The notes below the pieces were generated by a model that saw only the letters and a program-made list of their open reading frames with translations, was not told where the DNA came from and did no database searches. Position numbers and translations under genes: made by a program. Source: Kluyvera intermedia (GTDB taxonomy: Bacteria; Pseudomonadota; Gammaproteobacteria; Enterobacterales; Enterobacteriaceae). From it: a DNA stretch of 43,290 bases. Shown one piece after another: positions 1-43,290 of the stretch. Each line of letters starts with the position of its first letter. Position 1 is the stretch's first letter. Location of the stretch: the NCBI RefSeq assembly GCF_021440345.1, contig NZ_JAKCNS010000099.1, positions 1-43,290 of the forward strand, read 5' to 3'.

Positions 1-1965
1 AGTTGGAGTCATTACCCGTTTGGCGGCATCAATATGATCAAAAGCTCGTTTGAAGCTTATGGTCGCGAAATGGACGCTGATTTTGAATATCAGTATACCT
101 CGCTGCGTAAAACCCATAACCAGGGCGTATTCGATGCTTACTCCCCGGATATGCTGCGCTGCCGTAAATCGGGCGTACTGACCGGTTTACCGGACGGCTA
201 CGGACGTGGACGCATCATCGGCGATTACCGCCGCGTAGCGCTGTACGGCATCCGTTATCTGGTGCGTGAGCGCGAACTGCAGTTTGCCGATCTGCAAACC
301 AAAATGGAGTGGGGCCAGGATCTGGAAGCCACGCTGCGCCTGCGTGAAGAGCTGGCTGAGCACCGCCGCGCGCTGCTGCAAATGCAGGAGATGGCGGCCA
401 AGTACGGCTGCGATATTTCCCGTCCGGCGCTCAATGCGCAGGAAGCGGTGCAGTGGCTCTATTTCGCCTATCTGGCAGCGGTGAAATCGCAAAACGGCGG
501 CGCGATGTCGCTCGGGCGTACCGCCACCTTCCTCGACATCTACATTGAACGTGACATGCAGGAAGGGCGTCTCACCGAGGAACAGGCGCAGGAGCTTATC
601 GACCACTTCATTATGAAGATCCGCATGGTGCGCTTCCTGCGTACGCCGGAATTCGACACGCTGTTCTCCGGCGACCCAATTTGGGCGACGGAGGTTATCG
701 GCGGGATGGGGCTGGACGGGCGCACGCTGGTGAGCAAAAACGCGTTCCGCTATCTGCATACGCTGCACACCATGGGCCCGGCACCGGAGCCAAACCTGAC
801 CATCCTGTGGTCGGAAGCGCTGCCGCCGGCCTTTAAGCAGTACGCCGCGCAGGTCTCTATCGTCACTTCATCGCTGCAATATGAAAATGACGACCTGATG
901 CGCGCTGATTTTAACAGCGATGATTACGCCATTGCCTGCTGCGTCAGCCCGATGGTCATCGGCAAGCAGATGCAGTTCTTCGGTGCCCGTGCCAACCTGG
1001 CAAAAACGCTGCTGTACGCGATCAACGGTGGGGTGGATGAGAAGCTGAAGATCCAGGTGGGGCCGAAAACCGCGCCGCTGATGGACGACGTGCTGGACTA
1101 TGAATCGGTGATGGAAAGCCTCGACCACTTTATGGACTGGCTGGCGGTGCAGTACATCAGTGCGCTGAACGTCATTCACTACATGCACGATAAGTACAGC
1201 TATGAAGCCTCGCTGATGGCGCTGCATGACCGCGATGTCTATCGCACCATGGCCTGCGGTATCGCCGGGCTGTCGGTGGCGGCGGATTCTCTGTCGGCCA
1301 TCAAACACGCCCGCGTGAAGCCGATTCGTGATGAAAATGGTCTGGCTATCGATTTCGAGATTGAGGGTGATTATCCGCAATATGGCAACAACGACGAGCG
1401 CGTGGACAGCATTGCCTGCGACCTGGTCGAACGCTTTATGAAGAAAATCAGAGTGCTGCCAACCTACCGTCACGCGGTACCGACTCAGTCGATCCTGACC
1501 ATCACCTCCAACGTGGTGTATGGGCAAAAAACGGGCAACACGCCGGATGGTCGCCGCGCAGGAACGCCGTTTGCGCCGGGTGCAAACCCGATGCATGGCC
1601 GTGACCGTAAAGGGGCCGTGGCTTCGCTGACCTCGGTGGCGAAGCTACCGTTTACCTACGCGAAGGACGGGATTTCGTACACCTTCTCGATTGTCCCGGC
1701 GGCGCTGGGCAAAGAGGATGCCGTGCGTAAAACCAACCTTGTCGGGCTGCTGGATGGTTACTTCCACCATGAGGCGTCAATTGAAGGCGGGCAGCATCTT
1801 AATGTCAACGTGATGAACCGCGACATGCTGCTGGATGCGATTGCCCACCCGGAAAATTACCCGAACTTAACCATTCGTGTTTCGGGTTATGCGGTGCGTT
1901 TCAATGCATTAACCCGCGAGCAGCAGCAGGACGTTATTTCGCGCACCTTTACTCAGGCAATCTAA
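1..1965 (+). CDS. tdcE: 2-ketobutyrate formate-lyase / pyruvate formate-lyase TdcE (5' truncated)
   Basis: Glycyl-radical enzyme that cleaves 2-ketobutyrate (from threonine) or pyruvate with CoA to propionyl- or acetyl-CoA plus formate under anaerobiosis. The reading frame is open from base 1, so the first ~110 residues of a ~764-residue family protein lie outside the window; 654 residues remain. The adjacent active-site cysteines are in AIACCVSPM (codons at 937-942). The radical glycine is in RVSGYAVRF near the C-terminus (codon 1885-1887). The family also includes PflB, but the tdcG neighbour points to TdcE. It needs a PFL-activating enzyme encoded elsewhere. No frameshift or missing catalytic residue is visible. 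Confidence 0.95.
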
Positions 1966-1993
1966 CCCTCGACCTGCGTGCGCATTGCTACAC

Positions 1994-2015
1994 CGGGCTG
2001 CCATCCGGCAGCCCG
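1994..2015 (+). repeat. Intercistronic stem-loop between tdcE and tdcG
   Basis: A perfect 9-bp inverted repeat (CGGGCTGCC ... GGCAGCCCG, ATCC loop) lies in the 78-nt gap between tdcE and tdcG. No T-tract follows, so it is more likely an mRNA-stabilising, processing or attenuating hairpin than a full terminator. It occupies the place where E. coli carries tdcF. Confidence 0.6.
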
Positions 2016-2043
2016 TCTCTGAAGCCGTATCGAGGTCACGGAT

Positions 2044-3408
2044 ATGATTAGCACATTCGATATGTTCAAAATTGGCGTTGGGCCGTCTAGTTCACACACC
2101 GTGGGGCCAATGAATGCCGGAAAATCCTTCATTGATGAACTGGCGGCCGGGGGCTTTTTACCCCAGACCACACGCCTGACGGTCGATCTTTACGGTTCGC
2201 TTTCCCTCACCGGGAAAGGACACGCGACCGATGTCGCGGTGATTATGGGGCTGGCGGGCAATCGCCCTGACAGCGTCGACATCGATGCCATGCAGCCGTT
2301 TATGCGCGCCGTCGAGCGTAGCGGGCTGCTCAGCGTGGCGCAGGGTGAAGCGGAAGTGCCGTTTTCCCTTAGCGACGATGTCATCTTCCATAATGAAGCT
2401 CTGCCGCGCCATGAAAACGGGATGCGCTTTACCGCCTGGGGTGAAGAGGGGATTTTGCTCAGCAAAACCTACTACTCCACCGGCGGCGGTTTTATTGTTG
2501 AAGAGTCGAAATTTGGCCAGGAGTTTGAGGTTGAACAACCTGTGCCGTATCCCTTCCATTCCGCCAGCGAACTGGTGCAGCAGTGCAAAGAGCACGGGCT
2601 TTCTATTTCTGGCCTGATGATGCAAAACGAGTTGGCGCTCAGAAGCCAGAGCGAGATTGATATCGGTCTGACCCGCATCTGGCACGTCATGCGTACCGGC
2701 ATTGAACGCGGGATGAATACGGAAGGCGTGCTGCCGGGCCCGATGAGCGTTCCGCGCCGCGCCGTCGCGCTGCGGCGACAGCTGGTCTCCAGCGACAGTA
2801 CCTCCAGCGATCCGATGAATGTGATCGACTGGATCAACATGTTTGCGCTGGCGGTGAGCGAGGAGAATGCGGCGGGTGGTCGGGTGGTGACCGCGCCAAC
2901 CAACGGCGCGTGCGGCATCGTACCGGCGGTGCTGGCCTATTACGATAAGTTCAGGCGCACGGCGAACGGGAACTCCATCGCCCGTTATTTACTGGCCGCT
3001 GGCGCGATTGGTGGGCTGTATAAACGCAATGCTTCGATTTCCGGCGCAGAGGTCGGGTGTCAGGGCGAGGTCGGCGTAGCGGCATCGATGGCGGCCGCGG
3101 GATTGGCCGAGCTGCTTGGCGGCAGCCCGCAGCAGGTGTGCATGGCCGCGGAGATAGCCATGGAGCACAATCTGGGGCTCACCTGCGATCCGGTGGGTGG
3201 ACAGGTGCAAATCCCTTGTATCGAACGCAACGCTATCAATGCGGTAAAAGCGGTTAACGCGGCGCGGATGGCGATTCAACGCACCAGCGAAGCGCGGGTT
3301 TCTCTCGATAAAATTATCGAGACCATGTATGAAACCGGTAAGGATATGAACGAGAAATACCGCGAAACGTCGCGCGGTGGCCTGGCGATTAAAGTGCTGT
3401 GTGATTAG
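2044..3408 (+). CDS. tdcG: L-serine dehydratase TdcG
   Basis: Iron-sulfur L-serine ammonia-lyase that converts L-serine to pyruvate and ammonia; cytoplasmic and oxygen-sensitive. The 454-residue length equals E. coli TdcG. The N-terminal beta domain opens with FKIGVGPSSSHTVGP, the signature of single-chain bacterial serine dehydratases. The C-terminal alpha domain carries the conserved cysteine contexts GACGIVPAV, EVGCQGEVG and LTCDPVGGQVQIPC that hold the [4Fe-4S] cluster. It lies 78 nt after tdcE in the same direction and is presumably the last gene of the tdc operon. tdcF (RidA family), which sits between tdcE and tdcG in E. coli, is absent. Paralogues SdaA and SdaB are alternatives, but position favours TdcG. 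Confidence 0.94.
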   Translation: MISTFDMFKIGVGPSSSHTVGPMNAGKSFIDELAAGGFLPQTTRLTVDLYGSLSLTGKGHATDVAVIMGLAGNRPDSVDIDAMQPFMRAVERSGLLSVAQGEAEVPFSLSDDVIFHNEALPRHENGMRFTAWGEEGILLSKTYYSTGGGFIVEESKFGQEFEVEQPVPYPFHSASELVQQCKEHGLSISGLMMQNELALRSQSEIDIGLTRIWHVMRTGIERGMNTEGVLPGPMSVPRRAVALRRQLVSSDSTSSDPMNVIDWINMFALAVSEENAAGGRVVTAPTNGACGIVPAVLAYYDKFRRTANGNSIARYLLAAGAIGGLYKRNASISGAEVGCQGEVGVAASMAAAGLAELLGGSPQQVCMAAEIAMEHNLGLTCDPVGGQVQIPCIERNAINAVKAVNAARMAIQRTSEARVSLDKIIETMYETGKDMNEKYRETSRGGLAIKVLCD

Positions 3409-3460
3409 TTGATTGTGCCAAAAACAATGACGTCGTAAGCGTGTGGATACGATCCGTTGC

Positions 3461-3496
3461 AACGCCCCTGGCCTGATGGCCCGGGGCGTTTTTTTT
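3461..3496 (+). terminator. Rho-independent terminator of the tdc operon
   Basis: The outer stem AACGCCCC/GGGGCGTT encloses an inner GGCC-TGAT-GGCC stem and is followed directly by a run of T residues. It begins about 50 nt after the tdcG stop codon. Confidence 0.9.
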
Positions 3497-4008
3497 CGGC
3501 CGCGGGCTGCCACAGGCCAGATCATATAAGCAGTGTATTATTTTGTTTTCTTACATTTTTTCTACAAACATTGGAGTTATTGGCTAAATCAATCTGACAC
3601 TGTGATAGCCATCATTTTTTGCTGGCGCTGACAGTTACAACCCATTAACTCGCCGGTTTGCGCTGTCTCACAAAATGGCCGCGCCATGCGGGCGTGCAGA
3701 AATCACCATAAACACACAATGTATTATAAAACAATGCGTTACATTGATTTTGTGTGGCGGTGAAATATATAAATCCTTTATGAATTGGTAAGGATAGAAA
3801 TTAACTTACCCATATCTCGCTATATGGAGCATTTTTTTCTCCCTATGACGTTTCCCATGCCAGCAGTGGCAAGTTTTTTCTCCTTAACCCGCGCTATCAT
3901 CTATCCACTATAAAAAATGTGGTTAATAACCATGCATTGCTAAAAATATGTGGAATATCAATCTGTATTAAAACAATAAACCCTACAAACCAAGAGTGAG
4001 ACTTTGTT
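3497..4008. promoter_or_regulatory. AT-rich regulatory region upstream of yhaO-yhaM
   Basis: About 510 nt without a credible gene. It is clearly more AT-rich than its surroundings. Two possible protein-binding signals are visible: an imperfect CRP-like half-palindrome (TGTGA-N6-TCATT, 3601-3616), and an inverted repeat CAATGTA ... TACATTG (3717-3723 and 3740-3746) flanked by ACACA/TGTGT. In E. coli the yhaO-yhaM operon is controlled by the cysteine-responsive regulator CyuR (DecR); no convincing match to its site could be placed here. It must contain the operon promoter, because the tdcG terminator precedes it. Confidence 0.5.
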
Positions 4009-5334
4009 ATGGAAACAATCTCAGTTGCACCGACACAAACCTCTAGCGCGGCGGCACGAGCGGGCATGTCGGAAAGTGAATGGCAAGCGGCAATAAAATT
4101 CGACAGTACCGATGTGGGCTGGGTCATCATGAGTATCGGCATGGCTATCGGTGCGGGGATTGTGTTTCTGCCCGTCCAGGTGGGATTAATGGGCCTGTGG
4201 GTGTTCCTGCTCTCTTCTATCGTCGGTTATCCGGCCATGTATTTGTTCCAGCGTCTGTTTATTAATACCCTGGCAGAATCACCGGAGTGTAAAGACTACC
4301 CGAGCGTGATCAGCGGCTACTTGGGTAAAAACTGGGGCATTTTACTGGGCGCGCTCTATTTCATCATGTTGGTGATTTGGATGTTCGTCTACTCCACTGC
4401 CATCACCAACGATAGCGCTTCCTACCTGCACACGTTCGGCGTCACCGACGGCCTGCTCTCCGAGAATCCATTCTATGGTTTGGGGCTTATCTGCGTGCTG
4501 GTGGCAATCTCTTCAAGGGGTGAAAAGCTGCTGTTTAAGGTCTCCAGCTTTATGGTGCTGACCAAGCTGCTGGTGGTCGCCGCGCTGGGCGCGTCGATGG
4601 TGGGGATGTGGCATCTGTATAACGCCGGCACGCTGCCGCCGATGGGGCTGCTGATTAAAAATGCCATCATCACGCTGCCGTTTACGCTGACCTCGATCCT
4701 GTTTATTCAGACCCTGAGCCCGATGGTTATCTCTTATCGTTCGAAGGAGAAGTCACGCGAAGTTGCCCGCCATAAGGCACTGCGTGCCATGAATATCGCC
4801 TTTGGCATTTTGTTTGTGGTGGTCTTCTTCTACGCCGTCTCATTCACCCTGGCGATGGGCCATGATGAAGCGGTCAAAGCCTATGAGCAGAATATCTCGG
4901 CGCTGGCGATTGCGGCACAGTTTATCAACGGGAGCGCAGGGGCATGGGTGACCGTGGTCAGCGTTATCCTCAATATCTTTGCGGTGATGACCGCTTTCTT
5001 CGGTGTTTATCTTGGCTTTCGCGAAGCGACTCAGGGGATTGTGATTAACCTGCTGCGCCGCAAAATGCCGGAAGAAAAAATCAACCAGAAGCTGGTGCAG
5101 CGCGGGATCATGTTGTTCGCCATCCTGCTGGCGTGGAGCGCGATTGTACTCAACGCGCCGGTGCTGAGCTTCACCTCTATCTGTAGTCCTATCTTTGGTA
5201 TGGTCGGCTGTCTTATCCCGGCCTGGCTGGTTTACAAAGTGCCGGCGTTACACAAATACAAAGGTGTCTCCCTGGTGATCATTATCATCACCGGTCTGCT
5301 GCTGTGCGTGTCTCCGTTCCTGGCATTCTCTTGA
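4009..5334 (+). CDS. dlsT: Serine/cysteine-type amino-acid symporter (HAAAP family) YhaO/CyuP
   Basis: Inner-membrane amino-acid permease of the hydroxy/aromatic amino acid permease family (SdaC/TdcC relatives), also called YhaO or CyuP. In E. coli it is linked to serine and cysteine uptake. The protein has 441 residues, with a ~35-residue hydrophilic N-terminus followed by about eleven hydrophobic segments. The first contains the glycine-rich MSIGMAIGAGIVFLPVQVG typical of the family. The start is the first ATG with a GAGTGAG-like Shine-Dalgarno upstream. Four bases separate its stop from the earliest possible start of the cysteine desulfidase gene, so the pair is an operon of transporter plus catabolic enzyme. 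Confidence 0.9.
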   Translation: METISVAPTQTSSAAARAGMSESEWQAAIKFDSTDVGWVIMSIGMAIGAGIVFLPVQVGLMGLWVFLLSSIVGYPAMYLFQRLFINTLAESPECKDYPSVISGYLGKNWGILLGALYFIMLVIWMFVYSTAITNDSASYLHTFGVTDGLLSENPFYGLGLICVLVAISSRGEKLLFKVSSFMVLTKLLVVAALGASMVGMWHLYNAGTLPPMGLLIKNAIITLPFTLTSILFIQTLSPMVISYRSKEKSREVARHKALRAMNIAFGILFVVVFFYAVSFTLAMGHDEAVKAYEQNISALAIAAQFINGSAGAWVTVVSVILNIFAVMTAFFGVYLGFREATQGIVINLLRRKMPEEKINQKLVQRGIMLFAILLAWSAIVLNAPVLSFTSICSPIFGMVGCLIPAWLVYKVPALHKYKGVSLVIIIITGLLLCVSPFLAFS

Positions 5335-5350
5335 TTAATTGGTGGTAAAA

Positions 5351-6655
5351 ATGGATGAAGTGAAAATGAATCCGCTGTGGGGCGTGCTGATTCAGGCGGT
5401 AAAACAGAACGTCAAACCTGCGATGGGCTGTACCGAGCCGGTATCGCTGGCGTTAGCCAGCGCCATCGCAGCCTCGCACCTCGCCGGTCGCGTGAGCCAT
5501 ATTGACGCTAAAGTTTCACCCAATCTGATGAAAAACGGTATGGGCGTCACCGTACCGGGCACGGGGATGGTGGGGCTGTCGATTGCCGCCGCCGTGGGGG
5601 CCCTGGGCGGCGATCCGCAGGCCGGGCTGGAAGTATTGAAAAGCGCGTCGGTTGACGCCATTGCGGCGGGAAAGGTGCTGCTTGCCAGCGGCAAGGTCTC
5701 GGTAACGATTCAGGAGCCGTGCGAGGAAGTGCTGTACGCCAGCGCGACCGTTTATACGGCGGATGAGTCTGCGACGGTGACCATTGCGGGAGGGCACACG
5801 CGGGTTGTTCGTATCGTGAAGAATGGCGTCGTGCTGTTGGATGCTGGCTGCTGTGGGGGGGCTGGAGAAGAGCCGGCGGTATCGCTGGAGAACGTAACGC
5901 TGGCGCAGGTAGTGGAGTTTGCCGAGCAGGTACCGTTTGAAAAAATCGGCTTTATTCTTGATGCGGCCCTGCTCAACGATGCGTTGTCCCATGAAGGGCT
6001 GCGCGCCCAATATGGCCTGCACATTGGCGCCACTTTGCAGCGTCAGCGTGAGCGCGGACTACTGGCGAAAGATTTGCTCAGCGACATTATGATCCGCACC
6101 TCGGCGGCATCCGATGCGCGCATGGGCGGGGCCTGTTTACCTGCCATGAGCAACTCCGGTTCGGGAAATCAGGGCATTGCTGCCACCATGCCGGTGGTGG
6201 TGGTGGCTGAACATCTGGAGTGTTCACAGGAGAAAATGGCGCGTGCGCTGATCCTGTCGCATATGACGGCTATCTACATTCACCATCAGCTGCCGATGCT
6301 GTCCGCACTATGCGCCGCGACGACCGCTTCAATGGGCGCCGCTGCCGGGATTTGTTGGTTGATTGATGGCAGCTACCGCTGTATCGCCATGGCTATCAGC
6401 AGCATGATTGGCGATGTGAGCGGCATCATTTGCGATGGCGCGTCCAACAGTTGTGCGATGAAGGTTTCTACCAGCGTGTCTTCGGCGTGGAAAGCAGTGC
6501 TGATGGCGCTGGATGAAACGGCCGTCACCGGCAATGAAGGCATCGTGGCAAACGATGTGGAACAGTCGATTAGCAACCTTTGCGCGTTGGCCTGCCGCTC
6601 TATGCAGCAAACCGACAAACAGGTGATTGAAATTATGGCGAGTAAAATCGCTTAG
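5351..6655 (+). CDS. cyuA: L-cysteine desulfidase CyuA (YhaM)
   Basis: Iron-sulfur enzyme that degrades L-cysteine to pyruvate, ammonia and sulfide; cytoplasmic, formerly UPF0597 protein YhaM. The ATG at 5351 was chosen over upstream TTG/GTG codons because GGTGGT sits a few bases before it and the resulting 434 residues match the family (~436). Conserved cysteine contexts are KPAMGCTEP near residue 27 and [13 protein letters not shown] in the C-terminal half. The stretch [20 protein letters not shown] is nearly identical to E. coli YhaM. It follows yhaO closely and ends convergent with yhaL. Confidence 0.92.
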
Positions 6656-6661
6656 CCGAGC

Positions 6662-6682
6662 GCCCCGGCTTCTGACCGGGGC
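6662..6682. terminator. GC-rich hairpin between convergent yhaM and yhaL
   Basis: Stem GCCCCGG/CCGGGGC with a 7-nt loop lies between the stops of yhaM (6655) and yhaL (6691). The T-tract is weak on both strands, so termination efficiency is uncertain. Confidence 0.6.
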
Positions 6683-6690
6683 CCGCGTCT

Positions 6691-6855
6691 TTATGCCGCT
6701 TCGGCCTCTTCGGCCTGGCGGTTTTGCGCTTCTGTCACGATGGCTTCCAGCTCGCTGAGCATCTCTTCAAACCCAAACGCTACGGGGGTCGTGACCACGG
6801 GTGCCGATGTTACGACATCCGCCGTGCGCTGCTGCCTCTTGTTTCTCTTACTCAT
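6691..6855 (-). CDS. yhaL: Small conserved protein YhaL
   Basis: A 54-codon reading frame starting MSKRNKRQQR and ending EEAEAA. The central FGFEEMLSELEAIV matches E. coli YhaL (FGYEEMLSELEAIV), also 54 residues long. The N-terminus is very basic and the C-terminal half acidic and probably helical; there is no signal peptide or membrane segment. A GGGAG/GGGG Shine-Dalgarno precedes the ATG. It begins 22 nt after the stop of yhaK on the same strand, so the two are probably cotranscribed. Function unknown. Confidence 0.85.
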   Translation of the reverse strand: MSKRNKRQQRTADVVTSAPVVTTPVAFGFEEMLSELEAIVTEAQNRQAEEAEAA

Positions 6856-6877
6856 TTTCCCCGGCTCCCTGAAGATG

Positions 6878-7579
6878 CTATACCGGTAAATCTATCAGTA
6901 AAGCGCGCAGAGGGGTATCAGCCACCAGGGTGATATTGCTTTCATCACGAATAAATGCGCCGTCGCCACAGGTTAAGGCCTGTTTTTCGGCATCGTGAGC
7001 AACCGCGTGCACCGTACCGTGAATCGACTGCAGATAGGCGCGTGGCCCGTGCAGTTGCAGATTAACCTGCTCACCTTTATCCAGCTCAATATGATGCAGC
7101 CAGACCTGCTGGCGCAGCTGCAGACTGCCTTCGCTGCCGTCCGGAGATGCCAGCAATTGATGCGCGGCATCATGCAGTTTCATCTTCTGCACGCGCGAGT
7201 TCTCGCGTTCCGGGCAGGCGTCCAGCCAGATTTGTATCCGGGTTAACGATTTATCTTTGCTGAGATTATGTTCGCTGTAGCTGACGCCTGGCTGAGTGGC
7301 AATCAGCAGCGCTTCACCGGCCTTGACCTTAATGTGGTGGCCCTCGTTATCACGATACTCAGCCTCACCTTCCAGAATCAGATTCAGGATATCCACTTTT
7401 GGGTAAGTTCGCGGCTGGAAGGCGGCGCCGGGCGCAAGCACTTCCTGATTCAGCACGCGCAGAGAGGCGTAACCCAGCAGTTTCGGATCAAAATAATGCC
7501 CAAAAGAGAAGGTATAGCGGGCCTGCAGCCAACCGAAGTCAGCCTGTCCGCACTGTTTTGCTGTTCTTGTGGTAATCAT
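6878..7579 (-). CDS. yhaK: Pirin-family bicupin YhaK
   Basis: Cytoplasmic bicupin related to pirin and YhhW, 233 residues, the same length as E. coli YhaK, which is described as a redox-sensitive protein. The N-terminal FSFGHYFDPKLLGYASLRVLN and the cupin beta-strand motifs PKVDILNLILEGEAEYRD and KVKAGEALLIATQPGVSYSEH are characteristic; the C-terminal cupin is degenerate. The substrate is unknown and quercetinase activity should not be assumed. It is divergent from yhaJ (104-nt gap), whose LysR product may control it, and is followed by yhaL. Confidence 0.92.
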   Translation of the reverse strand: MITTRTAKQCGQADFGWLQARYTFSFGHYFDPKLLGYASLRVLNQEVLAPGAAFQPRTYPKVDILNLILEGEAEYRDNEGHHIKVKAGEALLIATQPGVSYSEHNLSKDKSLTRIQIWLDACPERENSRVQKMKLHDAAHQLLASPDGSEGSLQLRQQVWLHHIELDKGEQVNLQLHGPRAYLQSIHGTVHAVAHDAEKQALTCGDGAFIRDESNITLVADTPLRALLIDLPV

Positions 7580-7683
7580 TTTCTTGACCCTCCTTTACAC
7601 TAAATCAATGGTAAAGGTATGGACGCTGCATTGTTAGCCAGATATTCTGCCCGGTATGTTCAAATTTCCTGAATGAGAACGCC

Positions 7684-8580
7684 ATGGCTAAAGAGAGAGC
7701 ACTGACGCTGGAAGCACTACGAGTAATGGACGCTATCGACAGACGTGGCAGCTTTGCCGCCGCGGCCGATGAGCTGGGCCGTGTGCCTTCGGCACTGAGC
7801 TACACCATGCAAAAGCTGGAAGAAGAGCTGGACGTGGTGTTATTTGACCGCTCAGGTCATCGAACAAAATTCACCAACGTTGGGCGCATGCTGCTGGAAC
7901 GCGGGCGGGTGCTGCTGGAAGCGGCGGATAAGCTGACCACCGATGCAGAAGCCCTCGCGCGCGGCTGGGAGACGCATCTCACCATCGTTGCAGAGGCGCT
8001 GATCCCAACGCCGACGCTTTTCCCGCTGGTGGAGAAGCTGGCCACCAAATCCAACACCCAGTTGTCGATTATCACCGAAGTGCTGGCAGGTGCCTGGGAG
8101 CGTCTGGAGCAGGGGCGTGCAGACATCGTGATTGCGCCGGATATGCATTTCCGTTCATCGACGGAGATCAACTCACGCAAACTGTATTCGGTAATGAATG
8201 TGTATGTTGCTGCGCCGGATCATCCAATTCACCAGGAAGCGGAACCGCTTTCCGAAGTGACGCGCGTGAAGTATCGTGGCGTGGCGATTGCCGATACCGC
8301 ACGCGAACGCCCGGTGCTGACGGTGCAATTACTCGATAAACAGCCGCGACTGACGGTGACGTCGATGGAAGAAAAACGCCAGGCGCTGTTGGCCGGGTTA
8401 GGGGTGGCGACCATGCCGTATCCGCTCGTCGAGGATGATATTGCGCAGGGGCGTTTGCGGGTGGTGAGCCCGGAGTATAGCAGTGAGATCGATATCATCA
8501 TGGCCTGGCGACGCGACAGTATGGGCGAAGCCAAATCCTGGTGCCTGCGTGAAATCCAGAAACTGCTGACCGCCAGATAG
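7684..8580 (+). CDS. yhaJ: LysR-type transcriptional regulator YhaJ
   Basis: LysR-family DNA-binding regulator of 298 residues, equal to E. coli YhaJ. The N-terminal winged helix-turn-helix spans roughly residues 8-66 (ALRVMDAIDRRGSFAAAADE then PSALSYTMQKLEEEL). The rest is a periplasmic-binding-like effector domain. E. coli YhaJ is known to activate yqjF in response to aromatic/quinone-like compounds and influences virulence genes in pathogenic strains. The same target, yqjF, lies about 2 kb downstream here, so the regulator and its target remain linked. The ATG follows a weak GAGAAC ribosome site. Confidence 0.93.
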   Translation: MAKERALTLEALRVMDAIDRRGSFAAAADELGRVPSALSYTMQKLEEELDVVLFDRSGHRTKFTNVGRMLLERGRVLLEAADKLTTDAEALARGWETHLTIVAEALIPTPTLFPLVEKLATKSNTQLSIITEVLAGAWERLEQGRADIVIAPDMHFRSSTEINSRKLYSVMNVYVAAPDHPIHQEAEPLSEVTRVKYRGVAIADTARERPVLTVQLLDKQPRLTVTSMEEKRQALLAGLGVATMPYPLVEDDIAQGRLRVVSPEYSSEIDIIMAWRRDSMGEAKSWCLREIQKLLTAR

Positions 8581-8594
8581 AAGGTGGTTATCCG

Positions 8595-8639
8595 CGGGTG
8601 AGATTTCACCCGTAGTCGGTGCGACAGCACCGGCTACGG
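8595..8639. repeat. Overlapping inverted repeats between yhaJ and yhaH
   Basis: Two stem-loops share bases. The first is CGGGTGA-GATT-TCACCCG (8595-8612). The second is a longer stem of 13 pairs with one G-T wobble (8610-8622 with 8627-8639, GACA loop). They cannot both form completely. They lie between convergent genes and probably terminate or stabilise transcripts; no good T-tract is present. Confidence 0.65.
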
Positions 8640-8661
8640 GCTACCTGATTGTGCAATACAA

Positions 8662-9027
8662 TCAAGGAATGCGTTTCGGGTCTGGCCCAAAGCGGTTATC
8701 GCCCGGCGTCCCGTTCTGGCAGTTGAAGATAATAATCACTATCCAGCCCACGATCGGAATAAGCAGCAGCAATAGCCACCATGCCGAGCGGTCAGTGTCA
8801 TGCAGACGCCGGAACTGCACGGCCCACCAGGGCAGAAAGATCAGAATGCCGTAAATGGTGGTGAGGATCCCCTCGCCACCGGCACGCTGCCAGCCCAGCA
8901 TTTTATCCACCACGCTTAACACGGCCGTCAAAATGACGTTCACCAGGATGAACATCCAATACTCTTTGCGACGGGCGCGGCCGCCAAATCCAATATAGTT
9001 ACGTAGAACGTTGAGATACCAATCCAT
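8662..9027 (-). CDS. yhaH: DUF805 inner-membrane protein YhaH
   Basis: Small membrane protein of the DUF805 family, 121 residues. The start MDWYLNVLRNYIGFGGRARR was chosen over an upstream in-frame ATG because AGAGG lies eight bases before it and the length then matches E. coli YhaH. About four hydrophobic segments are visible, with the family signatures RARRKEYWMF near the N-terminus and RRLHDTDRSAWW in the second half. The C-terminus GDNRFGPDPK fits YhaH rather than its paralogue YhaI. YhaI, adjacent in E. coli, is absent. Function unknown. Confidence 0.9.
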   Translation of the reverse strand: MDWYLNVLRNYIGFGGRARRKEYWMFILVNVILTAVLSVVDKMLGWQRAGGEGILTTIYGILIFLPWWAVQFRRLHDTDRSAWWLLLLLIPIVGWIVIIIFNCQNGTPGDNRFGPDPKRIP

Positions 9028-9128
9028 TTTCATGCCTCTGTTGATCATTAATCACTTGTTTTTAAAGCGATCAAGCTAAGGATAGTCGCGAATGAAAAGG
9101 TGGTAAATATTGATGGGGTGAATTAATT

Positions 9129-9151
9129 AGGGCATCGATGAACGATGCCCT
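9129..9151 (-). terminator. Probable terminator of yqjG
   Basis: Perfect 9-bp stem AGGGCATCG/CGATGCCCT with a 5-nt loop, seven bases past the yqjG stop. On the minus strand it is followed by an A/T stretch (AATTAATT) rather than a pure T-run. Confidence 0.7.
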
Positions 9152-9157
9152 GTGCGC

Positions 9158-10144
9158 TTAGCGGAAACGTTCGTCACGCCCGTGCGGTTCATCCAGATCC
9201 TGCCACGGCCCGATGGAGATAATGCCGGTCGGGTTGATGGTTTTGTGGCTGCGGAAATAGTGCGTGCGGATATGGTCAAAGTTGACGGTGTCCGCGATGC
9301 CCGGCATCTGGTAGATATCGCGCAGGAAGCCGTGCAGATTCAGATAGTCGCTGATGCGGTGTTTGTCGCACTTAAAGTGGGTGACATAGACCGGATCGAA
9401 ACGAATAAGCGTGGTCCACAGGCGGATATCGGCTTCGGTCAGCTGATTACCCGTCAGGTAGCGATGCTGTCCGAGGATCTTTTCTAGGCGGTCCAGCGAG
9501 CTAAAGACTTTCTCAACCGCTTCATCATAGGCGGCCTGGCTGGTGGCAAAACCGGCCTTGTAGACGCCGTTGTTCACGTTGTCGTAGATCCAGCCATTCA
9601 GCTCATCAATTTGTTCGCGCAGCGCAGGCGGGTAGTAGTCACCGGCTTTGGCCCCAAGTGAATCAAAGGCAGTGTTGAACATGCGAATGATTTCGGCTGA
9701 TTCGTTGCTGACGATAGTCTGGTTCTTTTTATCCCACAGCACCGGCACCGTCACGCGACCGGAATAGCCTGGATCGGCGTGTTGATAGAGTTGATAGAGA
9801 AACTGGTGTTGATAGAGCGCATCGCCCGTCGCCGCCGGGAAGTCAGCATCGAAAGTCCAGCCGTTTTCCAGCATCAGCGGATTGACGACGGAAACGGAGA
9901 TAAATGGCTCCAGTCCTTTGAGGGTTCTGAGAATTAGCGTGCGGTGCGCCCAAGGGCAGGCAAGAGAAACATATAGGTGATAGCGATCTTTCTCGGCGGC
10001 AAAGCCTGCGTTGCCGGTTGGACCGGGTTCGCCGTCGGCGGTCAGCCAGTTACGAAAGGCGGAGACTGAACGCTGGAAACGTCCACCGGTGGATTTGGTG
10101 TCATACCAGACGTCTTGCCAGACGCCATCGACTAATTGTCCCAT
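9158..10144 (-). CDS. yqjG: Glutathionyl-hydroquinone reductase YqjG
   Basis: Xi-class glutathione transferase that reduces glutathionyl-hydroquinones to hydroquinones using glutathione; cytoplasmic. It has 328 residues, as in E. coli. The catalytic cysteine is Cys63 in SLACPWAHRTL within the thioredoxin-like N-terminal half. The helical GST C-terminal domain contains YLTGNQLTEADIRLWTTLIR. It lies downstream of yqjF on the same strand but is separated from it by a strong hairpin, so it is probably transcribed separately or by read-through. A role in quinone detoxification fits the nearby YhaJ/YqjF pair. Confidence 0.95.
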   Translation of the reverse strand: MGQLVDGVWQDVWYDTKSTGGRFQRSVSAFRNWLTADGEPGPTGNAGFAAEKDRYHLYVSLACPWAHRTLILRTLKGLEPFISVSVVNPLMLENGWTFDADFPAATGDALYQHQFLYQLYQHADPGYSGRVTVPVLWDKKNQTIVSNESAEIIRMFNTAFDSLGAKAGDYYPPALREQIDELNGWIYDNVNNGVYKAGFATSQAAYDEAVEKVFSSLDRLEKILGQHRYLTGNQLTEADIRLWTTLIRFDPVYVTHFKCDKHRISDYLNLHGFLRDIYQMPGIADTVNFDHIRTHYFRSHKTINPTGIISIGPWQDLDEPHGRDERFR

Positions 10145-10203
10145 GATGTTCTCCTTTTAATACTGGGCGCGCTGTCGCTTGAGCTACGCCGAGTATAGAT
10201 AGC

Positions 10204-10231
10204 AAAAGCGAGGAGATATCTCCTCGCTTTT
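10204..10231. terminator. Bidirectional-type terminator between yqjF and yqjG
   Basis: GCGAGGAG-ATAT-CTCCTCGC is a perfect 20-nt palindrome (10208-10227) flanked by AAAA on one side and TTTT on the other, so it is a canonical terminator in both directions. For the minus-strand genes it ends yqjF. Confidence 0.9.
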
Positions 10232-10253
10232 TAGTTAACTCAGTATAGTGCGC

Positions 10254-10646
10254 TTACCACTTTTTATTCAGTACACGGTCGATACTGAATGCGCCTGGAC
10301 CGGTGATACCCAGCAGCAGGAAGCCGCCAGCGATGGTCAGGTTCTTCATGAACATCAGAGAGTTCATGCCTTCCGCAAAGTTGCTGTGGAAGATAAACGC
10401 GGTCAGCAGGGTGAAGCCTGCGGTGAACAGCGCAGTGGTACGGGTCAGGAAACCGAACAGAATCGCCAGACCGCCGCCGAACTCAAGCAGGATGGTCAGT
10501 GGCAGCAGGAACCCTGGGACGCCCATTGCTTCCATATACTGCTGTGTACCCGCATACCCGGTGATTTTGCCCCAGCCCGCTGTGATAAACAGAATAGGCA
10601 TCAGAATACGAGCAACCAGGAAACCAACATCTTCTAATTTTTTCAT
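10254..10646 (-). CDS. yqjF: DoxX-family inner-membrane protein YqjF
   Basis: DoxX/quinol-oxidase-subunit-like membrane protein of 130 residues, equal to E. coli YqjF. About four transmembrane segments are visible, beginning with VGFLVARILMPILFITAGWG; the stretch LEFGGGLAILFGFLTR is typical of the family. The Shine-Dalgarno GGAGAG precedes the ATG. In E. coli its promoter responds to nitroaromatic breakdown products through YhaJ. A 19-bp palindrome upstream (10697-10715) is a candidate site for such a regulator. The molecular activity is not established. Confidence 0.93.
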   Translation of the reverse strand: MKKLEDVGFLVARILMPILFITAGWGKITGYAGTQQYMEAMGVPGFLLPLTILLEFGGGLAILFGFLTRTTALFTAGFTLLTAFIFHSNFAEGMNSLMFMKNLTIAGGFLLLGITGPGAFSIDRVLNKKW

Positions 10647-10696
10647 CTTTCTCTCCAGAGAACCTTGCGGGTAGTTAAACCATATTATTGAGCGTT

Positions 10697-10715
10697 TACA
10701 CGTCGATAGCGTGTA
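10697..10715. promoter_or_regulatory. Palindromic candidate operator upstream of yqjF
   Basis: TACACG-N7-CGTGTA, a perfect 6-7-6 inverted repeat about 50 nt upstream of the yqjF start, with the T-N11-A geometry of LysR-type sites. YhaJ is the obvious candidate ligand (inference from E. coli). Confidence 0.45.
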
Positions 10716-10869
10716 TCTGCTGTCGATGGAGAGAAATATAACCGCGGTGTATCACAATTGTTAGCAAGGAAAACTATTGAACTTCTTCAAAGAATCTGAG
10801 CAACGATGTATGGCAGCGAGTGGATTGATGGGGAATATCGGTATGGGGTGTACTAGCAAGCGGGCAGGA

Positions 10870-10905
10870 CTTAGCAAGGGTATTTAGTGAAATACCCTTG
10901 CTAAG
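10870..10905. repeat. Long perfect stem-loop downstream of yqjK
   Basis: A 16-bp perfect inverted repeat (arms 10870-10885 and 10890-10905) with an AGTG tetraloop, between yqjF and the end of yqjK. It has no following T-tract on either strand, so it is not a standard intrinsic terminator. It could protect the 3' end of the yqjCDEK transcript. Confidence 0.75.
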
Positions 10906-10930
10906 ATACCGGGGTAATTAACGCAACGGC

Positions 10931-11212
10931 TTAGCGCAGCAGGTTTTTGGCCATGCGCCAGGTGCTCCAGATGCCAAGGCCGCGACGGGCCCAGCGCACC
11001 AGAAACCGGGGATGACGCAGTGAAACCACGGCCATGGCGCTGCTGGCGACAATCGCCCACGAGCGCAAACTGACAAGTTTGCTCCAGCCACGGTCGTAGA
11101 CCTCGGTGGCATCGAGCCAGTCGCGGCGGGTAGCGATTAAATCGAGCCGCTGCTGCTGAATTTCCCGCAGCAGAAAGGCTTTGCGTTCCTCTCGCGCCTG
11201 TCGTGGATTCAT
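10931..11212 (-). CDS. yqjK: YqjK-like small membrane-associated protein
   Basis: A 93-residue protein matching the YqjK family (E. coli 99 residues). It has a charged N-terminus (ARAE-like NPRQAREERKAFLLREIQQQ), one moderately hydrophobic segment (SWAIVASSAMAVVSL, about residues 51-65) and a basic C-terminus. Its ATG overlaps the stop codon of yqjE by four bases (ATGA type), so translation is coupled. It is the last gene of yqjC-D-E-K. Function unknown; the operon is stress-associated in E. coli. Confidence 0.88.
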   Translation of the reverse strand: MNPRQAREERKAFLLREIQQQRLDLIATRRDWLDATEVYDRGWSKLVSLRSWAIVASSAMAVVSLRHPRFLVRWARRGLGIWSTWRMAKNLLR

Positions 11213-11607
11213 GGCTTATCATCCTCCAGCAGAGCACGATCGTTTGCCAGCTCATGGCGCGTGTGGCGCAGCAGCGTTGAACGACGGGCCTTACGTATTG
11301 TCCAGACTCCGCCAATCAATGCCAACAAGAGCAGCGTGCCGGTGGTTGCCATCATCACGTGTAAACGATACTGCGGATCAACCGCCCAGATGACCAACAC
11401 CAGCAGGCTCATCAGGCCGAAAGCGGTAAACAGCAGGGTAAGCCCTGCCATTAACAGCAGTTGGATGAGGTTAGCTTTCTCCTCTTCCAGCTCGACGACC
11501 GCTAATCGCAGCCGCGTTTCCACCATCTGCACCGCAAGGGTGACGATACGCTGACCCATGCCCAGGATATTCTTTCCCGGGCCTTGTGCGTGGTGAGAAT
11601 CGTTCAT
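11209..11607 (-). CDS. yqjE: DUF1469 (phage holin III-like) membrane protein YqjE
   Basis: Inner-membrane protein of 132 residues (E. coli YqjE 134). The start MNDSHHAQGPGK was preferred to an upstream ATG because it matches the family and lies just two bases beyond the yqjD stop. Two transmembrane segments occupy about residues 48-72 and 80-102, preceded by an amphipathic helix (RLRLAVVELEEEKANL). The C-terminal tail is charged. In E. coli YqjE accompanies YqjD at the membrane. It overlaps yqjK by four bases. Confidence 0.9.
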   Translation of the reverse strand: MNDSHHAQGPGKNILGMGQRIVTLAVQMVETRLRLAVVELEEEKANLIQLLLMAGLTLLFTAFGLMSLLVLVIWAVDPQYRLHVMMATTGTLLLLALIGGVWTIRKARRSTLLRHTRHELANDRALLEDDKP

Positions 11608-11609
11608 GC

Positions 11610-11915
11610 TTAACGACGGGTCAGCAGAACGCCCAGTACCAGGCCTACGGCTGCACCGATACCGACGCCGGTCCACGGATTTTCACGCACGTAGCCATCG
11701 GCTTTAGCCGCAGCTTCACGCGTTTGTTTTGCCAGCGCGTCGCTGGTTTCGCCCAGACGGTCGCGGCTCTCTTTCAGCGCGCTTTCCGCTTTGCTGCGCA
11801 GCTTGCTTAACTCTTCCTTGGATTTATCGGTGGAAGTATTCAGGACTTCTTCCAGGGTATCGGACAGGGCTTTGAGCTCTGCACGTAACTGTTCTGATGT
11901 CGAATCTTTAGCCAT
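11610..11915 (-). CDS. yqjD: DUF883 ribosome-associated membrane protein YqjD
   Basis: A 101-residue tail-anchored protein, the same length as E. coli YqjD, which binds stationary-phase ribosomes and tethers them to the inner membrane. The N-terminal ~80 residues are highly charged and probably coiled coil (SEQLRAELKALSDTLEEVL). The C-terminal ENPWTGVGIGAAVGLVLGVL is the membrane anchor, ending in TRR. The start MAKDSTSEQ was chosen by family alignment; AGGAGA lies upstream. It sits between yqjC and yqjE in a tightly spaced operon. Confidence 0.93.
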   Translation of the reverse strand: MAKDSTSEQLRAELKALSDTLEEVLNTSTDKSKEELSKLRSKAESALKESRDRLGETSDALAKQTREAAAKADGYVRENPWTGVGIGAAVGLVLGVLLTRR

Positions 11916-11941
11916 CGTATCTCTCCTGTAAGGGTTTTGAC

Positions 11942-12310
11942 TCAATACGCGCGGGATTCCAGCGCGTTAAGTTCTTGCTGGGCTTCTTTAAGCTTACGCT
12001 CACGTTTAGCCACTTTGTCCGCACTTCCAGTCTGTTTCGCTTCCTTCAGATCCTGCTCGCGCTCGCGAATTTCATCTTTCTGGTCAGCGATTTTTTCCTG
12101 ATGATCGGCGCGTAGTTTGCTGTCAGTACAGTGAGCTTTCACTTCACTCAGCGCTTTTTTCAGACCGTCGATACGGTGTTGATTGTTATGCTTCTCGGCA
12201 TAGCCAATCTCGCGCTGGATGTCTTGCTCTTTTTCCTGACACAGTGATGTTGCTGCAGCGCTCGCGCTAAGCGAAGCGAGAGTGAGCGCAAGTACGATGC
12301 GGTATTTCAT
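11942..12310 (-). CDS. yqjC: DUF1090 periplasmic protein YqjC
   Basis: Secreted protein of 122 residues, as in E. coli YqjC. The signal peptide is MKYRIVLALTLASLSASAAA with cleavage near residue 20. The mature part is almost entirely helical and charged (HQEKIADQKDEIREREQDL) and probably forms a coiled coil, with cysteines at CQEKEQD and AHCTDS. The start was set at MKYRI because the longer frame would bury the signal peptide. First gene of yqjC-D-E-K, 26 nt upstream of yqjD. Function unknown. Confidence 0.92.
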   Translation of the reverse strand: MKYRIVLALTLASLSASAAATSLCQEKEQDIQREIGYAEKHNNQHRIDGLKKALSEVKAHCTDSKLRADHQEKIADQKDEIREREQDLKEAKQTGSADKVAKRERKLKEAQQELNALESRAY

Positions 12311-12414
12311 GTATGAGCCTTCCATTGTGCGAAGTACATCTATTATGTACTTTTCCCAGTTTGTGAGTAGCGGCGTTGCCACATTCACAACACTAAGCAT
12401 AGTAAGTAAATTAC

Positions 12415-12434
12415 AAAATCACCAAAGTCGGTGA
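12415..12434 (-). terminator. Weak hairpin downstream of mzrA
   Basis: A 5-bp stem TCACC/GGTGA followed on the minus strand by TTTT, 25 nt past the mzrA stop. The stem is short, so it is only a tentative terminator separating mzrA from yqjC. Confidence 0.4.
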
Positions 12435-12458
12435 AATTATTCAGAATCCTGGAAGTGG

Positions 12459-12839
12459 CTAACCAAATCGATGAGAGGTATCACGAAGAAGGGACAGCCA
12501 GCTTGCCGGATCGGTATCTTCATCCTGCAGGGCGATTACGTACACATGCGGCAGCGTGCTATCCAGAACGCGTTTTGCCGCCGCGCTTTGTTCGCTGGAT
12601 TCAAAGGTAATGAGTAGCGCATTGTCCTGCGGGGTGATGCTTTTAAAACGAATGCCGTTGGCGTCCAGGTGGTGCGAGATGGAGAAGCCATCGGGCATGT
12701 TGGCCTGGTTCATTGGGCGGATCGCCAGCGTGGACTCTTCGCGCTGAAGCGCAGCCCACAGCCAGAGCATGATGCATAACATCAGCATCACGCTCAGGCT
12801 GAGTGCGAATCGGCGGATCAGAATGTGGTTAGACCCCAT
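12459..12839 (-). CDS. mzrA: EnvZ/OmpR modulator protein MzrA
   Basis: Small inner-membrane protein of 126 residues (E. coli 127). In E. coli it binds the sensor kinase EnvZ and links the Cpx and EnvZ/OmpR envelope systems. A short basic N-terminus (GSNHILIRRF) is followed by one transmembrane helix at about residues 12-31 and a periplasmic domain with ISHHLDANGIRFKSITPQDN. The gene begins two bases past the end of yqjA, consistent with the yqjA-mzrA operon. Confidence 0.93.
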   Translation of the reverse strand: MGSNHILIRRFALSLSVMLMLCIMLWLWAALQREESTLAIRPMNQANMPDGFSISHHLDANGIRFKSITPQDNALLITFESSEQSAAAKRVLDSTLPHVYVIALQDEDTDPASWLSLLRDTSHRFG

Positions 12840-12841
12840 AA

Positions 12842-13504
12842 TTACCCTCGATTACCGTATTTTTTCTTCCACACCACGGCCAGTGAGCCTATCAAGCCAA
12901 ATACCAGCAGCACGACCGGCAGCAGCATCAGGCATGACATCAGCGCGTCTTCATACTTCTGGAAGACGGAGGTTTTACCAAGCAGATAGCCCAGAGTCGT
13001 CAGAATCAGAACCCACAGCAGGCCGCTCATCCAGTTGAAGAACTGGAAGCGAGCGTTATTCAGCCCGGAAAGACCAGCAATGGTCGGTAACAAGGTACGG
13101 ACGAAGGCAATAAAGCGGCCCACCAACAGGGCGGAAAGGCCGTGTTTGTGGAACAGATGGTGCGCGCGTTGGTGGTAGTGGGCGGGAAGATGCGATAGCC
13201 AGTTTTGGACGATACGCGTATTGCCGAGCCATTTGCCCTGGATGTAACTCACCCAGCAGCCGAGGCTGGCGGCGACAGTCAGAAGGAAGACGGTTTGCGG
13301 GAAGCCCATTGCCCCTTTGGCAATCAGCACACCGACGAGCACCAGCAGGCTATCACCCGGCAGGAAGGCAGCCGGCAGTAGACCGTTCTCAAGGAACAGA
13401 ATCATAAATAAGACAAAATAGAGCATACCAATCATGGATGGATTAGCGAGAGTCTCGAAATCCTGGCTCCATAAGGCATTTAAGAGTTGGGTTAGTAGTT
13501 CCAT
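12842..13504 (-). CDS. yqjA: DedA-family membrane protein YqjA
   Basis: DedA-family inner-membrane protein of 220 residues, as in E. coli. The family is proton-motive-force dependent and implicated in lipid flipping, envelope homeostasis and alkaline/drug tolerance. Residues essential in E. coli YqjA are all present at the same positions: Glu39 (FLENG), Asp51 (PGDS), Arg130 and Arg136 ([12 protein letters not shown]). About four to five hydrophobic segments are visible. First gene of yqjA-mzrA; the promoter must lie in the gap to exuR. Confidence 0.95.
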
Positions 13505-13743
13505 TCACGATTCCTGGTACATCGATTAACGTAATGCCTGAACGCGCTGCGATATCTTCGCTGTTTTTATTTTAATAGCATCGCGGTAAATGCGCGCTGA
13601 ACAGTCCTTGTTTTGGCAAAAAATGTGCAAAACGACAAATTGCATTCAATTGTAACAAATGGTCTGGTTTCTCGTCACAGAAATTGCAATTTGTTGCAGA
13701 CTGATTTTGCGGCTTAGCGCGGGGAGAGGCTAGGGGATTTACA
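13505..13743. promoter_or_regulatory. yqjA upstream region with a 10-bp inverted repeat
   Basis: About 240 nt of AT-rich DNA that must hold the yqjA-mzrA promoter. The only clear structure is an inverted repeat ACAAATTGCA (13635-13644) / TGCAATTTGT (13685-13694) with a 40-nt spacer. It is too widely spaced for a tight hairpin and looks more like paired binding half-sites. No gene is seen. Confidence 0.4.
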
Positions 13744-13777
13744 AAGGCTTACCCACACTGAAAGTCGGGCAAGCCTT
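13744..13777 (-). terminator. Probable terminator of exuR
   Basis: An 11-bp stem with one G-T wobble (arms 13744-13754 and 13767-13777) and a 12-nt loop, about 40 nt past the exuR stop. On the minus strand the stem runs into CCTTTGTAAAT, a poor but U-containing tail. Confidence 0.6.
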
Positions 13778-13819
13778 ATAGAGATTTCAACGGTTTCGCG
13801 TAGCGCGGAAAGGGGGGGG

Positions 13820-14596
13820 TTATTTACCGCCGATGGCTACGGTATCAAGGTGGACAACCGGGTTTTCCGCAAACAGATAACGGTCGGCGTTGAACTCGAA
13901 ATCATCGCTGGTTTCATTGAATAACATCAGCTTAGTGTTTTCGAGGTGCTGCCACATGGCGATTTTGGCCGCATGCGGATCTTTACGAATCAACGCTTTT
14001 AATATTTGGTCGTGATCGTCACACCAGTTATCGACGGTACGCGCATCGATATGGTCATGCAGTTTTTTCCAGTACGGGTTATGCACGCGCTGGGTCCACA
14101 TTTTTTCGACAATCGCGGCGAGCGCGGTATTTTGCGTGGCTAGCGCGACCTGCACGTGGAACTGGAGATCCCACTCTGAATCGCGGAAGCACTTCTCTTT
14201 GCGCGCTTTTTCCTGGATCTCCATCAGTTTCATGATGTCCTGCTTGGTGACCTGGGTCGCGGCAAATTCGGCTATGTTGCTTTCAATCAGCTGGCGAGCC
14301 TGCAGCAGTTCAAACGGACCGTAGTTGGCAAACTCCAGGTTTTCATCTGGCGCCTGATGGTATTTGGCTTGATTGGAAATGACATGGATGCCTGAGCCCT
14401 TGCGGACTTCAACGTACCCTTCCACTTCCAGCATGATAATGGCTTCGCGGACCACCGTACGACTCACGCTCTTTTCATCGGCAATGAAGCGCTCAGCAGG
14501 CAGTTTATCGCCCACAAGGTAAACCCCTTGCTCAATGCGCTCTTTTAACTCAGCGGCAAGTTGCTGATACAAACGGCGGACATCGGTGATTTCCAT
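13820..14596 (-). CDS. exuR: Hexuronate regulon repressor ExuR
   Basis: GntR-family (FadR subfamily) repressor of hexuronate use, 258 residues, as in E. coli. The start [12 protein letters not shown] was chosen by family alignment over an in-frame upstream ATG. The winged helix occupies about residues 8-75 ([34 protein letters not shown]). The helical FCD effector domain follows, with the metal-ligand-type [10 protein letters not shown] and [16 protein letters not shown]. It should repress exuT and uxaCA until galacturonate or tagaturonate is present; two candidate operators lie between exuT and uxaC. Confidence 0.95.
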
Positions 14597-14669
14597 ATGC
14601 TCTCCAGGCAGGGTACGGCAGATTAAATTTGTTATACCACTTTTACGCACAGCTAACCACAATTAGCAA

Positions 14670-14699
14670 TGAAAAAAGCCGCCTGAATCAAGGCGGCTT
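14670..14699 (-). terminator. Terminator of exuT
   Basis: 9-bp stem AAGCCGCCT/AGGCGGCTT with a 6-nt loop, followed on the minus strand by TTTTTTC. It lies 26 nt past the exuT stop and upstream of exuR, separating the two transcripts. Confidence 0.9.
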
Positions 14700-14725
14700 G
14701 AGAGAAAAAAGACATCAGGAATCGA

Positions 14726-16030
14726 TTAGTTTTGCGTTGCCTGCTGCGTCGGGTGATGGCTATCCGATTCGCCATCGTCCGCCTGTTTGTTCTGCAGGAC
14801 GGTCCAGATAACCAGCGCACCTAACAGGTCGAAGATAGCCAGTACGGCAAACAGCGGGCTGAAGCCAATGGTATCGGCCAGCGCACCGACCACCAGAGCA
14901 AACATGGTACTTGCCATCCATGCCGCCATCCCGGTTAAACCGTTGGCGGTAGCCACTTCGTTACGACCGAATACATCGGAAGAGAGCGTAATTAGCGCGC
15001 CGGACAGGGACTGGTGAGCAAAGCCACCAAGGCACAGCAGGGCGATAGCAATATAAGGACTGGTGAACAGGCCGATCATCCCAGGGCCAATCATCAGCAG
15101 TGCGCCCATGGTGACAACCATTTTACGCGAAACAATCAGGTTAACGCCGAACCAGCGCTGGAACAGCGGCGGCAAATAACCACCCAGTACGCAGCCTACG
15201 TCAGCAAACAGCATTGGCATCCATGCAAACATAGCGATTTCTTTCAGATCAAAGCCATACACTTTGAACATGAACAGTGGGATCCAGGCGTTGAAAGTAC
15301 CCCAGGCTGGTTCTGCCAGGAAACGTGGCAGTGCGATACCCCAGAAGCGACGGGTCTGAATAATCTGCCACGGCGACATTTTCTTACCGTTGTTGGTCTG
15401 GTGCTGTGCTTCCTGACCACCAATGATGTAATCGCGTTCTTCGTCAGTTAATTTCTTCTGATCGCGTGGGTGTTTGTAGAAGATGAGCCAGGACATCGCC
15501 CAAATGAAGCTCAGTACGCCAGAGATGATGAACGCCATCTGCCAGCTGTGCATCACGATAGCCCAGACGACCAGCGGTGGAGCAATCATACCGCCGATAG
15601 AAGAACCGACGTTGAAGTAGCCCACTGCAATAGAACGCTCTTTCGCCGGGAACCACTCGGAGCTCGCTTTCAGACCCGCAGGGATCATCGCCGCTTCTGC
15701 GGCACCGACTGCACCACGGGCAATCGCCAGGCCACCCCAGCTGCCTGCCAGCGCGGTAGCGCCGCAGAATACAGCCCAGGCAACGGCGAAGAAGGCGTAG
15801 CCAATTTTGGTACCCAGAACGTCCAGCACATAGCCCGCAACGGGCTGCATGACGGTGTAAGCTGCGGAGTAAGCAGCGATGATGTACGAATATTGCTGTG
15901 TGGAAATATGCAGCTCAGCCATTAAGGTTGGCGCCGCTGCCGCCACGGTATTACGTGTCAGGTATCCTAGCACGGTGCCCATCGTCACCAGTGCAATCAT
16001 GTACCAACGTAATCCTTTAATTTTACGCAT
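14726..16030 (-). CDS. exuT: Hexuronate/proton symporter ExuT
   Basis: Major facilitator superfamily transporter of the anion:cation symporter family that imports galacturonate and glucuronate. The protein has 434 residues with twelve predicted membrane helices. The family motif near the first loop is GYVLDVLGTKIGYAFF, and the acidic/aromatic N-terminus GLRWYMIALVTMGTVLGYLTRN is diagnostic. The hydrophilic C-terminal tail is rich in Asp, His and Gln. It is divergent from uxaC across a 472-nt regulatory region. Confidence 0.94.
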   Translation of the reverse strand: MRKIKGLRWYMIALVTMGTVLGYLTRNTVAAAAPTLMAELHISTQQYSYIIAAYSAAYTVMQPVAGYVLDVLGTKIGYAFFAVAWAVFCGATALAGSWGGLAIARGAVGAAEAAMIPAGLKASSEWFPAKERSIAVGYFNVGSSIGGMIAPPLVVWAIVMHSWQMAFIISGVLSFIWAMSWLIFYKHPRDQKKLTDEERDYIIGGQEAQHQTNNGKKMSPWQIIQTRRFWGIALPRFLAEPAWGTFNAWIPLFMFKVYGFDLKEIAMFAWMPMLFADVGCVLGGYLPPLFQRWFGVNLIVSRKMVVTMGALLMIGPGMIGLFTSPYIAIALLCLGGFAHQSLSGALITLSSDVFGRNEVATANGLTGMAAWMASTMFALVVGALADTIGFSPLFAVLAIFDLLGALVIWTVLQNKQADDGESDSHHPTQQATQN

Positions 16031-16253
16031 GTAAACCTCATCGTTTTGTTATCTCTGCGGGGTTCGCAGCCATCACCCTGTGCCAGGAGATGATGTTTTT
16101 TCGAAGGGCTTACCGAGGACGTGAATCCCGGTACGGCCCGAACTTGCCATTAGTACGTGTGCTGAATTCGGTATCCGTACCGCTAAATCAGGTGTCTGTA
16201 TCGACCACTGCTAATGCATTGTGTCTGTGTATGTATTCGACGGGGGGCAAGAT

Positions 16254-16271
16254 AACTTGTCATACAACTTT
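16254..16271. promoter_or_regulatory. Candidate ExuR/UxuR operator 1
   Basis: AACTTGTCATACAACTTT agrees at 13 of 18 positions with the remembered ExuR/UxuR consensus palindrome (AAATTGGTATACCAATTT). It is nearer the middle of the divergent region and could serve exuT. Confidence 0.5.
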
Positions 16272-16433
16272 AAAAGGTGAATACCGTCACAAAAGAGGTA
16301 TTTTCCATAGTGTTTAAGGGGTAGATAAGGCAGGCCAGTACTGGCGCGGCTTGCAGCTCATTTTTGCCAGTTTTATTGTCATTTTTTGTCAGCGTTTATT
16401 GATCTAACTCACGAAAAAATCGTCGGTCCAATG

Positions 16434-16451
16434 AAATTGGTGTGATAACTT
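16434..16451. promoter_or_regulatory. Candidate ExuR/UxuR operator 2
   Basis: AAATTGGTGTGATAACTT matches 13 of 18 consensus positions, including the whole left half-site AAATTGGT. It ends about 50 nt before the uxaC start, where it could block uxaCA transcription. An overlapping CCAAT-GAA-ATTGG repeat (16428-16440) is also present. Confidence 0.55.
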
Positions 16452-16469
16452 TGTCGGCATTACAGATAA

Positions 16470-17915
<1,446 letters not shown>

Positions 17916-17929
17916 GGTCTGGGGTTGGT

Positions 17930-19417
17930 ATGCAATACATCAAGATCCATGCGCTGGATAATGTCGCGGTAGCGCTCGCTGACTTAGCGGAAGGAACCGA
18001 AGTGACCGTTGATGGCCAGGTTATCACCCTACGCCAGCCGGTGACGCGCGGCCATAAATTCGCTCTGCGCGCCATTGCGAAAGGCGAAAACGTCATTAAA
18101 TACGGTCTGCCAATCGGCCATACGCTGGTCGATGTGGCGGCGGGTGAGCACATTCATGCTCATAACACCCGTACCAATCTGAGCGATCTGGATACGTATA
18201 GCTACCAACCGGATTTCCAGGCTGAAGTGGCACAGCACGCCGATCGTGAGGTACAGATTTACCGCCGCGCGAACGGTGAAGTTGGGGTGCGTAACGAACT
18301 GTGGATCCTGCCGACCGTTGGCTGTGTCAACGCGATGGCACGTCAGATGCAAACGCGCTTCCTCAAAGAAAGCAATGATGCTGAAGGTATTGACGGCGTT
18401 CACCTCTTCAGCCACACCTACGGCTGTTCGCAGCTGGGTGATGACCACATTAATACCCGTACCATGCTGCAAAACATGGTGCGTCACCCGAATGCGGGTG
18501 CGGTGCTGGTGGTGGGTCTTGGCTGTGAAAATAACCAGGTTGATGCCTTCCGCGAAACGTTAGGAGAGTTCGATCCTGAACGCGTTCACTTTATGATCTG
18601 CCAACACCAGGAAGACGAAGTGGAAGCGGGGATCGAACACCTCCGCCAACTGTACGATGTGATGCGTAACGACCAGCGTGAGCCAGGTAAACTGAGCGAG
18701 CTGAAGTTTGGTCTGGAGTGCGGCGGGTCTGACGGTCTGTCCGGTATCACCGCTAACCCAATGCTGGGACGCTTCTCTGACTATGTGATTGCCAACGGCG
18801 GCACCACCGTGCTGACTGAAGTTCCGGAAATGTTCGGTGCCGAGCAGTTGCTGATGGATCACTGTCGCGATGAAGAGACCTTCGGCAAGCTGGTGACTAT
18901 GGTCAATGACTTTAAGCAGTACTTCATTGCCCACAATCAGCCGATTTACGAGAACCCATCTCCGGGCAACAAAGCGGGCGGTATCACCACGCTGGAAGAC
19001 AAGTCGTTGGGCTGCACGCAAAAAGCGGGCTCCAGCCAGGTGGTTGACGTACTGCGCTACGGCGAACGTTTGAAAACCCACGGGCTGAACCTGCTGAGCG
19101 CGCCGGGCAACGATGCGGTTGCTACCAGCGCACTGGCGGGTGCGGGCTGTCATATGGTGCTGTTCAGTACCGGTCGCGGTACGCCATACGGTGGTTTCGT
19201 GCCAACGGTGAAAATCGCCACCAACAGTGAGCTGGCAGCCAGGAAAAAACACTGGATCGACTTTGACGCCGGCCAGCTGATTCACGGTAAAGCGATGCCT
19301 CAGCTGCTTAATGAGTTTGTCGATACAATTGTGGACTTCGCCAACGGCAAGCAGACCTGCAACGAGCGCAATGATTTCCGCGAGCTGGCATTGTTTAAGA
19401 GCGGTGTCACGTTGTAG
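17930..19417 (+). CDS. uxaA: Altronate dehydratase UxaA
   Basis: Dehydrates D-altronate to 2-keto-3-deoxygluconate. The 495 residues equal E. coli UxaA. A small N-terminal SAF domain (about residues 1-75) precedes the large catalytic domain, with PTVGCVNAMARQM, HTYGCSQLGDDHINT, FGLECGGSDGLSGITANP and SLGCTQKAGSSQVVDV. The conserved cysteines are candidate iron ligands. It follows uxaC by 14 nt. The intervening oxidoreductase UxaB is not in the window; in E. coli it also lies elsewhere. Confidence 0.97.
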   Translation: MQYIKIHALDNVAVALADLAEGTEVTVDGQVITLRQPVTRGHKFALRAIAKGENVIKYGLPIGHTLVDVAAGEHIHAHNTRTNLSDLDTYSYQPDFQAEVAQHADREVQIYRRANGEVGVRNELWILPTVGCVNAMARQMQTRFLKESNDAEGIDGVHLFSHTYGCSQLGDDHINTRTMLQNMVRHPNAGAVLVVGLGCENNQVDAFRETLGEFDPERVHFMICQHQEDEVEAGIEHLRQLYDVMRNDQREPGKLSELKFGLECGGSDGLSGITANPMLGRFSDYVIANGGTTVLTEVPEMFGAEQLLMDHCRDEETFGKLVTMVNDFKQYFIAHNQPIYENPSPGNKAGGITTLEDKSLGCTQKAGSSQVVDVLRYGERLKTHGLNLLSAPGNDAVATSALAGAGCHMVLFSTGRGTPYGGFVPTVKIATNSELAARKKHWIDFDAGQLIHGKAMPQLLNEFVDTIVDFANGKQTCNERNDFRELALFKSGVTL

Positions 19418-19440
19418 TCGCACGATATTCTGATACGATA

Positions 19441-19475
19441 AAACGGCGTTTCAAATCCTGAAGCGCCGTTTTTTT
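19441..19475 (+). terminator. Terminator of uxaCA
   Basis: Stem AAACGGCG/CGCCGTTT extended by TTC/GAA pairs, then a run of T. It starts 24 nt after the uxaA stop. Confidence 0.92.
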
Positions 19476-19501
19476 ATGACTTCGTTTCTCAGGGACTCTT
19501 C

Positions 19502-20053
19502 ATGACCGCGTATTGGCTCGCCCAGGGCGTAGGTATCATCGCTTTTCTGATCGGTATCACTACTTTCATCAACCGCGACGAGCGTCGTTTCAAGTTTCAG
19601 CTGGCTATCTACAGCGGCGTTATTGGGCTGCATTTCTTCTTGATGGGAGCTATCCCGGCCGGAGCGAGCGCCGAGCTTAACGTGATTCGAACGGTGATTT
19701 CGGTTTATACCCGGCGCCTGTGGGTGATGTTCTTGTTTATCGCCCTGACGCTGATTATCGGTATCGGCAAACTTCAGCATGCGATGGAAATTCTGCCGGT
19801 CATCGGCACGGTGGCCAGTACCTGGGCGCTGTTTCGCTGCAAAGGGCTGACGGTGCGCTGCGTGATGTGGTGCTCAACGGCCTGCTGGGTGATGCATAAC
19901 TTCTGGCTCGGTTCTATTGGCGGCACGCTGATTGAAGGCAGCTTCCTCGTGATGAACGGCCTGAACATTATTCGCTTCTGGCGGATGCAGCGTAAAGGCA
20001 TTGACCCGTTTAAGGTCGAGAAGAAAGTGCAGGAAGAAAACCCCTCCGCCTGA
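19502..20053 (+). CDS. ygjV: YgjV-family inner-membrane protein
   Basis: Integral membrane protein of 183 residues, as in E. coli YgjV, belonging to the YgjV/Imp-YgjV family of unknown function. About five to six hydrophobic segments are visible, starting with YWLAQGVGIIAFLIGITTFI. Characteristic stretches are RDERRFKFQLAIYSGVIGLH and CWVMHNFWLGSIGGTLIEGS. The C-terminal tail is charged. It follows the uxaCA terminator, so it has its own promoter or depends on read-through. It is convergent with sstT and its last codons lie inside the sstT terminator hairpin. Confidence 0.92.
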   Translation: MTAYWLAQGVGIIAFLIGITTFINRDERRFKFQLAIYSGVIGLHFFLMGAIPAGASAELNVIRTVISVYTRRLWVMFLFIALTLIIGIGKLQHAMEILPVIGTVASTWALFRCKGLTVRCVMWCSTACWVMHNFWLGSIGGTLIEGSFLVMNGLNIIRFWRMQRKGIDPFKVEKKVQEENPSA

Positions 20054-20064
20054 TGGCGAAGGGG
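20037..20064 (-). terminator. Terminator of sstT overlapping the end of ygjV
   Basis: 10-position stem CCCCTCCGCC/GGCGAAGGGG with one mismatch and a TGAT loop, followed on the minus strand by TTTTC. The ygjV stop codon sits in the loop. Confidence 0.75.
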
Positions 20065-20072
20065 GAGAAGGA

Positions 20073-21323
20073 CTAGCTGCGCAGCGCATCCTTTGCCAGA
20101 CGCGCATCTTCCGCCTGGCAAACGGCGGCGGTGAACATCACATCGGTAGAGGAGTTGATGGCGGTTTCGCAGGAGTCCTGCAGCACGCCGATGATAAAGC
20201 CGACGGCAACCACCTGCATGGCAATCTCGTTGGGAATACCAAACATATTACAGGCCAGCGGGATCAGCAGTAATGAACCACCCGCCACGCCGGATGCGCC
20301 GCAGGCGCACAGCGATGCCACGACGCTCAACAGCAGCGCGGTTGGCAGATCGATAGCAATACCCAGTGTATGTACGGCTGCCAGCGTCAGCACGGTGATG
20401 GTAATCGCCGCCCCCGCCATATTGACCGTGGCCCCTAGTGGAATGGATACCGAGTAGGTATCACGATCCAGATTCAGCTTCTCACACAGCGACATGTTGA
20501 CCGGAATGTTTGCCGCCGAGCTGCGGGTAAAGAAGGCGGTCACGCCGCTTTCGCGCAGGCACAGGAACACCAGTGGATATGGGTTGCGGCGAATCTGCAA
20601 AAATACCAGCAGCGGGTTTATCACCAGCGCGACCACCGCCATACAGCCAATCAGCACCAACAACAGCTGTGCATAGCCCCACAGCGCCGAGAAACCGGTG
20701 GTGGCAAGCGTAGAAGATACCAGGCCAAAGATCCCGATAGGCGCGAAGCGGATAACTACCTTCACGATAAAAGTCACCGCATTCGACATATCGTTGACCA
20801 GATTTTTGGTGCTCTCATTGCTATGGCGCAGAGCAAAACCCAGACCCACTGCCCAAACCAGAATACCGATGTAGTTGGCATTAATCAGCGCGTGAATCGG
20901 GTTGGCCACGATGCTCATCAATAGGCCGTGCATCACCTCAACGATACCGGTTGGCGGCGTGATGTCCGTTGCCCCGGTCGCCAGTTGCAGCGTGGAAGGG
21001 AAGATGAAGCTCACCACCACGGCGGTCAGCGCAGCCGCGAAGGTGCCGAACAGATAGAGCCATAAAATCGGGCGGATGTTCGTTTTCTGGCCCTGCTGAT
21101 GGTTGGCGATAGAGGCCATCACCAGTGTTAATACCAGTACCGGCGCCACAGCTTTCAGCGCGCCAACGAACAGCGTGCCCAGCAGGCCGGTGGCGATAGC
21201 GGCGGGTTTTGAAACCAGCGCCAGCAAAATACCGAGGACAAGACCGAGAAGGATCTGTTTGACCAGACTGCCCTGGGTCACAAAGCGCATGAAGCCGGAT
21301 GAAGCGGGTTGTTGTGTCATCAT
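20073..21323 (-). CDS. sstT: Sodium:serine/threonine symporter SstT
   Basis: Na+-dependent serine/threonine importer of the DAACS family, 416 residues (E. coli 414). Hallmark motifs are present: the serine-rich hairpin in [15 protein letters not shown], the NMAG motif in [16 protein letters not shown], and the C-terminal helical hairpin with [19 protein letters not shown] and [14 protein letters not shown]. About eight membrane helices plus two re-entrant hairpins are expected. Two consecutive ATG codons are possible starts, preceded by AAGGAA. It is transcribed alone. Confidence 0.96.
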
Positions 21324-21531
21324 TGCATTCCTTAAGATGATGAGTTGTGTCGTTCCAGCGACGTATTATTTGTTACGTTTATGTCTGGATGTAAAAAAAT
21401 GTTTGCACGATCGAGTATAAGGAATGTCTTCGGTTGGGGAAGTATAAAATGCTGGAATTTACGTTGCGTGTCATAATTCTTAACTAATTATTTACATTTT
21501 TGCGACGCAAATATGAACGAGAGCAAGGATT

Positions 21532-21557
21532 CGGACGAGCCACGAGAGGCTCGTCCG
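21532..21557. terminator. Hairpin downstream of alx
   Basis: Perfect 10-bp stem CGGACGAGCC/GGCTCGTCCG with a 6-nt loop, ten bases past the alx stop. No T-tract follows on the minus strand, so it may stabilise the 3' end or act with Rho. Confidence 0.6.
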
Positions 21558-21566
21558 CAGAGGGGA

Positions 21567-22535
21567 TTACATCATCTGTTTTTTCGCATCGTTACGGTGA
21601 TTAACCCATGCGTTAATCAGCAGGGTAAGCAGCAGAATGCCGCCAACCACGGCCAACGAAATGGAGATCGGAATGTGGTAGAAATCGACGATCAGCATCT
21701 TGATACCGATAAACACCAGGATTATCGACAGACCGTACTTCAGCATTGAGAAGCGCTCTGCAACGCCCGCCAGCAGGAAGTACATCGCACGCAGGCCGAG
21801 GATCGCGAACAGGTTAGAGGTCAGCACGATAAACGGATCGGTCGTCACCGCGAAGATTGCCGGGATGCTATCTACCGCGAAAATCACGTCGCTCAGCTCA
21901 ACCAGAATCAGCACCAGCAGCAGCGGGGTAGCAAACAGCACGCCGTTTTTGCGGGTAAAGAAATGCTCATTCTCGATTTTATCGGTCATCCGCAGATGGC
22001 TACGAAGCCAGCGTACCAGCGGCTTGTCGCCAATGCCGCCTTCATCTTCTTTGGCCAGCGCCATCTTGATACCGGTGAACAGCAAAAACGCGCCGAAGAG
22101 ATACAGCAGCCATTCAAACTGGGAGATAAGCCAGCTGCCGGCGAAGATCATGATGGTACGCAGCACGATCGCGCCCAATACGCCGTAGACCAGCACCCGA
22201 CGCTGCAACGCTGCCGGAACGGAGAAGTAGCTAAACAGCATCAGCCAGACGAAGACGTTGTCGACCGCCAGCGATTTTTCAATCAGGTAGCCGGTGAGGA
22301 AGGCCAGCGCCTGTGGATCGGCCACCGCACGCCCCTGGGTCTGTACCAGATACCACCAGAAGGCTGCGTTAAACAGCAAAGAGAGGGTTATCCAGACCAG
22401 CGACCAGCTAGCGGCCTGTTTCATCGACATCGTATGAGCGCCGCGACGGCCCTGTAAAAACAGGTCGATGGCGAGCATGATAACCACCACAACCGCGAAT
22501 CCGCCCCACAGCAACGGTGTGCCGACTGTATTCAT
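21567..22535 (-). CDS. alx: TerC-family manganese-linked membrane protein Alx
   Basis: Inner-membrane TerC-family protein, 322 residues (E. coli 321). In E. coli alx is induced by alkaline pH and high manganese through its leader RNA and is proposed to act in Mn2+ homeostasis. About nine membrane helices are visible. Acidic motifs typical of TerC are [16 protein letters not shown] and [20 protein letters not shown], whose aspartates probably bind metal. The Shine-Dalgarno AAGGAAAA lies just after a terminator-type hairpin, so expression is governed by the leader. Confidence 0.95.
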
Positions 22536-22553
22536 AACTATTTTCCTTACGCA

Positions 22554-22589
22554 TAAAAAAACGGCTAACGTCAGAAGACGATAGCCGTT
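22554..22589 (-). terminator. Leader terminator of alx
   Basis: 13-position stem with one mismatch (arms 22560-22572 and 22577-22589, AGAA loop), followed on the minus strand by TTTTTTT. It ends about 19 nt before the alx ATG. As part of the riboswitch it can act as an attenuator or sequester the ribosome-binding region. Confidence 0.85.
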
Positions 22590-22745
22590 GCTTTTTATGC
22601 ATAGACCTCGCCTTCCGGCAAGGTCTCACTTACAACAAGAAAGGAATACGCGTTCGTATTCCTTTTTCGTTGCCCGGCGACCGGATACGTTTTACACGTA
22701 TCGTAATGACGATCCACCGACAAGGAAGTTACTCCCCTTTGCACG
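22590..22745 (-). ncRNA. yybP-ykoY manganese/pH-responsive riboswitch (alx leader, PRE)
   Basis: The long structured alx leader contains the conserved GGGGAGTA sequence (minus strand, 22730-22737) of the yybP-ykoY family. Two strong stem-loops follow (22602-22626 and 22638-22664) before the terminator hairpin at 22554-22589. The same architecture in E. coli (PRE/SraF) senses Mn2+ and alkaline transcription conditions. The boundaries given are approximate. Confidence 0.85.
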
Positions 22746-22749
22746 TAAC

Positions 22750-22778
22750 AAAATATGTCAGGTCACTGGTTTCGTCAA
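22750..22778 (-). promoter_or_regulatory. alx sigma-70 promoter
   Basis: Minus strand TTGACG (-35, 5 of 6), 17-nt spacer, TATTTT (-10, 4 of 6). Placed so that transcription would begin just before the riboswitch aptamer. Confidence 0.65.
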
Positions 22779-22806
22779 TGACCCGACCTCTCTCTTTTAC
22801 GTTGTT

Positions 22807-23793
22807 TTACGAAGCCTGCGCATCCGCCGGGAAAACGACGCCGGTCTGGCGACGGATTTCGGTCTGAACTTTGGCGGTAATGCGGCTGACTTCAAGCCCT
22901 GGGTGATTCACTTCGTTGTTTTCGACCAAGCGTGCAAACTCTTCGGCTTCATACAGCATAGTATTGATGTGCTGAGGCTGGCTGAGATCTTGCGCTTTGC
23001 TGCCGCGCGGCACGAAGGAAAGCTTCTGGCACTCGGAGATTTTTTCGATAACCAACGCCCCGGCTTCGCCCTGAATTTCACTTGGCAGGCTGGAGTCGCT
23101 GACTTTGGAGTGCTGCAGCGTGACGCTGAAATCACCGTAGTCCATCACCACCACACCATGGGCGTCGACGCCGCTGTCCAGCAGGCTAGCGGAAGCCTGA
23201 ACTTGTTTTGGCTCGCCCCAAAGTGCGACCGCTGAGGCCAGGCAGTAAAAACCGATATCCATAATCGAGCCGTTGGAGAAGGCTGGGTTAAAGGTATTTG
23301 GGTTTTCGCCGTCGAGATAACGCTGGTAGCGAGAAGAGTACTGGCAGTAGTTGATAAACGCTTTACGGAGCTGACCGAGCTTTGGCAGCGTTTGCTGCAG
23401 CAGCTGGAAGTTAGGCAGGCTGGCCGTTTTAAACGCTTCGAACAGCACCACCTGGTTTTCGCGAGCGAGGGCAATCGCCTGCTCCACTTCACGCAGGTTA
23501 GACGCGAGTGGCTTCTCGCAGATCACATGCTTTTTATGGCGCAGGAACAGCTCGGTTTGCGGAAAGTGCAGCGAGTTCGGGCTGGCGATATACACCGCGT
23601 CGACGTCATCGCTTTGTGCCATGGCTTCCAGCGAGGTGAACAGATGCTCGACGGGATAATCGTTGGCGAAACTTTGCGCCTGCTCGAGGCTGCGGGAATA
23701 GACGGCGGTTAACTTGTACTTGCCGGTCTCATGAGCGGCATCGACAAACTGGCGGGTTATCCAGTTTGTCCCAATCACAGCGAAACGTATCAT
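22807..23793 (-). CDS. ygjR: Gfo/Idh/MocA-family oxidoreductase YgjR
   Basis: NAD(P)-dependent oxidoreductase of the glucose-fructose oxidoreductase/inositol dehydrogenase family, 328 residues. The N-terminal Rossmann fold begins MIRFAVIGTNWITRQFVDAA. The lysine of the signature EKP is in HVICEKPLASNLREVEQA (about residue 94). The C-terminal alpha/beta domain contains NGSIMDIGFYCLASAVALWGEP. The substrate is unknown. E. coli carries ygjQ between ygjR and ygjP; here the two are only 72 nt apart and ygjQ is missing. Confidence 0.92.
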   Translation of the reverse strand: MIRFAVIGTNWITRQFVDAAHETGKYKLTAVYSRSLEQAQSFANDYPVEHLFTSLEAMAQSDDVDAVYIASPNSLHFPQTELFLRHKKHVICEKPLASNLREVEQAIALARENQVVLFEAFKTASLPNFQLLQQTLPKLGQLRKAFINYCQYSSRYQRYLDGENPNTFNPAFSNGSIMDIGFYCLASAVALWGEPKQVQASASLLDSGVDAHGVVVMDYGDFSVTLQHSKVSDSSLPSEIQGEAGALVIEKISECQKLSFVPRGSKAQDLSQPQHINTMLYEAEEFARLVENNEVNHPGLEVSRITAKVQTEIRRQTGVVFPADAQAS

Positions 23794-23865
23794 AAACGCC
23801 TTCAGGCTCCATAAAGGGATTCTTTCGTCAATGTATCACGCCTTTATGACAATGCCAGTGCTCGC

Positions 23866-24366
23866 CTACGCAGTTTCCTTTAACGAAAGATGCGTGAGCC
23901 ACAAACGGGTATCAAACTCCAGCTGGTGGTACTGCGGCTCCATATAACAGCACAGCTGATAGAACGCTTTATCGTGTTCTTTCTCTTTCAGATGCGCCAA
24001 TTCATGAACCACGATCATTTTCAAAAAAGCTTCAGGTGCGTTGCGGAACACGGTGGCGACGCGAATCTCCGCTTTGGCTTTGAGCTTGCCGCCCTGCACG
24101 CGTGATACCGCCGTGTGCAGCCCGAGCGCGTTTTTCAGCACGTGGATCTTATTGTCGTACATGACTTTATTGATTGGCGGCGCGTTGCGCAGAAACTGGC
24201 TTTTCAGATCCTGGGTATACTGCCAGAGCGCCTTGTCGGTAGCGAAATCGTGCGTACCGGGGTAGCGTTTCTCCAGCACCGCCCCCAGGCGCCGCTCGGT
24301 GATTAACGTGCGCACCTGAGTCAGTAAATGCTCCGGGTAGCCCTGGAGGTAAGTTAGTTGGTTCAT
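23866..24366 (-). CDS. ygjP: YgjP-family (DUF45) predicted zinc metallopeptidase
   Basis: Cytoplasmic protein of 166 residues resembling WLM/SprT-type metallopeptidases. The zinc motif HELAHLKEKEH gives HExxH followed by a third histidine. NKVMYDNKIHVLKNALGLHT is typical of YgjP/DUF45. The ATG at 24366 was chosen over an upstream GTG because it matches the E. coli start (NLTYLQGYPE) and has GGGTGA upstream. It is divergent from rlmG. Substrate unknown. Confidence 0.9.
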   Translation of the reverse strand: MNQLTYLQGYPEHLLTQVRTLITERRLGAVLEKRYPGTHDFATDKALWQYTQDLKSQFLRNAPPINKVMYDNKIHVLKNALGLHTAVSRVQGGKLKAKAEIRVATVFRNAPEAFLKMIVVHELAHLKEKEHDKAFYQLCCYMEPQYHQLEFDTRLWLTHLSLKETA

Positions 24367-24449
24367 CTTCACCCACGCAAATCATAAAAAGTGTATACTC
24401 ACGCACCCTTTTCAGGGATACGCCGTAATTTTACCATTCAGGAGGGCCG

Positions 24450-25586
24450 ATGAGCCACATAGACAACGGTTTCCGTTCGCTGACACTTAAACGTTTCCCG
24501 GAGACGGATGACGTTAACCCGCTGCTGGCGTGGGAAGCGGCGGATGAATATCTGCTGCAACAGCTGGACGATACCGAGATTAGCGGCCCGGTGATAATCC
24601 TGAATGATACCTTCGGCGCGCTGGGCTGTGCGCTGGCGGAACATACCCCGTACAGTATTGGCGATTCTTACTTAAGCGAGCTGGCGACGCGTGAAAACCT
24701 GCGCCACAACGACATTGCTGAATCCAGCGTCAAATTCCTCGACAGCACCGCCGAGTATCCGCAGGCGCCGGGCGTGGTGCTGATTAAGATCCCAAAAACC
24801 ATGGCGCTGCTCGAACAGCAGCTGCGTGCGCTGCGCGAAGTGGTGACGCCACAGACGCGTATTATTGCCGGTGCGAAAGCCCGCGATATCCACACTTCGA
24901 CGCTTGAACTGTTTGAAAAAGTGCTCGGCCCAACCACTACCACGCTGGCATGGAAAAAAGCGCGTCTGATTAACTGTACCTTCAGCAAGCCGGAATTAGC
25001 CGACACCTCGTTGACGCTGAGCTGGAAGCTGGAAGGCACCGACTGGACCATCCACAACCATGCCAACGTCTTCTCCCGCACCGGGCTGGATATTGGCGCA
25101 CGTTTCTTTATGCAAAATCTGCCGGATAATCTGGAAGGCGAGATTGTTGACCTTGGCTGCGGCAACGGCGTTATCGGTATGACGCTGCTGGAGAAGAATC
25201 CGCAGGCGAACGTGGTGTTTGTCGATGAATCCCCAATGGCCGTTGCCTCCAGCCGTCTGAACGTGGAAAGCAACCTGCCAGAAGCGCTGGATCGCTGCGA
25301 GTTTATGATCAACAACGCGCTCTCCGGCGTGGAGCCGTTCCGCTTTAACGCGGTACTGTGCAACCCGCCGTTCCACCAGAAACACGCGCTGACCGATAAC
25401 ATTGCGTGGGAGATGTTCCACCACGCGCGCCGCTGCCTGAAAATCAACGGCGAGCTGTATATCGTCGCCAACCGTCATCTCGACTACTTCCACAAACTGA
25501 AGAAGATTTTCGGTAACTGCGAAACCATCGCGACGAACAACAAATTTGTGGTGCTGAAAGCGGTGAAACTCGGCCGTCGCCGTTAA
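24450..25586 (+). CDS. rlmG: 23S rRNA (guanine-N2)-methyltransferase RlmG
   Basis: S-adenosylmethionine-dependent enzyme that methylates N2 of G1835 in 23S rRNA. The 378 residues equal E. coli RlmG. The N-terminal half is a degenerate duplicated methyltransferase domain. The C-terminal catalytic domain carries the SAM-binding [17 protein letters not shown] (about residues 231-247) and the catalytic NPPF motif in [17 protein letters not shown] strong AGGAGG Shine-Dalgarno precedes the ATG. Monocistronic between divergent ygjP and convergent fadH. Confidence 0.96.
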
Positions 25587-25617
25587 TCGCTGACGCCAGA
25601 GAGTAGTAAAAACGCCT

Positions 25618-25645
25618 ATCCGGCCTGATAAACGTTAGGCCGGAT
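25618..25645. repeat. REP-like palindrome between rlmG and fadH
   Basis: ATCCGGCCT ... AGGCCGGAT, perfect 9-bp arms around a 10-nt loop, within GCCTATCCGGCC/GGCCGGATAA as in enterobacterial REP (BIME) elements. It sits between convergent genes, the usual location, and may stabilise both 3' ends. Confidence 0.75.
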
Positions 25646-25660
25646 AAATTCAACAGATAG

Positions 25661-27700
<2,040 letters not shown>

Positions 27701-27708
27701 TTATTGTT

Positions 27709-27725
27709 ATGTGGTCGGATGAGTT
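27709..27725. promoter_or_regulatory. Candidate FadR operator upstream of fadH
   Basis: ATGTGGTCGGATGAGTT agrees at 11 of 16 informative positions with the FadR consensus as remembered, including TGGTC and GTT. E. coli fadH is FadR-regulated. It lies 30 nt upstream of the fadH start. Confidence 0.4.
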
Positions 27726-27793
27726 ACTAATTTAGCCGTCGGCGAGCAAAAGGGAAAAAGGGAATGTGATGATTGTGATGGGATTCAAAGAAC

Positions 27794-27811
27794 GCCCCCG
27801 TTACCGGGGGC
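27794..27811 (-). terminator. Terminator of the lacI-pmm-ATPase arm
   Basis: Perfect 7-bp stem GCCCCCG/CGGGGGC with a TTAC loop, five bases past the ATPase stop. On the minus strand GTTCTTTG follows, a short interrupted T-tract. It closes the sugar cluster before fadH. Confidence 0.75.
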
Positions 27812-27816
27812 AGCGC

Positions 27817-28887
27817 TTAACGAAGCGTGACCCGCTTACCCAACGAATCAAACAGGTGGAGGTGGGCCTCTTGTACGCTCAAGCTGAGTGATTGCTGGTT
27901 TGGGAAGCTCAACTGCTGGAATGACTTCAGGCAGATTGATTCTCCGGCGGCCTCCAGCCAGACCAGCGTAGAGTCTCCCTGAAGTTCACACAGACGGGTG
28001 CGACCGGTGAGGGTAAAGTCACCGGGTTGCTGATACTGCATATGCTCCGGACGGATGGCGACAAACATTTTATCGCCTTCACGAATCCCTTCCGGCTGGC
28101 GAGAAAGCGGGAAGACGATGTCATCCGCAATCTGTAGCGCGCCCTGATACCAGACGGCAGGGAGAATATTGATTTTAGGCGTGCCGATAAACTTGGCAAC
28201 GAACAGGTTTGCCGGTGTGTTGTAGAGCTCAAGCGGCGTGCCGACCTGTTCAATTTTTCCTTTGTAGAGCACCACGATACGGTCGGCGAGCGTCATGGCT
28301 TCGACCTGGTCGTGGGTGACATAAATCATGGTGTTTTTCAGCGTGTTATGTAGCTGCTGGATCTCCTGACGCATCTCCACGCGTAGCGCGGCATCGAGGT
28401 TGGAAAGCGGCTCATCAAACAAGAACAGCTCTGGTTCCTGAACAATCGAACGGCCAATCGCCACGCGCTGTCGCTGGCCACCGGAGAGATTTTGCGGCAG
28501 CCTGTCGAGCATCTCATCCAGCTTTAGCATGGTGGCTGCACGATGGATTCGCCGCGCGATTTCATCAGCCGGGGTTTTGATATTCCGTAAGCCAAACGAG
28601 AGGTTATCGCGTACGGTCATATGCGGATAGAGGGCGTAGGACTGAAACACCATCGACAAGCTACGTTTGCCCGCTGCAAGGTGGGTGACGTCTTTATCAC
28701 CCATCATCAGTGTGCCGCTATCGGGCATCTCAAGCCCGGCAATCATTCGCAGCAGCGTCGACTTACCGCAGCCGGAAGGGCCGACCAGCACGATAAATTC
28801 ACCGGAAGCTATCTCCAGAGACAAATTTTCAATGATGGTGGTCTTGTCGTATTTTTTATGGATATTGCTCAGGTTAAGGGCTGTCAT
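27817..28887 (-). CDS. ABC sugar importer ATPase (MsmK/UgpC/MalK type)
   Basis: Cytoplasmic ATP-hydrolysing subunit of a carbohydrate uptake (CUT1) ABC importer, 356 residues. Walker A GPSGCGKST is at about residues 36-44, the Q-loop at FQSYALYPHMTVRDNL, the signature LSGGQRQRVAIGRS at 134-147, and Walker B LFLFDEP at 154-160. The switch histidine is in YVTHDQVEAMT. A C-terminal TOBE/OB regulatory domain follows residue ~240 (FVAIRPEHM). It presumably partners the two permeases and binding protein on the opposite strand. Its ATG overlaps the phosphomannomutase stop by four bases. It could also serve other importers, as MsmK does in streptococci. Confidence 0.93.
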   Translation of the reverse strand: MTALNLSNIHKKYDKTTIIENLSLEIASGEFIVLVGPSGCGKSTLLRMIAGLEMPDSGTLMMGDKDVTHLAAGKRSLSMVFQSYALYPHMTVRDNLSFGLRNIKTPADEIARRIHRAATMLKLDEMLDRLPQNLSGGQRQRVAIGRSIVQEPELFLFDEPLSNLDAALRVEMRQEIQQLHNTLKNTMIYVTHDQVEAMTLADRIVVLYKGKIEQVGTPLELYNTPANLFVAKFIGTPKINILPAVWYQGALQIADDIVFPLSRQPEGIREGDKMFVAIRPEHMQYQQPGDFTLTGRTRLCELQGDSTLVWLEAAGESICLKSFQQLSFPNQQSLSLSVQEAHLHLFDSLGKRVTLR

Positions 28888-30260
28888 AGCGCCTCCTTCG
28901 CGGCAATGAATGCCAGCACTTCGGCAGTTTTGGCGGAGAGCAGGCCGGTATCGCCGCGAGTTTCAACATTCAGACGCAGCAGCGGTTCGGTATTCGAGGC
29001 GCGCAAGTTAAAGCGCCAGTCGGCAAAGGCCAGGCTAACGCCATCGCAGTCGTCGTATTGTGGCGACTGGGGCTGATAGTACGCGGTAATGCTTTTGAGC
29101 ATGTCGGCAGGACTGTCGACAACCCGATTGATCTCTCCTGATACCGGAAACTGCGCCTGCGCCCCGGCGATAAAGTCAGACAATGGCTGATGGCTACCGC
29201 CAATAATTTGCAGCATCAGCACCAGCGGGATCATCCCGCTATCGCAGTAGCCAAATTCGCGAAAGTAGTGATGTCCGCTCATTTCGCCGCCGTAGATGGC
29301 ATCTTCCTGGCGCATCCGGGCTTTGATAAAGGCGTGTCCGGTTTTGCTGATAATCGGCTTCCCGCCGTTGTGGTTGATAACCTCGAGGGTATTCCAGATT
29401 AAGCGTGGATCGAGGATAACGCTGCTACCGGGCGAGTGCTGTAAAAAATGACGGGCAAACAGCCCCACCAGGTAATAGCTCTCGATAAATTCGCCGCGCT
29501 GATCGAAGAAAAAACAGCGATCGAAATCGCCATCCCAGGCGATACCAAAATCAGCATGATTATCAATAACCGCCTGCTGGGTGGCGAGCTGGTTTTCTGC
29601 CAGCATCGGATTGGGAACACCCGCCGGGAAACGGCCATCGGGTTGATGATGTAGACGGATAAATTCAACCGGCACGCCAGAGTGATTCAGTGCCTCAGCT
29701 AGCGCATCGAGCGCCGGGCCTGCTGTTCCATGCCCTGAGTTGGCGACAATCCGCAGCGGGCGTATCAACGGGTGCCTGAAGAAACGCAGCAGGCAGCGGA
29801 TCCATGCGGGACGGTTATCATAGGTGGTGAGGACGCCGCGATGCACAGCGGGCGGAAACGCGTTTTTCTCTGCCAGCGCTTTAATTTCAAGTAGCCCGTT
29901 GTCGTTGCTTACCGGGCGTGCTTCTTCGCGCACCAGTTTCATGCCATTGTCATGGGCGGGATTATGGCTGGCGGTGACTTGAATTCCACCGTCTGCGCGT
30001 AGCTCACGCGTGGCAAAGTAAATCTCTTCCGTGCCCGTGAGGCCAATATCAATCACATTAACGCCGCTGGACATCAGTCCTTCCGCGAGCGCGGCTTTTA
30101 ACGCCTCCGAGCTCAGACGAATATCCGCCCCGACCACAACGCGTCGGGGGTGTAACCAACTGGCGTAGGCGCGACCAATCCGATAGGCAATTCCGGGTGT
30201 GAGTTCGACATCGACTTCGCCACGAATGTCGTAGGCTTTAAAGCAGGTCAGTTCATCCAT
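28884..30260 (-). CDS. Phosphomannomutase (CpsG/ManB-like)
   Basis: Alpha-D-phosphohexomutase interconverting mannose-1-phosphate and mannose-6-phosphate. It has 458 residues and is clearly related to E. coli CpsG/ManB (456 residues; shared start LTCFKAYDIRG). The phosphoserine is Ser98 in VTASHNP. The Mg2+ loop is DGDFDR (243-248), the sugar-binding loop GGEMSGHHYF (323-332), and the phosphate-binding loop RASNTEP (419-425). It is not next to capsule or GDP-mannose genes but inside a catabolic operon with a GH130 phosphorylase. That suggests it routes mannose-1-phosphate into glycolysis rather than toward GDP-mannose. It starts 29 nt after the regulator gene and overlaps the ATPase gene. Confidence 0.92.
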   Translation of the reverse strand: MDELTCFKAYDIRGEVDVELTPGIAYRIGRAYASWLHPRRVVVGADIRLSSEALKAALAEGLMSSGVNVIDIGLTGTEEIYFATRELRADGGIQVTASHNPAHDNGMKLVREEARPVSNDNGLLEIKALAEKNAFPPAVHRGVLTTYDNRPAWIRCLLRFFRHPLIRPLRIVANSGHGTAGPALDALAEALNHSGVPVEFIRLHHQPDGRFPAGVPNPMLAENQLATQQAVIDNHADFGIAWDGDFDRCFFFDQRGEFIESYYLVGLFARHFLQHSPGSSVILDPRLIWNTLEVINHNGGKPIISKTGHAFIKARMRQEDAIYGGEMSGHHYFREFGYCDSGMIPLVLMLQIIGGSHQPLSDFIAGAQAQFPVSGEINRVVDSPADMLKSITAYYQPQSPQYDDCDGVSLAFADWRFNLRASNTEPLLRLNVETRGDTGLLSAKTAEVLAFIAAKEAL

Positions 30261-30289
30261 AATCCACTCTTCGGTTAAGCAATAGGTAC

Positions 30290-31366
30290 TCAGGCGGTTT
30301 CCCGCACGATGAGCTGATACTCCAGCGCATAGTGGGTGACTGGCCCGTTTTTCAGGAGTAACTCAACGGCGATTTTACCTTTGCGTTCTGCATCCTGGGC
30401 GATGGTCGTAAGCCCAATGCCCTTCACTTCGGGCGTCACGTTGTCAAAGCCGATGATCGCCACGCGTTGGGGAATGGGCAGGCCATTGCGCTGGCAGTAA
30501 TTGACTGCGCCAACCGCGAAACGATCCGACAGGCAGATAAGCGCGGTGATGGCGGGATGGGCCGTTAATAACGTCTCAGCGGCCAGTTCGCCATGCTGTT
30601 CATCGTGTTGAGTTTCATAGAGCCAGCTATCGCCCAGCGGTATTCCATGCTCATGAAATACGTCGCGGCAGGCATTTACGCGCGTCAGCATTAATGTGTT
30701 GTCGCCGGCGATAGCCTGCTTAAGATGATGCATCCCTTGGACGCCGGGGCTCGAGGAGAAGGCGATGATGCCAAAATGGCGATGCCCTTTCTGGAGCAGA
30801 TAGGTCGCGATATCGCGCATCGCACAGGTGTTATCTATGGATACGCTGCTGTATTGCGGCAGTTGAAAATCAAGCGTCACGACCGGGAGATGGCGCGCGA
30901 GCGTTTGCTGGATGACTTCGGCATTGTTGTAGGTGGCATTGAGAATGTAACCATCAACCAGCGTGGTGGGGGATGGCGATTTACACGAGGCCCCTTTTTG
31001 CAGCGGAATAAGCACCAGATTTATATTCTGTTCTTCGCAACGTATGGCAATCCCGCGCATCAGCTTGATGTCATGGGGATCGATAAATACGTAACTCATT
31101 GAGTCGTTAAAAACCACGCCGATGGCATCTGATTTTCCGGTACGTAACGCCCGAGCCAGTTTATCGGGTCCCTGAAAACCGACCGACTTTGCATAAGACA
31201 AAATACGCTCCCGTAAATCAGCAGAGAGTTTTTCAGGGTTATTCCACGCATTTGAAATCGTCGTGTGTGAAATACCCATTTCACTGGCCAATGATTTTAT
31301 TGTTATCCTGGTGTTTTTTATTTCTTTATATTCATCAGGTGTTTTATTTTCTTTTTTTATATTCAT
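30290..31366 (-). CDS. LacI-family transcriptional regulator
   Basis: LacI/GalR-type repressor of 358 residues. The helix-turn-helix and hinge lie at about residues 20-75 (ITIKSLASEMGISHTTISNA, then PDKLARALRTGKSDAIGVVF), preceded by an unusual ~19-residue charged extension. The sugar-binding-like core contains GHRHFGIIAFSSSPG and VAIIGFDNVTPE. No in-frame ATG exists between the given start and the DNA-binding domain, and no good Shine-Dalgarno is seen. The first ~30 codons are very AT-rich. It heads the leftward transcript and should control both arms through the palindromes at 31413-31460; the inducer is unknown. Confidence 0.93.
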   Translation of the reverse strand: MNIKKENKTPDEYKEIKNTRITIKSLASEMGISHTTISNAWNNPEKLSADLRERILSYAKSVGFQGPDKLARALRTGKSDAIGVVFNDSMSYVFIDPHDIKLMRGIAIRCEEQNINLVLIPLQKGASCKSPSPTTLVDGYILNATYNNAEVIQQTLARHLPVVTLDFQLPQYSSVSIDNTCAMRDIATYLLQKGHRHFGIIAFSSSPGVQGMHHLKQAIAGDNTLMLTRVNACRDVFHEHGIPLGDSWLYETQHDEQHGELAAETLLTAHPAITALICLSDRFAVGAVNYCQRNGLPIPQRVAIIGFDNVTPEVKGIGLTTIAQDAERKGKIAVELLLKNGPVTHYALEYQLIVRETA

Positions 31367-31412
31367 GGGGATTATATGTTTGCGTTTTTATTTATACGTT
31401 AATGGGCGCTAA

Positions 31413-31426
31413 GTTTAGCGTTAAAC
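31413..31426. promoter_or_regulatory. LacI-type operator O1 (imperfect)
   Basis: GTTTAGCGTTAAAC, differing by one base from the perfect O2 palindrome. A central CG is typical of LacI-family operators. It is centred 33 bp from O2, about three helical turns. Confidence 0.75.
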
Positions 31427-31445
31427 AAAAATTGTTTTGTGATTT

Positions 31446-31459
31446 GTTTAACGTTAAAC
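31446..31459. promoter_or_regulatory. LacI-type operator O2 (perfect palindrome)
   Basis: GTTTAACGTTAAAC is a perfect 14-bp palindrome (16 bp with flanking T and A) with the central CG expected of LacI/GalR-family sites. It lies on the binding-protein side of O1. Confidence 0.8.
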
Positions 31460-31545
31460 ATAAAAAAGGAGTGCTAGTTTACGCCTCATTCAAAGCAGGG
31501 TTGCGGTAAGCCAATAATACGTATTACGCGTTAGGGAGATAAATC

Positions 31546-32835
31546 GTGAAATATTCAACGGTTGCTAAATTGACGGCATCAATACTACTCAGTTTCTGTA
31601 TTTCCGGTTGTGGCCCGGATGATAAAAGCGAGGCGCAAGATAGCGCTAAAACACCGATTAAAATGTGGGTCGCGCCGAATGAAAATGAAGAGGCGTTCTG
31701 GAATAAAATGGTGACGGAATGGAATAAAGACGCCACGCATACACCCGTTGAATTTACAACTATTCCTGCGGCTAATAGCTCGGAAGAAGCCATCATGAAT
31801 GCGTTGGCCTCAGGAACTGAACCGGATATTTCCAGTAATATATTTATTGGTTTTGCCAGTCAGCTTGTTGATGTCGGGCAAATTGAAGATTTATCTAAAA
31901 TGCCTGGATTTGAGGCACTGGTGAATTCGCGTCAAATGACGGCGATCCTTCCCGCCTGGAAACTCAACGGCCAGCAAAATGTCCTGCCGATTTATATCAA
32001 TCCTATTGTCTGGTGGTGGCGCGGTGATTTGCTGAAAAAATACGGTTTTGACCATGTTCCGACACGTTACGACGAACTTTACCAATTGGCTGAGCGCCGG
32101 GCGGCAGATAACCACGGCTACGTAATGCAGCTGACGGCGGGCAAAAACTGGTGGGAGCGCTGGTTTGACTTTATCCCGTTGTATTACGCACAGAGCGGTG
32201 GCAAAGCCTATATCGCGGATAAAAAAGCTGAATTCAATAACCCTGCGGGTCAGGCCGTGCTGACATTTATGGGGAAAGTGTTTGAAAACAAGTGGAGCAG
32301 CTATGACTTCACCGCCGCTGACGACCCGCTGGCAACCGGGCTAGTACTGGCCTCGGCACGTGGCCCCTGGGATCTCGCACGCTACCGTAAACAGTACCCG
32401 GACATACTGAAAACCATTCAGATAGGCCCAATGCTAACCGAAGGTGGCGTCGCGCATCCGCATACGTTTGGTGACAGCAAAGGCATGGTGATGTTCAGCT
32501 CCAGCAAACACAAAACGCAAGCCTGGGCATTCATACAATGGGTTTTTGGCCATGCAGAGCATGACCGTAGCTGGCTGGAACTTACCGGTATGCCGCCAGC
32601 GCGCGCCGATCTGATGACTAACCCGCTGTTTACTCAGTATTTTGACCAGAACCCGCTGGAGAAAAGCATTGCGTCCTATGTTGATGTCGCGCTGCCGCCG
32701 GTGGCGACGACGCAAACCACGGAAGTGCAGCGTAGTATGACGCAGATGCTTGAACGGGTGATTTTTAACCAGGATGACCCGACCAAAGTATTAGCCCAGT
32801 CCCAGCAAGAAATTAACGCCCTATTATCCAAATAA
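31546..32835 (+). CDS. Lipoprotein extracellular sugar-binding protein (ABC importer)
   Basis: Family 1 solute-binding protein of 429 residues that delivers a carbohydrate to the permeases. The start is a GTG with AGGGAG seven bases upstream. The N-terminus MKYSTVAKLTASILLSFC leads to a lipobox ISGC with the lipidated cysteine at residue 22, followed by Gly-Pro-Asp-Asp. The mature domain shows the CUT1 pattern (KMWVAPNENEEAFWNKMVTE; LASGTEPDISSNIF; WAFIQWVFGHAEHDRSWLEL). Aromatic residues such as NPIVWWWRGDLLKKYGFDHV suit oligosaccharide binding. Lipid anchoring is normal for Gram-positive binding proteins but unusual for an enterobacterial one. First gene of the rightward arm, nine bases before the first permease. 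Confidence 0.92.
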   Translation: MKYSTVAKLTASILLSFCISGCGPDDKSEAQDSAKTPIKMWVAPNENEEAFWNKMVTEWNKDATHTPVEFTTIPAANSSEEAIMNALASGTEPDISSNIFIGFASQLVDVGQIEDLSKMPGFEALVNSRQMTAILPAWKLNGQQNVLPIYINPIVWWWRGDLLKKYGFDHVPTRYDELYQLAERRAADNHGYVMQLTAGKNWWERWFDFIPLYYAQSGGKAYIADKKAEFNNPAGQAVLTFMGKVFENKWSSYDFTAADDPLATGLVLASARGPWDLARYRKQYPDILKTIQIGPMLTEGGVAHPHTFGDSKGMVMFSSSKHKTQAWAFIQWVFGHAEHDRSWLELTGMPPARADLMTNPLFTQYFDQNPLEKSIASYVDVALPPVATTQTTEVQRSMTQMLERVIFNQDDPTKVLAQSQQEINALLSK

Positions 32836-32844
32836 GGGGGATCA

Positions 32845-33711
32845 ATGGCCGGATATGATTCCCGTACCGGAGGCCTGCTGGCCTCCGTATGGATAGGTTA
32901 TTCTTTGCTGTTCTGGTTTTACCCACTGGCCTGGCTGCTGGTGCTTAGCGTGACACACTGGCAATTTATTGGTACGCCCCGTTTTACGGGGCTACAGAAT
33001 ATTATTGGCGTGGTTAACGACCAGCTATTCTGGACATCAATGTGGAATATCTGTCGGTTCCTGATGTGGTATTTACCCATCGTCTTTATCACCTCGTTAC
33101 TCTTTGCCGCCGGTCTGCGTAAAATTAAATATGGGAAGGGGTTTATTGCACTGAGTTTTTTGCTGGCTAATATATCATCGGGCGTGGCCTATTCCATTGT
33201 GTTTGCCAAACTCTTTAGTGAATATGGCCCAGTGAATCAGTTTTTACGTGAAGCTTTTAATGTTTCTGTTCCCTGGTTTACCAACCCGGACTGCGCAATG
33301 CTATCGATCGCCCTGATTGTAACCTGGAAATTTGTCGGCTATTACGGTCTGATTCTTTATTCCGGGATGCAATCTATTCCGCACGATATTTATAGTGCGG
33401 CAGTGCTGGATAAAACGGGGCGCCTTAAACAAAGCTGGGCCATTACCTTGCCTATGATGAATCCGCAAATTGTCATGGTGATGGTGCTGGTGATTACCGT
33501 CGCTTTCAGTATTTTCACCGAACCTTATTTAATTACCGGCGGTGGGCCGTTGAACAGTACAACTAGTCCAATGGTGGTGATGTATGAAGCCGCTTTCCAG
33601 AATATGAAACCGACCTGGGCCGCTGCAATGTCAATCATTGTGGCTGGGTGTAGCTTCCTGGCTATCTGGCTCTTCCGCAAACTGTTTGAAAAAAATATCG
33701 AGATTGTGTGA
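32845..33711 (+). CDS. ABC sugar importer permease 1 (MalF/UgpA type)
   Basis: Inner-membrane subunit of a CUT1 importer, 288 residues with about six transmembrane helices. The EAA loop that contacts the ATPase is at about residues 183-205 (YSAAVLDKTGRLKQSWAITL). The segment TEPYLITGGGPLNSTTSPMV is typical of MalF-type permeases. AGGGGG lies before the ATG. Its stop codon directly abuts the start of the second permease. Confidence 0.93.
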   Translation: MAGYDSRTGGLLASVWIGYSLLFWFYPLAWLLVLSVTHWQFIGTPRFTGLQNIIGVVNDQLFWTSMWNICRFLMWYLPIVFITSLLFAAGLRKIKYGKGFIALSFLLANISSGVAYSIVFAKLFSEYGPVNQFLREAFNVSVPWFTNPDCAMLSIALIVTWKFVGYYGLILYSGMQSIPHDIYSAAVLDKTGRLKQSWAITLPMMNPQIVMVMVLVITVAFSIFTEPYLITGGGPLNSTTSPMVVMYEAAFQNMKPTWAAAMSIIVAGCSFLAIWLFRKLFEKNIEIV

Positions 33712-34539
33712 ATGAAAAAACTCACTCCCTTGAGCCTGTTAATTCATGCGGTGATGTTTTTACTGGCGTTAAGCTGGCTCTACCCGTTTATCTGGATGGT
33801 TGTCTCCTCACTGAAGCCAACGGCGGAAATCTACACCAGCAGCCTGTTCTCCGGGCATTTAACGCTGGAAAACTACACCTTCCTTTTTGATAACAGCAAC
33901 CGTGCAGATAAGCCGTTTTTGCGCACGTTGTGTAATTCGCTGTTTGTGTCCATCACCATCACCGCCTGTGTGACCGTCACCTCGATGCTGGTGGGATACG
34001 CGCTGGCGAAGACCGAATTTCACGGTAAAAACGCGTTTCGCAATTTACTGATTGTGCAGATGGTGTTCCCGGTATTCATGTTCATCATTCCGCAGTTTGT
34101 GCTGATGCGGGAGCTGGGGCTGATTAATGACTACAGCGCGATGATCCTGCCCTATGCGATGAGCGCGTGGGGGATCTTTATGGTGTCGCAGAGCTTCAAA
34201 GGGACGCCGAATGATTACCTGTACGCCGCGCGTCTCGATCACGCCAATCTGTGGGGCATTTTGCGTCATGTGATGATGCCGCTGAATAAATCCATTCTGG
34301 CGATTGTTGCGCTATTCACCTTCTCAAGCTCCTGGGACAACTTCCTGTGGCCGCTGATTGTGATGCGAGATGTCGAAAAAATGCCGTTCTCAGTCCTGTT
34401 AGCGACGTTCAGTAAATCTTACGGCGTGTATCTGGGGCCGGTAATGGCTGGGGCAGTGGTGCAGATGCTGCCTGTCGTCGTGCTATTTATCCTGTTCCGT
34501 AAATATTTCCTGCAGGGTATGTCGTTATCACTGAAATAA
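33712..34539 (+). CDS. ABC sugar importer permease 2 (MalG/UgpE type)
   Basis: Second transmembrane subunit, 275 residues with about six helices. The EAA loop is at about residues 170-191 (YAARLDHANLWGILRHVMMP). The N-terminal LSWLYPFIWMVVSSLKP and the segment TFSSSWDNFLWPLIVM are characteristic of MalG-type permeases. Translation starts immediately after the first permease's stop, implying coupled synthesis of an equimolar heterodimer. It precedes the GH13 gene by 11 nt. Confidence 0.93.
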   Translation: MKKLTPLSLLIHAVMFLLALSWLYPFIWMVVSSLKPTAEIYTSSLFSGHLTLENYTFLFDNSNRADKPFLRTLCNSLFVSITITACVTVTSMLVGYALAKTEFHGKNAFRNLLIVQMVFPVFMFIIPQFVLMRELGLINDYSAMILPYAMSAWGIFMVSQSFKGTPNDYLYAARLDHANLWGILRHVMMPLNKSILAIVALFTFSSSWDNFLWPLIVMRDVEKMPFSVLLATFSKSYGVYLGPVMAGAVVQMLPVVVLFILFRKYFLQGMSLSLK

Positions 34540-34550
34540 GGAACGTACCG

Positions 34551-36137
34551 GTGAGCAATCAACCCTGGTGGCAGGCGTGTACCTGCTATCAAATTTATCT
34601 GCCCTCTTTTTGCGACGGAAACGGCGACGGCATCGGGGATTTCACCGGGCTGTTGTCGAAGGTCGATTATCTGCAAACGCTGGGCGTCGGGGCTATCTGG
34701 ATAACCCCTTTTTACCCGTCACCGATGGTGGATAACGGTTACGACATCAGTGACTACTGCACCGTTGATCCACGTTTTGGTACATCGGCGGATTTTCGTG
34801 AAGTGGTGGAACGCTGCCACGCCTGCGGGATCCGGGTGATCATCGATCTGGTGGTTAACCACGTTTCGACGGAACATCCCTGGTTTCGCGATGCATGGAA
34901 TAATCCGGCCAGCCGCTACCGGGATTACTTTCTGTTTAGCAAACAGCCAAATAACTGGCAGTCGTTTTTCTCCGGCAGTGCATGGTGTGCGGAGCCGGAT
35001 ACCGGCGAGTATTACTACCATAAATTTTCGCCACAGCAGGTTGATTTGAACTGGCAGAATCCGCAGGTGGAGCAGGAGATCTATCGGGTCATCGATTTCT
35101 GGAAATCGCAGGGGGTTGATGGTTTTCGTTTTGATGTGATCAACTTTTTGACCACTGACGGCATAGGTCCTGATAACCCGATAGACAACGGTGAACAGCG
35201 GCATGAGTTTGATATAAACCAACCGGGGATCATCGACACCTTACGGCGCCTGTGTCGCTATGTGCGTCAGCAGGGGAACGCGTTTCTGATTGCCGAGATC
35301 GGCAGCGACGAGCTGGATATTCTGGCGCGCTATCAGAGTCCCGAACTGATGGACGTGGTGTTCAACTTCAATATCGGCAGCCAGAAGACCTTCGATATCT
35401 CGCGTTTATGCTCGGAAATTAACGCCACACAATCACAGCAATCAGGCCTGCCAACGCTCTTTTTCTCCAGCCACGATATGCCGCGCATGATTAGCCGTTT
35501 TGGTGAAGGCCTACGCGATATTGAACGCGCGCGAGCGGTGCTAGCGCTGCAGCTGACCGTGCGCGGCGTGCCGTTTGTCTTCCAGGGCGAAGAGCTGGGG
35601 ATGACCGACTATCTCCCCGAGACGGTAGAACAGATTTTCGATATTCAGGGGAAAATCCATTATCAAACGGCGCTCCAGCAAGGCTTAACGCAGGCCGAAG
35701 CGCTGGTTCAGGCAATTGACCATTCACGCGATGCATCCCGTGCGCCGATGCTGTGGAGCGATGCGCCATTAGCTGGATTCTCTCCCATCACATCCTGGAT
35801 GCCCATTAGCAACGACTACCGGCAAATCAACGCCATGCGCCAGCAGCAGACGCCCGGCTCGCTGTGGCGAGATTATCAGGAGCTGATTGCGCTGCGCAGA
35901 CAAACGGCAGCTCTCTGCGAGGGGGATGGCGGACTGCTGGTGCAGACCGAGGAGTGCGTCTGGTTTATGCGCGCGACGGCAAGCGAACGAATCTGGGTGG
36001 CGATTAATTTTGGCGGTCCGGTACAAAATCCATGGCGGGCGATTGCCGCCGACGTGCTGTACGGGCAGGACACCCAATGGCTAGGTAAAAATCAAATTCT
36101 GATGAAAAGGAGAGTTCATGAACAGACACAGCAATAA
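34551..36137 (+). CDS. GH13 alpha-glucosidase-type glycoside hydrolase
   Basis: Cytoplasmic GH13 enzyme of 528 residues, starting at GTG with AAGGA nine bases upstream. No signal peptide is present. The calcium loop DGNGDGIGD is at residues 22-30. Region I is DLVVNH (99-104), and the nucleophile is Asp195 in GFRFDVINF. The acid/base is Glu249 in LIAEIGSDE and the third acid Asp309 in FFSSHDMPR. Overall it resembles oligo-1,6-glucosidase, dextran glucosidase and trehalose-6-phosphate hydrolase. Val196 directly after the nucleophile is the residue found in oligo-1,6-glucosidases, where alpha-1,4 enzymes usually have Thr. Specificity is not resolved. Its last 20 bases overlap the GH130 gene. Confidence 0.9.
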   Translation: MSNQPWWQACTCYQIYLPSFCDGNGDGIGDFTGLLSKVDYLQTLGVGAIWITPFYPSPMVDNGYDISDYCTVDPRFGTSADFREVVERCHACGIRVIIDLVVNHVSTEHPWFRDAWNNPASRYRDYFLFSKQPNNWQSFFSGSAWCAEPDTGEYYYHKFSPQQVDLNWQNPQVEQEIYRVIDFWKSQGVDGFRFDVINFLTTDGIGPDNPIDNGEQRHEFDINQPGIIDTLRRLCRYVRQQGNAFLIAEIGSDELDILARYQSPELMDVVFNFNIGSQKTFDISRLCSEINATQSQQSGLPTLFFSSHDMPRMISRFGEGLRDIERARAVLALQLTVRGVPFVFQGEELGMTDYLPETVEQIFDIQGKIHYQTALQQGLTQAEALVQAIDHSRDASRAPMLWSDAPLAGFSPITSWMPISNDYRQINAMRQQQTPGSLWRDYQELIALRRQTAALCEGDGGLLVQTEECVWFMRATASERIWVAINFGGPVQNPWRAIAADVLYGQDTQWLGKNQILMKRRVHEQTQQ

Positions 36138-37176
36138 TCCGCTGATTACCCCGAAAGATGTGGTGCCTTCACTGCCGGGGCGGAAAGTAGAATGCGTTTT
36201 TAATACCGGCGTCACCGAATACAACGGTGAAATTATCCTGCTCCTGCGCGTTGCCGAGAGCGTGCTTAATGACGATCCGCAGCAGATCGTCGTGCCGCTG
36301 CTGGAATCACACGCGGGTGGCTGGCGGCAGACCACGAAGATGTTCCACCGCGGCGATGAGCGCTACGATTTTAGCGATCCCCGAACCATTGTCTTAAAGA
36401 GCGATCCATCGCAGCTGTGGCTGACCTCAATGTCCCATTTGCGCCTTGCGCGCAGCAAAGATGGCGTGCATTACGCGATCGATACCCAGCCTTTTATCAT
36501 CGCGGACAGCCGCTATGAAGAGTTCGGTTGCGAGGATGCGCGTATTACGCAGATAGATGATCTTTGGTATATCAACTACTCGGCGGTTTCGTCATTGGGG
36601 ATCACCACGGCGCTGGCGACCACCCGCGACTTTGTGCACGTTGAAAAACAGGGATTGATCCTTTGTCCGGATAACCGCGACGTCTGTTTCTTCCCGGAAA
36701 AAGTTAACGGTCGCTATATGGCGTTAACGCGCCCGGCACCGTGCCACTTTGGTCATCCAGAGATCTGGATCTGCGAATCTCCGGATATGCTGCACTGGGG
36801 AAACCACCGGCACCTGCTGGGACGTTCAGGGGATGAATGGGACTCGCGGAAATCAGGTGGCGGCGCGCCGTTAATTAAAACCCAACGTGGCTGGCTTGAG
36901 ATCTATCACGGAGTCGATGCCGATCAACGCTACTGTCTGGGCGCGCTGTTATTGGATCTCAACGATCCCACCAAAATCCTCGCAAAATCGCCGGTACCGC
37001 TGCTGGAGCCAACGGCATCCTATGAACGAGAAGGTTTTTTCGGCAACGTCGTGTTCACCTGCGGGGCGCTTATTCGTGATGAGGTGCTGCATGTCTGGTA
37101 CGGCGCCGCCGATGAGTGTACCGCGCTGGCGACGCTGCCAATGGATGCGTTATGGAAGCACTTAGGGTTGGCATGA
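36118..37176 (+). CDS. GH130 beta-mannoside phosphorylase (predicted)
   Basis: Five-bladed beta-propeller enzyme of the GH130 family, 352 residues, cytoplasmic. Family members phosphorolyse beta-1,4- or beta-1,2-mannosidic bonds to alpha-mannose-1-phosphate; a few are hydrolases. The likely proton-donor aspartate is Asp140 in FGCEDARI. Other family motifs are LLRVAE (42-47), FSDPRT (85-90), FFPEKVNGRY (191-200), YHGV with His264, and YGAADECTALA near the C-terminus. A strong AAGGAGA Shine-Dalgarno lies inside the end of the GH13 gene. The mannose-1-phosphate product would feed the cluster's phosphomannomutase, which supports phosphorolysis over hydrolysis. The linkage and acceptor sugar are unknown. 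Confidence 0.88.
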   Translation: MNRHSNNPLITPKDVVPSLPGRKVECVFNTGVTEYNGEIILLLRVAESVLNDDPQQIVVPLLESHAGGWRQTTKMFHRGDERYDFSDPRTIVLKSDPSQLWLTSMSHLRLARSKDGVHYAIDTQPFIIADSRYEEFGCEDARITQIDDLWYINYSAVSSLGITTALATTRDFVHVEKQGLILCPDNRDVCFFPEKVNGRYMALTRPAPCHFGHPEIWICESPDMLHWGNHRHLLGRSGDEWDSRKSGGGAPLIKTQRGWLEIYHGVDADQRYCLGALLLDLNDPTKILAKSPVPLLEPTASYEREGFFGNVVFTCGALIRDEVLHVWYGAADECTALATLPMDALWKHLGLA

Positions 37177-38096
37177 TGCGCGACGACGTGGCCGAACTTT
37201 ATCGCCGCTATCGCTCCCACACCCGGCTACACAGCGGTGGCAAAATTACTTTTCACGGCGTGGACGGGCGGGATGTGTATAACCCGACGGCACCTTTTCG
37301 TCATGCTGGGGGATGGTGCATAGCCGCGCGGGTGGAAGTGCGCAACAGCGAACGCGCTCAGGTGTGCTTCTTCGCCTGGGACGGCGCGAATCATGCAACT
37401 GTGCTAGCCGATATGCCGAAGTTCGATTTGCAGGACCCCTTTATCAGCGAGATCGATGGGCAACTGGTGTTTGGCGGCGTAGAGGTCTCGTTTTCAACGC
37501 AAGGGGAGCCTTTACGCTGGCGCACGCAGTTTTTCATCGGGGAAAATATTGCCACATTGCGGCCGCTGGCGACCGGGCCGTGGGGCATGAAAGATATCCG
37601 CCTGCTTCAATTGCCCGATGGACGTATTCTGGTTTTTACCCGGCCACAAGGGGAGCCTGGCGGGCGTGGCACCATCGGCTGGACGATTATCCCCCGATTG
37701 CAGGCGCTCGATGCGCAGGTGATGGCCCGCGCCACGTTGATTTCACATGTGGATGAGCAGTGCTGGTGCGGCGTCAATGCGGCATACCTGCTGCCTACGG
37801 GCAACGTTGGCGTGCTGGCGCATGTTGCTGGTTTTGATGCGTTGGGCAACCGTCATTACTATGCGGCGCGTTTTCTCTTTGACCCTCAGTCCGGCGTGTC
37901 GTCTCCGATGGCAATCATCGCCTGCCGGGATGATTTTCTGAGTGGGGAGAGCAAGCGTGAGGATTTGCGGGATGTCGTTTTCCCCGCCGGGTTGCTAAAA
38001 GATGGTCAAGGCGGCGTCCGGCTTTTTTGCGGCACCAGCGATTGCGAAGTTCAGTGGCTGGATATCCCATCGCCATTTGGCGATAGGTGGCAATAA
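37173..38096 (+). CDS. DUF1861 family protein, possible sugar-active beta-propeller
   Basis: Protein of 307 residues of the DUF1861 family, for which I know no established activity. The start at 37173 (ATGATG overlapping the GH130 stop) was chosen over an upstream ATG because AGGG lies six bases before it and the N-terminus then matches the family. Conserved blocks are RDVYNPTAPF (33-42), FDLQDPF (84-90), VFGGVEV (99-105), GPWGMKDIR (135-143), FTRPQGEPGGRG (155-166), GNRHYYAARF (225-234) and REDLRDVVFPAG (262-273). The repeated DPF, KDIR and GGVE blocks resemble the blade motifs of GH43/GH68/GH130-type propellers. No signal peptide, so cytoplasmic. Coupling to GH130 suggests a partner enzyme for the same substrate. 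Confidence 0.8.
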   Translation: MMRDDVAELYRRYRSHTRLHSGGKITFHGVDGRDVYNPTAPFRHAGGWCIAARVEVRNSERAQVCFFAWDGANHATVLADMPKFDLQDPFISEIDGQLVFGGVEVSFSTQGEPLRWRTQFFIGENIATLRPLATGPWGMKDIRLLQLPDGRILVFTRPQGEPGGRGTIGWTIIPRLQALDAQVMARATLISHVDEQCWCGVNAAYLLPTGNVGVLAHVAGFDALGNRHYYAARFLFDPQSGVSSPMAIIACRDDFLSGESKREDLRDVVFPAGLLKDGQGGVRLFCGTSDCEVQWLDIPSPFGDRWQ

Positions 38097-38128
38097 AAAC
38101 GCCCCCCTACCGAAGTGGTAGGGGGCGT
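38097..38128 (-). terminator. Terminator of patA, shared with the end of the sugar cluster
   Basis: Stem CCCCCTACC/GGTAGGGGG (38103-38111 and 38117-38125), extended with a bulged C, and a 5-nt loop. On the minus strand it is followed by GTTTTTATT, a good T-tract for patA. On the plus strand only GTGAATTT follows, so it may serve the sugar operon weakly. Confidence 0.85.
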
Positions 38129-38132
38129 GAAT

Positions 38133-39586
<1,454 letters not shown>

Positions 39587-39806
39587 CTTCAGCGGCTGCG
39601 GTGAAAATCGGGATAAATGCCTGGGAATAACGCGGATGTACAATATTTAATCGTCCAGCGGTGCGGGAAGACTGAAAAGGTTGGCGACGAGGTGCGACCT
39701 TTTTGTGCAGCGCGCTCTACAGCAGTGCGCGTTTTGCGCCAGGGTAGCGCGGCTTGTAAAAAGTAGGGCTTTTGTCGATTTTGCGATCTAACGCAAAATT
39801 AACAAT

Positions 39807-39833
39807 TAAGGTTAATTAAATAACCTCCGATAT
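39807..39833 (+). promoter_or_regulatory. Sigma-28 (FliA) promoter of aer
   Basis: TAAGGTTA-N11-TCCGATAT matches the flagellar consensus TAAAGTTT-N11-GCCGATAA at 6 of 8 in each element with the exact 11-nt spacer. It lies ~50 nt upstream of the aer ATG. Confidence 0.8.
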
Positions 39834-39879
39834 AACAATTGTAATACATTTTCTTTCCGCACCTGAAAAGGATGTTCGT

Positions 39880-41400
39880 ATGTCTACCCTGTCCGACCAA
39901 AACCAGCATGAATCCGTGCTGGACGATCACACCACCCTCATGTCGACCACCGACCTCAATAGCTGCATTACCCACGTTAACGATGCCTTTGTGAAGATAA
40001 GCGGCTATGGCCGTGAAGAGATGCACGGCCTGCCGCATAATCTGGTGCGTCATCCCGATATGCCGAAAGCGGCGTTTGCCGATATGTGGCATACGCTAAA
40101 GCAAGGTGAGCCGTGGACCGGTATCGTGAAAAATCGCCCAAAAAACGGCGGCCATTACTGGGTGCGTGCCAACGCCATTCCCCAGGTGCGTAATGGTAAA
40201 ACTATCGGCTATATGTCTATCCGTACCAAGGCCAGCCCACAGGAAGTGGCTGCAGTTGAGCCGCTTTATCAGGCGTTACGGGAGAATCGCAGCAATAAAC
40301 GCCTGCATAAGGGCCGCGTTATCAGCAAACGCTGGTGGGGCAAACTCTCGGCTATGCCGCTGCGCTGGCGGGTTCGAAGTGTGATGCTCGGGCTGTATCT
40401 GCTGCTGGCCGGATCGCTGTTTGCCCTGAATGCGCCGATTGCGGCGGTGCTGGCGTCGGCGATTCTACTGCTGCTGACCACCCTGGTATTTGAGTGGCAG
40501 ATTGTTCGGCCAATTGAGAACGTGACACGACAGGCGCTCCGCGTGGCGACCGGCGAGCGTAACAGTGTGGAACATCTGGATCGTAGCGACGAGCTAGGGC
40601 TGATACTGCGCTCAGTGGGGCAGCTTGGGTTAATGTGCCGTTGGCTGATTAACGATGTCTCAAGCCAGGTTAACAGCGTTAGCGATGGTAGCGACGTACT
40701 GGCGCGTGGCAACGACTCTCTCAATCTGCGGACGCAGGAAACGGTGGAGAATGTGCAGCAAACGGTCACTACCATGAATCAGATGGCGGCATCGGTGCAG
40801 AACAATTCCCACACTGCGGCGCAGGCCGATAAGCTCTCTCTTGCCGCCAGCGGTGCGGCAACTCAGGGGGGACAGGCGATGCATCGGGTGGTGCAAACCA
40901 TGGAGGATATCGCCGATAGCACCCAGCGTATTGGTTCGATTACCACGCTGATTAACGATATTGCTTTCCAGACCAATATTCTGGCGCTGAATGCCGCCGT
41001 TGAGGCCGCGCGTGCCGGTGAACAGGGAAGGGGCTTTGCGGTGGTTGCCGGTGAAGTTCGGCATCTGGCGAGCCGGAGCGCCACTGCCGCTAACGAAATT
41101 CGCCAGTTGATTGAAGCCAGCGCCAGTAAAGTACAGTCCGGGTCTGAGCAGGTACATGCGGCGGGGCGCACGATGGATGACATTGTTTCACAAGTGCAAA
41201 ATGTCACCCAGCTGATTGCGCAGATTAGCCAGTCAACGTCAGAGCAGGCGACGGGTTTGTCAGACCTGACGCGCGCGGTGGCGAAACTTGATGAGATCAC
41301 CCAGCAAAATGCCGGGCTGGTGGCGGAGAGCGCAAGCGTGTCGGCGATGGTCAAACGTCGCGCAAGCCGCCTGCAGGATGCAGTGACGGTCCTGCATTAA
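39880..41400 (+). CDS. aer: Aerotaxis receptor Aer
   Basis: FAD-containing redox sensor that guides swimming toward favourable oxygen/energy conditions through CheA/CheW; inner membrane. The 506 residues equal E. coli Aer. The N-terminal PAS domain (about residues 10-120) contains CITHVNDAFVKISGYGREEM and HNLVRHPDMPK. A hydrophobic membrane anchor at about 166-205 is followed by a HAMP region. The kinase-control hairpin includes AAVEAARAGEQGRGFAVVAG. It has a flagellar-type promoter and its last four bases overlap the convergent yqjI. Confidence 0.97.
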   Translation: MSTLSDQNQHESVLDDHTTLMSTTDLNSCITHVNDAFVKISGYGREEMHGLPHNLVRHPDMPKAAFADMWHTLKQGEPWTGIVKNRPKNGGHYWVRANAIPQVRNGKTIGYMSIRTKASPQEVAAVEPLYQALRENRSNKRLHKGRVISKRWWGKLSAMPLRWRVRSVMLGLYLLLAGSLFALNAPIAAVLASAILLLLTTLVFEWQIVRPIENVTRQALRVATGERNSVEHLDRSDELGLILRSVGQLGLMCRWLINDVSSQVNSVSDGSDVLARGNDSLNLRTQETVENVQQTVTTMNQMAASVQNNSHTAAQADKLSLAASGAATQGGQAMHRVVQTMEDIADSTQRIGSITTLINDIAFQTNILALNAAVEAARAGEQGRGFAVVAGEVRHLASRSATAANEIRQLIEASASKVQSGSEQVHAAGRTMDDIVSQVQNVTQLIAQISQSTSEQATGLSDLTRAVAKLDEITQQNAGLVAESASVSAMVKRRASRLQDAVTVLH

Positions 41401-41969
41401 TCTAACTGGGTGATATCCAGCGCCGCACGGTCGATAATGCCGATAATCTGTTTTAGCTGCGCGTCACTGATATCGCCCTGATTCACCTTCAGGTCCAGCA
41501 CGGCTTTAAAGTTGTCCAGCGCCCGCTTCATCTGCGGGTTTTTACGCAGTTCATGCCCCACCATTCTGGCTTTCAGCCGGGTCTGGATTTGTGCCAACGG
41601 TTCCTGGCTTGCTTCGAGCATCTGACTGCCGTCGGCGGTAATCTCGATTTTCTTGCGCCCGCCGTCCTCTTCCTGCACGGTAATCAACCCCTGATCCTGC
41701 AATAAATCCAGCGTGGGATAGATAACGCCGGGGCTCGGGCTGTAATGGCCCTGGGTCAGGGATTCAATCGCTTTAATCAACTCATAGCCGTGGCTGGCGC
41801 TCTCTTTGAGGATGCTGAGAATGACCAGGCGCAGCTCACCGTGACCGAAGAAGCGCTGACGACGACCGCCGCCGCCGTGGCCTTCACCACGTCCACCGCG
41901 ATGTTCGCACTCGCCGTGTTCGCCACGATGGCCGTGGCCGCGATGTTCGCTACCAGAGAAAGGTCTCAT
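41397..41969 (-). CDS. yqjI: PadR-family nickel/iron-responsive repressor YqjI
   Basis: PadR-family winged-helix repressor of 190 residues (E. coli 207), which in E. coli represses yqjH and itself and is relieved by nickel. The N-terminal ~40 residues are rich in His, Gly and Glu (GHGHRGEHGECEHRGGRGEG) and are the likely metal-binding tail. It is shorter than in E. coli and holds a single cysteine. The DNA-binding domain follows (GELRLVILSILKESASHGYE; SPGVIYPTLDLLQDQGLITV). Divergent from yqjH across two perfect operator palindromes; convergent with and overlapping aer. Confidence 0.95.
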   Translation of the reverse strand: MRPFSGSEHRGHGHRGEHGECEHRGGRGEGHGGGGRRQRFFGHGELRLVILSILKESASHGYELIKAIESLTQGHYSPSPGVIYPTLDLLQDQGLITVQEEDGGRKKIEITADGSQMLEASQEPLAQIQTRLKARMVGHELRKNPQMKRALDNFKAVLDLKVNQGDISDAQLKQIIGIIDRAALDITQLD

Positions 41970-41990
41970 GGATGGTATTCCTTTTGCTAT

Positions 41991-42004
41991 TTAGATATAT
42001 CTAA
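41991..42004. promoter_or_regulatory. YqjI-type operator, yqjI side
   Basis: TTAGATATATCTAA is a perfect 14-bp palindrome 22 nt upstream of the yqjI start, positioned for autorepression. Related half-sites (for example ATATCTAA near 42032) occur in the same AT-rich region. Confidence 0.8.
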
Positions 42005-42142
42005 TTTATATCTTATTTTATATCTTTAGCAATATCTAAAAGTGAATGTTTTTCAATTTATTGATATATATAACATTAATTTTTATTTGGCGATGCTTGA
42101 TATGATGTGGTTCATATATCATAAAAAGTGCTTGCATTCTTT

Positions 42143-42161
42143 TTAATTGGCAATCATTATC
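42143..42161. promoter_or_regulatory. Fur-like box upstream of yqjH
   Basis: The 19-bp stretch ending TCATTATC agrees with the Fur consensus (GATAATGATAATCATTATC) at 13 of 19 positions, including the whole right-hand eight bases. yqjH of E. coli is Fur-repressed. Confidence 0.6.
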
Positions 42162-42175
42162 ATTTGCAAAGTTTT

Positions 42176-42187
42176 TAGATATATCTA
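42176..42187. promoter_or_regulatory. YqjI-type operator, yqjH side
   Basis: TAGATATATCTA, a perfect 12-bp palindrome identical to the core of the yqjI-side site, ends 19 nt before the yqjH ATG and would block its expression. Confidence 0.8.
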
Positions 42188-42206
42188 TTTGTCAGAGAGA
42201 CGCCAA

Positions 42207-42971
42207 ATGAAAGAGAACAAATACCCACAGCGCGTACGCAATGAGCTTCGTTTTCGTGAACTGACCGTACTGCGCGTTGAACGCGTCGGTGCGGCTTTCC
42301 AGCGGATTGTGTTGGGCGGGGCAGCGCTTAACGGCTTTAGCTCACGCGGTTTTGACGACCACACTAAACTGTTTTTTCCGCAGGCCGGAACGACATTAAC
42401 GCCGCCAACCGTGAGTGACGAAGGCATCGTTTGGGCAGACGGCGTTCGCCCACAGGCACGAGACTATACGCCGCTGTATAATGCGGAGCGCCATGAGTTG
42501 GCCTATGACTTCTTTATCCATGACGGCGGCGTGGCTAGCCAGTGGGCAATGGACGCGATAGCCGGCGATACGCTACTCATTGGCGGCCCGCGTGGTTCGC
42601 TGGTGGTGCCAGAGGATTACGCCTGGCAGCTGTATGTTTGTGACGAAACTGGAATGCCTGCGCTGCGCCGTCGGCTGGAGGCATTACGCGAGTTGCCGCA
42701 ACATCCGCTGATCAACGCGCTGGTGATGGTTCGAGATGAGGCGGATAAAGATTATCTGGCCGGGTTTGAGAACTGCAATATTGAGTGGTTTACCCGCTAT
42801 GATGCCGACGCTGTTGCGGCGCGTCTGGCGCAGTTAACGGTGCCTGAGTCCGACTACTTTATCTGGCTGACAGGTGAAGGGAAGGTGGTGAAAGGGCTGA
42901 CCGACGGTTTTGTTACCGACGCTATCGATCCGCAGCTGGTGCGTTCGAGCGCATACTGGCACGCAAAATAA
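42207..42971 (+). CDS. yqjH: NADPH-dependent ferric-chelate reductase YqjH
   Basis: Siderophore-interacting flavoprotein that reduces ferric chelates such as ferric dicitrate or enterobactin products to release iron in the cytoplasm. The 254 residues equal E. coli YqjH. The start MKENKYPQRVRNE was chosen by family alignment over an upstream in-frame ATG that lies inside the regulatory sites; GAGAG precedes it. The FAD-binding RDYTPLY motif and DFFIHDGGVASQWA, GGPRGSLVVPEDYAWQLYVC and YFIWLTGEGKVVK are the family landmarks. Controlled by YqjI and probably Fur from the shared region. Confidence 0.96.
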   Translation: MKENKYPQRVRNELRFRELTVLRVERVGAAFQRIVLGGAALNGFSSRGFDDHTKLFFPQAGTTLTPPTVSDEGIVWADGVRPQARDYTPLYNAERHELAYDFFIHDGGVASQWAMDAIAGDTLLIGGPRGSLVVPEDYAWQLYVCDETGMPALRRRLEALRELPQHPLINALVMVRDEADKDYLAGFENCNIEWFTRYDADAVAARLAQLTVPESDYFIWLTGEGKVVKGLTDGFVTDAIDPQLVRSSAYWHAK

Positions 42972-42978
42972 GCCAACG

Positions 42979-43004
42979 GCAGGCGCACCCCGCGCCTGCT
43001 TTTC
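42979..43004 (+). terminator. Terminator of yqjH
   Basis: 8-bp stem GCAGGCGC/GCGCCTGC with a 5-nt loop followed by TTTT, seven bases after the yqjH stop. Confidence 0.85.
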
Positions 43005-43290
43005 CTGCTGACCTTCCGCCATGCATGGGTCACTCACCCTCAATCCATTCTGCGCTATTTATCGCGGCTTACTCACATAAGCCAGGCGAACGTCGTATTT
43101 TCCACACTTTTTATAGCCCTATCTTTGGACCTGTTTTCGGCCATTTATTGCGTTTGAAAATGGAATATATTATTGTTTTATATGAATAATTATCCATTTA
43201 TTGTGTCTGGTGATGATGTCAATCACCTTTGCTTTGATGCCAATAAAAAATCTGTAAAAGTAGATGTTTATCGACTTTTCGTCTAAAAGT
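43005..43290. other. AT-rich non-coding end of the window
   Basis: No reading frame, RNA gene or repeat could be recognised in the last ~285 bases. The stretch becomes strongly AT-rich after about 43130, as expected of the upstream region of a following gene or of acquired DNA beyond the window. Confidence 0.5.

What the first reader, a model, noticed from the sequence alone, without database searches (positions are those of the whole stretch)
27817..38096. Nine-gene divergent cluster predicted to import and phosphorolyse a mannose-containing glycoside
Seen: LacI regulator, CpsG-type phosphomannomutase and ABC ATPase on one strand; lipoprotein binding protein, two permeases, GH13, GH130-type and DUF1861 genes on the other, inserted between fadH and patA where E. 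coli has unrelated genes. Known: GH130 phosphorylases yield alpha-mannose-1-phosphate; phosphomannomutase converts it to mannose-6-phosphate. Inference: a complete cytoplasmic route in which GH13 trims an alpha-glucosyl part, GH130 splits a beta-mannosyl bond without spending ATP, and the mutase feeds glycolysis through ManA. I know of no described enterobacterial pathway with this gene set. No porin, secreted hydrolase or PTS gene is present, so the substrate should be small and soluble.
Basis: partly seen in the sequence, partly recalled or inferred. Interest (0 to 1): 0.85.

Follow-up and report, generated by a model that had tools for sequence, protein, structure and literature searches.

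The report
Beta-1,2-mannoside import and phosphorolysis cluster
A nine-gene cassette in a gut-type bacterium probably imports small mannose-containing sugars linked beta-1,2 and splits them with phosphate instead of ATP, using two enzymes, one of which belongs to the family that makes and breaks the mannogen reserve of Leishmania.

Summary
The nine genes are present and intact at the stated coordinates. The cassette is a clean unit: six sister Kluyvera genomes have fadH next to patA, and all or most of it recurs in 21 Enterobacterales loci (14 with DUF1861). Three things change the picture. First, the GH130 is of the beta-1,2 class: its best solved relative is Lin0857, beta-1,2-mannobiose phosphorylase of Listeria innocua. 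Second, DUF1861 is not an unknown: its best solved relatives are the Leishmania mannogen mannosyltransferase/phosphorylases (CAZy GT108), active-site Asp included. Two beta-1,2-mannoside phosphorylase-type enzymes probably divide chain lengths. Third, Listeria monocytogenes has the same operon, so the gene set is not peculiar to enterobacteria. Palindromes GTTTARCGTTAAAC between the divergent arms, conserved in 20 of 20 Enterobacterales loci examined, are the likely shared LacI operators. What the GH13 removes remains open, and Sphingomonas versions lack it. Novelty: new variant of a known kind.

The parts
27817..28887 (-). MalK/UgpC-type ABC ATPase
   Evidence: Pfam ABC_tran + TOBE_2; NCBIfam UgpC subfamily 445.8 bits, cut-off 432
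28884..30260 (-). Phosphomannomutase/phosphoglucomutase, paralog of CpsG
   Evidence: PGM_PMM I-IV; 590.8 bits to the CpsG model, cut-off 801; separate true CpsG in the genome
30290..31366 (-). LacI-family regulator
   Evidence: Peripla_BP_3 2.8e-20; LacI HTH 21.9 bits, under its cut-off of 27
31413..31426 (.). Operator-like palindrome 1, GTTTAGCGTTAAAC (one imperfect pair)
31446..31459 (.). Operator-like palindrome 2, GTTTAACGTTAAAC (perfect)
   Evidence: exact matches in the genome only at these two places
31546..32835 (+). Lipoprotein solute-binding protein (GTG start, lipobox Cys22), Lmo0859-like
   Evidence: SBP_bac_1; best PDB match Lmo0859 4gqo 6e-62, next 6.9e-12; N-terminus
32845..33711 (+). 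ABC permease A
   Evidence: BPD_transp_1
33712..34539 (+). ABC permease B
   Evidence: BPD_transp_1
34551..36137 (+). GH13 alpha-glucosidase-type enzyme (Asp195, Glu249, Asp309)
   Evidence: Alpha-amylase 396 bits; closest PDB chains are GH13 enzymes, oligo-1,6-glucosidases and the like; the three residues in 23 of 23 aligned rows; that they are the catalytic triad is recalled
36118..37176 (+). GH130 of beta-1,2-mannobiose phosphorylase type (Glu139-Asp140)
   Evidence: best PDB Lin0857 369 bits; NCBIfam BtaManbiosPhlase 453 bits, under its cut-off of 550; E139 and D140 in 44 of 44 rows
37173..38096 (+). DUF1861 = GT108-type mannosyltransferase/phosphorylase
   Evidence: Pfam DUF1861 316 bits; best PDB MPT-4 2.4e-42, also MPT-1, MPT-2; Asp equivalent to the mutated D94 of MPT-2 invariant in 26 of 26 rows

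Best explanation
It is a catabolic cassette for small beta-1,2-linked mannosides. The lipoprotein binding protein and ABC importer bring in an oligosaccharide. In the cytoplasm the GH13 enzyme removes an alpha-glucosyl group where one is present (inferred). The GT108-type protein (DUF1861) and the GH130 then split beta-1,2-mannosyl bonds with phosphate, probably with longer chains handled by one and the disaccharide by the other (inferred). The alpha-mannose-1-phosphate formed goes through the cassette's own mutase to mannose-6-phosphate, and ManA takes it to glycolysis. A LacI-type repressor holds both arms through two palindromes between them. Shown here: gene content, families, active-site residues, conserved order, operator-like sites, presence of ManA and of a second CpsG. 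Inferred: every activity, the direction of reaction, the substrate, repressor binding.
For: GH130 nearest in the PDB to Lin0857, listed as beta-1,2-mannobiose phosphorylase in PMC8950772 (passages); 453 bits to a mannobiose phosphorylase model against 71 for a beta-1,2-mannosidase model. Glu in place of Tyr marks the GH130_NC cluster, which holds the Thermoanaerobacter beta-1,2 phosphorylases (PMC4264767 passages). DUF1861 matches Leishmania MPT structures, Asp conserved; four Leishmania GT108 enzymes are listed as beta-1,2-mannan phosphorylases with alpha-Man1P. SBP matches Lmo0859 far better than the next chain, and Listeria has the same operon with a mutase. All 9 Enterobacteriaceae genomes with DUF1861, of 295 searched, also have this GH130. 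No manC among the nine genes. Operator-like sites in 20 of 20 Enterobacterales loci examined. GT108 omega 0.09-0.20 among four Kluyvera.
Against: No activity is measured for any of these proteins. The GH130 is 47-49% identical to three Bacillota relatives and falls under the NCBIfam cut-off, so acceptor specificity may differ. GH130_NC also holds mannosidases. I have no described glycan that joins alpha-glucose to beta-1,2-mannose. GT108 is missing in 7 of 21 Enterobacterales loci, so the route can do without it. lmo0864, by gene order the Listeria GH130, was repressed by the product Biomos (PMC5750592, one passage; that Biomos is a yeast mannan product is recalled). No operator match in Listeria. 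The sigma-70 scan found no excess of promoters. The GT108 fold could not be predicted.
Confidence: 0.72

Rival explanations
1. The substrate is a small mannosyl-glucoside: GH130 takes off beta-mannose and GH13 then hydrolyses the remaining alpha-glucoside; GT108 is accessory. This overlaps with the best explanation, so the odds do not add to one.
For: GH13 is present in 20 of 20 Enterobacterales loci with sequence upstream, while GT108 is missing in 7 of 21; Teth514_1789 accepts fructose as well as mannose (PMC4264767 passage), so the class can have acceptors other than mannose.
Against: Best relatives are beta-1,2-mannobiose and beta-1,2-mannan enzymes; Sphingomonas-type loci keep GH130 and GT108 without GH13.
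Confidence: 0.2
2. Synthetic direction: GT108 and GH130 build a beta-1,2-mannan reserve or surface glycan from mannose-1-phosphate or GDP-mannose, as Leishmania MTPs do.
For: GT108 enzymes are dual transferase-phosphorylases (PMC8950772 passages); GH130 phosphorolysis is reversible (PMC4264767 passages).
Against: An ABC importer with binding protein, a LacI regulator and a glucosidase-type enzyme point to uptake and breakdown; no GDP-mannose pyrophosphorylase among the nine genes.
Confidence: 0.07
3. An alpha-glucoside (maltose or isomaltose type) uptake cluster in which the mannose enzymes are secondary.
For: GH13 resembles oligo-1,6-glucosidases and phosphotrehalases; the Listeria counterpart lmo0858-0865 was once suggested to be the maltose system (PMC2860498 passage).
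Against: The same passage reports that maltose uptake goes through other genes; GH130, GT108 and a sugar mutase lie beside the GH13 in Enterobacterales and Listeria alike.
Confidence: 0.05
4. GH130 is a hydrolase (beta-1,2-mannosidase), so the ATP saving is absent.
For: GH130_NC also holds beta-1,2-mannosidases (PMC8950772 passage), and most members with the Glu were suspected hydrolases (PMC4264767 passage).
Against: 71 bits to the BT3780 mannosidase model against 453 to the phosphorylase model; a mutase in the cassette would have no evident purpose.
Confidence: 0.05

Closest known systems
Listeria operon, by gene order lmo0858-lmo0865 (its GH130 is the counterpart of Lin0857, beta-1,2-mannobiose phosphorylase)
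   Same: LacI divergent from SBP, two permeases, GH13, DUF1861, GH130, then a phospho-sugar mutase; its SBP is Lmo0859; GH130 47%, DUF1861 40%, GH13 44% identical to the window
   Different: GH130 and DUF1861 in the other order; a longer mutase (557 residues) at the operon end; no ABC ATPase in the operon; operator motif not found
Thermoanaerobacter Teth514_1788/1789 cluster (PMC4264767, passages)
   Different: Both are GH130, not GT108; has a GH5 and a mannose-1-phosphate guanylyltransferase and is read as GDP-mannose supply
Leishmania MTP/MPT enzymes, CAZy GT108
   Same: DUF1861 sequence family and the Asp at the place of MPT-2 D94
   Different: Those turn over mannogen in a protozoon; here the gene sits beside an importer in a bacterial cassette and its activity is unknown
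Sphingomonas GH130-GT108 cassette (L055 and 11 loci)
   Same: ATPase, LacI, SBP, two permeases, GH130, GT108 and a similar operator in the 2 loci examined
   Different: No GH13, no mutase match; in L055 an extra protein similar to PDB 7tem and a TonB receptor nearby

Membership tests
GH130 beta-1,2-mannoside phosphorylase (GH130_NC) | Closest by sequence to characterised beta-1,2 phosphorylases | tested here: met
   Lin0857 1.5e-109, best of 18 PDB sequences
GH130 beta-1,2-mannoside phosphorylase (GH130_NC) | Glu instead of Tyr next to the catalytic Asp | tested here: met
   E139-D140 in 44 of 44 rows, 2 of 46 dropped as under 280 residues; rule from PMC4264767. The mark covers mannosidases too; that the column is that of Tyr103 of UhgbMP and that the next Asp is catalytic is recalled
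GH130 beta-1,2-mannoside phosphorylase (GH130_NC) | NCBIfam equivalog cut-off (NF050092, 550 bits) | tested here: not met
   453 bits; related to, but not inside, the named equivalog
GH130 beta-1,2-mannoside phosphorylase (GH130_NC) | Phosphate-dependent release of alpha-Man1P | not testable with these tools
   needs an enzyme assay
GT108 | Sequence homology to the Leishmania MTPs | tested here: met
   MPT-4 2.4e-42, MPT-1 2.5e-33, MPT-2 7.3e-33
GT108 | Active-site Asp (D94 of MPT-2) | tested here: met
   aligned to the D94N entry 6q4z; Asp invariant in 26 of 26 rows, 3 of 29 matches dropped by the script and read as intact; its role is inferred from the existence of the mutant entry, not from the paper
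GT108 | Five-bladed beta-propeller | tested here: inconclusive
   structure job never ran; profile match to GH130 weak, Prob 8.5, E 0.0039, with the two Asp in register
GT108 | Mannosyl transfer or phosphorolysis on beta-1,2-mannan | not testable with these tools
   needs an enzyme assay
Phosphomannomutase CpsG | NCBIfam CpsG subfamily cut-off 801 bits | tested here: not met
   590.8 bits; filed as a CpsG paralog only
TreC phosphotrehalase | NCBIfam equivalog cut-off 799.05 bits | tested here: not met
   433.3 bits

The most novel reading that the evidence does not exclude
DUF1861 is a whole bacterial branch of GT108 that works as a catabolic beta-1,2-oligomannan phosphorylase in tandem with GH130, in a cassette shared by Bacillota, Sphingomonas and Enterobacterales; its GH13 partner points to an undescribed natural glycan in which alpha-glucose caps or joins beta-1,2-mannose, and Leishmania's mannogen enzymes would derive from such a bacterial sugar-eating enzyme.
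Probability: 0.3. Interest if true: 0.72.

Novelty: new variant of a known kind. Interest (0 to 1): 0.5.

Why it matters
If right, it gives DUF1861 a function in bacteria, links the enzyme family of a Leishmania reserve polymer to bacterial nutrient cassettes, and gives some Enterobacterales a route to use beta-1,2-mannosides (reported from Candida mannan and some O-antigens, PMC4264767 passage) without spending ATP to phosphorylate the released mannose. A handful of purified proteins would settle it.

Tried and rejected
Alpha-glucoside (maltose) cluster: not favoured, because GH130, GT108 and a mutase lie beside the GH13 in Enterobacterales and Listeria and the Listeria counterpart was reported not to be the maltose route. 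TreC: under cut-off. Regulon elsewhere: one search listed seven other places within one mismatch of the operator. I read the surroundings of three: those on C162 and C1 lie inside ORFs; the one on C118 lies 31 bases past the end of one ORF and inside the longest reading of the next, whose true start is unclear, so a second site there is not excluded. The other four were not read. Sigma-70 scan: 5 sites against 9.6 in shuffles, so no promoter is claimed. GT108 divergence as decay: rejected, since omega is 0.09-0.20 and the frames read are open; dS values are high (0.65-2.9), so the omegas are rough. The stop reported inside GT108 of G289 is most likely the stop of the GH130 read upstream; the frame is open in L017, a contig of the same length. 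GH130/GT108 homology by profiles: weak. GT108 fold: not obtained.
Full report
WHAT IS THERE. Nine ORFs fill 27817-38096 as described and carry the families named. The three leftward genes are ATPase, mutase and LacI regulator; the six rightward ones are binding protein, two permeases, GH13, GH130 and DUF1861. GH13 and GH130 overlap (34551-36137 and 36118-37176), and DUF1861 most likely starts at 37173, where ATG overlaps the GH130 stop. G+C runs from 0.466 to 0.584 in the genes against 0.541 for the window, so composition alone does not mark the cassette as foreign.

HOST AND SITE. The window lies in a 4.75-Mb genome. Three same-genus genomes with the gene have contigs whose lengths equal those of named Kluyvera records, so the host is most likely a Kluyvera. 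DUF1861 is in 4 of 10 genomes of the genus, the window's own included and one of the ten only 52% complete. In the 6 of 6 without it, the matched ends of fadH and patA lie 146-206 bases apart. E. coli K-12 holds ygjH, ebgRAC and ygjIJK there. Among 5,426 E. coli genomes no place covers 80% of the GH13-GH130-DUF1861 stretch; the 20 matches listed, of 5,339, were treC. In Citrobacter L015 the cassette and further genes, among them a 1042-residue protein and a second LacI protein resembling the ebg set by size and order (families not searched), both lie between fadH and patA; L016 has the same spacing and a second LacI match. In an Enterobacter hormaechei record labelled a 606-kb plasmid the eight genes other than DUF1861 sit between metE and a dienelactone hydrolase gene next to udp, so the unit occurs at more than one site.

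NEIGHBOURHOODS. Of 41 loci found with the GH130, 21 are Enterobacterales (L006-L026; L017 is labelled Chryseobacterium but groups with a Citrobacter). By tblastn: GH13 in 20 of 20 with sequence upstream; mutase in 19 of 20 (missing in L024, a fragment at the contig end in L025); GT108 in 14 of 21 (missing in L013-L016, L021, L023, L025). In 11 Sphingomonas-type loci (L027-L036, L038; L035 is labelled Bacillus), GT108 is in 10 of 11 (L034 ends inside GH130), GH13 and mutase in none. In the other 9 loci no GT108 match was found, but L037 and L040 are short fragments. In 295 Enterobacteriaceae genomes, DUF1861 is in 9 and the GH130 in 14, one of these a weak match of 19 bits; all 9 are among the 14. 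DUF1861 is thus always with this GH130 in that sample, but not the reverse.

LISTERIA. A tblastn of DUF1861 against the plasmid collection gave 5 records, two of them Listeria. The annotated one shows LacI divergent from SBP, permease, permease, alpha-amylase family protein, DUF1861, GH130, phospho-sugar mutase. Its SBP is Lmo0859, which by gene order makes this lmo0858-lmo0865. Metabacillus has the same six rightward genes up to GH130, with manA further on. The window's binding protein matches Lmo0859 (4gqo) at 6e-62, the next chain at 6.9e-12. The operons are thus homologous, while the mutase, its place and the GH130-DUF1861 order differ.

THE TWO MANNOSIDE ENZYMES. GH130: best solved relative Lin0857 (369 bits), then the mannoside synthase Uhgb_MS (289 bits). 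NCBIfam gives 453 bits to a mannobiose phosphorylase model (cut-off 550, not reached), 216 to another (cut-off 450), 71 to a beta-1,2-mannosidase model. PMC4264767 (passages) says that GH130_NC has Glu where the other subfamilies have Tyr, that many of its members were suspected hydrolases, and that two Thermoanaerobacter members phosphorolyse beta-1,2-oligomannan. The window has Glu139-Asp140, in 44 of 44 rows. DUF1861: best solved relatives are Leishmania MPT-4, the conserved hypothetical protein 2b4w, MPT-1 and MPT-2. PMC8950772 (passages) lists four Leishmania GT108 enzymes as beta-1,2-mannan phosphorylases giving alpha-Man1P. The Asp altered in the MPT-2 D94N entry aligns to an Asp of the window protein that is invariant in 26 of 26 rows. 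The original GT108 and Lin0857 papers are not held.

PATHWAY. The genome has its own CpsG (1000 bits) besides this mutase (590 bits) and one ManA, so the step to fructose-6-phosphate is available. No GDP-mannose pyrophosphorylase is among the nine genes. GH13 keeps Asp195, Glu249 and Asp309 in 23 of 23 rows and is of the oligo-1,6-glucosidase/phosphotrehalase kind; Val after the nucleophile is, from memory, a mark of alpha-1,6 preference.

REGULATION. Two palindromes, GTTTAGCGTTAAAC at 31413 and GTTTAACGTTAAAC at 31446, lie between lacI and the SBP gene. The window holds four strand matches within two mismatches against 0.29 expected, none of 100 shuffles reaching four; these four are the two sites read on both strands. 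In the whole genome, exact matches occur only here; seven other places have one mismatch, and the control pattern read backwards gave 4 matches against 13. Of 20 Enterobacterales loci examined (of 21), 20 have at least one site within one mismatch and 14 have two, 33 bases apart; the 2 Sphingomonas loci examined (of 11) have one each, with one and two mismatches; Listeria has none; Metabacillus has a different palindrome. One repressor for both arms is therefore likely; repressor binding is not shown.

EVOLUTION. GH130 and GT108 trees each put Enterobacterales, Sphingomonas and the three Bacillota rows on separate branches; the Bacillota branch of GT108 is only 87/85. GT108 changes faster than its neighbours (omega 0.09-0.20; GH13 0.08-0.11, GH130 0.03-0.065, SBP 0.03-0.055; four Kluyvera, rough because dS is high) yet stays under purifying selection.

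LITERATURE. Searches for DUF1861, GH130 with mutase and glucosidase terms, Listeria locus tags, GT108 (which listed 5 of 3,003 hits), mannobiose phosphorylase terms and GH130 with genus names in the held open-access library listed no paper whose title or shown start of abstract describes this cassette in Enterobacterales or a characterised bacterial GT108. Papers were seen as listings and passages only. Subscription papers are outside that library. From memory, the GT108 paper proposed that Leishmania acquired the gene from Gram-positive bacteria; I could not check it.

VERDICT. A real, conserved cassette with a likely common regulator. The alpha-glucose part is the open question.

Noticed in passing
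L055:7414-8682, with an ORF at the same place in L036 (5685-6965): Protein of about 422 residues between LacI and SBP in Sphingomonas; only PDB match 7tem (putative exported protein YPO2471), 2.9e-76; a Pfam GH127 hint under its cut-off. Could be a periplasmic glycosidase of that version.
   Followed up: partly
window 31546-32835: The binding protein looks like a lipoprotein (lipobox Cys22) in a Gram-negative; a Gly-Cys is kept in the relatives printed. Unusual for an enterobacterial sugar importer (recalled) and fitting a Gram-positive-like ancestry.
   Followed up: partly
window 37173-38096: GT108 differs by about 30% between Kluyvera species whose neighbouring GH130 differs by 7-10%, an uneven rate within one operon.
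   Followed up: partly
L024:2759-5172: Rahnella sp. AA keeps the cassette but shows no mutase between ATPase and LacI.
   Followed up: no
L054:12154-18846: Metabacillus continues after GH130 with a GH2, an alcohol dehydrogenase, an MFS transporter, a ROK protein and manA, which may bear on the substrate.
   Followed up: no
G000:C118:6863-6876 (L081): One-mismatch copy of the operator palindrome, near an ORF boundary, on the contig that also carries the true CpsG about 8 kb away; possibly chance.
   Followed up: partly
window 4009-5334: 441-residue ORF between two serine dehydratase-type ORFs with no Pfam match at 1e-5.
   Followed up: no
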